Assembly: GCA_003602415.1 (NCBI GenBank)
Contig: QQSK01000010.1
Location: 4,691-68,690 of the forward strand
Length of the DNA: 64,000 nt
From: Candidatus Poseidoniales archaeon
GTDB taxonomy: Archaea; Thermoplasmatota; Poseidoniia; Poseidoniales; Poseidoniaceae
Direction: 5' to 3'
Shown: positions 1 to 64,000 of the stretch, one piece after another
Position numbering within the stretch: the first letter of the stretch is position 1
Layout: every line of letters begins with the position of its first letter
Notes under the pieces: generated by a model
Seen by the model: the letters and a program-made list of their open reading frames with translations, nothing else
Told to the model about the DNA's origin: nothing
Databases searched by the model: none
Translations under genes and position numbers: made by a program

Positions 1-399
1 TGGCTACGCTACCACTTAGAACATGCATCAGAAGAAGAAACTGAGAAATTTACTAAGGCATTGGAAGAAGTACTTGGACCATTAGATAAACCAAGATACA
101 TCATCAGCAGACCTGCAATGTACATGCGAGACACTTGGTTGTCAAAACTAATGCCCGAAGTTATTGCTAAATTTTTGCGTAAAGAAAAGAAGATTATACA
201 GATGTATCATAAAGTTCCTTCAATCGCTGCTAATTCTAAGCAGAGAGCAGAAGTATTTCTGAAGCATTGGAATTACTATATCGGTATAAGTGAGATAACT
301 TACTGTCACACAGAAGAAGGAAAGAAAGTTGTTGAGGACATTAAAAACAGCGGACTGGGTCCGAAGAACACTATACATCGCAAAGAAGTTTATCTTTGA
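1..399 (+). CDS. 3' end of a large protein, helicase C-terminal-like (5' truncated)
   Basis: The reading frame is open from the first base of the window to the TGA at 397-399, so this is the last 132 residues of a longer protein that starts outside. It is basic and soluble with no membrane segment. Its pattern (LDKPRYIISRP near residue 35, then an aromatic-rich stretch, an AEVFLKHW segment and YYIGISEITY) reminds me of the conserved C-terminal extension of some bacterial and archaeal superfamily II helicase-related proteins, but no motor motif lies inside the window. The stop is directly adjacent to the stop of the convergent sufT-like gene. The fragment is certainly coding; the family assignment is weak and rests on remembered pattern only. 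Confidence 0.5.
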   Translation, partial: WLRYHLEHASEEETEKFTKALEEVLGPLDKPRYIISRPAMYMRDTWLSKLMPEVIAKFLRKEKKIIQMYHKVPSIAANSKQRAEVFLKHWNYYIGISEITYCHTEEGKKVVEDIKNSGLGPKNTIHRKEVYL

Positions 400-711
400 T
401 TAATCCCAAATTCCCATATCCATTCTGGCATCTTCTGAAGCATGGATTTTGGGGTCCCATCTTGGGGACCAAACTAAATTGATGTGAACACTCTCAACAA
501 CATTCAGAGCTGCACGATGAGCAGCAGCCATAATTTCAGCCGCTGCAGGACATCCTGGGCTGGTTAATGTCATGTCAACTTCAGCATGTTCAACGCCATC
601 TTTAGATTCAAATCTGACATCATAAACAAGACCTAATTCTACAATTGACAAATCTAACTCTGGGTCTTCAACTTCATCTAATGCGTTCAATACTTCTTCC
701 TTAGTTACCAT
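400..711 (-). CDS. sufT: SufT-like MIP18/DUF59 iron-sulfur assembly protein
   Basis: A protein of about 103 residues of the MIP18/DUF59 (PaaD-like) family, whose members help load iron-sulfur clusters onto target proteins. The family pattern is clear: VEDPELDLSIVELGLVYDV near the N-terminus, then MTLTSPGCPAAAEIM, which carries the single conserved cysteine. It is the last gene of the suf operon. I use the ATG at 711, which overlaps the sufE stop as TGATG with a GAGG upstream; an in-frame TTG lies one codon earlier. Position downstream of sufE matches the bacterial suf operons that end with sufT, where it acts in cluster maturation. Family assignment is firm; the exact client proteins are unknown. 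Confidence 0.88.
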   Translation of the reverse strand: MVTKEEVLNALDEVEDPELDLSIVELGLVYDVRFESKDGVEHAEVDMTLTSPGCPAAAEIMAAAHRAALNVVESVHINLVWSPRWDPKIHASEDARMDMGIWD

Positions 712-1121
712 CAAATCGCCTCTCTTACTTCTCTTTGAATCATATCGAACATTGTTCTAAAACCATTTGAGCGCGAGGGGGTCAAACTGTTTAGAATCCC
801 TGCTTCTTCAGCAAAATCAGGAGTTAAATCTAGAACTTGCTGGATTGTTGAACCATTGACTGCAATGCTTAGGATTCCTTGTAGTCCTTGAACCATCTTT
901 GCATCTGCTGCAGACTTCATATGAACGATTCCATCGTTAACTACTACAACAACGTGAGCGATTGATTGGCACCCTTTGACCAGGTTGTTTTCATTCCATT
1001 CTGAAACAGGTAATTCATCGACTTCTTCTGAAAAATCCATCAATACTTCAAGACGTTCAAACTGGTCCTCAATATCTTGAAACTCGTCGATTATATCTTG
1101 TACAGCTTTAGGCCAACTCAT
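711..1121 (-). CDS. sufE: SufE, sulfur acceptor of the Suf system
   Basis: SufE accepts persulfide sulfur from SufS and passes it to the SufBCD scaffold. The protein is 136 residues, the usual size, and keeps the catalytic cysteine in NNLVKGCQS at residue 51, the same number as in Escherichia coli SufE. The C-terminal half ends in the usual NGFRTMFDMI pattern. The start is the ATG that overlaps the sufS stop by four bases, with GGAGG seven bases upstream. SufE is uncommon in archaea, many of which carry only SufB and SufC, so this gene points to a bacterial-type system acquired as a unit. Assignment is secure from length, motif and operon position. Confidence 0.93.
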   Translation of the reverse strand: MSWPKAVQDIIDEFQDIEDQFERLEVLMDFSEEVDELPVSEWNENNLVKGCQSIAHVVVVVNDGIVHMKSAADAKMVQGLQGILSIAVNGSTIQQVLDLTPDFAEEAGILNSLTPSRSNGFRTMFDMIQREVREAI

Positions 1122-2302
1122 GCCATAGCCTCCAAGACTCTATCGATTCCTGAAAGGAAAATATCAGCATCTTGGTCATCATTGTACAGATAAAACGATG
1201 CTCTAATAGTTCCACTAATTCCTAATTTTTGCATCAATGGTTGAGCACAATGGTGTCCTGTTCGAACAGCAATTCCTTGTGCATCCAACAACCTAGCAAA
1301 ATCTTCGGGGTGGATCGTAGGGTGGGTGAATGAAACCACTGCGGCATCTCCTGGTCTAAGTGAAGAATATACCGTCATTCCTTTTTCTCGAAGTTGATCT
1401 GCAACTCTATTCGCGATTTTCAATAATCGTTCATGATGAGATTCCAAATCTACTGATGAAAGCCACTCCAATGCTGCAGCCCAACCAAAGCCTTCAGCAA
1501 TTCTTGGTGTACCTGCCTCAAAGCGATGTTCGTTTGTTTGATATGTTGAACCTTCCAGAGTCACCGTTTCAATCATATCTCCTCCGCCCATAAATGGCTC
1601 CATTTCTGAAAATGCTTCGTCGCTGACCAAAAGCGCACCAATGCCAGTTGGCCCACACATTTTGTGGGCACTAAAAGCCATGAAATCTGCACCCAATTCA
1701 TGGAAATTGATAGATTCGTGAGGTACTGCCTGAGCAGCATCGAGTAGAACTCTAGCACCTGCCGAATGCGACTTGGAAATGACCTCTTCCACAGGGTTTC
1801 GAATTCCCAACACATTTGATGTGTGAACCATGCATACCAACTTTGCACCTACTAATGCAACTTCGAAGGCATCCATATCCAATTCACCGTTTTCAACAGG
1901 AACATATCGTAATTCAATCGCAGTTTTTTCTGCTAGCATTTGCCAAGGTACTATGTCGCTGTGATGCTCCATTTCCGTTAGCACAACAACATCTCCAGCT
2001 TTCAAATTGTGGCTTCCCCAAGCATGGGATACCAAATTAATCGCTTCTGTGGTTCCGCTAGTGATTACTGCATAATTCGAATTGAACATCTGTTTGAGCA
2101 ATGTGCGACATCTTTCGTATCCTTCTGTAGCTTCACCTGCGAGAGTATGAACCGCTCTGTGAACATTCGCATTGGAAGAAGAATAGTAATGTGACATTGC
2201 ATCGATAACGCATGACGGCTTTTGAGTGGTCGCAGCATTATCTAGATACACCAATGGACGGCCATTGATTAGACGAGAAAAAATAGGAAAATCATGTTTC
2301 AT
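1118..2302 (-). CDS. sufS: SufS cysteine desulfurase
   Basis: Class V pyridoxal-phosphate aminotransferase fold enzyme that removes sulfur from cysteine for iron-sulfur assembly. Visible features: YLDNAATTQKP near the N-terminus, TEMEHHSD (histidine stacking on the cofactor), LLDAAQAVPH, the cofactor lysine in FSAHKMCGP (about residue 214) and the persulfide cysteine in RTGHHCAQP (about residue 352), which makes it the group II SufS type. I chose the ATG at 2302 because a GGTGA signal ends exactly four bases upstream; an in-frame ATG at 2314 would add four residues and overlap sufD. About 394 residues, normal for the family. It sits between sufD and sufE, its natural partners. Confidence 0.95.
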   Translation of the reverse strand: MKHDFPIFSRLINGRPLVYLDNAATTQKPSCVIDAMSHYYSSSNANVHRAVHTLAGEATEGYERCRTLLKQMFNSNYAVITSGTTEAINLVSHAWGSHNLKAGDVVVLTEMEHHSDIVPWQMLAEKTAIELRYVPVENGELDMDAFEVALVGAKLVCMVHTSNVLGIRNPVEEVISKSHSAGARVLLDAAQAVPHESINFHELGADFMAFSAHKMCGPTGIGALLVSDEAFSEMEPFMGGGDMIETVTLEGSTYQTNEHRFEAGTPRIAEGFGWAAALEWLSSVDLESHHERLLKIANRVADQLREKGMTVYSSLRPGDAAVVSFTHPTIHPEDFARLLDAQGIAVRTGHHCAQPLMQKLGISGTIRASFYLYNDDQDADIFLSGIDRVLEAMA

Positions 2303-2306
2303 GGAA

Positions 2307-3317
2307 TCACCCATTCATCAAACATTCAAGATGTACCAACAATCTAGTTCGTAAAGTGTCAACTACTTTTTCGCTCTTGATGTGTCTAAATGCATCCATC
2401 AAAAACCCTTCAACTATCAGTGAGGATGCTTCTTGGTAGGATAAGCCTCGAGATGAAAGATAGTGAAGTTGTTCCGGATTAATGGGGGCACTAGCCGCAC
2501 CATGGGCTGCCTTCACGTCATCTGCAAGCACTTCCAATTCTGGAATTGCTTCTGCCCTTGCTTTCTCTGAAAGCAATAAATTTCTGAAAACTTGACCTGC
2601 ATCACTTCCATCTGCTCCTTCGCAAATAGTCAGAAGACCAGTACCAACCGAATGAGATGAGCCATCACAAGTTGCATGCATAACCAATGATGAATTTGTG
2701 TGGCCAACCGAATGCTGAATCTCGATATGATGATCATCATGTCTACTTCCATATCCGTTAGATGCTATTCCACCACGCATTTCTGAGCCAGTGGCTTCTA
2801 AATCTACACGAATATCTGTTTTGTTAAGGAAACCACCAGCAGACAGAGTTGCAAATTCAAAGGTGGATTCACGATTTACAATCCAATCCTCGCACCTTAG
2901 TAGATGACCATCGCTAGCAAGGTCATTGATTACAGCAAACGATAATGAACCATCAACAATTCCTAAAATTCTCAAACCTGTCCATCCTGCATCACCAGAC
3001 AATCGAATGATTAAGTTTGATTTTCCTGAAGATTCAATCACGAGTTGGCCCGAACAAATGTGTCCTGAACAACGAAGGTCAAGTTCTAGAGTCTCATTAT
3101 CAAGAGATATTTTCTTACTGGTTTGAGAGATAGAATGTATGAATGAACGAGCGATTTCAGAACTATCCTCAATTTTGGTATCAATACCAGATGAGAATTT
3201 TATCTCATCTGCCTCTGGCATCTCCTCAACCTTGGTAGGGTGAATTCTTTTCCAGGGTGTGTATCGCCAAAGGTGGTCTGAACGTGGTGGAATACTAATT
3301 TGAGGATAGTTAATCAT
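2307..3317 (-). CDS. sufD: SufD, Fe-S scaffold complex subunit
   Basis: SufD forms the SufBCD scaffold complex with SufB and the ATPase SufC. The protein has 336 residues: a divergent N-terminal helical region with the [11 protein letters not shown] motif, a central beta-helix, and the conserved C-terminal segment [10 protein letters not shown] (His about 272, equivalent to the functionally important SufD histidine) followed by [14 protein letters not shown]. It is shorter than E. coli SufD (about 420), mostly in the N-terminal part. Its start overlaps the sufB stop by four bases, and GGAGGGTG lies upstream. The order sufC-sufB-sufD-sufS supports the call. Confidence 0.93.
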
Positions 3318-4723
3318 CCAATTGCACCCTCCATCTCCAATTCAAGAAGACGATTGAGTTCGACTGCATATTCCATAGGTAACTCTCGAGTAAATGGTTC
3401 AAAGAAACCATTCACAATCATCCCCATTGCTTCCTCTTCACTGTGTCCTCTGGACATGAGATAGAATAACTGGTCATTGCTAACTTTTGAAACACTAGCT
3501 TCGTGTTCTAAATCAGCACTAGAATTACCAACTTCCATGGTAGGGTATGTGTCGGATTGGCTGTCTGCATCAAGCATAAGTGCGTCACAAACCACCTTAG
3601 ATCTGCATCCATGTGCCTTCGGAGTGACTTGAAGCATTCCACGGTAAGAGGATCTGCCTCCGTTTTTCGAAATTGATTTTGACAAAATATTCGAGGTTGT
3701 ATTTGGTGCTAAGTGGTGGACCTTTGCACCTGCATCCTGATGTTGACCCTTGCCCGCATATGCCACTGAAATTACTTCAGCATGGGCACCTTCTCCCTTG
3801 AGGATGACGGCAGGATACTTCATAGTCAACTTCGAACCAATGTTTCCATCTACCCATTCAATGGTAGCATTAGAGTGTGCAATTCCTCTTTTTGTAACTA
3901 AATTGTAGACGTTTGCAGACCAATTCTGCACCGTTGAATATCGAATCTTTGCGCCATCCATTGCAATCAGTTCGACAACAGCAGAATGTAATGACTCTGT
4001 AGAGTATGTTGGAGCAGTGCATCCTTCAACATAGTGAATTGATGACCCTTCATCCGCAATAATTAGAGTGCGCTCGAACTGACCCATATTTTTGGCATTG
4101 ATTCTGAAATAAGCCTGGACTGGCATTTCAACATGAACGCCTTTTGGAATGTAAATGAATGAACCACCAGACCAAACAGCAGTGTTGAGAGCCGAAAATT
4201 TGTTATCGCTGGCAGGAACGACTGTTCCGAAATATTTCTTGACGATGTCAGGATACTCCTTCAATCCAGAATCCATATCCAAGAATAGTACTCCTTGTTC
4301 TTCCAAATCCTCTCTAATCGAATGATAAACCGCTTCTGATTCATACTGAGCAGTTACTCCGCCCAGCCACTTTTGCTCGGCCTCTGGAATGCCAAGGCGA
4401 TCAAAGGTGTTCTTGATATCCTCGGGAACTTCATCCCAATTCTTCTCAGTACCTTCAGATGAACGTAAGAAATAGGTCACTGCTTCGAAATCAATCTGAT
4501 TTAGCATGTCACAATTGCCCCAAGATGGCATTGGCATTTCCATGAATCTACGATATGCTTTGACTCTGATATCAGTCATCCATTGTGGCTCATTTTTCAA
4601 TTCAGAAATATCTCGAACTACCTGCTCGGAAAGTCCCTTATCAAATCTGATAGTAGCATTCTCTGGATCGTGGAAACCATAGCGGTAATCACCGACAGCA
4701 TCTCTTGCAGAATCACCAGACAT
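3314..4723 (-). CDS. sufB: SufB, Fe-S scaffold subunit
   Basis: Core scaffold protein of the SufBC2D complex on which Fe-S clusters are built. About 469 residues with the typical SufB signatures: [34 protein letters not shown] (conserved Cys about 235), and [20 protein letters not shown] (Cys about 379, equivalent to the key C-terminal SufB cysteine), ending with [14 protein letters not shown]. Two ATG codons are adjacent at 4726 and 4723; the second is preferred because GGTGA ends four bases before it, the spacing seen at several other genes here. The gene follows sufC by nine bases and overlaps sufD by four. Confidence 0.96.
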
Positions 4724-4732
4724 CATATCACC

Positions 4733-5473
4733 TCAAGCCTCAAGCCAATCATATCCTTTGGCTTCTAGGTCACCTGCTAATTCAGCACCACCGGTTTTCA
4801 CAATCTTCCCGTCTATCATAACATGGACGAAATCAGGCTTTACGTGTTCAAGTAATCTCTGATAGTGAGTAATTAGGAGGCATCCAGCTTCCGGAGCAAT
4901 GCTGTTAATTCCATCTGCTACAACTCGTAGCGCATCGATATCTAATCCAGAATCTGTCTCATCAAGAAGAGCAAGGCAAGGATTCAATAATAGCATTTGA
5001 AGAATTTCCAGACGCTTTTTCTCACCTCCGCTAAAACCATCATTCACATACCTAGAAAGGAATGAGCGGTCCATGTCTAAAGATTCCATATGTCCCTTCA
5101 ATTCTTTTCTGAAATCACGAGCACTAGGAGCATTTTCACCTCTAACCGCAGATACAGATTTCCTGAGAAATGTTCCCACTTGGACACCGGGAATTGAAGA
5201 AGGATATTGGAATGAAAGGAACATTCCAGCACGAGCCCTCTCGAAAACTTCCATCTCTTCCAACGGAGTTCCTCTGAAACTAATGGTGCCAGAGGTTATT
5301 TCGTAGGATGGGTGGCCCATGACTACATTAGCAAGAGTGGATTTTCCTGCCCCGTTTCTTCCCATAATTGCATGAATCTCACCCACGCTAATTGTCAAAG
5401 AAATTCCTTTGATTATCTCGTTTCCTTCCACGCTAACGTGAAGGTCGTTGATACTCAACACTTCGTCTCCCAT
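4733..5473 (-). CDS. sufC: SufC, ABC-type ATPase of Fe-S assembly
   Basis: ATPase that drives conformational change of the SufB-SufD scaffold. From the ATG at 5473 the protein has 246 residues, close to the E. coli length of 248. Walker A is GRNGAGKST at residues 38-46, the signature is FSGGEKKR at about 147-154, Walker B is LALLDE at about 167-172, and the H-switch lies in LLITHYQ. The frame is open further upstream to a TTG at 5518, but that extension has no SufC similarity. No strong ribosome-binding site precedes the ATG; an AT-rich GATAAA about 28 bases upstream could be the TATA element of a leaderless transcript. First gene of the operon. Confidence 0.95.
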
Positions 5474-5565
5474 GACTACTCGTACAGTTACCCCTTTATC
5501 AAGGACTGTACGGCGCAATAATTCGCAAAGCGAGGGTTCATGAAGATAAGGCTGGACGCTATGCC
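5474..5565. promoter_or_regulatory. Divergent intergenic region between sufC and the nfu-type gene
   Basis: This 92-base region separates two divergent Fe-S assembly genes and must contain both promoters. On the sufC side TTGATAAAG lies about 28 bases before the ATG, the position expected of a TATA box in a leaderless archaeal transcript. On the nfu side only a weak AT-rich GAAGATAAG is seen at a similar distance. An imperfect dyad (CGC, AAA, GCG) lies near the middle at about 5524-5532. Any shared regulator binding site is inference. Confidence 0.35.
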
Positions 5566-6003
5566 ATGGATGACGACATTCTTGAGCGGTACCGTCGCGA
5601 AGCAGCGGCCGCTATGGAAGTCGAAGCCATGAAGCGAATTTCTGAGTCAACAGACGCTGAAATGGAAGAACGTTTGAGGACTACATCTCTAAAGGATGTA
5701 GAAGATTTAGTGCCTGCTCTACTAGCCAGATTGGGAGCTGTGCGTGCTGCATTAGATGGTCACGGAGGAGGCATCTCGGTAGTCAAAGTTGAAGATGTGG
5801 AAAATGGGATGTACATCGTTCTTGATTTGACAGGAGCATGCTTGTCATGTGGCGCCGCTCCAGGAACACTTGAAGGCGTAAAGACTGATTTAGAGGCTGA
5901 TGATGAAATTGCAAAAATCAGTTTTTGCTCAAGTTTATTAGATACTTTTGATGATTTAGGACGAGAATTTATTCTCGCTCATGGAAAGGTTGACTTTGTC
6001 TGA
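5566..6003 (+). CDS. Nfu-type Fe-S cluster carrier protein
   Basis: A 145-residue protein with a helical N-terminal part (residues 1-60, rich in Arg, Glu and Ala) and a C-terminal NifU/Nfu domain. The Nfu fold is shown by [30 protein letters not shown] and the following [11 protein letters not shown]. The CxxC pair (about residues 104 and 107) is the usual bridging-cluster ligand of Nfu homodimers. Nfu proteins carry assembled clusters from the scaffold to target apoproteins. The gene is transcribed away from the suf operon, which supports a role in the same pathway. The acidic C-terminal tail after residue 125 is not part of the minimal domain. No symbol is given because several Nfu subtypes exist. 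Confidence 0.85.
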
Positions 6004-6015
6004 ATAGGTGATAAT

Positions 6016-8184
6016 ATGAAATGGCAAGAAGGAATTAGAGAAGGTCCTAAACCCTGTCGAGAACAAGACCAAGGTCGATTCGAGATCGTCACCAGAGATG
6101 GTCAAGCGAGGTTAGGAAAAATTCACACCGCACATGGAATTATTGAGACTCCGTGTTTGTTACCGGTCATCAATCCGAATATCAGAACTATTGAACCACG
6201 TGAAATGTGGGACAAATATGGCATACAGGCATTGATCACTAATTCATATGTTATCTGGAAACATGATAAATTGAAAGATGTGGCATTGGCAGATGGAGTA
6301 CACAAACTGATTGATTACCCTGGTGCGATTATGACCGATTCTGGAACATTCCAATCTTATGTCTACGGAGATGTTGAGGTTGGAGTAGAAGAAATTGTTC
6401 AATTTCAGAAGGACATTGGTGTTGATATCGCAACAATGCTAGATGTATTCACTCGCCCAGACATGACATTCACGCAAGTTGAAAAAGCAGTTGATGAGAC
6501 TGTAAATCGTGCCCATTCTTCTATTGAAACTGCTGAAGGAGTTATGCTAAATGGTCCAATTCAGGGTGGCTTATTTCCTGAATTGAGAACAAAGAGTGCT
6601 AAAGAGATGAGCAAACTGAACTTCTCTGTGCATCCAATTGGGGGAATTGTTCCAATAATGGAGCAACAAAAGTATCGAGAACTTGCAAAAATAATGCTTG
6701 CATGTAAATCTAATCTAACTCCGAATAGACCAGTCCATATGTTTGGATGTGGCCATCCAATGTTATTTCCTATGCTAATCGCTATGGGCGCTGATTTGTT
6801 TGATTCTGCAGCATATGTTTTGTTCGCAAGAGATAGTAGAATTTTGACACCATGGGGAACAGAAAAATTGTCTGATATTGAAGAGTGGCCGATTATTATG
6901 CCTTCAATTTCTAATTTCACACCTAGCGAAGTAAGGAAAATGAATAAAGAAGACAGAACGATTTTGCTTTCTAGATATAATCTTGAAATCACTCTTCAGG
7001 AATTGTCAAGGTGTCGTCAAGCAATAAGAAACGGTACAATTTGGAGACTAGCTGAGAGAAGAAGTCATCAGCACCCTGCATTGAGAGAAGCGTTTCTATG
7101 GCTAGTTACCAACCCTGCTGTTTCAACTATGGAACCTTTGATTTTGGATGATTATTCATCAGCAAAGGAAACCGGTAATGAACGAGGTAGATGGGAAGAG
7201 AATTGGGATTGGTTGGTAAATGCACAATTTACTCCAAGAAATGGAGGCGAATCATGGGGTGGAACAGACACACACCACCGCCCCCATGTTGAGATGGCAA
7301 GAAGAAGGCTATTCGCAAGATGGAGTTCTAGAAAAAGCGGAGATGTGATCGTCTTCCATGGTAATAGTGCACCATGGAGAGATAAAATCGGAGATTTAAT
7401 CGAAAGAATCTGTCATCTCGATTATGAAATATTCATTCAAACACCACTGGGATTAATTCCATGGGGATTGGAAGATTTGAATCCATGGGCACACATCGAA
7501 GGACCAGATTGGTTGAAGAAAAGAAGGCCAGATTATGCTTGGTTACAACGCGAGTTAGAGCGATTAGGAATCACTGATAGAAAAATCATCACAATAGATA
7601 TTTCAGATACTGAAGAATTACACAACCGCGTTTTTGAAATGTTAGGTATAGAGCCTACAGACCGAGATAAAGATGCCAAAAACCGTTCGCAAATAGTTGA
7701 CAAATTGTGTGTCCTTTACAATGTAAATGTCAGCGACGCCATTGAAATCTGTAACGATGCAACTTTCGTCATGAGCCGTACAGGAAGAATCAGGAATATG
7801 ATTGATTCATCTGGTAAGCATCTATTCTCTCCAAGATTAGCAGAAGGCGGCATGTCACTAACTGTTGATGGTGCAAGAATTCTTCATTCACTGAGGAAAT
7901 TACCGATGCCAGAAGGATTCAATGTTGACTACTCGCAAAACCCAGGTCATGGACCTGCATGGGTTGTGGTGAATGAAGATTCAGAGCCATTTGTTCAAGA
8001 AGGAAGAAATGTGATGCATGGGTTTGTCTTAGCATGTGACCCTTGGATTAGACCTAATGAAGGAGTATTGGTTGTAAATTCGGCCGGTAAATTACTCGCA
8101 TATGGTCGTTCTCAATCAACATCCAGTGAATTGGACTCATTCACGAAAGGTATTGCGATAAAAGTTCGAGAAGGCTGCCCCTGA
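6016..8184 (+). CDS. tgtA: Archaeosine tRNA-guanine transglycosylase, zinc ligands replaced
   Basis: Exchanges guanine 15 of archaeal tRNA for preQ0, the first tRNA-bound step toward archaeosine. Residues 20-345 form the TGT barrel with the nucleophile region MTDSGTFQ (Asp 108) and the second aspartate in LFDSAAY (Asp 263). A central region (about 420-560, with FHGNSAPWRDK and TPLGLIPWGLEDLNPW) and a C-terminal PUA domain (about 575-715) are the archaeal additions that reach into the tRNA core. At 722 residues it is longer than the roughly 580-residue Pyrococcus enzyme. The zinc site normally reads CxCxxC plus a histidine 23 residues later; here those positions are Ile 293, Met 295, Ile 298 and Tyr 321. 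GGTGA ends four bases before the ATG. Confidence 0.93.
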   Translation: MKWQEGIREGPKPCREQDQGRFEIVTRDGQARLGKIHTAHGIIETPCLLPVINPNIRTIEPREMWDKYGIQALITNSYVIWKHDKLKDVALADGVHKLIDYPGAIMTDSGTFQSYVYGDVEVGVEEIVQFQKDIGVDIATMLDVFTRPDMTFTQVEKAVDETVNRAHSSIETAEGVMLNGPIQGGLFPELRTKSAKEMSKLNFSVHPIGGIVPIMEQQKYRELAKIMLACKSNLTPNRPVHMFGCGHPMLFPMLIAMGADLFDSAAYVLFARDSRILTPWGTEKLSDIEEWPIIMPSISNFTPSEVRKMNKEDRTILLSRYNLEITLQELSRCRQAIRNGTIWRLAERRSHQHPALREAFLWLVTNPAVSTMEPLILDDYSSAKETGNERGRWEENWDWLVNAQFTPRNGGESWGGTDTHHRPHVEMARRRLFARWSSRKSGDVIVFHGNSAPWRDKIGDLIERICHLDYEIFIQTPLGLIPWGLEDLNPWAHIEGPDWLKKRRPDYAWLQRELERLGITDRKIITIDISDTEELHNRVFEMLGIEPTDRDKDAKNRSQIVDKLCVLYNVNVSDAIEICNDATFVMSRTGRIRNMIDSSGKHLFSPRLAEGGMSLTVDGARILHSLRKLPMPEGFNVDYSQNPGHGPAWVVVNEDSEPFVQEGRNVMHGFVLACDPWIRPNEGVLVVNSAGKLLAYGRSQSTSSELDSFTKGIAIKVREGCP

Positions 8185-8192
8185 AAGGGGCA
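8176..8192 (+). repeat. Perfect 7-bp hairpin over the tgtA stop codon
   Basis: TGCCCCTGAAAGGGGCA is a perfect inverted repeat with a three-base loop; the tgtA stop codon lies in its centre. It could form an RNA hairpin at the end of the tgtA transcript or in the leader of the following ABC operon. No T-run follows, so it is not a typical terminator. Function unknown. Confidence 0.4.
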
Positions 8193-8224
8193 CATTCAAG
8201 GGCCCATCATGATGTGTGCAATTC

Positions 8225-9184
8225 ATGGTCAGGGATTTGATAATCGAATCAACTGCTCTGACCAAGGCTTATGGCCCTCACATCGCTCTAGATTCTCTCG
8301 ACATCAAAATCGAACAAGGAGCTACTGGTTTGCTCGGACCAAATGGTGCAGGAAAATCCACTTTTCTAAAAACGATTCTCGGCTTGATTCAGTTAACTTC
8401 GGGCGAAGGGAAGGTTCTGGGTTTCGACATCAGAAGCCAAGGTGACCAAATCCGTCAAAGAATAGGATACATGCCAGAATACGATGCATTGAACCCAGGA
8501 ATGGATGCGATTCATCAAGTTAGATACAGCGGTGAGTTGATCGGAATGAATCCTAATATCGCTCTTCAAAGAGCTCATCAGGCATTGGAATATGTGGGTT
8601 TAGGAGAACAAAGATATCGCCAAGTTTCCACATTTTCAACCGGTATGAAGCAGGCCACAAAATTGGCCTGTGCCTTGATTCACGACCCTGCATTAATCAT
8701 AGCAGATGAGCCAAGTAATGGTCTGGATGCTCAATCGAGAGAATTCATGTTGAACACTTTGGAAACAACCGTGAACCAGGGGCAACGCTCTGTTTTAATG
8801 GCATCACACTTGATGGATGATGTCGAAAGAGTGTGCGAAAATATCGTACTATTGCACAAAGGAAAATTAGCAGCCCAAGGTAAAATTGAGGACTTAAAAG
8901 CAATCGATAAGGAGATCGAAATTCACGTATGGGGCTCAGCCAATAAAATGGAAGAGGCACTGAAGGACAAGGGAATGAAAGTCCGCAGAGAAGGTAGAGT
9001 GATGCGCATAGGCCACACTGGTGATGAAACTTACAACAGTATTTTGCAAACAGCTGTAGAGGTTGGAACTCAGGTAAGAAGAATGCATGACCACGAAGCA
9101 AGTTTAGAAGACTTGTTCCTTGTGATCATGGAAAGATTAGGTCATGATGTGAAGAGTAGTGAAGATTTGATGAGGGGTACGTGA
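8225..9184 (+). CDS. ABC transporter ATP-binding protein 1
   Basis: Nucleotide-binding subunit of an ABC-2 type exporter. From the ATG at 8225 it has 319 residues: Walker A LGPNGAGKST (37-46), signature FSTGMKQ (136-142), Walker B ALIIADEPSNGLD and H-loop MASHLMD. The last 100 residues are an accessory domain as found in CcmA/NatA-like drug and lipid exporters. An in-frame GTG at 8216 would add three residues. It begins a five-gene cluster with overlapping genes (ATPase, permease, ATPase, permease, soluble protein), so it probably pairs with the permease that overlaps its stop codon. Substrate unknown. Confidence 0.92.
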   Translation: MVRDLIIESTALTKAYGPHIALDSLDIKIEQGATGLLGPNGAGKSTFLKTILGLIQLTSGEGKVLGFDIRSQGDQIRQRIGYMPEYDALNPGMDAIHQVRYSGELIGMNPNIALQRAHQALEYVGLGEQRYRQVSTFSTGMKQATKLACALIHDPALIIADEPSNGLDAQSREFMLNTLETTVNQGQRSVLMASHLMDDVERVCENIVLLHKGKLAAQGKIEDLKAIDKEIEIHVWGSANKMEEALKDKGMKVRREGRVMRIGHTGDETYNSILQTAVEVGTQVRRMHDHEASLEDLFLVIMERLGHDVKSSEDLMRGT

Positions 9185-10218
9185 TGTCTGAAGATACCCC
9201 TTTCGAACCTGTTGAATCCAAAGAGGAATCATTCGGAGCAGAAACTCCTGTCACCGGACAAACAAAGATGCAAGCAGCATGGTCCGGAAGCGATGATGAA
9301 AAATCATCAGCGCAAGTTGCTCAATCACAGCAAGGCCAAATCTTTGAACAAATTTACCAGCCTTGGACAGGGACTCTTAATCCTAGATGGATGAGAAACT
9401 GGGCCATCTTACGCCACCACATTTTGGGAATTTTCAAAACAGGACACAGACCGTGGAATATACCTACTAAATTATTCATATTCTTCGTGATTATTGCATC
9501 GATGACCGATGTTGCGATGGCCCTGTTGTTTGGAATGATTGGAGAGCCTACTTTGTATGATATTTGGGGAGTCAATCGCGATAATTTGTATGGCCATGTT
9601 ATGGGATTCTTCCCTCGTAATATTCTGTATTACCCAATAGTTGCGGCACTTCTTGTTGGAGGAATGATTTCTGAAGATCGTGCTCATGGTACAAGTGCAC
9701 TCTACTTTTCAAGACCGATAAACAGGTTTGATTATGCTTCGATGAAATTCCTTGCTGTTGGACTAATACTCTTTTTCATTATCAACGGAACTCTAGCAGT
9801 TTACTATTTCGTTGACATATTGGTTATGGGCAAAGGTTGGGCTTGGATTATCGACACATTCCCCATGTTTTTGTCAGCATTCATCTGTGGAATAATTCTC
9901 TCATTTACATATACATCAATCGGATTAGCACTATCCAGCATATCTCGTGGTAGGTTTTTCCCTGCGATTGGCCTTGTTGCAATACTGATGGGTACTAGAG
10001 CAATGGCTTCAATTATCGATGCTTTGTTTGACAAATCCGTTCTCTATGTCATTTCACCATATGATGCTGTGGCACACGTTTGTCAGGCATTGATTGGAAC
10101 TGAAATGACCTATGACCACCCATGGGTTTGGAGTCTCATATCAGTAGTGGTAATCAACGGATTGGCCCTATATCTTCTAGCCAGTAGAGTTTCATCATTG
10201 GAGGTGACTAGAGAATGA
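9184..10218 (+). CDS. ABC-2 type permease 1
   Basis: Membrane subunit of the ABC exporter. The first 90 residues are hydrophilic, rich in Glu, Ser and Gln, and probably cytoplasmic. About six hydrophobic segments follow, including LFIFFVIIASMTDVAMALLF, YYPIVAALLVGGMI, FLAVGLILFFIINGTLAVYY, FICGIILSFTYTSIGLAL and a final SVVVINGLALYLLA. The EDRAHGTSALYFSRPINR segment after the second helix matches the cytoplasmic loop (E-x3-GT) of ABC-2 permeases. The ATG overlaps the preceding stop as TGATG; a GTG is one codon upstream. The stop overlaps the next ATPase by four bases, so translation is likely coupled through the cluster. Confidence 0.88.
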   Translation: MSEDTPFEPVESKEESFGAETPVTGQTKMQAAWSGSDDEKSSAQVAQSQQGQIFEQIYQPWTGTLNPRWMRNWAILRHHILGIFKTGHRPWNIPTKLFIFFVIIASMTDVAMALLFGMIGEPTLYDIWGVNRDNLYGHVMGFFPRNILYYPIVAALLVGGMISEDRAHGTSALYFSRPINRFDYASMKFLAVGLILFFIINGTLAVYYFVDILVMGKGWAWIIDTFPMFLSAFICGIILSFTYTSIGLALSSISRGRFFPAIGLVAILMGTRAMASIIDALFDKSVLYVISPYDAVAHVCQALIGTEMTYDHPWVWSLISVVVINGLALYLLASRVSSLEVTRE

Positions 10219-11204
10219 TGCCAGATGTCACACAACATGGAACTACACAAACACAAGAGTGGCAGCCAGTTGCCAACACTCCGGTAATAATGTTCGATAG
10301 AGTTTCAAAATCCTATGGCCGAATCAATGCACTAGGAGGTGTTTCCCTTGGCATATCTGGTGGAGTAACTGGAATTCTAGGAATGAATGGAGCTGGAAAA
10401 TCAACTCTGTTCAAATTGATGATGGGGAAAATCAAACCCAGTTCTGGAGCCATTAAGTTGTTTGGAACTGACCCTTGGAAAAACCCGGCACCATATTCTC
10501 GAGTTGGTTTTGTTCCTGAACACGAAAAATTGTATGATTGGATGACTGCATTTGATTTCATCACGACATTTGCTCGCCTACATGGAATGACAAGAGATGA
10601 AGCCGAAACTGAAGCAAAACGTGTTTTGTCATTCGTTTCTTTGAGTGATGTAATGCACAAAAAAATAGGACAATTTTCCAAAGGTATGCGACAAAGGGTA
10701 AAAATTGCTCATGCATTGGTAAACGACCCAGAGTTAATCATTCTCGACGAGCCTCTTCAGGGTTGTGACCCACTCGCGAGAACCACGATAATGAACGTGA
10801 TCAAAGAACTGGGGGCCATGGGTAGAACTGTTTTGGTCTCTAGTCACATATTGCACGAGATTGAAAGAATAACAGAACAGATTGTCATTCTACATCGTGG
10901 AAGAATTTTGGCCTTAGGAAACTCACATGCGATTAGAGAAATGCTTGACCAGCATCCTCACAAGATCCTTCTCGAATGTGAAAAACCAAGAGAGTTAGCT
11001 AAGAGTATCATCAAGATTGAAGAGGTCACTGGAATGTCTTTTGCAGTTCCAGAAAAACTCCTAATTGAAACCAAACATCTTGGTGAAGTCCACAAAAAAT
11101 TACCTGAAACAATCGTTAATAGCGGACTTAAAGTCACTGCAATTGATAATCCTGATGATGACCTACAGTCAATATTGATGTATCTTACAGGGGGTATGTT
11201 ATGA
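10215..11204 (+). CDS. ABC transporter ATP-binding protein 2
   Basis: Second ATPase of the cluster, 329 residues. Walker A is LGMNGAGKST (about 55-64), the signature FSKGMRQR (154-161), Walker B ELIILDEPLQGCDP (about 173-186) with Cys in the D-loop in place of the usual Leu, and the H-loop is SSHILHE. The C-terminal 100 residues form the same kind of accessory domain as in ATPase 1, but the two proteins are clearly diverged. The gene overlaps the permease on each side by four bases (ATGA), so it most likely pairs with permease 2. Together the four genes may build one heteromeric exporter or two separate ones. Confidence 0.92.
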   Translation: MMPDVTQHGTTQTQEWQPVANTPVIMFDRVSKSYGRINALGGVSLGISGGVTGILGMNGAGKSTLFKLMMGKIKPSSGAIKLFGTDPWKNPAPYSRVGFVPEHEKLYDWMTAFDFITTFARLHGMTRDEAETEAKRVLSFVSLSDVMHKKIGQFSKGMRQRVKIAHALVNDPELIILDEPLQGCDPLARTTIMNVIKELGAMGRTVLVSSHILHEIERITEQIVILHRGRILALGNSHAIREMLDQHPHKILLECEKPRELAKSIIKIEEVTGMSFAVPEKLLIETKHLGEVHKKLPETIVNSGLKVTAIDNPDDDLQSILMYLTGGML

Positions 11205-12520
11205 GCAGTAGAATGGACACGATTTGGTCAAAGTTAGACAGGAAATCTACTGCTATTGCTGAATTTACAATGCGGCAATATCGCACACGAATTTCAACCT
11301 GGGTTGTAATGATTGCAGCAACTGTAGCACTATTTTTGATGCTTCTATTCTACATTGAAGCGATGAATAGTGAAATCGAGGCAATTGACAACGACGGGGA
11401 TTCATTCGATACTGATGGCGACGGTTATCCAGATGGCCAAGAAAGACTGGAAGGAACGAATCCCGATTCAGATGCATCATTCCCAAGTTGGGTTGAACCC
11501 GACCCTCCTGAAAAATGGATTAACGAAGATGACATCGATTGGGATGGATTGTCTGAAGGTGAAAATTATGTTGGTCAAGATGATGATGGGGATTGTACAT
11601 CACAGGATACGACCAGTCAAAAGGATACTAATGATAACGGGCTTGAATGTGATATAATTGTTAATATCGATACTGTGAACGAAACCATATACATCGATGC
11701 TGACAATTATGTTGATGAAGACCCTGACGAAGAAAAATACGGTAAGGAAGCAGGCCATAGAGCATTCATTCTGGGAATTGGTAAATTTGGAATAGTGTAT
11801 TTGCTTGGAATATTCCTTCCATTGTTCTTGGCTACCGGATTGATCAGAGAAGAGATGAGTGATGGAACAATACACTACATGCTTGCCAAACCAATTGCCA
11901 GAGGCGAAGTTCTCCTTTACCGAATGCTAGGATACTTAGGAATTACATGGCCATTTATCATTGGCTTATGTGTAACATTATGTCTAATCACTGGATTTAC
12001 AGGACCTGGTGATGGATTCTTCAGATGGTCTGACATTGGAGTATGGATGTCTATTGCTTGGGCTGCAATGATGGTTTCACTTGTTTACGGCACAATCTTT
12101 TGCGGATTTGGAATAATTTGGAAGAACGGTGTTATCCTAGCTATCATTTTCGCAGCATGGGAATTAGGAATGGCGTTCGTTGCAATACTTTCGGGAGGAG
12201 ATTCTTCAATACGATACATGTCAGTTATTGGTTGGGGAATGATAATCGTCGATGCTGGTGTTGCAATTTCATGGCCAGATAATTGGTTTTTGATAGAAAC
12301 CGGATTATGGGGCGGAGGCCATGGTGAAGAAAACTGGTTAGGAGAAATCAACTATGCCCCTCTACCTGGCGCAGAGCCATTGAGTGCATTTAGTGGAAAT
12401 CCAAACCTTGGTGTCAGCAACTGGATTGCATTCGTGATTTCAACTGGAGTCCTAGTGATGCAAGGTGTTGCAGCATGGTTCATCGGGCAGTCTATTTTCA
12501 AAGGAAAGGAAGTGGATTGA
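11201..12520 (+). CDS. ABC-2 type permease 2 with extracytoplasmic Ca-binding-like insert
   Basis: ABC-2 permease of 439 residues. The first helix (about residues 29-52) is followed by a large acidic extracytoplasmic segment (about 55-185) before the remaining helices. This insert holds Asp-rich thrombospondin type 3-like runs (DNDGDSFDTDGDGYPDG and TNPDSDASF, later DDDGDC and DTNDNGLECD) that normally bind calcium. After it come about five helices, with the EEMSDGTIHYMLAKPI segment that marks the ABC-2 cytoplasmic loop. Two cysteines in the insert (in DGDCTS and LECD) could form a disulfide. It overlaps the ATPase by four bases and the next gene by one. Ca binding is inferred from the motif. 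Confidence 0.85.
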   Translation: MSSRMDTIWSKLDRKSTAIAEFTMRQYRTRISTWVVMIAATVALFLMLLFYIEAMNSEIEAIDNDGDSFDTDGDGYPDGQERLEGTNPDSDASFPSWVEPDPPEKWINEDDIDWDGLSEGENYVGQDDDGDCTSQDTTSQKDTNDNGLECDIIVNIDTVNETIYIDADNYVDEDPDEEKYGKEAGHRAFILGIGKFGIVYLLGIFLPLFLATGLIREEMSDGTIHYMLAKPIARGEVLLYRMLGYLGITWPFIIGLCVTLCLITGFTGPGDGFFRWSDIGVWMSIAWAAMMVSLVYGTIFCGFGIIWKNGVILAIIFAAWELGMAFVAILSGGDSSIRYMSVIGWGMIIVDAGVAISWPDNWFLIETGLWGGGHGEENWLGEINYAPLPGAEPLSAFSGNPNLGVSNWIAFVISTGVLVMQGVAAWFIGQSIFKGKEVD

Positions 12521-13644
12521 TGCAATCTGAACAGTTCACAGGCGATCTGTCTAGCCTTTGGAAGTTACAGAATTTACCACCAATACATCACCTCACATGG
12601 GACTGGTGGTGGTGGTTGGTAATGCTAGACGATGAAGGAGGAAATCCTGCTGGCAAACAACTGATGGTACTTTGGTCAACAAAGGATAACCCATTAGTCG
12701 AGGTAAACGGACATCCCTGGATGCCTGTAGGAAGGCCCGGTTTTGACGAGGATGGAGGTATTGCCATGGACGGTATGGTTGCTGCATGGTGGTATGATGG
12801 AACCAATTTAATTGAGCCACTAGTTCTGGAAGAGAGTAGAATTATTGTTGTCGCTGAAGGTCATCCTGAATGGCCTTATCAGAAAGGTGGAGTTGTAGCA
12901 TCACATACTGAGAATGAATATTCAATGGGATTGAATCCTGAAGAAAATGAGTTCTGGTTAAGACTGCAAACAGAGCATGGCGATTTTGATTTGAAAATGC
13001 TTCCATGGAATAATGCAATGTCCAGTATGAAAGTTGCTCAGGCTGAATACGGTTTAGGGATGGGTTACGGCATATCCAGATTACATGGAGCATTATGCAC
13101 TGGGACAATTGACGGCAAAGAGGTAGATGGCACTGCATATTTCCAAAAGGTGTGCGTTCAGGCACCATCTCCGCCATGGTTTTGGGGAATGCTCCACCTC
13201 GATGATGGATCATATATCGATTGGTTCTTACCCCACGTATCTCCAACAATTACTGCAAAGGATTCCAAACCATGGAAGCGTAGAGATTTCACCCACCTTC
13301 CATTATCCATGGGAGGATTATTCCATGATGTTAATCGCCAACGAAGTGAAAAATTCAGTGAAGTTAGAGTTGAAAGGACATGTAACTCTGATGGATTGCC
13401 TACATTTCATGTGCACATGTGGAATGGATTGACCGAAATTAGAATCGAAGCAAGAGCTGTAACAAGAGCACATTGGACATTTGACCAACCAACTAGAGGT
13501 GGGATGAAGTCACATTTGACATATAACGAATATCCATTAGATGTTGTCAAATTAGAAATCGATGATGAGATTGGAGTCCGTACTCGCAAAGACTGGGGCA
13601 CCATTCGCGGCAACGCAGAACACTCTTGGGGCCTACTTCATTGA
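12520..13644 (+). CDS. Soluble protein of the ABC cluster, possibly lipocalin/AttH-like
   Basis: A 374-residue soluble protein with no signal peptide or membrane helix and many tryptophans. Its beta-strand-like pattern (HLTWDWWWWLVMLDDEGG near the N-terminus and PPWFWGMLHLDDGSYIDWF in the middle) recalls the AttH/CrtC-type tandem lipocalin fold, in which such W-rich strands precede an acidic turn. The similarity is weak and based on pattern alone. The ATG overlaps the permease stop as TGATG, so the protein is co-translated with the exporter and may handle its substrate or a modified lipid. No catalytic motif is recognised. Confidence 0.6.
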   Translation: MQSEQFTGDLSSLWKLQNLPPIHHLTWDWWWWLVMLDDEGGNPAGKQLMVLWSTKDNPLVEVNGHPWMPVGRPGFDEDGGIAMDGMVAAWWYDGTNLIEPLVLEESRIIVVAEGHPEWPYQKGGVVASHTENEYSMGLNPEENEFWLRLQTEHGDFDLKMLPWNNAMSSMKVAQAEYGLGMGYGISRLHGALCTGTIDGKEVDGTAYFQKVCVQAPSPPWFWGMLHLDDGSYIDWFLPHVSPTITAKDSKPWKRRDFTHLPLSMGGLFHDVNRQRSEKFSEVRVERTCNSDGLPTFHVHMWNGLTEIRIEARAVTRAHWTFDQPTRGGMKSHLTYNEYPLDVVKLEIDDEIGVRTRKDWGTIRGNAEHSWGLLH

Positions 13645-13703
13645 CTAAATCGCCGCAAGGTTCATCACCGTCTATGTTTTGTTAGGGTTTAGGAAGGGTA
13701 ACT

Positions 13704-14717
13704 ATGTCCGACGAGGAACTATCACCTGTGGAAGAAGAAACAAGCAATACTGTAGATGATTCGGCAGCTGAAACGGAGGCTGCTACATCTAATTCTCTCA
13801 TCGAAAAATTTCGATTAACTGGAGATGAAGAGATACTAAAAGATGTGAAGCCATCTATTTTCGCATTCATACCTATGTATCTAGTGGCCGTACTAATTCT
13901 AGGTGCACACTTCCTTTTCGCAATAGATTGGAACACAAACTCCGAAGATAATATCGTCGTCAAGATCATGGTATTCCTGATTGAAATGTCTGACTTTGGC
14001 CAGATAGGATTCATGCTAGTTATGCTTACGATTACTTGGTTTAACCGAATGCTAAATGGCACCACTAGTGGAAAGTGGACAACCATATTCTTGCTGATTG
14101 TTTCTCTAACGCCACCCGTACTGCAACTTGACGATCTGATTCTTGTCACCTTAATGGGTAAAGAAAGTGGATTTATTCCATTCGATGATTTTAATTACAC
14201 ATTCTTCGGCATATTCTGGGCGGTTTTGTTTACGGCAATCACCGTATTCTATCAGAGAAGTTTCCATTATGCAATAACAAACCACCGAGTAATTTTCACT
14301 CAACACCTAATCATACCAGGTGATGGAAGAAGAATTCTATTCGACAATATAAACGAAATAAGAACTCAAAGAACCTTCTTGGGTGCATTATTTGGCTACA
14401 ACACGATTATCTGTGACACAGGCAGTCAACTTGGAATTGGTGAAGATGCTATGTCGGTCTCGGTTGGAACATCCGGTGGAGGAAGTTCTGATTCAAATAC
14501 TATTGAAGGACAAGTTACTAAGAGCATTTTAAAGAAAATGTTTGCTTTCATTACATATCAGCGTACTAGAAAAGTCGACATGCCAGACCCTAGATTCTCG
14601 TTCTTCTGCATCACAAACTGGAAAACCATTGAGCAATTATTGAATGAAATGCATCAGCGACACAGTCAATCTGGCATTCTAAATGAGCTAAAGGACCAGA
14701 TTGCAGAAAGTCAATAA
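13704..14717 (+). CDS. Membrane protein with PH-like domain
   Basis: A 337-residue protein. Residues 1-40 are acidic and Thr/Ser-rich. Four hydrophobic segments follow (IFAFIPMYLVAVLILGAHFL, IGFMLVMLTITWF, WTTIFLLIVSLTPPVL, FFGIFWAVLFTAITVFY). After the last, SFHYAITNHRVIFTQHLIIPGDGRRILFDNI and the following strands look like the bacterial PH (bPH2/YdbT-type) domain, which regularly follows a helix pair and has the ITNxRV pattern. A Gly/Ser-rich loop (about 250-275) interrupts the domain. Sixty bases separate it from the ABC cluster, so it may have its own promoter. Function unknown. Confidence 0.75.
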   Translation: MSDEELSPVEEETSNTVDDSAAETEAATSNSLIEKFRLTGDEEILKDVKPSIFAFIPMYLVAVLILGAHFLFAIDWNTNSEDNIVVKIMVFLIEMSDFGQIGFMLVMLTITWFNRMLNGTTSGKWTTIFLLIVSLTPPVLQLDDLILVTLMGKESGFIPFDDFNYTFFGIFWAVLFTAITVFYQRSFHYAITNHRVIFTQHLIIPGDGRRILFDNINEIRTQRTFLGALFGYNTIICDTGSQLGIGEDAMSVSVGTSGGGSSDSNTIEGQVTKSILKKMFAFITYQRTRKVDMPDPRFSFFCITNWKTIEQLLNEMHQRHSQSGILNELKDQIAESQ

Positions 14718-14725
14718 TCTCACAT

Positions 14726-14740
14726 AGGTTTCAAAAACCT
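14726..14740 (+). repeat. Short perfect hairpin between two genes
   Basis: AGGTTTCAAAAACCT forms a 6-bp stem with a three-base loop just after the PH-like membrane protein gene and 18 bases before the TPR gene start. It could be a transcript end or a leader hairpin. Six-base stems also arise by chance. Confidence 0.3.
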
Positions 14741-14758
14741 GTTTAGTAAGGCCCCGGT

Positions 14759-15271
14759 ATGAGCGACCTCATTCAACAGGCGGGCATGGCGCTATCTAGT
14801 GGCCAATTTACTGAAGCAATGACATTGTTTGACCAATTAAGAGAAGCGGAGCCAGACAATGCAGTGGCTCACTATGGTTGGGCTGAAGCTGCTTTCATGC
14901 GACTATCAGTAGACATGGAAGAAGATGTCCCTGCAGGCAAGATCATGCAAGTTTACAAGAAAGCAATGCAGTTAGATGAAGAAAACCTCGAGTATGTCGC
15001 ATCCTTTGCAAATTTCTGCCTAGATTGTGGAAGAATCCCTATGGCTATCAAAGAATATCAGCGTTTGGAAAAGATGGCAGATTTACATGAAATTCCAGTA
15101 GACGACACCCTATTCGATGCAAGTCGACTTATTGTAGATGCAATCGAGAGAGTCGGACAAGGCAGAGACAACCCAATGATTCAGCCTTGGTTAAGACAAG
15201 CCCTAGTTTGGGCAGTGGGCGGCCTTGGATTTAGTTCTGAAGACGCTGTTGAAACTCTGTCCTCCGAGTGA
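14759..15271 (+). CDS. Small TPR-repeat protein
   Basis: A 170-residue soluble protein made of tetratricopeptide-like helix pairs. One repeat is visible at about residues 5-38 (GMALSSGQFTEAMTLFDQL, then AEPDNAVAHYGWAEA) and a second at about 60-100 (AGKIMQVYKKAMQLDEENLEY, then FANFCLDCGRIPMAIKEY). TPR proteins act as protein-protein adaptors. It lies nine bases upstream of truA with the GGTGA signal of truA overlapping its stop region, so the two are probably co-transcribed; no functional link is known. Confidence 0.8.
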   Translation: MSDLIQQAGMALSSGQFTEAMTLFDQLREAEPDNAVAHYGWAEAAFMRLSVDMEEDVPAGKIMQVYKKAMQLDEENLEYVASFANFCLDCGRIPMAIKEYQRLEKMADLHEIPVDDTLFDASRLIVDAIERVGQGRDNPMIQPWLRQALVWAVGGLGFSSEDAVETLSSE

Positions 15272-15280
15272 GGTGAGCGA

Positions 15281-16141
15281 ATGGAGAAGGCGCGAATCGC
15301 CTTCCGGTTTGGACACTTTGGAGATTGCTTTCATGGCAGCCAAGTTCAACCAGATGTTCCAACTGTTCAAGGAACATTGATGCATATTTTCAAGAAGAAA
15401 TTGAAATGGACCAATGAAAGAATGCCTGTAGCTATGGCAAGCAGGACGGATTCTGGAGTTCATGTCCGCCTAAATGGTGGATTTATTGACCTCGAAAAGA
15501 GCAGGTGGGATGCTATGGGTGAATCAGGATTCATCAAGGCTGTGGGCCATCAAATCCCAGATAGCATTTCATTGATAGATGCAAGACAGGTAACAGATGA
15601 CTGGAGTCCTAGGAGGGCATTACACAGAACATATCGATACCGAATGGAATGTATGGAAGGCTGGATTGAACCTGAGTTGAAGGATTTTGAGAAACTATGT
15701 TCACTTTTTGAAGGTGAACACGATTGGTCTAATTTCTGTCGTCGCGAGCCTGGACGTACGACTATCCGAGTCGTCGAATCATGTAAACCTTGGATCAACT
15801 CGGGACGCATTGTAGGATTCGAGATTGTTGGTGAAGCCTTTGTATGGAACCAAGTAAGAAGAATTGCAAATGCGATGCACGCAGTAATTACCAACTACAG
15901 AACAATAGAGAGAGTCATAGAAGCTCGAGATAACCCTCAAACAGAAATTGACTTGGGTCTTGCAGAACCAGATTGGTTGATTCTATGGTCAGTATCTTGG
16001 GAAGATATACCGGATATTGATTCACCCGAACCTACGATTCCTATTCCTGACCATTCCAGTTCAAGATGGCAAGAATTGTGTCGTCAACAGCAGAAAGAAA
16101 TTCTAATTCGTCAATTTGACCTCATTGAAGGACAATACTGA
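15281..16141 (+). CDS. truA: tRNA pseudouridine synthase TruA
   Basis: Pseudouridine synthase acting on the tRNA anticodon arm (positions 38-40 in characterised TruA/Pus3 enzymes). The catalytic aspartate is Asp 57 in ASRTDSGVHV; the basic RTYRYRM segment and FCRREPGRTT further on also fit the family. The length, 286 residues, is typical. GGTGA ends four bases before the ATG, the common initiation signal here. Codons 2-8 contain a perfect 7-bp inverted repeat (15286-15304), which might affect translation. The 3' end overlaps the end of the convergent ribK by 20 bases. Confidence 0.93.
   Translation: MEKARIAFRFGHFGDCFHGSQVQPDVPTVQGTLMHIFKKKLKWTNERMPVAMASRTDSGVHVRLNGGFIDLEKSRWDAMGESGFIKAVGHQIPDSISLIDARQVTDDWSPRRALHRTYRYRMECMEGWIEPELKDFEKLCSLFEGEHDWSNFCRREPGRTTIRVVESCKPWINSGRIVGFEIVGEAFVWNQVRRIANAMHAVITNYRTIERVIEARDNPQTEIDLGLAEPDWLILWSVSWEDIPDIDSPEPTIPIPDHSSSRWQELCRQQQKEILIRQFDLIEGQY
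15286..15304 (+). repeat. Inverted repeat in the first codons of truA
   Basis: GAAGGCG and CGCCTTC form a perfect 7-bp stem with a five-base loop, starting five bases after the first base of the truA start codon. A hairpin here could hinder initiation or reflect only codon choice. Confidence 0.3.
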
Positions 16142-16577
16142 CAGAATCTCCATCTTCAAGACTGCATGATTCTCTAAGGAAGATACCTGCGATAACTTCG
16201 ACTACATCCTCATGTCTAGTTAAGTCGGGAATCAAGATTGCACAATCATGTTCCCCTTCATTGCAGATTATTTGGCCCAAGAATGCAGTTGCGCCTCCAA
16301 AAGAAACACCATCTCTATCGAATCCCTTGATTCGATGTGAGATAATTGTGCTAGGTACTCCTTCGTCCAAGCCTGCTGAAACTCTAAGTTTTTGATAACT
16401 GATCAATGAATCTCCTTCAACTGATACATTCAATGTGCCTGGCCAAGCACTCCTTCCAATAATAGCTTTGAATTGCTCTTGGTAATGGTGTTGCGACATA
16501 AAGATGTGAGCACGGCCGAGGCCAGAAGACACGATACCTTCGATGCGCATTGGTGGCCCGAAAGGTCTCCCACTCAT
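16122..16577 (-). CDS. ribK: CTP-dependent riboflavin kinase (archaeal RibK)
   Basis: Archaeal enzyme that phosphorylates riboflavin to FMN with CTP instead of ATP. The family pattern is complete: RIEGIVSSGLGRAHIFM, YQEQFKAIIG, WPGTLNVSV (nucleotide-binding PGTLN), then VIAGIFLRESCSLEDGDSVSI at the end. From the ATG at 16577 the protein has 151 residues, close to the 136 of Methanocaldococcus jannaschii RibK. The frame stays open to 16754, but that extension would run into the divergent Kbl-like gene and has no RibK similarity, so a short start is preferred (an ATG at 16550 is also possible). There is no N-terminal helix-turn-helix domain as found in some archaeal homologs. Confidence 0.9.
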   Translation of the reverse strand: MSGRPFGPPMRIEGIVSSGLGRAHIFMSQHHYQEQFKAIIGRSAWPGTLNVSVEGDSLISYQKLRVSAGLDEGVPSTIISHRIKGFDRDGVSFGGATAFLGQIICNEGEHDCAILIPDLTRHEDVVEVIAGIFLRESCSLEDGDSVSIVLQ

Positions 16578-16630
16578 GACTGTTCTGCAACCGAGCAAAA
16601 CAACATGTAGAACCTCCTCTTGGGTATAGT

Positions 16631-17812
16631 ATGGCAGGAGACCTATCTTGGATGCAAGAGCGATATGCTCATCTTGACGAGCAGTCCTTACTGTGGCAAC
16701 CACCGACTTTAGAGACTGCAAATCAACCCAGGTGTATGATGGATGGTAAACCAACCATTATGCTATCTGCAAATAATTATCTAAATTTGACCACCCATCC
16801 AAAGGTGGTCGAAGCTTCGATTGAAGCAATAAGAAAATACGGTGCTGGAAGCGGTTCAGTTAGAGCCATTGCTGGAACAATGGACATCCATTTGGAAGCA
16901 GAAAACAAAGTTGCTGAATTCAAGGGCGTAGAATCTTCTTTAATTTATTCAGCAGGATATACTGCCAATGTTGGATTGATTCCATCATTGGTTCAAGGCA
17001 AGCAGGATGTCATTATTTCAGACGAACTTAACCACGGCTCGATTATCGATGGTGTTAGATTAACAAAGGCTCAGAGAGCCGTTTTCCCCCACAATGATAT
17101 GGGCGCATTCGAACAAGTATTGAAGGAAAATGAAGGTGCTGAAAGGAAGTTAGTAATCGTTGATGGTGTGTTTTCAATGGACGGAGATATTTGTCCATTG
17201 GATGAACTTACCTCGATAGCAGAGGAATACAATGCTATGGTATTCGTTGATGACTGCCATGGTGAAGGAGTTCTTGGTGATGGTGGAAGAGGTATTGTTG
17301 ATCACTTCAAACTACAAGGAAGAGTGGATTTCGAAGTTGGTTCATTTTCTAAGGCATTAGGTGTACAAGGAGGCATAGTTGCGGGCAAAGAAATTGTACG
17401 CAATCATGCACTAAATCATTCTCGCTCTTGGCTATTATCTGGCTCACAGCCGCCAGGTGTGGCTGCTGCTCAGAAGGCTGCGGTCGAGGTTTTGATGGAT
17501 GAGCCTGAACATCATGCAAAACTGTGGGAAAACACCGAGTATTTCCGTAAAGAAATGCAGTCGCTAGGCTTCGATACTGGAGTATCAACAACTCCAATTA
17601 TTCCAGTTATGTGTGGAGATTCATCAGTAGCCAAAGGTTTGTCCGAATCAATGCTAAAGAATGGAGTAATGGCTGGTGCCATAGTATTCCCAATGGTAGC
17701 TAGAGACAAAGCCCGAGTTAGGACTCAAATGTCGGCAGGTCTAACTCGAGAAGACCTTGATGAGGTTCTACGGATTTTCGAGACATCCGGCAAAGAAATT
17801 GGATTGATATGA
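16631..17812 (+). CDS. kbl: 2-amino-3-ketobutyrate CoA ligase-like enzyme (alpha-oxoamine synthase)
   Basis: Pyridoxal-phosphate enzyme of the alpha-oxoamine synthase family, 393 residues. It has SGSVRAIAGTMDIH, ISDELNHGSIIDGVRL (His 135 stacks on the cofactor), VDGVFSMDGDI, VFVDDCHGEG (Asp 207, His 210) and the cofactor lysine Lys 241 in GSFSKALG. The sequence order resembles Kbl (glycine C-acetyltransferase, threonine breakdown) more than BioF or serine palmitoyltransferase, but these relatives are hard to separate by eye. There is no threonine dehydrogenase or biotin gene nearby, which weakens the substrate call. The start lies 53 bases from the divergent ribK start. Confidence 0.8.
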   Translation: MAGDLSWMQERYAHLDEQSLLWQPPTLETANQPRCMMDGKPTIMLSANNYLNLTTHPKVVEASIEAIRKYGAGSGSVRAIAGTMDIHLEAENKVAEFKGVESSLIYSAGYTANVGLIPSLVQGKQDVIISDELNHGSIIDGVRLTKAQRAVFPHNDMGAFEQVLKENEGAERKLVIVDGVFSMDGDICPLDELTSIAEEYNAMVFVDDCHGEGVLGDGGRGIVDHFKLQGRVDFEVGSFSKALGVQGGIVAGKEIVRNHALNHSRSWLLSGSQPPGVAAAQKAAVEVLMDEPEHHAKLWENTEYFRKEMQSLGFDTGVSTTPIIPVMCGDSSVAKGLSESMLKNGVMAGAIVFPMVARDKARVRTQMSAGLTREDLDEVLRIFETSGKEIGLI

Positions 17813-17851
17813 TTGCAATAATCCAAGGATGAATTCCTAAAGTTGAAGATA

Positions 17852-18469
17852 TTATTCTTCGGCTTCAAATGATTCAACGACTTCCATTAATTCGGAATCG
17901 TCACCTGCTACTTCAGCAACTTCTTGTGAACGATCATAATCTTTAGACTCCATGTGCTCAAATGGATTTATTCCGTCTTCAATCATGCACAAAAGCCTCC
18001 ATCTAGGAGCCCAAGAAAGATGAATATAAAGCGGACCTGGAGCCATTAATAGGCTCCAAGAGATAAATGAAACTGTGGCAGTGTTAGTCAACAAACCAGT
18101 TGAAATTAATGTGACTAAGGTGAATCCCAAAAATGGTAGGGGATACAATAATTTACGATTGACAGAGACAGGCATTCTCTTGAAAATTATATTCATTATT
18201 CTACTAGTCATTCCTAAAAATGCAGTTGCTGCAATTAAAAGACTAGAATGAAAAATCCACAATGGGAACCAAAATTCCTCAGTGGTGATGTAAGGAAGAA
18301 TTAGTGCTAAAGAAACCAACAAACCATAGAATGCTCCAATGTTTGAAGGGTGGGAAAGCCACAATGGTAGCTTAGCAAACCTAGTAGATAATCCGCCACC
18401 GCTTAGCAATTCCTTCTGAGAGTCATCAAGAGATGATGCGTTAACACCCCAAGTTGCCTCTCCGGCCAT
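17852..18469 (-). CDS. Membrane protein of unknown function
   Basis: A 205-residue protein with about four hydrophobic segments between residues 45 and 160 (IGAFYGLLVSLALILPYI, FPLWIFHSSLLIAATAFLG, LLYPLPFLGFTLVTLISTGL, FISWSLLMAPGPLYIHL). The N-terminus is hydrophilic and the C-terminal 40 residues are strongly acidic (ending VVESFEAEE), a tail type common to membrane proteins in this window. It converges with the Kbl-like gene and shares its strand with the next membrane protein gene upstream. No family recognised. Confidence 0.65.
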   Translation of the reverse strand: MAGEATWGVNASSLDDSQKELLSGGGLSTRFAKLPLWLSHPSNIGAFYGLLVSLALILPYITTEEFWFPLWIFHSSLLIAATAFLGMTSRIMNIIFKRMPVSVNRKLLYPLPFLGFTLVTLISTGLLTNTATVSFISWSLLMAPGPLYIHLSWAPRWRLLCMIEDGINPFEHMESKDYDRSQEVAEVAGDDSELMEVVESFEAEE

Positions 18470-18534
18470 AACCCGTCTGCACAGAACTCAACATTTGAAG
18501 GTACGGTGAATAAATGCCCAATTATGGACAATAA

Positions 18535-19212
18535 TCACTCTGGTGAGAATATTCGTGAGATTGGACCCTGTACTTCGATTTCTTCTTCGGGAAGCCACTC
18601 TCTTTCCAATAATGTCGAATCTTGTTGTTCACGTTCTCTAGCATCTTCAAACTCATCATTAGATTCATTCACAGCATTATTGAGAGATATCGCCTGATTT
18701 ATTATTGCTAATTGCTTTGACAAAATCGCCTCATCTAAATTGGAATCCCAAGTCGATAATATCGACAAATCATCATCTGTTCTATGAACTACCCATCCGG
18801 TTAATGCATCCTTAACCAATTTTAGACGATGTATTCCTGGGTCAACCCATTTATTAGAAAAATTCACCATTACTTCTGACTTTCCAACTGGTTCTGACTC
18901 CATAAATGGATGATTCAAATTGACTGCCAGTGGCAGATTTGATATCGATTTGAAATTTCTGAAAACAAGGAAATCACTAAGCAATATGATTAGCAAAATG
19001 AAAACCAAATCAATGAACCAATAAAGGGCTAGAAGTACCGTAAATGTCAAGATCAGAGAAATCATAATTTTCTCTTTCAATACAGTACTTCGAAACTCTT
19101 CTCCTAATGGAGTGTTCGAGAAAGAAATCAGGCCTCGCGGCTCGTCCATATCCTCGCCAGTAGCAATAAGGACATGAAACCCTCGTTCTAATGCTATTTG
19201 CACCCCCATCAT
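18535..19212 (-). CDS. Membrane protein of unknown function
   Basis: A 225-residue protein with one long hydrophobic hairpin (about 50-80, IMISLILTFTVLLALYWFI followed by LVFILLIILLSDFLVF) flanked by hydrophilic domains. The C-terminal half is acidic and may form a coiled coil (QLAIINQAISLNNAVNESND). Two adjacent ATG codons exist at 19212 and 19209; either fits. It is divergent from the DUF835 gene at 19254, leaving 41 bases for both promoters. The family is not recognised. Confidence 0.6.
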   Translation of the reverse strand: MMGVQIALERGFHVLIATGEDMDEPRGLISFSNTPLGEEFRSTVLKEKIMISLILTFTVLLALYWFIDLVFILLIILLSDFLVFRNFKSISNLPLAVNLNHPFMESEPVGKSEVMVNFSNKWVDPGIHRLKLVKDALTGWVVHRTDDDLSILSTWDSNLDEAILSKQLAIINQAISLNNAVNESNDEFEDAREREQQDSTLLEREWLPEEEIEVQGPISRIFSPE

Positions 19213-19235
19213 TCAAGAAGGGTACAATCACCAAC

Positions 19236-19250
19236 CACCCCGTAGGGGTG
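19236..19250 (+). repeat. Hairpin with GTA loop directly before a start codon
   Basis: CACCCCGTAGGGGTG is a perfect 6-bp stem with loop GTA, ending three bases before the ATG at 19254. The 3' arm GGGGTG is the only ribosome-binding-like sequence near this start, so pairing would hide it. The same CCCGTAGGG core occurs in the hairpin at 48126-48144. Confidence 0.4.
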
Positions 19251-19253
19251 CCC

Positions 19254-20936
19254 ATGGTAGAGTTGCCGCAAGGTATTATCGTCGAAGAAAGACGTGGTGG
19301 CGCAGGCATCCTCACCACTCTGGTAAACGATATGATCAAACTCAACTCAAATGGGTATATTCGTACAGAGAGAACGCCGACTGAGGCTATGCCGAGAGTA
19401 GGCCAAGTCATAATCAATAATGGTGAAATATCAGCGGCAATGCATGAATCTGATGCGATTTTGGAGGGTGTTGAAGCTCTGCTTGAAATCGAAACTGATT
19501 GCATGGAACTGGATTGCAAACTACAATTGGTGGAAGATGTTGATGTTCATCGTATTTTGGACCTACATCCCAATGCCAAATTGAATATTGAAACACCTGA
19601 AGAAAGTAAGTCATCAGAATGGTGGAAGGACATCAGTAATCATTCCAATAGTTGGACCAGATCTAGTAGATTGCCAACGATTGAAGCCACAATTGAAGCA
19701 CCAGAATTCGTTAAGGCAAAGGCTGCATCAATGGTACACAAGCATGTTCATGGGAGCACATTGCTCAAACCAGGGTGTGTATTTTCAAACGAGAATGATG
19801 GATTGTTAACTCTAGCATCAAATTTGAAATCTCACGGCAAACCTCTTCTTGTAATATCGAGAAGGATTCGAGAAGAACTAGTTGTGAATTTTGGCCTGCC
19901 TGCAGATGATTGTTTGTGGCTTTCCCAAAAAGATGGAGAAGGCATCCAATTCGTAGACCTGGATGCAATCAAGGGCACTGTGTACGGCTTTTTAGAAGGT
20001 AATTTACGAGCCGTATTACTATTGGATGGTTTAGAATATTTAGCGAACATTTGTGGTTCAAAACCAGTTATCGATATGGTTCGTGAGTTAGGAGACAGAA
20101 TGAGATTTGAGGATGATTGCCTATTGATTTCCTTCGACAAATCTGCATGGACAAAATCTGAATCGGCACAATTACTGAGAGTGGCACCTCACTTGGACGC
20201 TGAAACAATTTCTGCATGGAATTCCGACCCCGATTCATTACTTGATCATCCATTAATGTCGCCACCTACCGAAGAGGAATTGCTTAGATTGGCTGCTTAT
20301 CTAGAAGCTAACACTCCTGAAACTTTTGTCGAAGAGATCGTTGAGGAAGCGGAGCCTGAGCCGGTAGAACCAGAAATCATTGAAATTGAAATCGTTGAGG
20401 AGGAGCCTGAAATCATTGAACAGGTAGCCGAGCCAGTGATTGAAGAAAAGGTTCCAGAAGTAAAGAAGGGGCCAAGAAGCCCTCAGAGAGTAAAGCGCCG
20501 TACCGTAAAGCGCCAACAAATCTTGTCTGAGAGAGAGATGAAGTTGGCAGGATTGGCTGCCGCCAAGAATGAGCGAGAAATTGGCGATTTACCCCCTGGT
20601 AAATCTATTCCAAAAACTCCAATCGGTAAAGCAAGAGATGTCGAATTACCATCGATTCCAGATATTATTCCTACCGAGCTAAGTAATGCTGTTAATCAAA
20701 GAATCAATTCAAAGAATCTAAGATTGCCTGAAACTAAACTTGGCCCAAAAACTGTTGAGCGCCCGTCCAAAGCCAAACCATCAAGCAAGAACGTAATCAG
20801 TCCACTGGCTGCTAGAGGAGTTGAAATAAGAAGAAATGTTTCAAAACGCTCACAGGCATCTAGTGTTCAGCAAAAAGAAATTGATGTTGACAAAGAATTG
20901 GATTCGTGGAAAGAAGAATTGGAGGAAGAAAATTGA
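19254..20936 (+). CDS. DUF835-domain protein with long disordered C-terminus
   Basis: About 560 residues. The first 100 (LPQGIIVEERRGGAGILTTL onward) form a small domain of unknown type. Residues about 180-320 match the archaeal DUF835 pattern: KPLLVISRRIREELV, DDCLWLSQ, a hydrophobic strand ending VLLLDGLEYL, then a helical tail. DUF835 occurs mainly in archaeal signalling proteins, sometimes with receiver or PAS domains; none is seen here. Residues about 360-400 are low-complexity Glu/Pro/Ile/Val and the rest is basic and disordered. The start at 19254 is chosen because upstream codons have no similarity and overlap the divergent gene. Its stop overlaps the next gene, a DnaA-like ATPase, suggesting they work together. 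Confidence 0.75.
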   Translation: MVELPQGIIVEERRGGAGILTTLVNDMIKLNSNGYIRTERTPTEAMPRVGQVIINNGEISAAMHESDAILEGVEALLEIETDCMELDCKLQLVEDVDVHRILDLHPNAKLNIETPEESKSSEWWKDISNHSNSWTRSSRLPTIEATIEAPEFVKAKAASMVHKHVHGSTLLKPGCVFSNENDGLLTLASNLKSHGKPLLVISRRIREELVVNFGLPADDCLWLSQKDGEGIQFVDLDAIKGTVYGFLEGNLRAVLLLDGLEYLANICGSKPVIDMVRELGDRMRFEDDCLLISFDKSAWTKSESAQLLRVAPHLDAETISAWNSDPDSLLDHPLMSPPTEEELLRLAAYLEANTPETFVEEIVEEAEPEPVEPEIIEIEIVEEEPEIIEQVAEPVIEEKVPEVKKGPRSPQRVKRRTVKRQQILSEREMKLAGLAAAKNEREIGDLPPGKSIPKTPIGKARDVELPSIPDIIPTELSNAVNQRINSKNLRLPETKLGPKTVERPSKAKPSSKNVISPLAARGVEIRRNVSKRSQASSVQQKEIDVDKELDSWKEELEEEN

Positions 20937-22684
20937 GCATTAAGAATCAAGAAAAACTCCAACTTGCACTTGCAAATGCCAGACAATCGCTGGGTATTGA
21001 ATCAAATTTAGGCAGACCCGCACTGTCAAAATTGAATAAACTGAGAGGAGTCCAAGGTGCAAAAGACACTAGAGAGGGAGACCTAATCACAAGGACTGGA
21101 GTGAAAACTAGGCCGGTTTTTGACATTGTCGCCGACCAGGTATTAGGTCAAACACCTGAATGGAAACCAAGTATCGATTTAGAAAAAGGCGATAGTACTC
21201 TAGCACAAATTGCTGCAAAACGAATCAGTGAAATGAGAGAGAAACAAGTCACTGATGAAATCGATGAAGAACTATTAGGAGATTCACTTGGAATTTTGAA
21301 AGATGGCCGTCCCATTTGGGCTGAGGTCTTAGACACCCAACGTGGATATTCCACCAATTCAACGGATTATGGTTTCAAGGACCCATCATTTAGACCAGAT
21401 TGGCCACCTGTTCAGCACTTGTCAGACCATAATACATGGAAAACATGGCATGTCGTAGAAGAAAACGTCAGAGCATCTAACGCTTGTGAAAAGGTGATTG
21501 AGAAACCTGGAATAACCATGAATCCATTACTAATTCTAGGAGAGAGTGGATGTGGGAAATCACATATTTTGAGCGCCTCAGTTCAGGCGATGATTCGAAG
21601 ACAGGATGGGAATGTGCACCTTCTGTCTGCAACGGCCATGAGAGGATGGGAATCCTTGCCCAATGGTTGGCAGGAAGCTGTGTCTCATGCGAACTTAATC
21701 GCTATCGATGACCTTCACCTTGCAGAAGAACAAGTAGCTACTGAAATCGGATTGATGATTGATTATGCATTGAACATGGGAGTTCAGGTCATAGCAACAT
21801 CTAGAGTTGATTCAAATCAGTGGCAAGCAAGACGATTGTGGGAAGTAATGCGATCAGCGACTAGCATTTGGATTAGTAAACCAAGTTCTGCTTCCTTGAT
21901 TACTCACCTACGCAGATTATCAAGTGGCAGAGCATTACTACTAGACGACTCAATGTTAGCAAGAATTGTGAAACATGGAGATGGAAGTTGGAGAAGTACC
22001 GATGCTTGTTTTGAGAAGATTGCACTTTCTATCGAATCAGGTGAAAGGATTGTCAATGCTGATGACATTACGCAAATCCTCGAAGAAAGACCGGTTGCAA
22101 TGAGTGAACGTGACGAGTTCATACAGCGAGAAAACTTGGAAGATATCGCTTCTAGAGTAATCAACGAAACACTCGACCACGTATACACTAGGGCAGACCC
22201 AGCAGGCGTTGACCTGAAAACACAATTGCCCGAATTAAATGATGATTGGGAAGTTCCTGAGTTGACTATTGAAGAGCAAGATGAACTTCATGCAGTTTTG
22301 ACAAGTGAAAATTTAACACCCCATGTTACCACAACTTTGACCGTTGATGAAAAAGAAGAATTCTTGGTTCAAAGAGACAAAATAATCAGTGGTTTGGATA
22401 AAGTCAGAGCAATAGAAACCAGTTCTGGAATAAACCAAATGGCGGAAGAAATGTTCGAAGAAATGAGTAGAAATCATTTGAAGCAGGCCACAGAGTTAGC
22501 AGAATTGGAAGAAGAAATGATTGCATTAGCAAACAAAAGCAAGGATGCTACCGTTGATGAATTGATAGAAATTGCCGACAGAGTTGGTGAAATTGAAGTC
22601 ATTTTAGGAAATGTCTCACCTGCACCAGAATTTGCAACTTTGACTCCGATTAAGGTACTCAAGCCACTAGGTGGAAATGAATGA
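20933..22684 (+). CDS. DnaA-like AAA+ ATPase
   Basis: About 583 residues. Residues about 195-380 form an AAA+ module resembling the DnaA/Hda group: Walker A GESGCGKSH (203-211), Walker B LIAIDDLHL (about 255-263), and IATSRVDS as a sensor 1 strand. A helical lid follows (SWRSTDACFEKIALSIESG). The DnaA domain IV helix-turn-helix is not visible; the last 200 residues are acidic and helical, ending with a coiled coil (about 515-560). TTG at 20933 is chosen because GGAGG (20921-20925) lies seven bases upstream and the codon overlaps the DUF835 stop; GTG at 20906 is the alternative. Archaea replicate with Orc1/Cdc6, so a role in replication initiation is unlikely and the function is unknown. Confidence 0.72.
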   Translation: MSIKNQEKLQLALANARQSLGIESNLGRPALSKLNKLRGVQGAKDTREGDLITRTGVKTRPVFDIVADQVLGQTPEWKPSIDLEKGDSTLAQIAAKRISEMREKQVTDEIDEELLGDSLGILKDGRPIWAEVLDTQRGYSTNSTDYGFKDPSFRPDWPPVQHLSDHNTWKTWHVVEENVRASNACEKVIEKPGITMNPLLILGESGCGKSHILSASVQAMIRRQDGNVHLLSATAMRGWESLPNGWQEAVSHANLIAIDDLHLAEEQVATEIGLMIDYALNMGVQVIATSRVDSNQWQARRLWEVMRSATSIWISKPSSASLITHLRRLSSGRALLLDDSMLARIVKHGDGSWRSTDACFEKIALSIESGERIVNADDITQILEERPVAMSERDEFIQRENLEDIASRVINETLDHVYTRADPAGVDLKTQLPELNDDWEVPELTIEEQDELHAVLTSENLTPHVTTTLTVDEKEEFLVQRDKIISGLDKVRAIETSSGINQMAEEMFEEMSRNHLKQATELAELEEEMIALANKSKDATVDELIEIADRVGEIEVILGNVSPAPEFATLTPIKVLKPLGGNE

Positions 22685-23145
22685 CGCGACCTTGGTGGAT
22701 GGATGGAGTTCCATTCCAATGCCAACCCGATTGCGGGAAATGTTGTGACGAGCCTGGTGGAATTGTCTACTTACGACCTGAAGATGCTCGAATAATGGCA
22801 TCACATCATCAAATGGGTGTTCAAGAATGGTTGGACAGAGATTGCAGACAAACCATTGATGGCAGATGGATATTGAAATCAGATCCAATAACAGACATCT
22901 GTATCTACTTGGATGAAAACAAGAAATGCACTGTGTATCAAGCTCGCCCCGCACAGTGTAAATCATTCCCATTTTGGGCAGAAAACGTTCGTTCCGAGAG
23001 GTCTTGGAAAAGAACGGTTAGTGAATGCCCGGGACTGGATTCTGAAGATGCCATAATTATTGATGGAAACACGATTCGAATGAAAATTATTGACGACAGG
23101 GATGCTATGCGAGGTTTTCGTGAATGGCCTGTGAAATCACGATGA
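22681..23145 (+). CDS. YkgJ-type cysteine cluster protein
   Basis: A 154-residue protein of the YkgJ (zinc/iron-chelating) family. The N-terminal cysteine cluster is CQPDCGKCCDEPGG, followed by YLRPEDARIM and then ICIYLDENKKCTVYQARPAQC with the remaining conserved cysteines and SFPFW. Members are thought to bind a metal or Fe-S cluster; their role is unsettled. It overlaps the DnaA-like gene by four bases (ATGA), so it is the third gene of one translationally coupled cluster. Confidence 0.88.
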   Translation: MTRPWWMDGVPFQCQPDCGKCCDEPGGIVYLRPEDARIMASHHQMGVQEWLDRDCRQTIDGRWILKSDPITDICIYLDENKKCTVYQARPAQCKSFPFWAENVRSERSWKRTVSECPGLDSEDAIIIDGNTIRMKIIDDRDAMRGFREWPVKSR

Positions 23146-23183
23146 TAATTTTTCTAAATCATCATGATTGCATCTGAAAACAC

Positions 23184-23205
23184 TAGGTGTTACAAAACAC
23201 ACCTA
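23184..23205 (+). repeat. Inverted repeat after the YkgJ gene, upstream of citrate synthase
   Basis: TAGGTGT and ACACCTA are perfect 7-bp arms separated by eight bases. The repeat lies 38 bases after the YkgJ stop and 75 bases before the citrate synthase start, outside the putative promoter. It could be a regulator site for citrate synthase or a transcript end for the upstream cluster. Confidence 0.35.
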
Positions 23206-23237
23206 AACTGAATGTGATGCTCAAAATTAGCGTCGTC

Positions 23238-23275
23238 CTTATACCGTGGTGGCTTGTCCCTGCGGTTGGTGGTGA
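23238..23275 (+). promoter_or_regulatory. Putative promoter and ribosome-binding site of citrate synthase
   Basis: CTTATACC at 23238-23245 resembles an archaeal TATA box and would place transcription start near 23267. GGTGA at 23271-23275 ends four bases before the ATG at 23280, which decides this start over the upstream in-frame ATG codons. Confidence 0.45.
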
Positions 23276-23279
23276 AATC

Positions 23280-24446
23280 ATGAGTGACGAAGAGTCCCTA
23301 CTTGACTTGACTACTGCACACCTGAATACAGGTATGCGTGGAGTTCCGGTTGGAACCTGTAGAACATCATATGTTACACCTGGTGAAGGTGTCCATTACT
23401 GTGGCTATCCTATTAGTGAATTAGCCATGATGTCTCCTGAAGATATCGTCTATCTTCTGTTCCACAAAGAACTTCCAAACATCGATCAATCTGTTGAGTT
23501 TCGCAACGAACTTCAGTCAAGAGGAAAACTCCCAGATGGAGTGGAAGAAGTTTTGGCTACACTGCCTTGTGAGGGACACCCCATGGACTGGCTTTCGATT
23601 GGTATTCACACACTAGGAATGCTGGGCGGTGTTGATGATTGGCGAGAAGATGCAATGAATCTAATCGCCAGAATGCCACGATTGATGGGACTTATTTTCC
23701 GTTACAGAGAAGGTCGAACGGACAATATCCCAGAGGATGATTTGTCACTACCTTTGGTTGGAAGATTTACCAACACTCTTGACCTAGTAGATGTTGACAA
23801 GGCGGTAATGAATCGTGTTCTATCGACTTATCTTGTTTTACACATGGACCATGGGGGAGGAAATCTATCTACATTCACTGGCAAAGCAGTAGCTAGTGGT
23901 CATGCTACTGTGTACTCATCTATGGCAGGTGCAATGAATGCTCTTTCTGGACCACTACACGGCCGAGCGAACCAATCATGTTTCGAATTTGTCAAGCGAA
24001 TTGGAACTTCGGATCCTGCTGAGGTAGAGAGATTCGTTAGAGGAGAATTAGAAGAAAAGCGACCTGTATTCGGATTTGGACACGCTGTATTGCGCTCAGA
24101 AGACCCAAGGGCAACTGCACAATTCGCATTAGGTGAAGAGATATGCCCTGATGACGAATACTTCAGAATAATTAGAGTTCTAAGGGAAATTGCACCTAAG
24201 GTACTTTCAGAAAATCACAAAATCAGTAACCCGAATGCTAACGTTGACATTGCCAGTGGAACTCTACTTAACTTCGTTGGACTACAGGATGCTGAGTATT
24301 ACACCACTTTCTTTGGATGGGCAAGAGTTGCAGGTATTGGAGCTCAAATCGTTGACGAAAGAACTGTAATGCGTAATGGTAGAGGCATCCCAATCTACCG
24401 ACCAAAGTATATTGCTGAAGAACAAACTCTTCGTCACATTGACTGA
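23280..24446 (+). CDS. gltA: Citrate synthase
   Basis: Condenses acetyl-CoA with oxaloacetate at the entry of the TCA cycle. The 388-residue protein has the family landmarks in order: HMDHGGGNLSTF (active-site His region), GPLHGRANQ, FGFGHAVLRSEDPRA (catalytic His in GxGH) and NVDIASGTLLNF (catalytic Asp), then a C-terminal domain with RVAGIGAQIVDERTV. The usual VY after GxGH is VL here. The frame continues upstream to 23187, but that part is hydrophobic and unlike citrate synthase; GGTGA with four-base spacing fixes the start. The 3' end overlaps the convergent GDPD gene by 13 bases. Confidence 0.92.
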   Translation: MSDEESLLDLTTAHLNTGMRGVPVGTCRTSYVTPGEGVHYCGYPISELAMMSPEDIVYLLFHKELPNIDQSVEFRNELQSRGKLPDGVEEVLATLPCEGHPMDWLSIGIHTLGMLGGVDDWREDAMNLIARMPRLMGLIFRYREGRTDNIPEDDLSLPLVGRFTNTLDLVDVDKAVMNRVLSTYLVLHMDHGGGNLSTFTGKAVASGHATVYSSMAGAMNALSGPLHGRANQSCFEFVKRIGTSDPAEVERFVRGELEEKRPVFGFGHAVLRSEDPRATAQFALGEEICPDDEYFRIIRVLREIAPKVLSENHKISNPNANVDIASGTLLNFVGLQDAEYYTTFFGWARVAGIGAQIVDERTVMRNGRGIPIYRPKYIAEEQTLRHID

Positions 24447-25447
24447 ATAACTGGTCTTGGTGTTTTACCACAGCCTCTGTGGCCGATCATTCTTACCGCA
24501 TTCCAACCTAAAGTTCCATCATTTAATTCATGCCAAGGCGCTACATCTTCAGGCATAATTCCTTCTTTTAGGCCAATCCATTGTTCCTCACTCAGCGGCA
24601 TTGTAGCGGGCCTTAACCATCTCTTGCTACCACAAGGAAGTACCATTTCTGGGTCTGCATAATCTGTGAGCATAGATAATCCTGCATCGAGTAGATTACG
24701 CTCAAGATAAGGATGACCTGGCCAAACATAAACAGGAAAATCTCCTTTGGCTTTCCTCAAGCGCTTCAGGCCTGAACCTTCAAGACCAACCGGCATGCCG
24801 AAATGGAGATATTTCTTGAATCCTTCAAAATAATCTACTGCGCAGGGCATCATTGGTGCTCCTGATTTTTGTTGTGATTTTAGCAACCTCTTGAATGAAT
24901 ACATCATGAACTCAGGCAAGGCTCGAATTCGTTTGCTATTATGTGAGCCTGTTCTGGGAACTATTGGTAGTAATCTCGACCATGGCCGGCTCGAGCCTGA
25001 GAGTTTTGCAACTTTGGCCATAGGTCTGTGGAACGCATAGAAGACTGCTGATTGTTTAGGGATGCCTGCCTCATCAACCATCTCTCCAGCAATTTGCATA
25101 ATTTTGGCCATTCGAGTTGTAGGGTCTTTAGCAATCTGCGGTAGACTTCGCTTTATTTCCAAACATGCCACTTTGGAATGTTCTTGCCAAGGCGTTAACC
25201 ATTCTTTGTCTGACATCAATTTCTCAAAAGAGCAGAAACCTACAGATTCTAGTTCATCCAAGGTCCATTCTTCAACAATTTGAGAACGTCCCTCTAGATT
25301 TTCTTTGGGAATTGACACTGTATGGTCATGATGAACAACTAATTTCTCATCAGCAGTAAGTCGAAGGTCAAATTCTACTCCATCCATTTTTCGCATTGCC
25401 TCAACAAGTGAAGCATGCGTATTTTCTGGAGGAGGACTATATGCCAT
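24434..25447 (-). CDS. Glycerophosphodiester phosphodiesterase-like protein, circularly permuted
   Basis: A 337-residue GDPD-fold protein that would hydrolyse glycerophosphodiesters to glycerol-3-phosphate and an alcohol. The protein begins with SPPPENTHASL, normally found 10-20 residues into the fold, followed by VEFDLRL (metal ligands ExD) and VVHHDHT (catalytic His). The middle has ACLEIKRS and, late, PVYVWPGHP and LSMLTDYADP, the usual last strands. The first strand with the catalytic IGHRG motif is not at the N-terminus but in the last 18 residues (MIGHRGCGKTPRPVIQSM). An upstream in-frame stop lies 14 codons before the ATG, and no HRG is encoded there. All catalytic residues are thus present in permuted order. 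Substrate is inferred from the family. Confidence 0.8.
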   Translation of the reverse strand: MAYSPPPENTHASLVEAMRKMDGVEFDLRLTADEKLVVHHDHTVSIPKENLEGRSQIVEEWTLDELESVGFCSFEKLMSDKEWLTPWQEHSKVACLEIKRSLPQIAKDPTTRMAKIMQIAGEMVDEAGIPKQSAVFYAFHRPMAKVAKLSGSSRPWSRLLPIVPRTGSHNSKRIRALPEFMMYSFKRLLKSQQKSGAPMMPCAVDYFEGFKKYLHFGMPVGLEGSGLKRLRKAKGDFPVYVWPGHPYLERNLLDAGLSMLTDYADPEMVLPCGSKRWLRPATMPLSEEQWIGLKEGIMPEDVAPWHELNDGTLGWNAVRMIGHRGCGKTPRPVIQSM

Positions 25448-25538
25448 TGAATCGGCTTGTAACGATTCTGTTATTGAATCATGTGCCGTTTATCTAATCC
25501 GGCCCAACCATCATAAGGTAAAATGATACTCGTCAATT

Positions 25539-27299
25539 ATGGCAGAAGACCAACGCGTACGAGGATATTGTGCATATGATTGGGGAAAGAGTGCATTCGA
25601 AACATCGGTTACTACCGCTATATTCCCTGCGTGGTTCGCTTACCTTTTCGCTGAAGCAAACGGTATTTCAACAAAATTCCTAGGTTCGGAATGGACTGCT
25701 GATGCCATGTTTTCTGGAGCTGTGATGGTCGGTGCTCTAATCGTTGCCATTTGTGCACCATCATTAGGAGTAATTGCAGATAGAAGAATGATCAAGATGT
25801 GGTGGCTCAGAACCCTGACATTTGTGGGTTCTATTTCCTGTATTCTGTTAGCACTTTCACCATACCTCGGGGTATCTATGGGTTGGGTTTGGGCATTGAT
25901 AATGTTCATGATCGCAAATGTTGGATTGAATGGAGCAGGAGTATTCTACAATGCTTTACTGCCTCACATGGGTGATGAATCCGAAATGGATGCTATCTCA
26001 AACAAAGCATTTGCTGCAGGATACCTTGGAGGAGGAATACTTCTCGTAGTCCACCTCGGTATGTGGTTGACGCTAGATGGCGGCTGGGTTATTCCATTCA
26101 TCATGGCATCATCCGGATTATGGTGGCTCGGATTTGCTCAAATGACTTTCAAAATGGTTCCAGAACCTCACATAGAAAATGAAATGGAATCGATGGGGCT
26201 AATCGCTTCATCTAAGATGGCTCTGAGTGAAGTCATCTCAACCATGAAAGATATCAAAAGTTTCAGAACTCTATTCATTTACATGTTAGCGTACTTCTGT
26301 TTCATTGATGGAATAAACTCCGTGACAGCATTGGCAGGAGTGTTTGGAATAGTGGTCTTAGGTTTGACGACTACCGGGCTGATTCTAACAATACTAATTA
26401 TCCAGTTCGTTGCAGCACCTGCTGCAATAGGTTTCACAAAATTGGCAGACAAATGGGGCACTAAGAAAGCCTTACAATTCTCATTGGTTTGCTGGTGTGT
26501 AGTCATTGTAGGTGCTCTATCATTTGCGCCACTAGAATTAGAAAAGCATGAGGAATATGATATACAATACACCTGGGATGAAGATGCAGGTGTCTATATC
26601 GTTGAAGCAAGAGAAGGAGTAAACAATATTGCGGCACTTCCAGATGATGACGAACAAGCATGGGCTTTAGACAACGAAGGCATATTACCTGTTGAAGAAA
26701 ATGATGATGTCAAAAGTGCTTATGCGGTTAAATGGGCTTTCGATGAAGATGGAAAACCAATTCCAGTCGAAGTAACTCTAACTGAAGAATCGTTAGCTAA
26801 ATTACAAGCATCAATGGATGAATCCAGATTCTCATACAGCATTGAAGGTGGAGATTTCGATGAGCAAACTGGATTGGGAATTAATCACCCATCCAGCCTT
26901 GGAGATGGCACATTAGACTTCATTCCAGAAACTGCCAGATCGTTGGTTTGGGCTCCACTTGGAATCAGTGTATTCTTCCAATTCCTACTCTTAGGCGTAT
27001 TTGCTGGTGCGCTACTAGGTGGCTCTCAAGGTCTAGCTCGTTCGATGTTTGGACAAATGGTCCCTGAAACAAGATCCGCAGAATTCTTCGGATTCTTCGG
27101 ATTCTTTGGAAAGGTAGCAGCATTACTAGGCCCACTTATCTATTCCTTGATGACAGTCTGGTTTGATTCAAGAGTAGGAATTTTCGCACTCTCAATTTTG
27201 ATTATTGCTGGTGTCTTAATTTTGCGCAAGGTCGATGTTGAAGACGGTATTGCAGTTGCCAAAGCAGAAGATGAAAGAAACCGTTCGGCGGCTGAGTAG
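25539..27299 (+). CDS. UMF1-type major facilitator transporter with large loop insert
   Basis: A 586-residue membrane protein of the UMF1 (Atg22-like) branch of the major facilitator superfamily, recognised by GYCAYDWGKSAFETSV at the start and about 12 hydrophobic segments. A hydrophilic, acidic stretch of about 130 residues (about 340-465, from HEEYDIQYTWDEDAG to FDEQTGLGINHPSSLG) interrupts the second half and looks like an extracytoplasmic domain; ordinary UMF1 proteins lack it. Near the end, FFGFFGFFGKVAALLGPL forms the penultimate helix pair. Members are putative amino acid or peptide effluxers, but the substrate here is unknown. Confidence 0.83.
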   Translation: MAEDQRVRGYCAYDWGKSAFETSVTTAIFPAWFAYLFAEANGISTKFLGSEWTADAMFSGAVMVGALIVAICAPSLGVIADRRMIKMWWLRTLTFVGSISCILLALSPYLGVSMGWVWALIMFMIANVGLNGAGVFYNALLPHMGDESEMDAISNKAFAAGYLGGGILLVVHLGMWLTLDGGWVIPFIMASSGLWWLGFAQMTFKMVPEPHIENEMESMGLIASSKMALSEVISTMKDIKSFRTLFIYMLAYFCFIDGINSVTALAGVFGIVVLGLTTTGLILTILIIQFVAAPAAIGFTKLADKWGTKKALQFSLVCWCVVIVGALSFAPLELEKHEEYDIQYTWDEDAGVYIVEAREGVNNIAALPDDDEQAWALDNEGILPVEENDDVKSAYAVKWAFDEDGKPIPVEVTLTEESLAKLQASMDESRFSYSIEGGDFDEQTGLGINHPSSLGDGTLDFIPETARSLVWAPLGISVFFQFLLLGVFAGALLGGSQGLARSMFGQMVPETRSAEFFGFFGFFGKVAALLGPLIYSLMTVWFDSRVGIFALSILIIAGVLILRKVDVEDGIAVAKAEDERNRSAAE

Positions 27300-27337
27300 T
27301 GAAAACGCTCATAGCCATAGGCTATAGGGGGGTAATC

Positions 27338-28768
27338 ATGAGCCCTTACTCGGTGATGATGGGATTAATCCTAATTCTCACACCGATTATCTGTTGGTTG
27401 TTTACAATTGGCAGAGAACATACTCGTACTCCTTTAGGAAAAGCATTCCAAGTTATCCATGAAAAAAGGTACTACCTTCACGCATTGGGTTACCTTTTCA
27501 TCATCAAATGGAAAGCGACAACAGATGATTTGAACGAACCCATCAAAATCAGAACCGGAAACTGGACCGAATGGATTTACTCAATTGAAGGAAATGCAAC
27601 CTTATGGGTTCAAGATACGTTTCAGAATGCTTGGCTAACCGAGTTCTTAAATTTCCATTATCTGTTCATTTACCTGTTCTTAATCTACATCACAACAGTA
27701 TATTTTGCATATGTCGGAGAAAGAGACATGACAGATAAAGTCACTCTGAATTATCTTCTAATTTACGCATTGGCTGTCCCATATTATTTATTCTTCAATG
27801 TGGAGGTAACCTCATCTTGGATTCCAGGAATGGAAGCACTGCTGTATCATGATGGATGGTATACAGTATTCTATGCCACTCACGACCCGTTAGATAATGC
27901 AGTTCCGTCATTGCATGTTGCAATTCCATTTGGAATCATATTGCTAAATTGGCTACATTGCAAGGAGAAGAATATCAAAATGAGAGAATGGACACATTGG
28001 CCATATCATCTATTTATTGTCATCAATACAATTCTATTTGTATTCACAATTGCTTATCTTGGAATACACTGGCTTGTCGACATCCCACTAGGTATGATTG
28101 TTGGAGGTATCGGAGCGTTATTCATACACCACTTGCAACCTAGGATGCGTAATGATCACGGACCAATGTTCAAAGGAGTAACCAAGAAGAAAGTTGTTAA
28201 TCACACATTCTGGGAAGGAGCTGCAACATTAGTAATCTTATTCCTTGTTCTTTCAGCAGTCTCATACCAAGAGAACAATATTGACGACCGTGTCTCAATG
28301 CGCCTTGGTGGAGGTGATTCAACATACGAGATATTGACTCCATTGAGTTTTGAGGATGAAGTGACTACTTCGATAACCAATTTGGATGATTCATTGACAC
28401 TACAGTTCACGATTATTTGGGTTGAAGAATCAGTTTCTGCCATGGACCAAGGAGTGATAAATTGGTCTGAATTAGAGAAAAATCAAACAATTTATGAAGT
28501 TGGTCCAGGAGATACTCTGGATGTCAAAGTTACTGAACCAAAATTATGGCATCTTGTCATTCTGCATAATGGAGCCGACAAAACAGACGATGTCTTAGAA
28601 GTTAGAATAATCAACGATTATGGAGATGATGAAATGTGGAAGGCTATCGCACTTTCAATTCCTTCAATGTGGATGACCGGTTTCGTAATCCACAGATTAA
28701 AGCGACTAAAACAAGCTGGCCGCTCGTTTATCGATTCTACCCCATCCCATTTGTGGGAGGAAGAATGA
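27338..28768 (+). CDS. PAP2-superfamily membrane protein (IPC synthase-like) with C-terminal beta domain
   Basis: A 476-residue membrane protein. Six or so helices in residues 1-285 hold the PAP2/inositolphosphorylceramide synthase motifs: NAVPSLHVA (catalytic His about 193) and YLGIHWLVDIPLG (second His and Asp). Such enzymes cleave or transfer lipid phosphate head groups. After another helix (about 295-315) comes an extracytoplasmic beta-rich domain (about 320-440) and a last short helix with a basic tail. The ATG at 27338 follows a GGGGGGTAATC segment and is preferred to the GTG at 27299. The gene ends directly before tatC. Confidence 0.78.
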   Translation: MSPYSVMMGLILILTPIICWLFTIGREHTRTPLGKAFQVIHEKRYYLHALGYLFIIKWKATTDDLNEPIKIRTGNWTEWIYSIEGNATLWVQDTFQNAWLTEFLNFHYLFIYLFLIYITTVYFAYVGERDMTDKVTLNYLLIYALAVPYYLFFNVEVTSSWIPGMEALLYHDGWYTVFYATHDPLDNAVPSLHVAIPFGIILLNWLHCKEKNIKMREWTHWPYHLFIVINTILFVFTIAYLGIHWLVDIPLGMIVGGIGALFIHHLQPRMRNDHGPMFKGVTKKKVVNHTFWEGAATLVILFLVLSAVSYQENNIDDRVSMRLGGGDSTYEILTPLSFEDEVTTSITNLDDSLTLQFTIIWVEESVSAMDQGVINWSELEKNQTIYEVGPGDTLDVKVTEPKLWHLVILHNGADKTDDVLEVRIINDYGDDEMWKAIALSIPSMWMTGFVIHRLKRLKQAGRSFIDSTPSHLWEEE

Positions 28769-29521
28769 ATGAGTGATGAGCCGATTATCAATCCCGAAAT
28801 AAGGGATTTATTCAAGCAGGTTTCAACCCACATTCGAAGTAGAATAAAGTTGATTGTTGTTCTTTTTTTGATTGGAATTGTCATTGGTATTCCGTTCGCT
28901 CACAGAGTAGTAGATTGGCTATTGGGAGTTGGGCTACTTCCTGATGATGTAAACATCATTGTTCTAACACCGGTTGAATTCATCATGCTTCAAGTTAGAG
29001 TTGGAGCATGGCTTGGAGCAGGCTTGGCACTGTTCGCACTCATTATTGATGGAGCCTGGAAAACTGGACTTGCCAGTAAGAGACCCAAACCTGCCAGAAC
29101 TGTTGTTATTTCAGCAGCCTTAGCAGTAATACTCGCAACTTGTGGCCTGTATTATTCATGGAGTCTCCTAACTCCAATGCTTCTGGATTATTTGGCGAGC
29201 GATGCCCAAGCAGCAGGATTGTCTACAGAGTGGAGACTTTCCTCATTTGTAGGATTCATAGTCAGTTTGTGTTTAGCATGTGCAATAGGATTTCAAGCAC
29301 CATTAATCACAATCTTATCGCTAAAATCAGGAGCCATAGATAGGCCAACATTACTCGGTTACCGAAGACATATTTGGTTTATCACATTCGTATTAGGCGC
29401 TGCATTTTCACCACCAGATCCGTTGTCTCTATTCTTGGTATCTCTACCAATAATTCTCCTGTTTGAAGCCGCAATAATTTGGGATAGGCTTACGGGTGAA
29501 AGCATGAGTGCAAATGCTTGA
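28769..29521 (+). CDS. tatC: Twin-arginine translocase subunit TatC
   Basis: Integral membrane receptor of the Tat pathway, which exports folded proteins. The 250-residue protein has six predicted helices and the TatC landmarks: a short N-terminal amphipathic part ending FKQVSTHIRSR, then LTPVEFIMLQVRVGAWLG (the TPxE motif), and IDRPTLLGYRRHIWFI before the last pair of helices. The usual N-terminal HLxELR appears as VSTHIRSR, slightly degenerate. The ATG directly follows the stop of the PAP2 gene. No tatA is visible in the window. The 3' end overlaps the convergent PHP gene by 32 bases. Confidence 0.9.
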   Translation: MSDEPIINPEIRDLFKQVSTHIRSRIKLIVVLFLIGIVIGIPFAHRVVDWLLGVGLLPDDVNIIVLTPVEFIMLQVRVGAWLGAGLALFALIIDGAWKTGLASKRPKPARTVVISAALAVILATCGLYYSWSLLTPMLLDYLASDAQAAGLSTEWRLSSFVGFIVSLCLACAIGFQAPLITILSLKSGAIDRPTLLGYRRHIWFITFVLGAAFSPPDPLSLFLVSLPIILLFEAAIIWDRLTGESMSANA

Positions 29522-30314
29522 TTGGAACTGATATTTTCCCAGGTGACGGCCTTTTTTCAGTTCCGTGAGAGTCTCCTCCAACTGTTATCGGCAATCCTTG
29601 TTGCATCAATTCCCACCTGTAAGAATCAGGATGTGAATTGTGTACTGCTTCAACACAATCAACACCTAATTTTAACAAATTTGGAATAAGAGTTTTAGTT
29701 TCAATCCCGTAATATTTGGGGTGAGCCAATGATGTGATTCCTCCCGCTTGGTGTACCATTTCCACAGCTTGTGAGATACTAGGAAGTGGCCTTTCTCTAA
29801 ATGCAGGACCGCCATCTCCTATCCATGTGTCAAATGCTTCCTGAACGGATTCAACAATTCCATGTTCAACCATTGCTCTTGCTAAATGTGGCCTACCAAG
29901 TGAGCCTTCTGCATGCTTCTCGACATCTTCGATTGATATCGAATGACCTAATGATTCCAATGCAGCCAACATGCTCTTCATTCGAGGAACTCTTGCTTCT
30001 TTCAGACTCTCTAACCATTCTGTAAATTCAACCGATGCTCCATCTGGGAAATACGCAAGCAAATGCCAAGATGTAGGATTATGAGTCTCACTATTCATTT
30101 CAACCTCGCAAGTAATCTCTACACCTGGAATAAAACGCATTCCTAGTTTATCACATGCTTGCTTGGCTTCATCCCAGCCTCGACTTGTATCATGGTCGGT
30201 CAAAGACCAAACTCTAACTCCAGAGTTGAATGCTCTTGTCGCCATTTCTTCAGGAGACCAAAGGCCATCACTATGCCATGAATGACAGTGCAAATCTACC
30301 ATTTCGGTCCACAT
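29490..30314 (-). CDS. PHP-domain phosphoesterase
   Basis: Metal-dependent phosphoesterase of the PHP family, nearest by pattern to the YciV/TrpH group (nucleotide or oligonucleotide phosphatase). The metal-binding motifs are in order: DLHCHSWHSDG, SLTDHDTSRG, IPGVEITCE, TSLAHPKYYG and VGGDSHGTEKRPSPG. About 274 residues, usual for the group. The ATG at 30314 is used since AGTGA lies four bases upstream; a TTG four codons earlier would overlap the upstream gene by eight bases. Substrate not known. Confidence 0.87.
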   Translation of the reverse strand: MWTEMVDLHCHSWHSDGLWSPEEMATRAFNSGVRVWSLTDHDTSRGWDEAKQACDKLGMRFIPGVEITCEVEMNSETHNPTSWHLLAYFPDGASVEFTEWLESLKEARVPRMKSMLAALESLGHSISIEDVEKHAEGSLGRPHLARAMVEHGIVESVQEAFDTWIGDGGPAFRERPLPSISQAVEMVHQAGGITSLAHPKYYGIETKTLIPNLLKLGVDCVEAVHNSHPDSYRWELMQQGLPITVGGDSHGTEKRPSPGKISVPIKHLHSCFHP

Positions 30315-30318
30315 GTTA

Positions 30319-31026
30319 TCACTCAAAATCCGGCAATTCAGGCAAATCTAATGCTGGAGGTGTTATCGATGTAGATTCGTCCTCGAACAAATCGTCGAGG
30401 TCAAGCATTTCTGGCAAATTAATCGCTGGCAATTCTGGTAATTCAGACACTGGATTAGTTGTGGGCAGTGGCACTGAGGCTACTCCTTGAGTTTGGAAAC
30501 CCCTAACATCGAATTTGGCAACTGAATTGTCAACACCTGAAGTTTCCTCAGCAATTGGTTGTGGCTTAGCACCTACATTTACTGGATTTGAAGCTCCATC
30601 ATTATGAGCAACTTCTGCGGCTGATGATTTCCCAATCTCGCCACTGCTAAGTGTGTTGATGGCGTTGGAGACTGCTTGTTCGTGTTGAGTAGATGATTCA
30701 CCTACAATAGAAGCGATTACAGCAGCAGTATTAGGGTTGACAAAATCTTGTTCATTATCTAAACTGACCATTGTAGGAAGATCTTCCATTGCTTCATATT
30801 GGGCCTCAGCACTTCCATGTTCGTGAACTACAGGAATCTCATGTTCTCTCTTCGCCCACCAAGAAATACCAAAACAGATTGGAGTCAATCCTACTAGAAT
30901 TGTCTCAGGAAGATTCCATCCTTTAGGAGTTCCAATTGGCAAGAAAAACGAAAACAACAATGCAACAAAGAATACCAAAGCCCCTGTATTCGCAGCGAAT
31001 GCAATGTTGGGATGCCTCGGGTCCAT
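30319..31026 (-). CDS. Membrane protein with long acidic tail
   Basis: A 235-residue protein with two helices near the N-terminus (AANTGALVFFVALLFSFFLP and ETILVGLTPICFGISWW) and a long, low-complexity cytoplasmic tail rich in Ser, Glu, Asp, Asn and Pro. The tail ends in repeated LPELP-like runs (SELPELPAINLPEMLDL and ALDLPELPDF). It is the gene just upstream of the PHP gene on the same strand. Family not recognised; the tail looks disordered. Confidence 0.6.
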   Translation of the reverse strand: MDPRHPNIAFAANTGALVFFVALLFSFFLPIGTPKGWNLPETILVGLTPICFGISWWAKREHEIPVVHEHGSAEAQYEAMEDLPTMVSLDNEQDFVNPNTAAVIASIVGESSTQHEQAVSNAINTLSSGEIGKSSAAEVAHNDGASNPVNVGAKPQPIAEETSGVDNSVAKFDVRGFQTQGVASVPLPTTNPVSELPELPAINLPEMLDLDDLFEDESTSITPPALDLPELPDFE

Positions 31027-31048
31027 GTACCTTACACGGGTATAGAAC

Positions 31049-31915
31049 TCAAGAATGTTGGCTTTCTGCGGACGTTACAGTATTTGCCATCAACATGGCT
31101 ACAGTCATAGGGCCAACACCACCTGGCACGGGAGATAGCAAAGATGCTACTCCTTCCACATCAGGGTGCACATCACCCGCTAGACGCCATCCTCTTTCTC
31201 TGGAAGAATCATCCACTCGATTTATTCCCACATCTACCACAATCGCTCCAGGTTTTATCCAATCGGCCTGAACCATTTCAGGACGACCAACTGCTGCAAT
31301 AACTATGTCCGCAGCAAGACATTCTGCTTTAGCATCGGCAGTTCTTGAATGAACTATCGTAACTGTTGCATCTGCTCCTTTGGCTGCAAGCAGTAGTGCT
31401 TGAGGCATGCCTACATTGAATGAACGACCAATGACTACTGCTTTTTTACCAGTCATTTCAACTTCTGCCCAGCGTAACATCTCCATTACTCCCGCAGGGG
31501 TGCAAGGAATCATTCCATCTAAACGCCCTTGTACTATTCTTCCCAAATTAACGGGATGAAAACCATCAACATCCTTACTTGGGTCGATCAAATCAGTCAA
31601 TGATTCTTCATTCATGTGCGAAGGTAATGGTGATTGAATCAATATTCCATGAAGAGAATCATCATTATTCAATGAGATAATTGTCTTAGCAACTTCTTCT
31701 TGAGACGTATCTTCTGGCAACTCGATATGAGTTGACTTAATCCCTAGTCTTTCACAAGAGCGTATTTTGTTTCTAACATATACATGTGAAGCAGGGTCAT
31801 CGCCGACAATAACCACTGCTAAATGTGGCTCAACACCACATTTTGATATTCGCTGTTTCAACCTCTCTTCAAGGTCTGCTGCACAGGCTTTGCCATCAAG
31901 ACGAACAGCGGTCAT
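31049..31915 (-). CDS. folD: Bifunctional methylenetetrahydrofolate dehydrogenase/cyclohydrolase FolD
   Basis: Interconverts 5,10-methylene-THF, methenyl-THF and 10-formyl-THF. The 288-residue protein carries YVRNKIRSCERLGI (catalytic Lys), QSPLPSHM, KDVDGFHPVNLGR, PCTPAGVMEML, VIGRSFNVGMPQALLL (NADP site) and PGGVGPMTVAMLMANTV. The ATG at 31915 is used; upstream codons are basic, show no FolD similarity and would run into the zinc-ribbon gene. GTAATTAC about 25 bases upstream could be a TATA element of a leaderless transcript. Its presence indicates folate-based one-carbon metabolism rather than methanopterin alone. Confidence 0.93.
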   Translation of the reverse strand: MTAVRLDGKACAADLEERLKQRISKCGVEPHLAVVIVGDDPASHVYVRNKIRSCERLGIKSTHIELPEDTSQEEVAKTIISLNNDDSLHGILIQSPLPSHMNEESLTDLIDPSKDVDGFHPVNLGRIVQGRLDGMIPCTPAGVMEMLRWAEVEMTGKKAVVIGRSFNVGMPQALLLAAKGADATVTIVHSRTADAKAECLAADIVIAAVGRPEMVQADWIKPGAIVVDVGINRVDDSSRERGWRLAGDVHPDVEGVASLLSPVPGGVGPMTVAMLMANTVTSAESQHS

Positions 31916-31962
31916 AATTTTGCGAGAGTAATTACGGTGATGAGGCTTGTGATGCGAAACAA

Positions 31963-32340
31963 TCATTCCTCTTCGTTTGACCAAAGCAATCTATTACACT
32001 CAGGACAGGTATATTCCTCTGGCTTTGGACCATCTACTGTTTCCAAATTACCACATGGGCCACAAAGAATTGTCGAACGCTTAGGTTCGTCAAGAGTGAC
32101 ATCGACTCGATACATGAAGCGTCCAGCATCAGGTAGTCTTTCCATGGATGGTTGCCAAGCCGCTACTGCTTCAGGACTCATTCGCATATCGGTAGGAGTA
32201 GACATGCCAATTAGAAAGCAAAGTATTCCACTTAAACCTGCAATCGCACCCATGACAATGTTGACTGCCAATGTGAATATTGCACCTGAAATAATCAATA
32301 CAATACCAGAAATTAGGAAATTTTCTCTCCTATTTTTCAT
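31963..32340 (-). CDS. Small membrane protein with C-terminal zinc ribbon
   Basis: A 125-residue protein with two adjacent helices (FLISGIVLIISGAIFTLAV and IVMGAIAGLSGILCFLIG) and a C-terminal zinc-ribbon-like module: CGPCGNLE followed by EYTCPECNRLLW. It starts four bases after the aminotransferase stop, so both are likely co-transcribed. No family recognised. Confidence 0.7.
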   Translation of the reverse strand: MKNRRENFLISGIVLIISGAIFTLAVNIVMGAIAGLSGILCFLIGMSTPTDMRMSPEAVAAWQPSMERLPDAGRFMYRVDVTLDEPKRSTILCGPCGNLETVDGPKPEEYTCPECNRLLWSNEEE

Positions 32341-32344
32341 ATTA

Positions 32345-33622
32345 TCAACTCATTGCGAATTTCAATGCTTCAGCAACCTTCGGCATATCGCCAGAAGAGA
32401 GGGCACACAAACCAATCCGAACTCCTCCGTTAAGAGGTACCAAGTAGACATCATTCTCTGCACACTTTTCTGCTACAGAAACAGGGTCATCCGATTCGAT
32501 CCAAGCGAAGAATCCATCCATTGTTGGATTCAAATCAACACCTAACTTTTGACATTCATTAAGCAAAGACTCTCTTCTGTTATCGAGAAGTTGTTTCAAG
32601 CGGTCTCTTTCTTTACCCCAAGCTTGACCTCCTTCTTCGGTTGAGTGCATTTCACTAACACAATACTGCGCAACTCTAGGAGATGCGCTCCAAGTTTGCC
32701 TTCCAGTTACACTGAGAACAGTGTTCAGTCTATCCGTCACTTCTTTTTCGGGATGCAAACTCACCAATGCTCCAGTACGTAGACCGTATATGGTGTGAGA
32801 CTTAGAAAGAGAAATTGCCACACATATCAAGAGATTTTCTGGCCACAGTAAACCATTTTCAATTTCATCGAGAATAGTTTCTGCCCATGCATGAGGTTCA
32901 TCTGCGTACAAACTGTAAGCAGAATCGATTAGCAAAGTGTGGCCTACATTTTCGTTATTTATTGCAGAATTAGCAAATGAATTGAGACATGCAGAACGGC
33001 CTTCTGCTGTCATGGATAGTCCTGTAGGATTGTGAGCAGGGTCATTCAACCAAACCATGACTTTATCTTGTGTGGAACAAAGTTCTTTCAGCCTATTTTC
33101 AAACTCATCGTTGGCAAAATATGGATGAAGTTCATTACCATTAGGAGGTAGTAAAGGCCAGGTTACAAAATCCAGTCCGTTATTTTGAAGGAAGCCTTTG
33201 TATGGACCCCAGTGCCTGTCTCTTAGCAATGTGTTTTGCCCTCTATCAAGGAAGTTATTAGCGGCAAGATACAATGCGCCACTCCCTCCTGGACTAGCGG
33301 TTGATGCAAAATTAAATCCTAACTCTTCCAAACCTGCTCTTGCATCTCCAAAGGCTAGAGTCTTCGATAAGTCAAGGAATGCAGGTAATCCTGCTAATGG
33401 TGCATAAGCAGATATCTCAACTTCAGGTGCTGCTCTTACCGCAGCATCGACCACCTTGTTGATCGCTAGGTTTCCATCATCTTCTAGCAACGCTCCAATT
33501 GTTCCGTTAACAGCAGGCTTTCCTGCTGCTTTAGCATCCTGATATCTAGCCCACCAGCTGAAGATTGTGTCACTACCTTGCTTTGCAATACCTGCGGCAT
33601 TAAGCAAATTCTCTCCAGCCAT
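32345..33622 (-). CDS. Class I aminotransferase (aspartate/aromatic type)
   Basis: Pyridoxal-phosphate aminotransferase of fold type I, 425 residues. Landmarks: ASPGGSGALYLAAN (cofactor phosphate site), WLNDPAHNPTGLSM (Asn of the family NPTG), LLIDSAYSLYAD (Asp-x-x-Tyr), and the cofactor lysine in ISLSKSHTIYGLRTG. It is most like the aspartate/aromatic aminotransferases of bacterial TyrB/AspC type, but the substrate cannot be read from the sequence. The start at 33622 leaves 75 bases to the divergent tRNA-Thr gene. Confidence 0.87.
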   Translation of the reverse strand: MAGENLLNAAGIAKQGSDTIFSWWARYQDAKAAGKPAVNGTIGALLEDDGNLAINKVVDAAVRAAPEVEISAYAPLAGLPAFLDLSKTLAFGDARAGLEELGFNFASTASPGGSGALYLAANNFLDRGQNTLLRDRHWGPYKGFLQNNGLDFVTWPLLPPNGNELHPYFANDEFENRLKELCSTQDKVMVWLNDPAHNPTGLSMTAEGRSACLNSFANSAINNENVGHTLLIDSAYSLYADEPHAWAETILDEIENGLLWPENLLICVAISLSKSHTIYGLRTGALVSLHPEKEVTDRLNTVLSVTGRQTWSASPRVAQYCVSEMHSTEEGGQAWGKERDRLKQLLDNRRESLLNECQKLGVDLNPTMDGFFAWIESDDPVSVAEKCAENDVYLVPLNGGVRIGLCALSSGDMPKVAEALKFAMS

Positions 33623-33696
33623 AGTTTACGCACAGGGTTTGAGGCTATTGTACTGCCGACGCATTCATGAACGAAATCAGACTCGGCCGGTATATC

Positions 33697-33769
33697 GCCA
33701 ACGTAGCATAGCTGGTAGTGCTTCGGATTTGTAATCCGACGGTCGGGGGTTCGAGTCCCTCCGTTGGCT
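33697..33769 (+). tRNA. tRNA-Thr (UGU)
   Basis: A complete cloverleaf of 73 bases can be drawn: acceptor GCCAACG with CGTTGGC, D stem GCAT/GTGC (with a T-G pair), anticodon stem TCGGA/TCCGA around loop TTTGTAA with anticodon TGT, five-base variable loop, and T arm GGGGG-TTCGAGT-CCCTC. The discriminator is T and CCA is not encoded. No intron. Confidence 0.95.
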
Positions 33770-33772
33770 CCT

Positions 33773-33791
33773 CATTTCAGTTGATGAAATG
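33773..33791 (+). terminator. Hairpin after tRNA-Thr
   Basis: CATTTCA and TGAAATG form a perfect 7-bp stem with a five-base loop, four bases after the tRNA. It may mark the end of the tRNA transcript or lie in the pheS leader. There is no T-run immediately after it, and archaeal termination normally needs only a T-rich stretch. Confidence 0.3.
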
Positions 33792-33897
33792 TGACTCTGT
33801 AATTCGAAATTTCCGTAACTAAAAATTTGTTTGATTCGTTATCAGGAACGCTGCTTTCGGCCAAGGCATTCAAGACCTAATTGTCCTACGCAAGTCC

Positions 33898-35358
33898 ATG
33901 GCGGAGTTAACCAATCCAGAACGCAGGATGCTCCGAGCATTGCAAAAGCGGTCAGATGATTGGACTTTAGAAGAAATTCTCCAAGAATGTGATTGGACTG
34001 ACCAGGCTATTGCAGTATCAGCAGGACATGGTTTAACCAATAAGGGTCTTGCAAAGACAATGGAATCCAGTAACAAAGAAGTAATTCTTGGAGAAGAAGG
34101 AATCAAAGCCTCTGAAAATGGTTTACTTGAAGCAAGGCTTTGGAATTTTATTCAATCAAACCCTAATTCTACAATGAAAGATTTGTCCTCTCATTTTGAA
34201 AGGCATGAAGCAGGACCGGGTATTGGTCTTCTGAAAGGTTTAGGAGTAACGATTCAAGGTGGCAATTTTTCTTGTGAGGACAATGATAGTGTTGCTGATT
34301 CAATTCTTGAAAGAACTAAATTCATCCAATCCCCATCTATTGATAGTCCACTTTTAGACCATTTCAAGGGCCGCAAAAACCTAATAGAAATTGTAGAAAT
34401 GGTTAGCCGTACTTGGAAGATTACTAAGAATGGAAGTGGAATTCCTGTTGAAGAACTTGAAGAAGTTGTTCAAATTGCAGAAATTACTCCTGAACTATTA
34501 CAGAGCGATGAGTGGAAAAATGCAACATTCAGACCCTATGATGTGTCATTAGAAGCTGCGATGCCTCGATCTGGTAGAAGCCATCCTATGCAAGCACTAA
34601 TCGAAAGAATTCGTTCGATATTCTTGGAGATGGGATTTTCAGAATTAGTCGATGATTATGTTCAAACTGCCGGATGGAATATGGATTCACTATTCATTCC
34701 TCAAGACCACCCAGCCAGAGAAATGCAAGATACATTCTATCTTGACGAGCCTAAGAAAATTGAAATTGAAGCAAAACTACTTGCTGATTGGAAGGCTATT
34801 CACGAGCATGGTGGAGATACTGAATCAACAGGATGGGGTGGTGAATTCAGTGAAGAAATCGCACAAAAAGGGCTGCTTCGCACTCACACTACTGTGAACA
34901 CAATCCAATATCTAGCTGAAAACCCCAAAGAACCTTGCAGAGTTTTCGCAATTGACAGAGTTTTCCGCAAGGAGAGTATCGACAGAACGCACCTTCCTGA
35001 GTTCCATCAAATTGAGGGAATCATAATGGAACCTGGAGCAAACCTGGGAATGTTGGTTACAACCCTGAAAACATTCTATCAGAAGATGGGTTACCCCGAA
35101 GTTCGAGTTCGACCTGCATATTTCCCTTACACTGAACCTTCCTTGGAAGTTGAAGTCAAGTGGCGAGGAAAGTGGCTTGAATTAGGAGGAGCAGGTATCT
35201 TTAGACCAGAGGTCACAGAACCACTTGGAATCAAAGACCCTGTATGTGCATGGGGGATGGGTTTAGAGAGATTAGCAATGTTAGTGCTAGGTCTTGATGA
35301 TATCAGACAACTCTACATCTCAGATTTAGAATGGTTAAGGAATCAACCGATTTTGTGA
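33898..35358 (+). CDS. pheS: Phenylalanyl-tRNA synthetase alpha subunit
   Basis: Catalytic subunit of PheRS. The 486-residue protein has the archaeal/eukaryotic architecture: N-terminal winged-helix region (about 1-180) then the class II catalytic core from about residue 215. Class II motifs include RSHPMQALIERIRSIFLEMGF (motif 1 region), VFAIDRVFRKESIDRTHLPEFHQIEG (motif 2) and GMGLERLAMLVLG (motif 3). The pheT gene is not in the window. The start follows a 128-base leader after tRNA-Thr; no clear ribosome-binding site is seen, so the transcript may be leaderless. Confidence 0.95.
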   Translation: MAELTNPERRMLRALQKRSDDWTLEEILQECDWTDQAIAVSAGHGLTNKGLAKTMESSNKEVILGEEGIKASENGLLEARLWNFIQSNPNSTMKDLSSHFERHEAGPGIGLLKGLGVTIQGGNFSCEDNDSVADSILERTKFIQSPSIDSPLLDHFKGRKNLIEIVEMVSRTWKITKNGSGIPVEELEEVVQIAEITPELLQSDEWKNATFRPYDVSLEAAMPRSGRSHPMQALIERIRSIFLEMGFSELVDDYVQTAGWNMDSLFIPQDHPAREMQDTFYLDEPKKIEIEAKLLADWKAIHEHGGDTESTGWGGEFSEEIAQKGLLRTHTTVNTIQYLAENPKEPCRVFAIDRVFRKESIDRTHLPEFHQIEGIIMEPGANLGMLVTTLKTFYQKMGYPEVRVRPAYFPYTEPSLEVEVKWRGKWLELGGAGIFRPEVTEPLGIKDPVCAWGMGLERLAMLVLGLDDIRQLYISDLEWLRNQPIL

Positions 35359-35364
35359 TCACAA
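35353..35364. repeat. 12-bp perfect palindrome across a stop/start junction
   Basis: TTGTGATCACAA covers the pheS stop codon and the first base of the next start. GTGATC also matches the ribosome-binding consensus, so the symmetry may be accidental. A related GTGAT...ATCAC palindrome lies at 41333-41346. Confidence 0.3.
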
Positions 35365-36038
35365 TGGACATCAATTCGATAAATGACCACAGCCCCTGGT
35401 GGGCAAGAGCGTTTGCGATATTTCTAGGATTCATGCTATTAGCAACTGTAGCCAATTTCTTCTATCTCGAAATTTTTGGAATCAATGGAATCAACCATTA
35501 CACGTTCGAAGATAACCCGAAAGACCCAGGAGATTATCCTGCAAATGGAACTGAAGAAGAACAAAGAAATTACAACAGTTCATTGAGAGAGTGGGAAGAT
35601 TACCAAAGTTACATGGAAATGATGGATGATTTAGAGGAATCTTATGTTACCGAGATTTCACAGATTTTCGCCGTACTAACAATCCTAATCGGCATACCAA
35701 CAATTGCCATGTTTTGGACTCAAAATGAGAAAATGCTGCACTTCGGATTAGCGTTCGGAGCGATATCTGTCATTGGAGAAGTATGGAAAGCCTACCTTTC
35801 TTCTGAAATTGTTGCCAATTTTATGGAAAGCGTTCCAGGAGGAGGAGATTATGCATGGATTGCCAAAACTTCTATTTTCACATCTAGTATGTGTGGAATA
35901 TTCTACATTGCTCTAGCTATTGTCCTGCATAATATGTATCACAACCTAAACGATGTACCCGGAAGTGGTTTTCATCTAAAGGTTGATACACCATCTGATG
36001 AAAGAGATATTCATGGAGATAATGACATCCAACACTGA
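35364..36038 (+). CDS. Membrane protein of unknown function
   Basis: A 224-residue protein with four predicted helices: ARAFAIFLGFMLLATVANFF, then after an acidic extracytoplasmic segment of about 70 residues, IFAVLTILIGIPTIAMFW, FGLAFGAISVIGEVW and FTSSMCGIFYIALAIVLH. The ATG lies five bases after the pheS stop, so it is probably co-transcribed with it. An earlier in-frame start inside pheS (35331) is less likely. Function unknown. Confidence 0.65.
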   Translation: MDINSINDHSPWWARAFAIFLGFMLLATVANFFYLEIFGINGINHYTFEDNPKDPGDYPANGTEEEQRNYNSSLREWEDYQSYMEMMDDLEESYVTEISQIFAVLTILIGIPTIAMFWTQNEKMLHFGLAFGAISVIGEVWKAYLSSEIVANFMESVPGGGDYAWIAKTSIFTSSMCGIFYIALAIVLHNMYHNLNDVPGSGFHLKVDTPSDERDIHGDNDIQH

Positions 36039-36339
36039 AACCATTCCCGGTTTCAATATTACTAAGTCGCTAGGAGTTGCAACAGGTTCCACTGTAAGGG
36101 CAAAACACATTGGAAAAGACATCTTAGCTGGCTTGAAAAATATTGTAGGTGGGGAGTTAAAGGCTTACACTGAACTTTTGATGGAAGCACGTACTGAAGC
36201 CCTAGGTCGAATGATGATGGATGCTGCACAACGAGGCGCTAATGCAGTTGTAAATGTAAGATTTGCAACTAGTAGCGTAGCCGGTGGTGCTGCAGAATTG
36301 TTCGCATATGGAACTGCAGTTGTTGTAGAACAAGAGTGA
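36022..36339 (+). CDS. UPF0145/YbjQ-type small protein
   Basis: A 105-residue soluble protein of the YbjQ/UPF0145 (heavy-metal-binding-like) family. The pattern FNITKSLGVATGSTVRAKHI, ELKAYTELLMEARTEALGRM and ANAVVNVRFATSS is typical; family members form pentamer or decamer rings. Several ATG codons are in frame; 36022 begins closest to the domain and overlaps the previous gene by 17 bases. The next gene holds a second, membrane-anchored copy of the same domain. Confidence 0.85.
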   Translation: MTSNTETIPGFNITKSLGVATGSTVRAKHIGKDILAGLKNIVGGELKAYTELLMEARTEALGRMMMDAAQRGANAVVNVRFATSSVAGGAAELFAYGTAVVVEQE

Positions 36340-36343
36340 TCTC

Positions 36344-36862
36344 ATGTACGACTTTACTTCAGAATCAGTTGCTTTATTGATTATTTATGTAATAATTGCA
36401 GTATTCGTTCTATTCTTCCCTCTTGCGTTTATGTACTCCATGCTTTTTGGATGGATTCACCAATCAAGTCGTCAGAAAAAGTTACTCGCAAGAGAGCAAA
36501 AAGTGGCCGGCATAGTTGGCGGTGATAACATTCACACCTTATCTAAGCCGATCAACCTTGAGCAGATTTCACAATGCGGTCTGGTTATGACTAACATCAC
36601 GGTTTCACCATCATGGTGGCAACTATTCGTTGGCGGAATTAAATCAATCTTCGGCGGACAAATTCAGTCATTTGACAATGTCTTGGCATATGGTAGAGCA
36701 GAAGTTATGCAACGTTTGAGAGAGCAAGCACTCGGAGAAGGCTGGAGTGAAATAATCAATGTTAGAGTTGAAACATCCATGGTGATGAACAAGGTAAAGG
36801 GCCGCCAACAAAACAAATTGGGAACCCTCGAATTCCTTGCATATGGAACCGGAATCCGGTAA
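36344..36862 (+). CDS. Membrane-anchored UPF0145/YbjQ-like protein
   Basis: A 172-residue protein with a strongly hydrophobic N-terminal helix (ALLIIYVIIAVFVLFFPLAF, residues 10-29, extended to about 37), a basic linker, and then a YbjQ-like domain (about 60-172): VMTNITVSPSWWQLFVGG, NVLAYGRAEVMQRLREQAL and EIINVRVETSMV. It follows the soluble YbjQ protein by four bases and most likely arose by duplication. The ring-forming domain could assemble on the membrane through this helix. Role unknown. Confidence 0.75.
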   Translation: MYDFTSESVALLIIYVIIAVFVLFFPLAFMYSMLFGWIHQSSRQKKLLAREQKVAGIVGGDNIHTLSKPINLEQISQCGLVMTNITVSPSWWQLFVGGIKSIFGGQIQSFDNVLAYGRAEVMQRLREQALGEGWSEIINVRVETSMVMNKVKGRQQNKLGTLEFLAYGTGIR

Positions 36863-36882
36863 AATCAGGATAATACATAGGG

Positions 36883-36896
36883 AGTCCTTTAGGACT
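36883..36896 (+). repeat. Hairpin directly before the pyruvate kinase start
   Basis: AGTCCTTTAGGACT is a perfect 6-bp stem with a two-base loop, ending two bases before the ATG at 36899. Its 5' arm overlaps GGGAGT, the only ribosome-binding-like sequence nearby, so pairing could affect initiation. Confidence 0.35.
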
Positions 36897-36898
36897 TG

Positions 36899-38356
36899 AT
36901 GCCTCAAGATTCAATCATGAGAAGAACTAGGGTGGTTGCGACCATCGGTCCATCTTCTTGGGACATAGATAATCTCAGGTCTGTTTTCAACGCTGGAGCT
37001 GATGTCTTCAGGCTCAATTATTCACATGGAGAGCCCGAAGATAAAACAGAGTTATATGAAAAAATTCGCTCACTAGAAACTGAAGAAAGAACAACTTGTA
37101 TTCTAGCAGACCTACCTGGGCCTAAACTAAGATTAGGCGAATTTACAGGAGTCAAACTCCTTACAAATGGCGAAACTGTAAGACTATTGTGTGGAAAGAA
37201 AAGACACGAAGGTGAAGAGTTACCTGTAGAATATGATGGACTATCTGCTGAATTAAAGAAAGGTGACTCAATTTTGCTAGCTGATGGATTAGTCAGACTT
37301 TCAGTGATCAATACCGGAGGAGAAAAATCCTCCTTCATTGATTGCATTGTAGAAGATGGAGGCCCACTTACAAGTCGAAAAGGAGTGAATGTGCCAGGCA
37401 CAACCATTGACTTGCCTGCTATTGGAGCCAAAGACAAACTTGCATTAGATCATGCTATCAAGTCTGGAGCCGATTGGATTGCAGTATCATATGTTCGAAG
37501 CGCTGAAGATATTCGCCCCGCAAGAGACGCAATAAAAGCGGCAGGAGTACATACTCCAATTATTGCGAAAATAGAGCACCCTGCTGCCTTGAAGAATCTA
37601 CAATCAATACTAAACGCTGCAGATGGAGTTATGGTTGCTCGTGGAGATTTGGGCGTCGAAATACCACTTGAGCAAGTTCCACTTGCCCAACAGAATATTA
37701 TCGATGCAGGACTGATGCGAGGAATGGTTGTTATCGTAGCAACGCAGATGCTAGAATCTATGACTCTGAATCCTAGACCTACTAGAGCAGAAGTTAGTGA
37801 TGTTTCAACAGCAATTCGACATGGAGGAACTGCTGTAATGCTTTCTGGGGAAACCGCTTCAGGAAATCACCCTGTTGCATCAGTAGAAACAATGGTCAAA
37901 ATTGCAAAGGCAACTGAAGATGGATTGGTTTCATCGGGTGGAACCCCAGGGGCACTTTCCAAATTCCGTGCGACTCGGGCGGTAGCACACGCAGGTGTTG
38001 AGTTAGCCAAAATGTCTGGAGCAAGACACATTCTTGTCGCCACACAACACGGAAATGCACCGAGATTAGTAGCAGGTTACAGGCCTGATTTTGTTGTGAC
38101 CGCTGTAACAGATAGAATTAGGGCTGCTCGAAGGATGAATTTGCTCCCAGGAGTAAGATCAGTAATTGTTGATGAACATGAAAGAGGTTCTCAAACAATG
38201 CAAGCGGCAATCAAGTTGTTAGCTAAAGATGGCATGATCAAATCCGGTGAAAGAATAGTAGCGATATCTGGTTCACCTCTAGCCATGCGTGGAGCAACTA
38301 GCACAGTTCGACTTTATCGCTTGGAGCCCGATGGGACTATTTCAGGCACAGAGTGA
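36899..38356 (+). CDS. pyk: Pyruvate kinase
   Basis: Transfers phosphate from phosphoenolpyruvate to ADP in the last step of glycolysis. The 485-residue protein has RTRVVATIGPSS, VFRLNYSHGEPED, ADLPGPKLR, IIAKIEHPAALKN (catalytic Lys and metal-binding Glu), GVMVARGDLGVEIP, ATQMLESMTLNPRPTRAEVSD and VMLSGETASGNHPV. The B domain between residues about 70 and 170 is present. The ATG at 36899 is used; a TTG lies just upstream and an alternative ATG at 36917. It follows the YbjQ pair by 36 bases and probably has its own promoter. Confidence 0.95.
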   Translation: MPQDSIMRRTRVVATIGPSSWDIDNLRSVFNAGADVFRLNYSHGEPEDKTELYEKIRSLETEERTTCILADLPGPKLRLGEFTGVKLLTNGETVRLLCGKKRHEGEELPVEYDGLSAELKKGDSILLADGLVRLSVINTGGEKSSFIDCIVEDGGPLTSRKGVNVPGTTIDLPAIGAKDKLALDHAIKSGADWIAVSYVRSAEDIRPARDAIKAAGVHTPIIAKIEHPAALKNLQSILNAADGVMVARGDLGVEIPLEQVPLAQQNIIDAGLMRGMVVIVATQMLESMTLNPRPTRAEVSDVSTAIRHGGTAVMLSGETASGNHPVASVETMVKIAKATEDGLVSSGGTPGALSKFRATRAVAHAGVELAKMSGARHILVATQHGNAPRLVAGYRPDFVVTAVTDRIRAARRMNLLPGVRSVIVDEHERGSQTMQAAIKLLAKDGMIKSGERIVAISGSPLAMRGATSTVRLYRLEPDGTISGTE

Positions 38357-38412
38357 GCATTTAACCCCATTTCATACGCAAGGTTCAATTCTTAATCATA
38401 GTTCGAAAGGCT

Positions 38413-41322
38413 ATGGATATCAAACCTATCAACGCAATTCTTGTGGCGACTAGCCTACTTTTAGTCGCACTAAATATGGGGTTAGGAGCCTATGCTACAG
38501 GTGCAGTTCCTGATGCGGTTGAAGAAGCAGTTGCTATGAAAGTCAAAGATGACATTTGTGAAAATACAATGTGTACTGAAGTAAACCCTGACTGGGAAGA
38601 ATCCACTAGCCAAAGAGATTTTTATGCATGGCATATCACCAATGTTGATGATGTAATTGAAAATAAATCAGACCCGATTTACGAAAAAATCGGCCCTGTA
38701 ACATATGATGTTACGCTCAAGAAAGAAGTGGATAGTTATGACATCAAAAATGGATTGTTGACATACAAACAAATTACTTCATACGCTTGTTCTGATGAAA
38801 CTTTAGTGCCATGTTCAACCGAAGTTAGTCAATTGAATATTGCATTTAATCCTCAGGTGGTAGGAGCAACTGGAACTGGAATCAATGCTATCATGGATAT
38901 TACGAAAACCGGTTTTGCTTCAGGAGTTATTGACATCCACCTAAAACAAGTATCTGCTGCTTATGCTGTTGCTGATGAAATCGAAAACGAGCATATGGCT
39001 TTGCTAAGTGAAGTTGAAGGTGAAGGACAAGCGTACATTGTCAACACGAATCTACACAATTCTGCGGAATCATACTTCCTCGATGGAATGTTTGAGGCAT
39101 TCGATGATGCTTATGGAGATGCTTTTTTGGATGATGAAACAAAAACATTCCTTGGTGAAGGATTTAGTGAACCAAAGTGGGTCGATGGAACTTGGAACGA
39201 TGACGGAGATGGAGTTCTTGAAGAAGATGAGTTCTGGTATTATGACAATAATGGAGAATTGATTGGTGATTTAAACAATAATGGAATCATCGACAATGAA
39301 TCTAGCAGCTTCGTTTCTTCTATCGATTTGGATTATGCATTCTATGAGGCAGTAGGCCCAAGCCAAGAAGATCTATCTCTCATCAATTACATGGGACCTC
39401 TTGTATATTCTGCCATGGGCGAGCCTGATTCCCTACAAGACATACTAGATAATCCTGAAGAATCTGTAACTTTAGAGCGAGCAGAGTTGTGGGATTTTGC
39501 CCACCCAACAGACCTCAATATCACACTTTCAAGAGATTGGACTCTTTACGGTGGAATGGGTAAACTAATGCTAGATTATGGAGCAGGTAATGACGATTTT
39601 AAGACAGATTATTCTGAAGATGGTGTCAATCTATCAACACGTATGATGAACCTATTAGGACTTGAAATCGATGATGAAGTGGCACAAACTGTACTCACTA
39701 TGGGTGATGGAACAGAAGAGCCAATGGGTATCCTAGCGGTTAGTGATTCTGGAACCTCCTTTGGATTATCTGAATTCTTGGAAATGGATCAACAGACTGC
39801 GATTGAAACTTATGGAATAACCGCATACCAACACCAAATTTTGAAACAGTACTGTTCAGATTGGATAAACAATGTTGTAGCATTACCACTAATCCTACTT
39901 GGTGGTGAAGGAAACATTACTGCTTCTCAATTTGTCAACCAGACATTTGGTTCAATAAATCCAATAGATGACAAATACATGGAATACTCATTGAATGCAG
40001 GAGGCCTATGGGGGACAGGAATTTATGGATTCCCGGATGGCGACCCTGTTAATTTGACACAAGAGCAGAGTTCTGAAATGTTATACGGAGAGTGGGGGTT
40101 AGCTACTGCAAAAGGTGCAACAATGTTCCTATATGGTGAGTTAAGCGGTAAATCTCTACCTATAAATTACTCAACTGAAGAAAATGCTGAAGCCAAAAAT
40201 TGGACAAACGAAACTGTTGCAGAAATTTATGGAATAGATGAAAATGCTGCTGGAGCTGCTAGATTGTTAATGATGGAGATAATTTACAAGAACTTTATTC
40301 CAAATTTTTTGATAGATTCATTCGGAACATCTCTCTACCTAACGCAATCTGTAAACAACTGGTTATTGGGATGGCATGACCCAGTTAATGCTTACTTGGC
40401 CACTGGCGACTCCGAAAATATGACCGCAGGATGGACTAGTCTAGAATCAAATGAAACCTATTTTGGTTCTAGCGAATATGTTGAAGGAGGAATTTCAACA
40501 GGAGAACCAGGAACCATTACAATTTGTACTGGAGAAGCAGATTCATGTGACAAAGGAGAAACAGTACGTGTTGGCGATAGCGATTACGTACTGTGGAGAA
40601 GTATCGAAAAAGAGGAAGATACCTACGGCTTGATTACTGCTGAAAAACAAGGAGAGACTACTGGTGGTTTCATCACAGGTGAGGGTGATTTAGTCGACCT
40701 TTCAGGATATGGTTATGCCGAAATCAATTGTGATTCAGAAGGTACTCTCAAAGAAATACCTGTTGACATATGTACTGCTTCAATGGACCCACTAACCCGT
40801 CCAATTCAGGCCAAACTCATCAACAATGGCGATTTATTAGATGCAATTCCAGGAGTGCTTCCTGTTTACTTTGGAAGTGATGTAGAGATGAAGGCTGAAA
40901 AGATCAGTGGGGCGATTATTGCTGGAGAATCAGAATCAACTTTCTGGCTTGATATTCGAGATAGTACCGAACAAAGCACTCCTCCTCAGATGAGTGATTT
41001 GCAAGAAGTATTCGTAATCAAAACGTCAGGAGAATTAGATGATGAAACGGCCGAAACAATGGAATCACAAATCGTCACAAATCAAGATATGTTTGCCTGG
41101 TTCACCAATTTTGACCATTGGGCAGACTATATTGGTCTATCACTCTGGATTTTAGTAGCAATCACATTGATTGCAGGAGTTGCATCGATTTTCGAACCTA
41201 AGAAAAATATGGCTAATGGAGAAAACAAATGGATGGATAAACCGGCTAATATCGAGGCCGATTTGGATTTGGAATCATTAGACACTAGTGAGGAATCCAT
41301 CGATTCAAGCGAAACTGAATGA
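38413..41322 (+). CDS. Large CD36-family-like membrane protein with EF-hand-like insertion
   Basis: A 969-residue protein with one N-terminal helix (about 8-30) and one C-terminal helix (about 907-927, WILVAITLIAGVASIF) around a large extracytoplasmic region, the topology of CD36/LIMP-2/SR-B scavenger receptors. CD36-like stretches: DFYAWHITNVDDVIEN then YEKIGPVTYDVTLKKEV (about 69-107; CD36 has a TNPxEV...GPYxYR pattern), NNWLLGWHDPVNAYL (about 648-662; CD36 LLWGYRDPFL), and VFVIKTSGELDDETAE just before the last helix (CD36 LNETGxIxDE). It is twice the usual CD36 length. Around residues 260-290 are two Ca-loop-like motifs, NDDGDGVLEEDEF and DLNNNGIIDNE. The acidic C-terminal tail is cytoplasmic. 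The family call is by eye and needs a profile search. Confidence 0.7.
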   Translation: MDIKPINAILVATSLLLVALNMGLGAYATGAVPDAVEEAVAMKVKDDICENTMCTEVNPDWEESTSQRDFYAWHITNVDDVIENKSDPIYEKIGPVTYDVTLKKEVDSYDIKNGLLTYKQITSYACSDETLVPCSTEVSQLNIAFNPQVVGATGTGINAIMDITKTGFASGVIDIHLKQVSAAYAVADEIENEHMALLSEVEGEGQAYIVNTNLHNSAESYFLDGMFEAFDDAYGDAFLDDETKTFLGEGFSEPKWVDGTWNDDGDGVLEEDEFWYYDNNGELIGDLNNNGIIDNESSSFVSSIDLDYAFYEAVGPSQEDLSLINYMGPLVYSAMGEPDSLQDILDNPEESVTLERAELWDFAHPTDLNITLSRDWTLYGGMGKLMLDYGAGNDDFKTDYSEDGVNLSTRMMNLLGLEIDDEVAQTVLTMGDGTEEPMGILAVSDSGTSFGLSEFLEMDQQTAIETYGITAYQHQILKQYCSDWINNVVALPLILLGGEGNITASQFVNQTFGSINPIDDKYMEYSLNAGGLWGTGIYGFPDGDPVNLTQEQSSEMLYGEWGLATAKGATMFLYGELSGKSLPINYSTEENAEAKNWTNETVAEIYGIDENAAGAARLLMMEIIYKNFIPNFLIDSFGTSLYLTQSVNNWLLGWHDPVNAYLATGDSENMTAGWTSLESNETYFGSSEYVEGGISTGEPGTITICTGEADSCDKGETVRVGDSDYVLWRSIEKEEDTYGLITAEKQGETTGGFITGEGDLVDLSGYGYAEINCDSEGTLKEIPVDICTASMDPLTRPIQAKLINNGDLLDAIPGVLPVYFGSDVEMKAEKISGAIIAGESESTFWLDIRDSTEQSTPPQMSDLQEVFVIKTSGELDDETAETMESQIVTNQDMFAWFTNFDHWADYIGLSLWILVAITLIAGVASIFEPKKNMANGENKWMDKPANIEADLDLESLDTSEESIDSSETE

Positions 41323-41332
41323 TGCGATATTA

Positions 41333-41346
41333 AAGTGATATCACTT
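41333..41346. promoter_or_regulatory. 14-bp palindrome and AT-rich promoter of the SPFH gene
   Basis: AAGTGATATCACTT is a perfect palindrome 23 bases before the ATG at 41370, at the place where TFB/TBP would bind for a leaderless transcript. It is followed by AT-rich TAGATATCATAATATAG. It could be an operator that blocks the promoter, possibly for the ribbon-helix-helix protein encoded two genes downstream; that link is speculative. Confidence 0.4.
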
Positions 41347-41369
41347 AGATATCATAATATAGACCATAT

Positions 41370-42305
41370 ATGTACCCCTTAGCCATGCAGCCCGCTGCCG
41401 TAAACATACCCACACAAGCAATAATGCCTCCTAATGAACCACAATTCAAGGATAAACAAGCCACATCAATTAATGGATTTATTGGGCTACTTTTACACTT
41501 GGGATTGAGTGTTTTCAACTTGATTTTAACCGCTACTGGTCCAGGAGCACTACTACTAATCATCACTGGCCCAATCTGGCTAGTAATGTGGAACTCATAT
41601 GTAATCGTAAACCCTAACGAAGCGGTTGTTTTGCAATTCTTTGGAAAATACAAAGCTACATTGAAGACTGAAGGATTTAGATTCTTCTTGAATCCGCTAT
41701 ATCAGAAATCTAAGATCTCATTCAAGATAAACAACTTCGAATCAAGCAAATTGAAGGTTAACGATGTTAACGCAAACCCTATCGATATTGCAGCAGTTGT
41801 TGTTTGGCGTGTCTACGATGCAGCAGAAGCTATGTTTGAAGTCGAAAATTATGGACACTATGTTCAGATTCAAAGTGAGGCAGCACTTCGTGAAATGGCT
41901 ACCAAATATCCCTACGATGCCATCGAAGAGAAGGACATTGGAGGCATTACCCTATCCAGTCACCAAGATGAAATCGCTAAGCAATTACAAAAATCTGTGG
42001 AAGCACGCCTAGCACGTGCTGGAATTCAGGTTCTTGAGGCCAGAATCAGTTACTTAGCCTACTCTACGGAAATCGCTCAGGCAATGCTACGACGCCAGCA
42101 AGCAAGCGCAGTTGTAGCAGCACGCCGTGAGATTGTTGATGGTGCTGTTGGAATGGTTGAATTAGCCCTTGAACAACTTAGCACCAAGGGAATTATCGAT
42201 CTAGACGAAGACAAGAAAGCAACTATGGTAAGCAACTTACTGGTTGTTCTATGCTCTGAAACAGATACCACTCCCGTAGTTAACACAGGAACGCTATACC
42301 AGTGA
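41370..42305 (+). CDS. SPFH/band 7 domain protein
   Basis: A 311-residue membrane-anchored protein of the stomatin/prohibitin/flotillin group. Residues 30-75 hold two hydrophobic segments (GFIGLLLHLGLSVFNLIL and ALLLIITGPIWLVMW), followed by the SPFH domain: SYVIVNPNEAVVLQFFGKY, GFRFFLNPLY, IDIAAVVVWRVYDAAEAMF and ALREMATKYPYD. The rest is a helical region (QKSVEARLARAGIQVLEARI and MLRRQQASAVVAARREIVDG) that usually drives oligomerisation. These proteins organise membrane microdomains and protease complexes. It is followed closely by three very small or short genes. Confidence 0.88.
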   Translation: MYPLAMQPAAVNIPTQAIMPPNEPQFKDKQATSINGFIGLLLHLGLSVFNLILTATGPGALLLIITGPIWLVMWNSYVIVNPNEAVVLQFFGKYKATLKTEGFRFFLNPLYQKSKISFKINNFESSKLKVNDVNANPIDIAAVVVWRVYDAAEAMFEVENYGHYVQIQSEAALREMATKYPYDAIEEKDIGGITLSSHQDEIAKQLQKSVEARLARAGIQVLEARISYLAYSTEIAQAMLRRQQASAVVAARREIVDGAVGMVELALEQLSTKGIIDLDEDKKATMVSNLLVVLCSETDTTPVVNTGTLYQ

Positions 42306-42314
42306 AGTGGAAAA

Positions 42315-42524
42315 ATGGTAGATACGAGGTTTCTAATCAATTCCATTGGACCAATTCTAATGCTACTTTATGCAGGTTATTGCTGGGTACATCAGGGTTG
42401 CTTTCACAAAGGCAAGGGGTGGAGAACTAGAGAAGAATCGCCAAAGATGTTTTGGTTTAACATAGTGTTAGTGATATTATTCAGTATTCTAGCATTTCTT
42501 GGTAATATCTTCGCCAAGTGGTGA
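42315..42524 (+). CDS. Small two-helix membrane protein
   Basis: A 69-residue protein with two hydrophobic helices (INSIGPILMLLYAGYCWV and FNIVLVILFSILAFLGNIF) around a basic, charged loop (KGKGWRTREESPK). It begins nine bases after the SPFH stop and lies ahead of the RHH gene. Close spacing suggests one transcript. No family recognised. Confidence 0.6.
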   Translation: MVDTRFLINSIGPILMLLYAGYCWVHQGCFHKGKGWRTREESPKMFWFNIVLVILFSILAFLGNIFAKW

Positions 42525-42545
42525 CCGTATTAAGGATGGGAAAAT

Positions 42546-42704
42546 ATGTCAAAAAAGAAGATTCTTCTGCGCCTTGATCCCAATCTTCACGAGGCATTAA
42601 GGAAATGGGCTGAAGAAGATTTTAGGTCTGTAAATTCACATATTGAATTCTTGTTAAAAAAAGCCGTAAGCCAGGGAAGGCGTAGCGATTCCAGCGAAGA
42701 ATAA
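42546..42704 (+). CDS. Ribbon-helix-helix small DNA-binding protein
   Basis: A 52-residue protein. Its pattern, KKKILLRLDPNLHEALRKWA, then SVNSHIEFLLKKAV, is the Arc/CopG-like ribbon-helix-helix fold: a beta strand (residues 4-10) that would contact DNA bases in a dimer, helix A (13-24) and helix B (30-42) with Asn at its start. The C-terminal 10 residues are Ser/Glu-rich. RHH dimers bind short palindromes; the palindrome at 41333-41346 ahead of the SPFH gene is a candidate target. It starts 21 bases after the small membrane protein gene. Confidence 0.72.
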   Translation: MSKKKILLRLDPNLHEALRKWAEEDFRSVNSHIEFLLKKAVSQGRRSDSSEE

Positions 42705-42772
42705 TCGCTTTATCATCACTGGTTGAAAGTGATTGTAACCATACACAGTTTGAAGTATTGATTTCCCTAGCG

Positions 42773-43141
42773 ATGTTTATGTCCATGCAAAGAAATGTCC
42801 TAGGGCAAGATATCGGAGAATGCTCTTGTAAGCCAATGACTGGCTGGTATCGAGATGGTAGTTGTAAAACCGATGAAATGGATCGAGGTTCACATACAGT
42901 ATGCTGTATTGTAACTGAAGAATTCTTGGAATTTGCTAGGTCGAAAGGCAACGATTTAATCACTCCAGCACCGCGATTTAATTTTCCAGGGTTGAAGCCT
43001 GGAGATTCATGGTGTGTATGTGCTAGAACATGGCTTGACGCTCTAAATCATGGCATGGCATGCCCTGTTGATCTAGAAGCAACCAACATCAAAGCTCTGG
43101 AAATAATACCATTACCATTGCTTGAAGACCGGGCTGTATAA
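42773..43141 (+). CDS. DUF2237 family protein
   Basis: A 122-residue protein with the DUF2237 pattern nearly end to end: RNVLGQDIGECSCKPMTGWY, GSHTVCCIVTEEFLEFARSK, NDLITPAPRFNFPGLKPGD, then WCVCARTWLDALNHGMACPV with several conserved cysteines. The biochemical function of the family is not known to me. Three in-frame ATG codons (42773, 42779, 42785) could start it; the domain begins just after the last. The stop abuts the stop of the convergent RND gene. Confidence 0.88.
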   Translation: MFMSMQRNVLGQDIGECSCKPMTGWYRDGSCKTDEMDRGSHTVCCIVTEEFLEFARSKGNDLITPAPRFNFPGLKPGDSWCVCARTWLDALNHGMACPVDLEATNIKALEIIPLPLLEDRAV

Positions 43142-45907
43142 TCACTCACTCTCAGAGTTATTTGCTAATATCCTCTTGGCATCTTGCTTCAAGAATGGAG
43201 TGTATAGCGCAGGAAGTACGAACAAACTCGACACTAATGCTAGGATAATAGCGACCACGAATACTTGTCCAAACAATTGTAGGGGAACCAGTGACGAGAA
43301 ATTGAGTACTGAGAAACCACCTGCTGTAGTAAGAGCGGCTCCAAACATTGCTCTTCCAGTAGTTGCCACAGATTTTGTTGTCCAATCTTCAGGATTAGCG
43401 TCTGGTGCATGTTCAACCTCTTCCTCTAGTCTAGTGGTTAAGTGAACGGCATAATCGACACCTAAACCTAAAGTCAAAGCGCCTATCGTAACACTTTGAG
43501 AGTTCAGTTGATAACCAGTCAATCCCATTATTCCATATACCCAAACCACCACTACCATCAGTGGAATCCAAGTGACGAATCCTCTTGCTGCACCTTTAGC
43601 AAAATCTTTCTGTCTAACAGTATTTATTCCTACTAACATGACAAGAATGACTCCTGCTACTGTGGCTGTTGAAAGAACTGCTGAATCTGCGACATCCGCA
43701 GTGACTTGTGCTAATATCAGAGAACGTCCGGACAATTTGATAGTATAATCTCCATCTTTGTCTTCTGATAACTTGGCTAATTCAGAACTTAGTTCGGATT
43801 CGAAATCTGCCGTTGCTTGCCAGTCAAGTGTTGATGCTTGGAATGAAATAACGGTCTGTGTTGCTTGAGAATTGAGATTACCTGAAGAGATGTTTCTGCC
43901 TTCTTCGGTCAGTAACCAAATACGTAACATGTCCCATGACTCTTCATCATCTCCCAAATTGTTCATGAACGAATCTAGTTCAGAATTGGAAGTTCTAGAT
44001 TCTTCTAACACGCCCCATATCCCAATTGGAAGACCTGTCACTTTGTCATTTTCAGATAACTTATCGATAATATCGTCATAAACCATTTTCCCTTCTTTAG
44101 AAATGACATCGCCATTCATTACTACATACAATGGAGAGGGACTACTTTGGAATTCATCAGCGATCAATAGGAAATCTTGCACCACTGGTACTGAATCATC
44201 AAAGTTGTCTCTTGTATCAAATCCAACTTCCAATTCTTGGAAACCAATGAACATAGGTACTGAAATTAGAACTGTAACCAAAATTACCATTGCTGGATTT
44301 TTGGTGAATGAGCCAATCTTCATTGAGACCGGCCCAATGTCGTTCTTGCCAGATTTTTCCAATGGTAATTTCTTCGAAGGAATAACCATCATCAGTGCTG
44401 GTAAAGCTGTAATGCTGAGCAAATAGATGAAGAATAAACCGATTGCAATTACTGTACCAAATGACACTAAGAATTGTTGAGAAGAGAATCTAAACGATAA
44501 GAATCCAACCATATCTGTGAAAATTGCAACCATCAAGGCTGCAGAGGTGAGTATAGTTCCTTTACGAATAGCTGCTCTTCGAGCCTCTATTGAAAAATCA
44601 CGCAACGTTTTACGGTCTTGCGGATTTCTCTTTTCTTCGTCCTGTAATTCTTCCCGTATTCTTGCAACTACGTGTAATCCATAATCGACACCGATTGCCA
44701 ATAGTAAAATTGGGACTGAATTCATTGCGGCATTAAACACCATATTAACTCCGAGATTTGTTAATAATCCAGCCATACCATAGGTTGCTAGAATAGCCAA
44801 CACGGTTAGAGTTAACACACTGGCAGTATCTCTCAAACTACGGAACTTTGTCCAAAGAATGAATCCTAATAATAACAAACACAATGAGTTTAGAATTCCT
44901 AATTCTTTACCGAGATTAGCATTCTGCCCAGTTGCAAGTTGTGAAAAGGAGAATACAGTAACATCGGATTCTTCCATTTCAGAATCAGCCTGCTTCTGAA
45001 GTTCCTCTGCCCAAATAGTGATTTTTTCCTGCACGTCCCCAATCACTTCTTCTCCATGAACACCAGGTTCGGTTACAACTACGAACGTAGTCAAAACCGG
45101 ACCATCTGAATCCCAAGGTTTTGATTCGTCATCAGCAGGTAGATTAGATACCATCATCGAACGATAATCGATTGATTGTAGACCCATCAGCATACCTAGT
45201 TTACCAGAGATAGGTCCTGAAACCGCTGCGATTTGAACAGCGTTTTCTCCTTGCATAAGGGCATTCAAATCGCCCATCATCAATTCTAATTCGACTATCA
45301 AGTTGTTACCTGTATCCAAGCGATTCAGCCATTCAGTAGGTGTTCCTGGCTCCCATGCACGAAGTTCTTCGGCGGTGATTACTTTAGGAGATGGTATCGA
45401 ATTACTAGATTCTGAAAGAATATCCAAATTTGATTGAAGTGTTGAATTATTCGAATTTGCAACACCTGTTATCGCTGAATTAATTTCAGTAATCCAATCA
45501 GATGCTAACTCCTCGTCTTGCAAATTTTGCCACTGGATTGCTGCACTTGCCATTCCGCTGTTGGCCTGAATTCCAAACAAAGGATACTGGTATTCATCTA
45601 GGTCAGGGTTTTCAAGCAGTATTGCTTCCAGTATAGCTAATTGTTTCCATGTTTCTTCTTCGTAAAGATCTCCAGAATCAATGTTGTAGATGAAACGGAT
45701 AAAATCGATAGAAGCTTGATATTCGTCTTCAACCTCATTTAGTAATCTGACCGTTTCATTATCTGGGAAAAACGCATCTTCACTGTTGTCAAAATTGATG
45801 AACATCGCATTTGGAGTAAGTGCTAAAATTAACACTGCTATGATTCCCAATGCAGTTTTAGGATTGTCAGAACTTAGTCTTGTCATCTCATCGAAAACCT
45901 TCTTCAT
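43142..45907 (-). CDS. RND superfamily (MMPL-type) exporter
   Basis: A 921-residue membrane protein with two repeated halves: each has one helix, a large extracytoplasmic domain, and a block of five to six helices. Typical MMPL/RND stretches are NSVPILLLAIGVDYGLHVVA in the first half and QSVTIGALTLGLGVDYAVHL in the second, both with the GVDY motif (proton-relay region), followed by TTxxGF-type helices. Archaeal members are predicted to export lipids or hydrophobic compounds; the substrate is unknown here. GGTGA ends four bases before the ATG. The gene is monocistronic, between tRNA-Met and the DUF2237 gene. Confidence 0.88.
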   Translation of the reverse strand: MKKVFDEMTRLSSDNPKTALGIIAVLILALTPNAMFINFDNSEDAFFPDNETVRLLNEVEDEYQASIDFIRFIYNIDSGDLYEEETWKQLAILEAILLENPDLDEYQYPLFGIQANSGMASAAIQWQNLQDEELASDWITEINSAITGVANSNNSTLQSNLDILSESSNSIPSPKVITAEELRAWEPGTPTEWLNRLDTGNNLIVELELMMGDLNALMQGENAVQIAAVSGPISGKLGMLMGLQSIDYRSMMVSNLPADDESKPWDSDGPVLTTFVVVTEPGVHGEEVIGDVQEKITIWAEELQKQADSEMEESDVTVFSFSQLATGQNANLGKELGILNSLCLLLLGFILWTKFRSLRDTASVLTLTVLAILATYGMAGLLTNLGVNMVFNAAMNSVPILLLAIGVDYGLHVVARIREELQDEEKRNPQDRKTLRDFSIEARRAAIRKGTILTSAALMVAIFTDMVGFLSFRFSSQQFLVSFGTVIAIGLFFIYLLSITALPALMMVIPSKKLPLEKSGKNDIGPVSMKIGSFTKNPAMVILVTVLISVPMFIGFQELEVGFDTRDNFDDSVPVVQDFLLIADEFQSSPSPLYVVMNGDVISKEGKMVYDDIIDKLSENDKVTGLPIGIWGVLEESRTSNSELDSFMNNLGDDEESWDMLRIWLLTEEGRNISSGNLNSQATQTVISFQASTLDWQATADFESELSSELAKLSEDKDGDYTIKLSGRSLILAQVTADVADSAVLSTATVAGVILVMLVGINTVRQKDFAKGAARGFVTWIPLMVVVVWVYGIMGLTGYQLNSQSVTIGALTLGLGVDYAVHLTTRLEEEVEHAPDANPEDWTTKSVATTGRAMFGAALTTAGGFSVLNFSSLVPLQLFGQVFVVAIILALVSSLFVLPALYTPFLKQDAKRILANNSESE

Positions 45908-45997
45908 GGTTTCACCTTCTGATTCTCAAGCGTCATAGGTTATATTGTCTTGTTTGAAATCTAACATTATGACTACTAGTTTCTTACAAGCAAAAGG

Positions 45998-46127
45998 TGC
46001 CGGGAGCGGGGCTTGAACCCGCGACCTTCGGATGTCTCAGACATGTGAAGGGGCTTTTGGTACGTCACAATTAGTTCGTTAGAACTGCCCTATGAGTCCG
46101 ACGCGCCACCAACTACGCCACCCCGGC
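45998..46127 (-). tRNA. Elongator tRNA-Met (CAU) with intron
   Basis: Spliced length is 73 bases: exon 1 is 46127-46091 and exon 2 is 46033-45998. Acceptor GCCGGGG pairs with TCCCGGC, D stem GCGT/GCGC, anticodon stem TCGGA/TCCGA around loop CTCATAA, and the T arm is CGGGTTCAAGCCCCG-like. The start GCCGGGGTGGC resembles archaeal elongator tRNA-Met rather than tRNA-Ile2 (CAU), but the anticodon alone does not separate them. Discriminator A; CCA not encoded. The 360-base gap 45908-46267 contains only this gene; I saw nothing else in it apart from an AATATAACC TATA-like site about 43 bases upstream of the RND start. Confidence 0.93.
46034..46090 (-). other. 57-base tRNA intron at position 37/38
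   Basis: It interrupts tRNA-Met after base 37, the canonical archaeal splice position cut by the bulge-helix-bulge endonuclease. The 3' junction overlaps the self-complementary ATGTCTGAGACAT, and AGTTC-TAAC-GAACT inside can form a small stem. The exact bulge-helix-bulge was not folded. Confidence 0.85.
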
Positions 46128-46267
46128 AAGCAGTCCGCCCACCGTACACCCCTCTTTGAAGGATGCGCAAGAATATGTGGTTGGGAAGAAATCCAATTCC
46201 AATTTGAGTATTTTCAGATTAATAATCGACCACAGCCTTCATTCACTGTCAACCATCCGCATGGCTG

Positions 46268-47116
46268 ATGGTCGACATCAACACTGCCATGGCTGCTGCC
46301 GCTGGAGAACGGCGAAACCGTAGTACTGGTGACAAAGAGCGAAAGAAAAATCGTTCCGGAGCAGACATGGGAATCGAATCTTTCGACCCTGTCAAACACG
46401 TCAAAAAGGAAAAGGCAGATACTGTCTCGATGTGGTTAGTAATTTCATTCGCTCTAACAGTATCATTATTGATGCGCTATGTTGCAATGCCAAGTGCACA
46501 AAATAATGCGGACATGCTATGGTTTATTCCAATGATGGGTATATTCCTATTGCCTTCATTACACCGTGCGATTTTACCGGAGAAATTCGTTGAGCATTAT
46601 ACCAAAGGCACATGGTTCAAAGCATCATTTTTGCATATATTCTCATGGCTTGCAATAACATTCTTACTGACAAATGCACCATTTGCAGATATTGTTGCTC
46701 CTCAAGTCGACGAAGGTTGGGGAATGATTTCTGAAGAAAATGGAACTTATGACTTTACCAAGTCATCCAAGGACATTGTTGCATTGGATGAAGGATATAC
46801 TGGATTGCATTATGTCGTTCTTTCATTCAGCGACAATTATGACCCTAGTGACTCGAATTACAAAATCACATTTGCAGGAGATACTGTCGAAAACGATTGG
46901 AGTGATATTGAGGCAGAATCTCCCGAGGCTTTAGATCCAGTTCGAGCACACAAAGACATTGATTATCCAGTAGCCATAAAGATACCAGATGGTCTTGCTG
47001 CAGGAACATATGACATTGTTGTAGAAGTAACTGAAGATGGTGACCCTTGGGAAAACACAAGAACTGTGAAAATGAGTGTTGTGATCCAAGAAATTGTTGA
47101 AGAATCAACTGAGTAG
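46268..47116 (+). CDS. Membrane protein with extracytoplasmic beta domain
   Basis: A 282-residue protein. The first 50 residues are basic and cytoplasmic (many Arg and Lys). Three helices follow (about 55-140: VSMWLVISFALTVSLLMRYV, MLWFIPMMGIFLLPSL, FLHIFSWLAITFLLTNA). The last 140 residues are extracytoplasmic and beta-rich, with NYKITFAGDTVENDW and GLAAGTYDIVVEVTEDGDPW, similar in style to an Ig-like fold. The 3' end overlaps the convergent rfcS by 12 bases. No family recognised. Confidence 0.65.
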   Translation: MVDINTAMAAAAGERRNRSTGDKERKKNRSGADMGIESFDPVKHVKKEKADTVSMWLVISFALTVSLLMRYVAMPSAQNNADMLWFIPMMGIFLLPSLHRAILPEKFVEHYTKGTWFKASFLHIFSWLAITFLLTNAPFADIVAPQVDEGWGMISEENGTYDFTKSSKDIVALDEGYTGLHYVVLSFSDNYDPSDSNYKITFAGDTVENDWSDIEAESPEALDPVRAHKDIDYPVAIKIPDGLAAGTYDIVVEVTEDGDPWENTRTVKMSVVIQEIVEESTE

Positions 47117-48058
47117 TTTTGACAATCTCGCTGTCAAAGCATCGAGTTGAATTGATTCTCCGCCTCCTTCTACAAGTCTGAAATCAATTTCAGCCATCAA
47201 TTCTGTAAGCTCTAATTTCTGTATTTCTGATAAGAAATCTGCACCATATAATTCTCGATGGAGTTGGTTGACAAAATCGGTACCTGCCAGCCCATATTTA
47301 TCCAATAACTCACGAAGCCTTCTACGAGCTGCGTGGAATCCGTCCTGCTTACATGCCATTAGATACTGATGTAGAGATTCAGGTGGTGCTGTTGCACTGG
47401 TTTCATAGATCAATGAGCGTGAAACATTTTTCTCAAGAGCCGCAGCAACTTGCAATGCAGTAATTGCTTTTCTCAAATCGCCTTGTGAAATTCTAACCAA
47501 TGCTTCAGCCGCTTCATCATCCAATCCTATTTTCTCTGAATCTGCAACAGATTTTACCTGTTCCATCACATCCACGTCTGCAAGTGGCCTGAAGCGGAAT
47601 ACAGCACATCTACTCTGAATTGGTTCGATGATTTTGCTTGAATAATTGCAAGACAAAATGAATCTACAGGTCTGAGCATATTGCTCCATGATTCTTCGCA
47701 AGGCACCTTGCGCATCGTGGGTTAAAGCATCTGCTTCATCAAGAAAAATAATTTTGAAATCTGCTCCACCATAAGGTGCTGTTCTTGCGAATTGTTTCAC
47801 CTTGGTTCTGATGCTCTCTAACTTTCGTTCATCACTTGCGTTCATCTCGAGTAAATTGTTTCGGAATTCAGGACCAAAAACATCTCTAGTCAATGCCATT
47901 GCAGCAGTAGTTTTTCCCGTACCAGGAGGGCCTGCAAATAACAGATGAGGGAAGTCTGCAATTTTAGCATATGATGCTAGTCTTTGAACGACTGAAGCCT
48001 GTCCTCGAATATCTCCAACCGTTCGAGGTCGATGGCGTTCTACCCAAAGTTCGCTCAT
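47105..48058 (-). CDS. rfcS: Replication factor C small subunit
   Basis: Subunit of the archaeal clamp loader that opens and loads the PCNA ring at primer ends. The 317-residue protein has the RFC boxes in order: WVERHRPRTVGDIRGQ (box II), LLFAGPPGTGKTTAA (Walker A), NLLEMNASDERK, FKIIFLDEADALTHDAQGAL (Walker B, DEAD), FILSCNYSSKIIEPIQSRC (sensor 1 and SRC motif) and ISQGDLRKAITALQ (sensor 2). Length is typical for RfcS. It is a clear archaeal marker in the window. The upstream region holds the hairpin at 48126-48144. Confidence 0.96.
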   Translation of the reverse strand: MSELWVERHRPRTVGDIRGQASVVQRLASYAKIADFPHLLFAGPPGTGKTTAAMALTRDVFGPEFRNNLLEMNASDERKLESIRTKVKQFARTAPYGGADFKIIFLDEADALTHDAQGALRRIMEQYAQTCRFILSCNYSSKIIEPIQSRCAVFRFRPLADVDVMEQVKSVADSEKIGLDDEAAEALVRISQGDLRKAITALQVAAALEKNVSRSLIYETSATAPPESLHQYLMACKQDGFHAARRRLRELLDKYGLAGTDFVNQLHRELYGADFLSEIQKLELTELMAEIDFRLVEGGGESIQLDALTARLSKLLS

Positions 48059-48125
48059 ACATCACAAGGTCGTAACAGGACGAACTTGAACCTTCGCTTT
48101 TGGATAAAACTACGCAAATCCTGCC

Positions 48126-48144
48126 GGCCACCCGTAGGGTGGCC
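48126..48144 (+). repeat. Strong 8-bp hairpin between rfcS and the giant surface protein
   Basis: GGCCACCCGTAGGGTGGCC is a perfect 8-bp, GC-rich stem with loop GTA. It lies between two divergent genes, 67 bases before the rfcS start and 47 bases before the start at 48192, just outside the putative TATA box. It shares the CCCGTAGGG core with the hairpin at 19236-19250. Confidence 0.5.
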
Positions 48145-48155
48145 AGCCGAAAGGA

Positions 48156-48164
48156 AACTATACT
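48156..48164 (+). promoter_or_regulatory. Putative TATA box of the giant surface protein gene
   Basis: AAACTATAC lies about 30 bases before the ATG at 48192, the spacing expected for a transcript with little or no leader. No ribosome-binding site is visible before that ATG, consistent with leaderless initiation. Confidence 0.4.
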
Positions 48165-48191
48165 GGCTCCTCCAGTGGGTGTACGAGTCCC

Positions 48192-51100
48192 ATGTCAACG
48201 AACACCCGCAACCGCCGCAAAATTGCTAGTTCATTACTAATGGTCATGATGTTTTTATTTGCTGATTTATCGGTCCCACAGGCAGTATCTGATTGGACAG
48301 ATGAAGAATTAGAAGATACATTTTTGATTTCTCAAACTACCTCGACTATGAATCTTTCAAAGGACACTGCGATTGATTCAGCTAACCCGAACTCGAATTA
48401 TGGAAGTGATGAAACCGTAGATTTGGGATTCTCAATGTTCGGCGAATCGAGGATTCTTATTTCATTCAATAACACTGTTCCAAGCGGCGATATGGTAAAC
48501 GGTGCGACATTGGATCTGACCTGTGGAGTAGACCCTCTGGAAATTGGAAGTATCAACATATTCACCTCTCGCATGAAGAAAACATGGAGTGAATCCACTG
48601 CGACATGGAACGGACCTGATTCCGGTAGCAACTGGGGATTGAATGGTGCAGATGATGTATCTGACCATGGAGCATGGGAACCTCCGTTCTATGGATATGC
48701 AAACAATACCTTTGCTCTGAATGTTACAGCTATTGTTCAGGATGCAGTCATCAATTCTAGAAATACAATTGACATTCTAATTGCTGCTACTGGCGCTTCC
48801 TATTCTTGCCATATGTCTGAATCGATGGACACTAACAGTAGGCCATCTCTATCTGTAACTCATCAAAACGGCACTCACACAACGGGAGGAAGTTTAGTAC
48901 CAAACTTCGTTGAAGACGGAGCAGCATTGATGGATGAAACTCAATTCATTCTATCTGCTGCATCCAATCCTGATTTATCTTGGGAATCCTCAACTGGAAC
49001 ACAGGCACAAGTCCAATTATCACTTAGCCCTGAATTCAAATCCGATGCAGATGACACATGGTATTACAACACAGTAGACAATTCCTCTCTATTCACTATC
49101 AATGCAGGGGATGGAACAATTACTATTCCTGCAGGTGATGAACTAGCAAATTCTTCTACAATGTATTACCGAATGCGAACAATTGATTCTACAGATACCA
49201 TGGGCAGTTGGGAGACTGGGCATTTCCACTTACCAGGGCACAGCGTTACTGAGGTTGATGGATACGGTAAGATATCCTTCGGATTTGATGACCTCGGATT
49301 AGCGGATAAGACAATTGAAGATACTTTTGTAGATTCAAACGGTGTTGCCAAAAATGCAAACATGGGTAGTGATGAAAACATAACAGTGGGTTCTTCATCT
49401 TCCACAGACCAATATGGATTGATGAGATTCAATTTGGATGATTTAGGATTACATTCCAATTCATCGATCATCGATGCTAATTTGGTTTTTGACAGGACAG
49501 GATACAGTGGTTCTGCTGATGTCAGTTTCCACGTCATGGACAATGAAGATTGGACTGAAACTGGAGTTACATGGAGGAAATACGATGGAACCTATTACTG
49601 GGATGATGGAGGAAGAGTGCCATCAATGTCAGTTGGTGGATTTGAAGGAGACCAATCATCTTCAACCATTGAAGTCAATTTGACAGCTGCAATTCAGCGT
49701 TGGATTGACCAAAATAATGCAGTCTCTTCAACCGTTGGTTCGAGTTCTACTTCTCTGGAATTGTTGATGGTCGCATCTACTTGGGGAATTGAAGAATCAT
49801 CCACACAATCCGTCAACCTGTGCAGTACAGAAGGAAGTGATTGTAACCAGCCTTACCTTGAAATTACTTACGATTGGGGAAGCAATGGACCTCCAACCAT
49901 CCCAACTCACATCTCGCCATTAGACGGTCATGCGGTTTGGAATTTGACCGTAGATAATTTGTCTGCCAACACAATGCCTACACTTTCATGGGATGGTTCA
50001 ATCTCATGGACTGGCGACATGCTAATGCAGGTTTCAACAGATGCTGAATACCGCGACATCATTCATTCATTCAACACCGCAACCACAAGCGAATTTGCGG
50101 AAACTGATGGAAATTGGTCCATTTCTGCTAGCGATGCACTACAAGACGGAGTCATGTATCATTGGAGATTAGCACAAGTAGATTCTACTTCAATGCACCA
50201 TTCATGGTGGTCAACATCTTCCTTCCTAGTTTCATCTCTTGAATCTGAATACATACAGAATGATGAACACAGACTAAGATTGTCACATGGAAATGCAACC
50301 ACTGCAGGAGATGCACCAAATTGTCAAGACACATACATTGACAGTGGAACTCCTAACAATAATTACAACGGTGAAGAAGAAATGCAAGTCTCTTACAATA
50401 CATTCCCATCTGAAACATCAATTCTGATGGGATGTGACTTGACAAGTCACCTTCTGCCGAGTGGATATGCAGTCAAGACTGCAACTTTGAAGATGCGTTT
50501 AACAGATTACCCATCTGGAACACCTACTGTTGGTGCATGGGAAAGCCGTCAGCACAATTGGACTGAATCCGGTGCTACATGGTCAACCTATGATGGAGTA
50601 AACTCCTGGGGAACATCAGGAGCAAAGGGCTGGGAAAGAGCCGGTTTACTTGATTCTGAATCCCTAGATAGTGGATATTCTGCTGGAGACTGGGTCGAAT
50701 TCGACATCACTCTAGCAGTTCAAAATGCTATGCGCGAAGACCGCGCCGTCGATTTGGTAATCGGAGTAGTGGGTATTGGAAGTGGCTCAGATCGCAGCGC
50801 CTTGTTCTATCCAAACAATGCTAATTCAGCTAATCGCCCTGAAATTTCATTCGTCTATGTACCTGGTTCCGATGCATTACCATCTGAACCTGTACCGGTT
50901 TCTCCACTAAATGGTTCATGGTCGGTTGATACTGGAATCAATCCAGCTCCTGATCAGAGTCCGCAATTGAATTGGAACTTTACATCAGGAGGAGTGACCG
51001 TTGGAGGATGGTCGGTTGAAATCGATACATCCAACTCTTTTGATTCACCGGACCTAATTATGGCTACAAGTTGGACGGATACAGGATTTGACATCAGTAA

Positions 51101-54100
51101 CAGAACCTTTGATCTCGTTGATGAATTAGAAACTGGTAATACTTGGTATTGGAGAGTAAGGGCGACCAGCACTACCAACCAAATTGGAAACTGGTCCAAT
51201 ACATTCCATTTCCTTCTACCTGACATTACTACATGGGATGTAAGCAGTGACTCTGCTGCGGTGGAATTGCACCACAGAGAGGCTATGCCATCTTTGAACC
51301 TTCCAAACTTCATCGACACATGGGTTGCTGATTCTGGCACAGGAGCGACTTCTGACCAATCGTCTTCTGCAACTTTCAAAGCAGGAACAGACAGCACAGG
51401 AGTTAACGCTACATCATTGATGAAGATTCCATTGACTGAACTACCAAATCCTCAAAACGCACATATATCGAAAGCTGTTTTGAATCTGTATGCGCAATTT
51501 GGATCTAATACTGATAACGCAATTTCCATACATCCTGCATTAGTTGCATGGAATACAAGTGCAAACGGCACTACCTACGACGGAGTCAACAACTGGTCTG
51601 CGCCCGGGGCAATGAGTGCTAATGACAGAGGCGTAATGTCTGATGTCCAAACAGGTGCATCTGCCGATTGGATGAACTTTGACGTTACAGAATTGGTACA
51701 ACGTGCCTTTGCAAATGGAGACTCCCACCTATCGCTGATGATTGTTGGTTCTGTTGGAAAGGGTGAAACGATTTTCACATCAACTAGTGGAAATCAAAAC
51801 GAGAGACCATGGTTGAATATGACCTGGACAACTGGCAATGCTTCTTCTCCTGAAACTTCTGCCTCCAATACCAATCCTGCTGTGGATGAAATCATATGGG
51901 ACACATCAACTCATGCTCTTTTACCAGGTTCGACACCAAGTTTCACATGGTCACATCCTAACTCATCAAATGTAGATGATTGGAGAATTTTCATCTGGAA
52001 TGACTACTCCGATGAAAGAGAAGGTTGGACAGTATATGATAGCCGTGAATCTTCAAATGGCTGGGACTTAACCAATTTGACTTGGACGTCTCCAAACAGC
52101 CTTGATACTGGGGAATCATACGAATGGTTTGTTCAACCAGTGACCGACAATATCCTTGGCTCTCGAGGTAATGATACCATATTCCACATCCCTGCCGCTA
52201 CTGGAAATAGCATCAATTCAACAGATGCTGAAATAACTCTGCAAGAAGGACAAATTGTGGAAGCTCTAGATTATCCAGCCATTTTCATGGACACATACAT
52301 TGACGAAGGTTCAACAAACCAAGCATTTGAATCATCGCAGCGCCTAATTATGGGCAGGTCTAATTTCACATCATCAATTAATTACATGTCTGCTTCCTTA
52401 CTGAAGGTAAATTGGTCAAGTATGCCTATTCCGGCATCACATGAATTCATCTCTGCCACACTGACATTACACAAACTGAGTGGTGGAGAGAATGGACAGG
52501 AGACCATCAAAATAGCAGTATGCGAAATGTTCGACGATTGGAATCAAAATGCAACGTGGAGTGGCCCTACTGGTAGCAACTCAAGTTACACAGAACAGGC
52601 ACATAGTGGAGGTTGCGATACTCCATTCGAAATTGCAAGCATATCACATGATGATTACACTGTTGATTTCGATATTACATATGCTGTTCAACATGCCCAT
52701 GCAAATGGGACTGACGAAGTAAGTCTAGGGTTCTATCTTGTAGTCAACACAACTGACGAATGGCATTTCGCTAGTAGCGACTATACTTTGGACGAAACAA
52801 AGAGACCTGAATTGAACCTAGAGTGGAGAACTGGCACGCAGTGGCTTCCTTCTAAGCCAACAAACCTCCATCCTCTAGATGGTGAGACTATTTGGGATCA
52901 GAGTGCTTCAAGACCACGTGGTGCTGATAATACTACAATGAACTGGTCTTCATCTGTAAACAATGAAACTCGTTGGATTATGGAATACTCTACAGAGGAA
53001 ACTTTCTCGAATGAAACCTGGACTCGCAACTATGATTTCACAGACAGCGGAACATTCAACGGAACATGGGACCTTTCCAACTTGTCCTTTACAATTGAAA
53101 ATAACATTACTGGAGATTACTGGATTTACTGGAGAGTAAGAGCTGACCAAGACCATCGACTCGGAAGATGGTCTTCAGTCCATGCATTTAGAGTACCAAA
53201 TGCAGTCGGTAGCGATGATGGAGCCGGCAACAACACTGTTACTTTGTTCCAAGGTTCAGTGTTTGAGGACACCGGTGATTTACCAGGCGTACCAGATGCT
53301 ACAATAGATTCTAACAGACCTAATTCTGCACTAGGCGATAATGGACAATTGGATTTGGGAATATCTGCTGGTGGTTCTGGAGAATCGAACTTAATGCTTA
53401 CATTCGACCTTTCAGAATTACCTTTCCCAACTACAATGACTCCGACCAGTGCATTGTTATCGCTTTACAGATACAATGTGTCTGGAACTTCTTCACTTAC
53501 GGTTAGCGCACACGCTTGTGATACCTTTGTCGAAGATAGCGTAACGTGGAACTCTGCACCAACATGCTCTTCGAGTGAAGTTACTCGTTCAACAATGTTA
53601 GTTACTCCAACTAACGGCTGGCAGGTATGGGATATCACATCATTAGCTCAATCCAATGTAGCGAATGGAAATAATACGTTAACAGTGATGCTTCAATCTG
53701 TAGGAACGCCTTCTTCAGGCCATTCATTCTATGATAATTCGGCAAGTCAATCTCTTCGCCCTAAGCTCATTTTGGATTATGTTGACAATGTAGACGGAGT
53801 GATACCTCCTGCACAACCAACCCTAACCTATCCTGCTGATGGTGCAATTTTGTACAACACCAGCACATGGGAACTAGAATCATTGGACAAGCCTGAATTG
53901 ACTTGGAACAGTGTAACAAATGCAACAGGATATATCGTAACTATAGCGAATACTGATGGACAACAAAAGTATCGTTCATGGGAAGATTCTGAAATCAATG
54001 GTACCACTTTCACATTTAGTCAGGATTTAGTTGCTGGAGAAGTTTACAGTTGGTGGGTCCAAGCGATTAATGGATCTATTCCAGGGCCATCTTCAAGCAG

Positions 54101-57100
54101 AAGAGCATTTGCAATTGGCTCACCAGTAGACCATTCTTACAATAATGACCATACTTGGACGTATTCATTCCAAACAGGAAACGAAGTTGCTGATTTGGGA
54201 CACACCAATATCAGAGACTCCTACATTGGTAGTGGATTTGTAAACATGAATCATGGCTCAGAATCTATGAATGTTGGATTCAATTGTGAAGGTGCGAATA
54301 CTGAATGTAGAGCGATTATTGCATTGGATAACAGCCAAATCCCGCTCCCATTAGGTGCTATGATACATTCTGCTTCTTTGGAGTTACAAGTAGAAAACCC
54401 ACCAATTGGTGCGATAACACTCAGTGTTCACGAATTGTTAACCAACGCTTGGACTCAATCCGGTTCGACATGGAATAATTCCGCAGCAGGAACTCCATGG
54501 AGTGCGGGAGGAATGACTGCTGGAGTAGAATATGATGCAACTGCGATTTCGAGTACAACCATGTCCCCTACTGACACTAGTGTTTGGTTAGACCTTGGTC
54601 ATGCAGGTATGACAATGAATGGAGACCATGGCTGGATTATCATCGCAAGTCTTCCGTCGGGCTCACCTCCGGGAGTCAACGTTGAATTCTATTCTAGTGA
54701 AAATTCATTCGACAATAGACCACTGATTCTGATCAATTACACTGACGTACATTCAGTATCTATCTCTCCTTCCGGTTCAACAACCGATGCGGACACACCA
54801 GTACAGTTCTCACACATTCTAACCGATGCGCTGGGAGGAATGGTTTCTGAGGATGTTGTTTGGGAATCAAGTGACGGTACCATCGACTCGACAGGAGTAT
54901 ACACACCATGGTCGGTTGGAACAAACGATATTACTGCATGTTTCGGTGTAATCTGTACTACAGAGAGTATTACTGTAACACCTGGAGCACCTGTAACCCT
55001 AGTTGTTGACCAAACTTCTGCTACAATAACAGCAGATGAATCGTTCACAATTATGGCACATATTGAGGACGCTAATGGCAATACTGTCCCTGGAATGACA
55101 ATCACTTACACTCCAAGTAATGGTTCAATGAGTGGTGAAACATTCCACCCATATTCAGCAGGAAGTCAAACTGTATCTGTTGAATGGAATGGTCAAAGCA
55201 TTACTGTGAATGTTGAAGTTCTTGGAGGTGTCCCTACCAATTACGTTACCAGTGGATGTGAAGAGGTCATTCATGCGGGCCAAACATGTCAATTGAATTG
55301 GACATTACACGACCAATATGGAAACACTCTGAATCTCGAAGTTGGTGGAGGAATTACTTGGAATGCTGGTGGAGGAATCTTCACCGAGGAGAATGGTACT
55401 TACTTCGCAAAGACTGTTGGTAATTACAACATTACTATGCAATCTACTGGTGGTATCAGCCATGTTATTCCAATCCAAGTAACCCATGGAGAAATGGCAA
55501 GTCTTGAGATTATTGCATCTGATGCCTTCGTTACAGCTGATGACATTGTATGGCTCAACACCACTAGAATAGATGTCATGGGTAATCGCCTATCAGTGGT
55601 TATTCCTCAAGAGAATTGGACTGTAAGTGATGGAATGATTACTGCTGGACAACCAGCCGAATGGCATGCTCAAAGAAGAGGTTCAAAGACTCTAACTGCT
55701 AGTTATGCAGGAATGCAAAACAGTGTCGTTGTACAAGTAAGTGAAGGAGCAATCACAGACTTGGTTCTAGTTATTGATTCTGTAGATTCTACTTCGTCTC
55801 TACAAGAGATCACTGCAGATGATGAGATTACTGTGAAAGTCAAGGCGATGGACGCTGATGGAAACCGTTGGACAGAAAATGTTGCCTGGGCCATAGAGCA
55901 TATACAATTCAATGACCAAAGTGTTCTGCAAGAAATGACATATGGTTCAACCACAATGTTTGTTCCAGTATATTCTTCAGATAGTGCATATACTCTCAGA
56001 GCAACATACACTGACGAGAATATTTCACTAGAAGTTACGCTCAATATTATGGTGGCTAATGGTGACCTTGTAAGTGTGGACCTAATTCAGCCAGTGGATT
56101 TGGTACAGAATATTGATGCTGATAACAACTTGCAATTCCTACCTCAGTTAACAGATGGTGATGGAAACATTATCGATTCCTCGATTGTTTCCTACATGCT
56201 AGAAAATACTGATTCCGGTGAGTTAACAAACATCACTTCAATAATCATAGGAAATGGTGGAGTTTGGGAAGCGAGTACTGTTGGTAATTGGAGTATTACC
56301 GCATGGGCTATATCACAAAGTGGATACAATATCTCTGAAACTGTTAGCATTACTGTTGAACACGGAGATGCAGTATCAGTAGAGTTAGATGTTCTTGCAA
56401 ACACTGCTAAGGCAGGAGACGTATACACTCTAACAATAACAGGAACCGACGCTGATGGAAACACCTTCTTAGAAAGCGTATTGTGGACTCAGAATAACAA
56501 GGCAGTGCCACCATCTACTATTGAAGGTGGAGCTGGAATTTACAACTGGAGTGCTACAACAGCAGGAGAGCACACCTTCAAGTTCCGCTCTCCAAGTGGT
56601 GCTGAGAGTGAGTGGACTGTTGATGTGTCTGCACACCAAACTGTAAACCGTATCGAGTTAACGATTTTACAAGAATCTGTAATGCAACTTGAATCCTTTG
56701 AGATTGAAGTTCGTACATTTGATGCGTGGGAGAATGAGATACCAGTGCCTCCAGAAACTCAGGTCAAGATGACTGGAAGAATGACTGCAGAAGCTGGAGA
56801 GAACGGAAAGTGGACGATTACCACATTAGATGATGCTGAACAAACAGTAACTATCTCTGTTCACAACAAGGAAGTCTCTGGTAAAATCAATGTTGAAGGC
56901 ACCTTCATGGGATTCTTTGAAGCCGGCGGAACAATGTATTACGCTGGAGCAGGTCTAGCGATACTTGTGATCCTAGTATTGCTTGTAGTCATAGTCATGG
57001 TACTACGTTCTGGTGGTTCAGAATACGACGATGACGACGAAGATGATGATGACGACTACGAGTATGAAAGTGATGAAGAAACTGCTGCTCCGTCAATAGG

Positions 57101-57266
57101 ACCGGGCCCTGGTGGTCCACCTCAATCTAGTACCCCGACTAAACCTGATTGGGCTACCGATTTCAGAATAGATGACGAAGATGGAACCGCATGGGCTGAA
57201 GCCGATGATGGTTCATGGTACTACTTCGACACAGGTTCTAGTGGCTGGGAACTTTGGGAAGATTGA
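48192..57266 (+). CDS. Giant DNRLRE-repeat surface protein, membrane anchored
   Basis: 3024 residues. The basic N-terminus plus a hydrophobic stretch (SLLMVMMFLFADLSVP) is a signal peptide. Seven DNRLRE-type modules follow, starting near residues 50, 373, 706, 1040, 1360, 1695 and 2000; each begins with a D-x-Y/F-I-D-type run, an N-x-x-Y/N-G turn and a strand such as RFNLDDL or TFDLSEL, and contains a W-T-E-S-x-A/V-T-W-like motif. Between them lie fibronectin-like spacers with WRVR/WRLAQ strands. Residues about 2185-2900 are bacterial Ig-like repeats. One helix (about 2915-2940) anchors the protein; the tail has a run of about 20 Asp/Glu/Tyr and a Trp-rich end (DGSWYYFDTGSSGWELWED). Probably a cell-surface adhesin or polymer-binding protein; the ligand is unknown. 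Confidence 0.9.
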   Translation: MSTNTRNRRKIASSLLMVMMFLFADLSVPQAVSDWTDEELEDTFLISQTTSTMNLSKDTAIDSANPNSNYGSDETVDLGFSMFGESRILISFNNTVPSGDMVNGATLDLTCGVDPLEIGSINIFTSRMKKTWSESTATWNGPDSGSNWGLNGADDVSDHGAWEPPFYGYANNTFALNVTAIVQDAVINSRNTIDILIAATGASYSCHMSESMDTNSRPSLSVTHQNGTHTTGGSLVPNFVEDGAALMDETQFILSAASNPDLSWESSTGTQAQVQLSLSPEFKSDADDTWYYNTVDNSSLFTINAGDGTITIPAGDELANSSTMYYRMRTIDSTDTMGSWETGHFHLPGHSVTEVDGYGKISFGFDDLGLADKTIEDTFVDSNGVAKNANMGSDENITVGSSSSTDQYGLMRFNLDDLGLHSNSSIIDANLVFDRTGYSGSADVSFHVMDNEDWTETGVTWRKYDGTYYWDDGGRVPSMSVGGFEGDQSSSTIEVNLTAAIQRWIDQNNAVSSTVGSSSTSLELLMVASTWGIEESSTQSVNLCSTEGSDCNQPYLEITYDWGSNGPPTIPTHISPLDGHAVWNLTVDNLSANTMPTLSWDGSISWTGDMLMQVSTDAEYRDIIHSFNTATTSEFAETDGNWSISASDALQDGVMYHWRLAQVDSTSMHHSWWSTSSFLVSSLESEYIQNDEHRLRLSHGNATTAGDAPNCQDTYIDSGTPNNNYNGEEEMQVSYNTFPSETSILMGCDLTSHLLPSGYAVKTATLKMRLTDYPSGTPTVGAWESRQHNWTESGATWSTYDGVNSWGTSGAKGWERAGLLDSESLDSGYSAGDWVEFDITLAVQNAMREDRAVDLVIGVVGIGSGSDRSALFYPNNANSANRPEISFVYVPGSDALPSEPVPVSPLNGSWSVDTGINPAPDQSPQLNWNFTSGGVTVGGWSVEIDTSNSFDSPDLIMATSWTDTGFDISNRTFDLVDELETGNTWYWRVRATSTTNQIGNWSNTFHFLLPDITTWDVSSDSAAVELHHREAMPSLNLPNFIDTWVADSGTGATSDQSSSATFKAGTDSTGVNATSLMKIPLTELPNPQNAHISKAVLNLYAQFGSNTDNAISIHPALVAWNTSANGTTYDGVNNWSAPGAMSANDRGVMSDVQTGASADWMNFDVTELVQRAFANGDSHLSLMIVGSVGKGETIFTSTSGNQNERPWLNMTWTTGNASSPETSASNTNPAVDEIIWDTSTHALLPGSTPSFTWSHPNSSNVDDWRIFIWNDYSDEREGWTVYDSRESSNGWDLTNLTWTSPNSLDTGESYEWFVQPVTDNILGSRGNDTIFHIPAATGNSINSTDAEITLQEGQIVEALDYPAIFMDTYIDEGSTNQAFESSQRLIMGRSNFTSSINYMSASLLKVNWSSMPIPASHEFISATLTLHKLSGGENGQETIKIAVCEMFDDWNQNATWSGPTGSNSSYTEQAHSGGCDTPFEIASISHDDYTVDFDITYAVQHAHANGTDEVSLGFYLVVNTTDEWHFASSDYTLDETKRPELNLEWRTGTQWLPSKPTNLHPLDGETIWDQSASRPRGADNTTMNWSSSVNNETRWIMEYSTEETFSNETWTRNYDFTDSGTFNGTWDLSNLSFTIENNITGDYWIYWRVRADQDHRLGRWSSVHAFRVPNAVGSDDGAGNNTVTLFQGSVFEDTGDLPGVPDATIDSNRPNSALGDNGQLDLGISAGGSGESNLMLTFDLSELPFPTTMTPTSALLSLYRYNVSGTSSLTVSAHACDTFVEDSVTWNSAPTCSSSEVTRSTMLVTPTNGWQVWDITSLAQSNVANGNNTLTVMLQSVGTPSSGHSFYDNSASQSLRPKLILDYVDNVDGVIPPAQPTLTYPADGAILYNTSTWELESLDKPELTWNSVTNATGYIVTIANTDGQQKYRSWEDSEINGTTFTFSQDLVAGEVYSWWVQAINGSIPGPSSSRRAFAIGSPVDHSYNNDHTWTYSFQTGNEVADLGHTNIRDSYIGSGFVNMNHGSESMNVGFNCEGANTECRAIIALDNSQIPLPLGAMIHSASLELQVENPPIGAITLSVHELLTNAWTQSGSTWNNSAAGTPWSAGGMTAGVEYDATAISSTTMSPTDTSVWLDLGHAGMTMNGDHGWIIIASLPSGSPPGVNVEFYSSENSFDNRPLILINYTDVHSVSISPSGSTTDADTPVQFSHILTDALGGMVSEDVVWESSDGTIDSTGVYTPWSVGTNDITACFGVICTTESITVTPGAPVTLVVDQTSATITADESFTIMAHIEDANGNTVPGMTITYTPSNGSMSGETFHPYSAGSQTVSVEWNGQSITVNVEVLGGVPTNYVTSGCEEVIHAGQTCQLNWTLHDQYGNTLNLEVGGGITWNAGGGIFTEENGTYFAKTVGNYNITMQSTGGISHVIPIQVTHGEMASLEIIASDAFVTADDIVWLNTTRIDVMGNRLSVVIPQENWTVSDGMITAGQPAEWHAQRRGSKTLTASYAGMQNSVVVQVSEGAITDLVLVIDSVDSTSSLQEITADDEITVKVKAMDADGNRWTENVAWAIEHIQFNDQSVLQEMTYGSTTMFVPVYSSDSAYTLRATYTDENISLEVTLNIMVANGDLVSVDLIQPVDLVQNIDADNNLQFLPQLTDGDGNIIDSSIVSYMLENTDSGELTNITSIIIGNGGVWEASTVGNWSITAWAISQSGYNISETVSITVEHGDAVSVELDVLANTAKAGDVYTLTITGTDADGNTFLESVLWTQNNKAVPPSTIEGGAGIYNWSATTAGEHTFKFRSPSGAESEWTVDVSAHQTVNRIELTILQESVMQLESFEIEVRTFDAWENEIPVPPETQVKMTGRMTAEAGENGKWTITTLDDAEQTVTISVHNKEVSGKINVEGTFMGFFEAGGTMYYAGAGLAILVILVLLVVIVMVLRSGGSEYDDDDEDDDDDYEYESDEETAAPSIGPGPGGPPQSSTPTKPDWATDFRIDDEDGTAWAEADDGSWYYFDTGSSGWELWED

Positions 57267-57302
57267 TTGAAAACTTACTAATTGATTGAGTGAAATAAAC
57301 TT

Positions 57303-57307
57303 GGAGG
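57303..57307 (+). promoter_or_regulatory. Ribosome-binding site that fixes a TTG start
   Basis: GGAGG at 57303-57307 lies six bases before TTG at 57314, the only sensible start ahead of a signal peptide. It supports TTG initiation of the second surface protein. Confidence 0.6.
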
Positions 57308-57313
57308 ATTACC

Positions 57314-59878
57314 TTGCAGAAGAACATTCTTTCCCTGTTAGTTTTCATATTGCTAGTGCAAATTGCATCACCTGTAATCGCTGCAACTCCCGCTAGTATC
57401 CAGATTGATTCTCATTCGCAATCGATTAGTGCTGACCAAGCAATTCGCTTCACGGCAGTGGTGAAAGATTCATCTGGAAGTCCGATAAATGAGCCTATTA
57501 ACTGGAGTGCAAGTTCTGGCAGTATAGATTCTGATGGATTGTTTACACCTGGAAAGGCAGGCCAAACGATAATCACCGCCACCAGTGGAGGTGTTAATTC
57601 AACCAGTAGCATAAACGTCACACCGGGATGGCCAGTAGGGATACAATCTGGATTTAATGTTACAGAAATTAGTGTTGATGATGAAATTGATTTGAATGCA
57701 ACTCTTGTAGATAGAGCAGGTAACCCTGTTGATGGTGAATTGACATGGAGATGTCAGAACGGTGAGATAGACTATCTAAACAAAACATGGAATCCTGATG
57801 AAGTAGGTAATGCTACGATGAGAATAATTTACATGGAACTTGAAATTCAAGTAATTTTCAATGTAATTCCAGGAACCCCTAATTCTCTGCAAATACCATT
57901 TGGATTAACCGTTCAGAGTGGAACTACATTCCATATTATTCCAACCGCTCAAGACTCCTATGGAAATGAAGTAGGAATTTCAAAAGCAGGTGAACTAACT
58001 TGGAGTGTCGAAAATGGTTCAATTTCGCCTACTGGAGTTTACTTTGCTGGAGCTCCAGGAATATGGAATGTTTCTGTTAACAGCACATCTGGCGCAAATG
58101 GAACTGGCACGATTCGAGTTTTACCAGCGCAGGCTACCGGTCTTAGTGTTACAATGGATGTAAATCAAGCAAGAACTGGCTCTCCAGTTGTTTTGTCTGC
58201 GATTAGAACTGATGTTTTGGGTAACTCTGGGGAAGTGGTTCTTCCCTTAGCAAATTGGACAGTGCCCACTGGTTCACTAGCCATGGAGGGAGATTCAGTA
58301 GTATGGATTCCTTCCAAAACAGGAGATTGGACAATAGGTGTAAGTGACCAAGGCTTTTCAGCAACAATGCAAGTCAATGTGATTCATGGAATCATTATCG
58401 GAATAGATGTGATGCTTTCAGAAGATGTTCTAAGATCTGGAGATTCTATCGTTGCTTCAATCTCTGCTTACGATGCTGCAGGAAACCATAGGTCTGTTAA
58501 CGGAGCTTGGGAAATCGATGACGAATTAATGGCTGAAGACAAAGGAGATTGGATGCAATTGCGTCCTAGTGCCATGGGTGAGTTTTCAATTTCTGCAACA
58601 TGGTTTGATAACGAAACTCAAACTGTTCACGAAGTAGAAAAAATAGTTATCATAACATATGGTGAATTGGCTAGAATTATTCTTCCAGAAAGCGGAACTA
58701 GAGTTCCATCTGATGGTGTACTAAACCTGCAACCTATCTTTGAGGATGAATTTGGAAATACGGTAGATGAAGTAATGGTAACTTGGATTATTGACGGTGT
58801 TGATATGACTATGGAAATCCGTTTGGCAGATGACAAATGGGCACCTACATCCCTTGGAATGCATGAAATTAGAGCGATGGCACAAGGTGTATTTGCAATC
58901 ACAGATGTTGAGGTAATTGCTGGCACTGCTAGGCATATTGTTACTGACCGTGACAGTGGAGTGATTGTCAACAGTGGCGAACAAGTAGAAATTACAATCT
59001 CCACATTGGATGTACACGGAAATATTGCTTTAGCTTCAAGTGTTGATTTCGAATTTGATGACCCTCAAGGAATTGTTTCTCCTTCCTCAAAGGGTGATGG
59101 ATATTGGATTATTGAGGGTGGAGAGACTGGAGAGTGGAATCTGAGAATAAAGACTGGTTCAGCCACATTGGACATACCAGTCTCTGTTTCATACGGAGAA
59201 GCGGTAAGATTACTTGCAGAAATTCCAGAACAAAATCCTGAAGAAGGAAGTAAAATGATTGTCAGGATTTATGCAATTGATCAAGCAGGAAACCGAGTTG
59301 ATGTTCCTGCTGATGAAGTTAAGATTGAATGCACTGTAGGCTCTGCAAAGCATATCGCTGAAGATACATACGAAATTTCAATAGATGAAGCGGGCCAATC
59401 TCAATCATGTAATATCTACTGGGGAGAATTGGTTGCTCAGCGCTTCTTCGATGTTGATGCTGTTCTATTTGGGGGAGGATTAGGGAATTCAAATACAGCA
59501 TTAACAATGGTATCAATTATCATTTTCTTATTCCTTGCAATTATGTTTGTTCTAATACGTCGTCTGAAGAGTGAAGAGTCTGATGACGATTATTGGGAAG
59601 ATGAACTTGAAGAAGAATCCGAGGAAGATGACATAGATGCGGATTTAGAAATTGCAAACGATGAGCCAGAAACTCCAATCGAGCAAAAAGAAGAGGTCAA
59701 GGTTGAAGAATCCAAAGAAGAGTTGCGAGCAAGACTAGCTGAAGAAGCAAAACGCACAGGTGTTATGCAAGCAGCACCTGGAACCGAACAGGGTAAGACT
59801 GGATGGTACATAGATTCAGATGGGCAACTGACATCATGGTTAGTGAGTGAATCTGGTGAATGGACAAGAATGTCATAA
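57314..59878 (+). CDS. Ig-like surface protein, membrane anchored
   Basis: 854 residues with a signal peptide (LSLLVFILLVQIASPVIA), about eight Ig-like (Big-type) repeats across residues 27-720 with recurring patterns such as IDSDGLFTPGKAGQTIITA and SPTGVYFAGAPGIWNVSV, one helix near residue 735 (SIIIFLFLAIMFVLI), a very acidic cytoplasmic segment, and a C-terminal KTGWYIDSDGQLTSWLV module with Trp. It starts with TTG after a good ribosome-binding site, 47 bases after the giant gene, so the two form an operon. The architecture repeats the C-terminal third of the giant protein, suggesting a partner or a derived copy. The Trp tail is similar to a DUF2510-like motif. Confidence 0.87.
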   Translation: MQKNILSLLVFILLVQIASPVIAATPASIQIDSHSQSISADQAIRFTAVVKDSSGSPINEPINWSASSGSIDSDGLFTPGKAGQTIITATSGGVNSTSSINVTPGWPVGIQSGFNVTEISVDDEIDLNATLVDRAGNPVDGELTWRCQNGEIDYLNKTWNPDEVGNATMRIIYMELEIQVIFNVIPGTPNSLQIPFGLTVQSGTTFHIIPTAQDSYGNEVGISKAGELTWSVENGSISPTGVYFAGAPGIWNVSVNSTSGANGTGTIRVLPAQATGLSVTMDVNQARTGSPVVLSAIRTDVLGNSGEVVLPLANWTVPTGSLAMEGDSVVWIPSKTGDWTIGVSDQGFSATMQVNVIHGIIIGIDVMLSEDVLRSGDSIVASISAYDAAGNHRSVNGAWEIDDELMAEDKGDWMQLRPSAMGEFSISATWFDNETQTVHEVEKIVIITYGELARIILPESGTRVPSDGVLNLQPIFEDEFGNTVDEVMVTWIIDGVDMTMEIRLADDKWAPTSLGMHEIRAMAQGVFAITDVEVIAGTARHIVTDRDSGVIVNSGEQVEITISTLDVHGNIALASSVDFEFDDPQGIVSPSSKGDGYWIIEGGETGEWNLRIKTGSATLDIPVSVSYGEAVRLLAEIPEQNPEEGSKMIVRIYAIDQAGNRVDVPADEVKIECTVGSAKHIAEDTYEISIDEAGQSQSCNIYWGELVAQRFFDVDAVLFGGGLGNSNTALTMVSIIIFLFLAIMFVLIRRLKSEESDDDYWEDELEEESEEDDIDADLEIANDEPETPIEQKEEVKVEESKEELRARLAEEAKRTGVMQAAPGTEQGKTGWYIDSDGQLTSWLVSESGEWTRMS

Positions 59879-61294
59879 TCATTCTTCTTCAGAATTAACT
59901 TTGTCCACATTGTAATTCTTCTTGCCATAAATGTAGTATGTGGCAACTCCAATTACTACAGCAGCTGCCGCTCCAATTACTGCTTTGGAACCCATAATTA
60001 TCACTAAATATCCACCGGTTACAATACCAAAAATTTGCACCCAAGGGAATAATGGTGATTTGAAACTTGGTTTGTACCATTCAAAGCCAGGCTTATCTTG
60101 TCTTAGAATCATCACGCTTACATTAAGCGCCACGATTACCATAATCTGAAAACCAGATGCTAATTTTGCCACGTCTTTGACAGGTAGAGTAAGAATACAA
60201 ATTCCCATCGTTAAGCCAGTAATTACAATCGCCAAATGTGGTGTTTCGAATTTTTGGTTGGTTTCGCTCAACTTGTCTGGAAGCAAACTGTCTTTGGCCA
60301 TAGCGAATAGGAATCTGGAAGCTGCCAATAACCCAGATAATGCGCCCGAAATCATTGTCAAAACCGCAAGCATTGCCAGTGCTATACCAACCTTCGTCGA
60401 TGCAACAGCATCAACGAAAGCGAAAATCGGATCTTCCCTTGGGGAATTGTCTGCATTGAGCCACCACTCTCCATCGACAGATGCCATCATTATCATTGTG
60501 ACAATTACATACAGTAAAGTGATTAGTAGAAGAGAAATTATCATACCTTTGTGGAGATTTTTTTCAGGGTTTTTTATCTCTCCTCCAATTGCACCAGCCT
60601 TGTAAATTCCCGCATAGGCTACGAATACTAACGCTGCTGCTTCAGCGACCAATGTAGGATTGTCTCTTGAAACATCGAATGCTCCGTCAATTGGCCGAGA
60701 AATATCGAAATTCGCATCAAAAATCTGAACGAAACAAATTATGAGAATTAACGCAGTTGTAATAGCAAGAATTGGCGTTTGGAACGCTTTTACTTTCTTG
60801 ATACCCAGAATATTAAGCAAGGTGATCAATACTAGTGCAGCCATTATCATCACTGTAGAATTAGTGGTAATATCTAGATAATTTGTTACTGCGTACATGT
60901 AAGCCGAAAAACCAATCAAAGCAAAAGCAGATTTGAGTAAAAAGGATGCCCAAAGTCCTAGACCACCGATTGTTCCAATCAATGGGCCAAAGGAACGGTC
61001 CAAGTAGAGATATGCACCTCCATTTTGAGGCATAGCAGAGGCTAATTCTGATTTGGATAAAGTCCCAGGTAAGAAAACTATTCCTGCCAATAAGAATGCT
61101 AGCCAAATTCCTGGACCCATCACTGCTGCAGCAAATGATGGAAGAACAAACAAGCCTGCACCGATGCTTGCTGCGACGGTTACTATGATTACCCCTACAA
61201 GTGACAAAGACCTTTCAATAGTATCTTTGACATCGGAAACAACTCCAGAAATATCTCCTTTCAGCAATTTATTGGTTGTTGATTTAATCCCCAT
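59879..61294 (-). CDS. APC-family amino acid permease
   Basis: A 471-residue membrane transporter with about 12 helices of the amino acid-polyamine-organocation superfamily. The first helix contains VAASIGAGLFVLPSFAAAV, the unwound substrate-binding segment (GxG), and later KSELASAMPQNGGAYLYLDR and GGEIKNPEKNLHKGM match the family loops. It probably imports an amino acid or related amine by proton or sodium coupling; specificity is not readable. GGAGG lies six bases before the ATG. The 3' end abuts the surface protein stop. It shares its strand with the dioxygenase genes, 127 bases away, so a link to aromatic amine use is possible. Confidence 0.9.
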   Translation of the reverse strand: MGIKSTTNKLLKGDISGVVSDVKDTIERSLSLVGVIIVTVAASIGAGLFVLPSFAAAVMGPGIWLAFLLAGIVFLPGTLSKSELASAMPQNGGAYLYLDRSFGPLIGTIGGLGLWASFLLKSAFALIGFSAYMYAVTNYLDITTNSTVMIMAALVLITLLNILGIKKVKAFQTPILAITTALILIICFVQIFDANFDISRPIDGAFDVSRDNPTLVAEAAALVFVAYAGIYKAGAIGGEIKNPEKNLHKGMIISLLLITLLYVIVTMIMMASVDGEWWLNADNSPREDPIFAFVDAVASTKVGIALAMLAVLTMISGALSGLLAASRFLFAMAKDSLLPDKLSETNQKFETPHLAIVITGLTMGICILTLPVKDVAKLASGFQIMVIVALNVSVMILRQDKPGFEWYKPSFKSPLFPWVQIFGIVTGGYLVIIMGSKAVIGAAAAVVIGVATYYIYGKKNYNVDKVNSEEE

Positions 61295-61421
61295 AGAATA
61301 CCTCCAATTGAATGAATAATTTCCGCTTTATGACACTAAATCGCTGAATAATTCCTGTCAGATGACAACGATAGTTATTTTTTACTACATTTCGCTGACA
61401 CAAGTCCCCGAAAAACGGCAA

Positions 61422-62813
61422 TTATATCTTAGCGATGACCTTCATTTCAACAGCTATTGGTGTAGGTAATGCCCTAATCGCAAGTGTTGTTCTTGTTGGG
61501 CCAACCTTGCCCAAAGTCTCGGCCCAAACTTGATTATATCCCGCAAAATCCCTATCCATATCAACAAGGAAAGAAGTTACATCGATTACTTTGTCTAAAG
61601 ATGAACCTGCCTCTTCAAGAATTCTAGAGATATTGTCAACAACTGCCCTAGTTTGAGCTTTAATGTCGTAGTTCAAAGGATTACCATTTGAATCTTTAAT
61701 CGGTCCACCAGGAATTGAATTGTCCCCAGGTTGCCTAGGTCCAACACCTGACAAATAAATCAGGTCGCCCTCTCTTCTAGCATGTGGATATGCACCAACT
61801 GGTTTGGGTGCTTTGTTAGTATTGACTGCATTCTTTCCTTCTACTGGATCATATAATTCAGGTCCCGAATTTGAAGGTGAAGCATTAGATTTCGATTCTG
61901 CAGAGTCCAAAACTCCTCTGTCCCCTCCATAGAATTCAACATCGTCCTCATCGTACTCTTTGTCTCCTGTACCGTTGGATTCCGGGTCTAGAACCACTAC
62001 AGCTGCTCCTGCTCCATGTATTGGCTCGTAAGCAAGAACATTTCCAGATAGGTCATTGCGATTATCATTCATTGCAGATAGCCACCACATCGGCTTGAAT
62101 GCTACAACTTTCTTTACTCGGATTTGGTCATGAATGGTACGGCTCAATTGACCGATATCTTCGAGACGGCCTTCCGACAAGAATTCCAAAATCTTCTGAT
62201 TCCATTCATCATCTTTCAAAGAATGAATTCGATCTTCTTCTGGTTTAATGGGTTCAGTGAACATTCGATTTGATAGTGACATAACGGATACTGCGACCGC
62301 TTTCTTTCCTTGTGCTTTCACTACATCCATACATGCTTTTGCTAAAACCGTGGTCTCAGCACGGTTTGAATAAACATTTGTTGAACAAATTACAGCAGGG
62401 ATTCTATTGCCAGGATTTAGCAATTCCAATGCAACTACAGAACCTACATCGATTGGGAAGCCTTGGTATGATACAGTTCGAGATTCCAGCCCTCTAGCGA
62501 TATTTGCTTCATTCCAAGCATTTGCGAATTCCGTATCTATTTTCAGAGAATAATGGATACTTCCTAAATCATGGAAATCAGCATCCACCATCACCCACTC
62601 AGGATTGGGGTCCGCTTGAATTTGATGTCCAATAACACTCGGCCAAAGAGTAGAATAAATGATGATTAAATCTGCATCGGTTTCTTCAATTTGCTTGCGT
62701 GCTTCATCGAAAGCATCTCGAACGCGTTGCCATCCTTCATTTTTCTCAGGACATAACACTGGATGTGGGTGTGCTGGAACGATTAGTGACTTGATTATCT
62801 CTCCAGACATCAT
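61422..62813 (-). CDS. Extradiol dioxygenase alpha subunit fused to a RidA-like domain
   Basis: 463 residues in two parts. Residues 1-280 resemble the LigB-type alpha subunit of 2-aminophenol 1,6-dioxygenase (AmnA), which is catalytically silent but required in the complex: SLIVPAHPHPVLCPEKNEG, DLIIIYSTLWPSVIGHQ and IAVVSVMSLSNRMF-like strands. A disordered, acidic linker (about 285-335) leads to a RidA/YjgF domain (about 340-463: KAPKPVGAYPHARREGDLIY, LSGVGPRQPGD, NISRILEEAGSSLDKVI, PTRTTLAIRALPTPIAVE). In the aminophenol pathway 2-aminomuconate deaminase belongs to the RidA family, so the fusion joins two pathway steps in one chain. The ATG overlaps the stop of the beta-subunit gene by four bases. 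Confidence 0.85.
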   Translation of the reverse strand: MMSGEIIKSLIVPAHPHPVLCPEKNEGWQRVRDAFDEARKQIEETDADLIIIYSTLWPSVIGHQIQADPNPEWVMVDADFHDLGSIHYSLKIDTEFANAWNEANIARGLESRTVSYQGFPIDVGSVVALELLNPGNRIPAVICSTNVYSNRAETTVLAKACMDVVKAQGKKAVAVSVMSLSNRMFTEPIKPEEDRIHSLKDDEWNQKILEFLSEGRLEDIGQLSRTIHDQIRVKKVVAFKPMWWLSAMNDNRNDLSGNVLAYEPIHGAGAAVVVLDPESNGTGDKEYDEDDVEFYGGDRGVLDSAESKSNASPSNSGPELYDPVEGKNAVNTNKAPKPVGAYPHARREGDLIYLSGVGPRQPGDNSIPGGPIKDSNGNPLNYDIKAQTRAVVDNISRILEEAGSSLDKVIDVTSFLVDMDRDFAGYNQVWAETLGKVGPTRTTLAIRALPTPIAVEMKVIAKI

Positions 62814-63706
62814 TCATCACCCCAAGTTCTACATGGCCATTCCATAATTGCATTACCTGTACCAATAATCGTCCCATAACCGTGTAGAATAGCAGGTTCA
62901 CTAGGGACTCCCATAGCCGATAAAATCCATGTCAATGCTCCACCATCGGTTTCTGCAATCGCCTGTTCACAAAATTCTGGCATTTCATCGATGATTTGCT
63001 GTGATTTTCCTTGACGCATTAATTCGATCATACGCATATCCCACAAATGCATAGCATGGCTGGTAATGTGCTCTTTACTCATATCCTCTGGAGGATTAGT
63101 TTCTGTGACAAAATGGCGGTGAGACAGAGAATTGCTAGCAATAAGTAGGCATTTCTTACCGCTTTCCTCAATTGCTTTTGCAGTAGAACGCCCAAGTTCT
63201 AACATCATTTCTTGCATGACTTCAACCGAGTAATACGATAGGCTTCGGTTCGAAGAAATTGAAACGATTGGTTTGTCCCATTCAGGACGTACCATATGAC
63301 AAGAAACCAGTGTTCCATAATCTACTCTAAAATCAGGATTCTCCATCATTTTCACTGACATTCCTTCGGATTTGGCTTGGTCGTGAATGGCTTTAGCCAA
63401 TTCAACATCTATGGTCAAGTCGTAATTGAAACGGAATAGGTTAGGGAAAACCGGGTCGACACTCTTTGAGACACATTTCTCGACACCGATGAAATGGGTG
63501 CCGATGTAAGTCTGCCAATGGGGGGAGAGTATTACGATGACATCATAATCGACGTCTTTAAGCGATTCCCTCAGCCTTTCATATCCCCAACGAAGTTGCT
63601 CCCAGCCTCCTTCTGAAACCGGCTCGTTTTGTTCAGGATTTTCTGCATAAACCAAATGAGGAGGGTGTGGAGCTAAGCAACCTGCAACAATACTACCCTT
63701 CGCCAT
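62810..63706 (-). CDS. Extradiol ring-cleavage dioxygenase beta subunit (2-aminophenol 1,6-dioxygenase-like)
   Basis: Catalytic subunit of a LigB-type (type III) extradiol dioxygenase, 298 residues. The iron ligands are visible: His 14 in CLAPHPPHL, His 63 in LSPHWQT and Glu 252 in QAIAETDGGAL; His 196 in NSLSHRHF is the expected acid/base residue. As I recall, these correspond to His 13, His 62, Glu 251 and His 195 of the Comamonas aminophenol enzyme, all one position shifted. It would open the ring of 2-aminophenol or a similar substrate. The gene overlaps the alpha-subunit gene by four bases; the aminomuconic semialdehyde dehydrogenase step is not in the window. Confidence 0.87.
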   Translation of the reverse strand: MAKGSIVAGCLAPHPPHLVYAENPEQNEPVSEGGWEQLRWGYERLRESLKDVDYDVIVILSPHWQTYIGTHFIGVEKCVSKSVDPVFPNLFRFNYDLTIDVELAKAIHDQAKSEGMSVKMMENPDFRVDYGTLVSCHMVRPEWDKPIVSISSNRSLSYYSVEVMQEMMLELGRSTAKAIEESGKKCLLIASNSLSHRHFVTETNPPEDMSKEHITSHAMHLWDMRMIELMRQGKSQQIIDEMPEFCEQAIAETDGGALTWILSAMGVPSEPAILHGYGTIIGTGNAIMEWPCRTWGDE

Positions 63707-63761
63707 GAATCGACCAAAAGGTTCCGCATCTTCTATTCATCGGCTACTCTTGGCCCGCAAT

Positions 63762-64000
63762 ATGGGAGAGAATGTTGATCTGAAGTATCGCCACGTAGTT
63801 TGGCCTTCGGTGTTTGCAATAGCACTAGTTGCAATATCAGTATTGACACTTGATGAGTACAAATATCCTCCAATGATGGTGGCATTATTGTCCGCAGTCA
63901 TCGTTTCACCTTTATTAGGCACATTAACTCGTTCAGGGAATCTCAAGGAACACGCTATTGGAGTAGCCATAGTTTGTATTCCAATGACCATTGTCTGGGC
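63762..64000 (+). CDS. 5' part of a membrane protein (3' end outside the window)
   Basis: An open frame from the ATG at 63762 runs off the window after 79 full codons. Three hydrophobic segments are already visible (VVWPSVFAIALVAISVLTL, MMVALLSAVIVSPLLGTL and AIGVAIVCIPMTIVW). It is divergent from the dioxygenase beta gene, 55 bases away. The reverse-strand open frame over the same bases is a shadow. Family not recognised from this part. Confidence 0.6.
   Translation, partial: MGENVDLKYRHVVWPSVFAIALVAISVLTLDEYKYPPMMVALLSAVIVSPLLGTLTRSGNLKEHAIGVAIVCIPMTIVW

Follow-up and report, generated by a model that had tools for sequence, protein, structure and literature searches.

A probable natural circular permutation of a glycerophosphodiester phosphodiesterase in the archaeal order Poseidoniales

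INTRODUCTION

Glycerophosphodiester phosphodiesterases (GDPDs) with PDB entries include those of Pyrococcus furiosus (7E0V), T. kodakarensis (4OEC), and T. tengcongensis (2PZ0). In the P. furiosus enzyme, the HR-EN-ExD-HD motif forms the active site, two histidines serve as base and acid, and the metal is bound by Glu44, Asp46, and another Glu later in the chain; eight parallel strands make up the barrel, and the HD strand is not one of them (PMC4926365). Here, we describe a gene from the window, meaning the whole 64-kb stretch of DNA analysed, whose product shares with these three GDPDs the HRG, EN, ExD, HD, ExK, W, and TD elements and the metal ligands. It differs from them in being rotated by one strand, in a new linker of 51 to 94 residues, and in having about 40 residues more in the latter half of the barrel.

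GH70 glucansucrases are circularly permuted barrel enzymes. For Escherichia coli MalS, circularly permutated domains are reported (PMC10223318). Both resemble the protein described here in being natural permutations of a TIM-barrel enzyme, but they belong to unrelated families and neither is a GDPD. To our knowledge, natural permutations that move a strand with a catalytic residue and are then fixed throughout an order are uncommon. The preliminary description of the locus knew of no described natural GDPD permutation, and none was described in the literature searched, which covers few of the subscription journals; PMC3482391 mentions GDPD solely in a toxin and immunity entry, and no passage on permutation was seen in the text searched. 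We regard the protein as a permuted form of the GDPD family that is new.

RESULTS

The HRG motif lies at the C-terminal end of the reading frame

The gene (24434..25447, minus strand) encodes 337 amino acids (aa) plus the stop codon. The protein runs from MAYSPPPENTHAS at the N terminus through MDGVEFDLRLTADEKLVVHHDHT, CLEIK, VYVWPGHP, and LTDYADP to VRMIGHRGCGKTPRPVIQSM before the stop, its C terminus being MIGHRGCGKTPRPVIQSM. As first described, the chain opens at the PENT element and carries IGHRG within its last 18 residues. All features below are on the minus strand, and conservation refers to 46 distinct full-length proteins of the family.

The PPENT element (residues 6 to 10, 25418..25432) is N-terminal here, whereas in ordinary GDPDs it follows the HRG; E8 is kept in 44 of the 46 proteins and N9 in 45 (one has X). 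The ExD metal-ligand motif E25-F26-D27 (25367..25375) corresponds by motif to Glu44 and Asp46 of P. furiosus GDPD (PMC4926365), and H40-D41 (25325..25330) supplies the second catalytic histidine, position 41 being D or N. In the profile alignment, E97-I98-K99 (25151..25159), with the third metal ligand and a conserved Lys, falls on canonical ElK; W242 (24722..24724), in the strand VYVWPGHP, on canonical WTVN; and T261-D262 (24662..24667), of the last strand, on canonical ITDxP. A new linker (residues 266 to 316, 24500..24652) leads from the last barrel strand to the relocated strand 1 (residues 317 to 337, 24437..24499). The linker has 51 aa here and up to 94 aa in relatives, and several of its residues are invariant among the homologues. 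The GHRG motif with the catalytic histidine H323 (residues 322 to 325, 24473..24484) is the only GHRG in the six frames of the window. Residues E25, D27, H40, E97, K99, F139, W242, D262, H323, R324, and G325 are invariant (46/46), which bears out the earlier statement that all catalytic residues were kept.

The Pfam GDPD profile (PF03009) matched residues 7 to 79 with 42.4 bits (cut-off, 23.6 bits). This match began at profile position 9, since the first profile positions, which bear the HRG, are missing at the N terminus. Annotation by Pfam alone thus hides the missing motif. A strong NCBIfam equivalog match was not found for this protein.

The rotated order is conserved among relatives

Homologues were found in 57 of 61 related genomes. 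A set of 57 loci was read in detail; they represent two families and about 20 genera of one order and include some contigs counted twice. In 52 of them, the HRG lies 8 to 18 residues from the C terminus, and it lies upstream of PENT in none; the position of the motif is thus not accidental. The other five loci gave partial matches, being fragments or truncated at contig ends. Compared with six congeners, dN/dS was much less than 1, both over the entire gene and over the last 21 codons; with synonymous sites nearly saturated, only the direction of this value is meaningful.

These data bear on the trivial explanation that an ordinary GDPD was given a wrong start codon or was disrupted by a frameshift or misassembly. 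The frame is closed by an in-frame stop 14 codons upstream of the ATG, and none of the three minus-strand frames contains an HRG within the 300 nucleotides (nt) upstream. An N-terminal extension encoding HRG, looked for in the relatives, was not found, and the same order recurs in dozens of independently assembled genomes of both families with conserved synteny, which excludes an assembly error. We consider an artifact of this kind exceedingly improbable, and the earlier view that the start codon is correct holds.

The relatives include a few departures. In G039 (locus L125, G039:C3:17200-19600), the open reading frame (ORF) stops just before the HRG, and no HRG is present in any nearby frame. 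About 35 C-terminal residues appear to be deleted, whereas in G043 and G058, from the same genus, the match includes the last part of the profile. The gene may be decayed, the assembly faulty, or the tail losable. G052 (L123, G052:C11), inside the order, has a canonical GDPD only, while its genus-mate G312 (L107, G312:C51) has both a canonical and a permuted one; the canonical GDPD of this genus has about 280 aa (AHRGGSIIFPENT). A few genomes gave no match, several of these genomes being incomplete.

One contig labeled as bacterial (NZFX01000059.1, Phycisphaerae bacterium MED703) carries the permuted GDPD gene of Poseidoniales at 78% identity. The contig is probably misnamed or part of a mixed bin.

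Profile alignments support a circular permutation

The decisive test was a profile-profile alignment of the permuted family with 26 canonical GDPDs from the phylum. In native order, the alignment scored 124.3. When the C-terminal 24 columns were put first, the score rose to 145.3 and the alignment began at the canonical HRG. In control experiments, shuffling the 24 columns 200 times gave a mean of 124.9 (standard deviation, 1.8; maximum, 133.8), and putting other 24-column blocks first gave at most 136.3. The C-terminal block by itself matched canonical columns 5 to 25 (P = 1.9e-5). With a doubled profile, a single path ran from the C terminus of copy 1 into copy 2 (positions 368 to 671 against template positions 4 to 236).

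Rotation was also applied to single proteins in the Pfam search. The match of the rotated window protein reached profile position 1, and it scored 45.1 bits instead of 42.4 (a shuffled control scored 42.5 bits). In three of four proteins, the match reached position 1 after rotation, and it did not do so in the shuffled control; the gain was 7.6 bits for the homologue at locus L053, 2.1 bits for L057, and almost nothing for L039. Profile comparison gave an E value of 1e-12 with 2pz0 and, after rotation, of 4e-20 with a canonical archaeal profile.

The protein has the same elements as a GDPD in rotated order, with new termini and with the old ends joined. The proposal of an intragenic circular permutation is supported by this test with its shuffled controls, by the order-wide conservation and synteny, and by a sister lineage of normal order (see below). 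The proposed route, duplication followed by loss of the ends, is plausible, but it left no trace: the linker showed no similarity to GDPD sequence (P = 0.43 against canonical GDPDs and P = 0.11 against the protein's own core).

The permuted genes have a single origin within the order

Poseidoniales are abundant marine archaea; the window and its relatives are assigned to this order because the named relatives retrieved by sequence belong to Candidatus Poseidoniales. A profile built from 28 permuted sequences was searched against 293 genomes of the phylum, and full-length matches were obtained in about 79 genomes, all of them Poseidoniales and from both families. Outside the order, the matches were almost all confined to the PENT-HD region, which GDPDs of normal order share; one weak match, in G202, fell on the linker region. 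In the PF03009 search, GDPDs outside the order began at profile position 1, whereas the permuted ones mostly began at positions 6 to 11. No relatives were found on viral contigs. The permuted GDPD can serve as a single-gene marker for Poseidoniales.

In the sister family, which belongs to the same class, the GDPD is of normal order and starts with MSPRIISHRG (G310, L094 5227-5913). It has 228 aa with the HRG at residues 8 to 10 and is encoded outside the citrate synthase neighborhood described below. A FastTree phylogeny, calculated from canonical proteins together with rotated sequences of the permuted family, united the latter in one group, and this protein was the nearest canonical relative by distance; the branch to the permuted group is long, and the tree is supportive only. 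Because an unpermuted sister lineage is identifiable, the permutation is open to dating, and its consequences for folding and activity can be examined.

The citrate synthase gene (23187..24446, plus strand; Pfam, 7.6e-84) is convergent with the permuted GDPD gene and overlaps its stop end by 13 nt. Because only about 10 nt of the GDPD coding end are included in the overlap, citrate synthase does not impose the HRG. The tail-to-tail pairing is kept across the order, in both families, and the permuted genes are therefore orthologous and descend from one ancestor. Most simply, the permutation arose once, before the two families diverged, and was then inherited vertically.

In the window's family, no GDPD apart from the permuted one was found in most genomes. 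Many genomes of the second family have an additional GDPD-like ORF of about 190 aa (MKNLGHRLGASGTKLENT), of normal order and without the C-terminal half of the barrel (e.g., L093:5521-6096, minus strand).

Proposed active site and barrel of the permuted enzyme

By alignment, the motif residues of P. furiosus GDPD correspond to H323, E8-N9, E25, D27, H40, and E97. Both catalytic histidines (H323 and H40) and the three acidic metal ligands (E25, D27, and E97) are thus present, all of them invariant. Similarity to PF03009 and to GDPDs in the PDB (to 1.3e-12) is also present. The linear order HR(X)nEN(X)nExD(X)nHD is absent, as HR comes last in every complete member, and it appears only after rotation. 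Because this order fails while every residue expected of a GDPD is in place, we file the protein, as judged from its sequence, as a permuted homologue of the GDPD family and not as an ordinary member.

In our reading, the HRG segment would be strand 1 and the TD segment the last strand. The ancestral order would have been strand 1 (HRG), PENT, strand 2 (ExD), HD, ExK, and further elements up to W and TD. The permuted chain starts at PENT, passes the remaining barrel elements as far as the TD strand, and, after a new, conserved linker of about 50 to 90 residues, ends with strand 1 and the HRG. Where a barrel is closed, its last strand lies next to the first, and a C-terminal strand can therefore complete it. 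By means of the 51- to 94-residue linker, strand 1 would insert between the strands of TD and ExD, bringing H323 together with E25, D27, H40, and E97 in a single active site. Glycerophosphodiesters would then be hydrolyzed by the usual metal-dependent two-histidine mechanism.

Two AlphaFold models, based on an alignment of seven sequences, had mean pLDDT values of 42.5 and 47.6; the C-terminal HRG region was below 30, and the tail was left unplaced. The best four Foldseek matches of both low-pLDDT models were GDPDs, with TM-scores of 0.3 to 0.4. An unplaced tail and a linker long enough to reach another molecule would also fit a domain-swapped dimer, in which a barrel is completed by strand 1 from a second chain. 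No sign of a dimer was found, and closure within a single chain, between strands that are barrel neighbors, is simplest; we regard a domain swap as quite unlikely.

The extra residues compared with canonical GDPDs, the long branch, and the lack of a strong equivalog match would be in line with a GDPD-derived protein that lost the diesterase function and uses its barrel in another role. Such a loss is nevertheless very improbable, as the catalytic residues are all invariant throughout the order, unlike in relaxed proteins. We conclude that the protein is very probably a naturally circularly permuted GDPD whose HRG strand would complete the barrel; barrel closure, activity, and substrate are what we infer from the sequence.

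Gene neighborhood and possible substrate

The membrane lipids of Poseidoniales are an open question (PMC6962369). For this reason, and because the permuted enzyme is the only GDPD found in the majority of genomes from the window's family, its substrate is of interest. A broader scenario is speculative and, taken as a whole, rather unlikely: a single event in the stem of Poseidoniales that gave rise to a clade-defining GDPD, a linker that adds a cap above or below the barrel, and a substrate range suited to unusual membrane lipids.

In the window, the permuted GDPD gene is adjoined by genes for an ATG22-like MFS transporter and a PAP2 phosphatase (25539-28768). In four genomes from other genera of the family, the transporter gene was not found beside it and the PAP2 gene is nearby (directly adjacent in three). 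In the second family, the transporter is present without PAP2. Since neither neighbor is constant across the order, deducing the substrate from them was dropped. A DUF835 protein (19170-20933), followed by a DnaA-like ATPase-domain protein (20891-22681), is encoded in the same region of the window, and both are conserved in the neighborhood.
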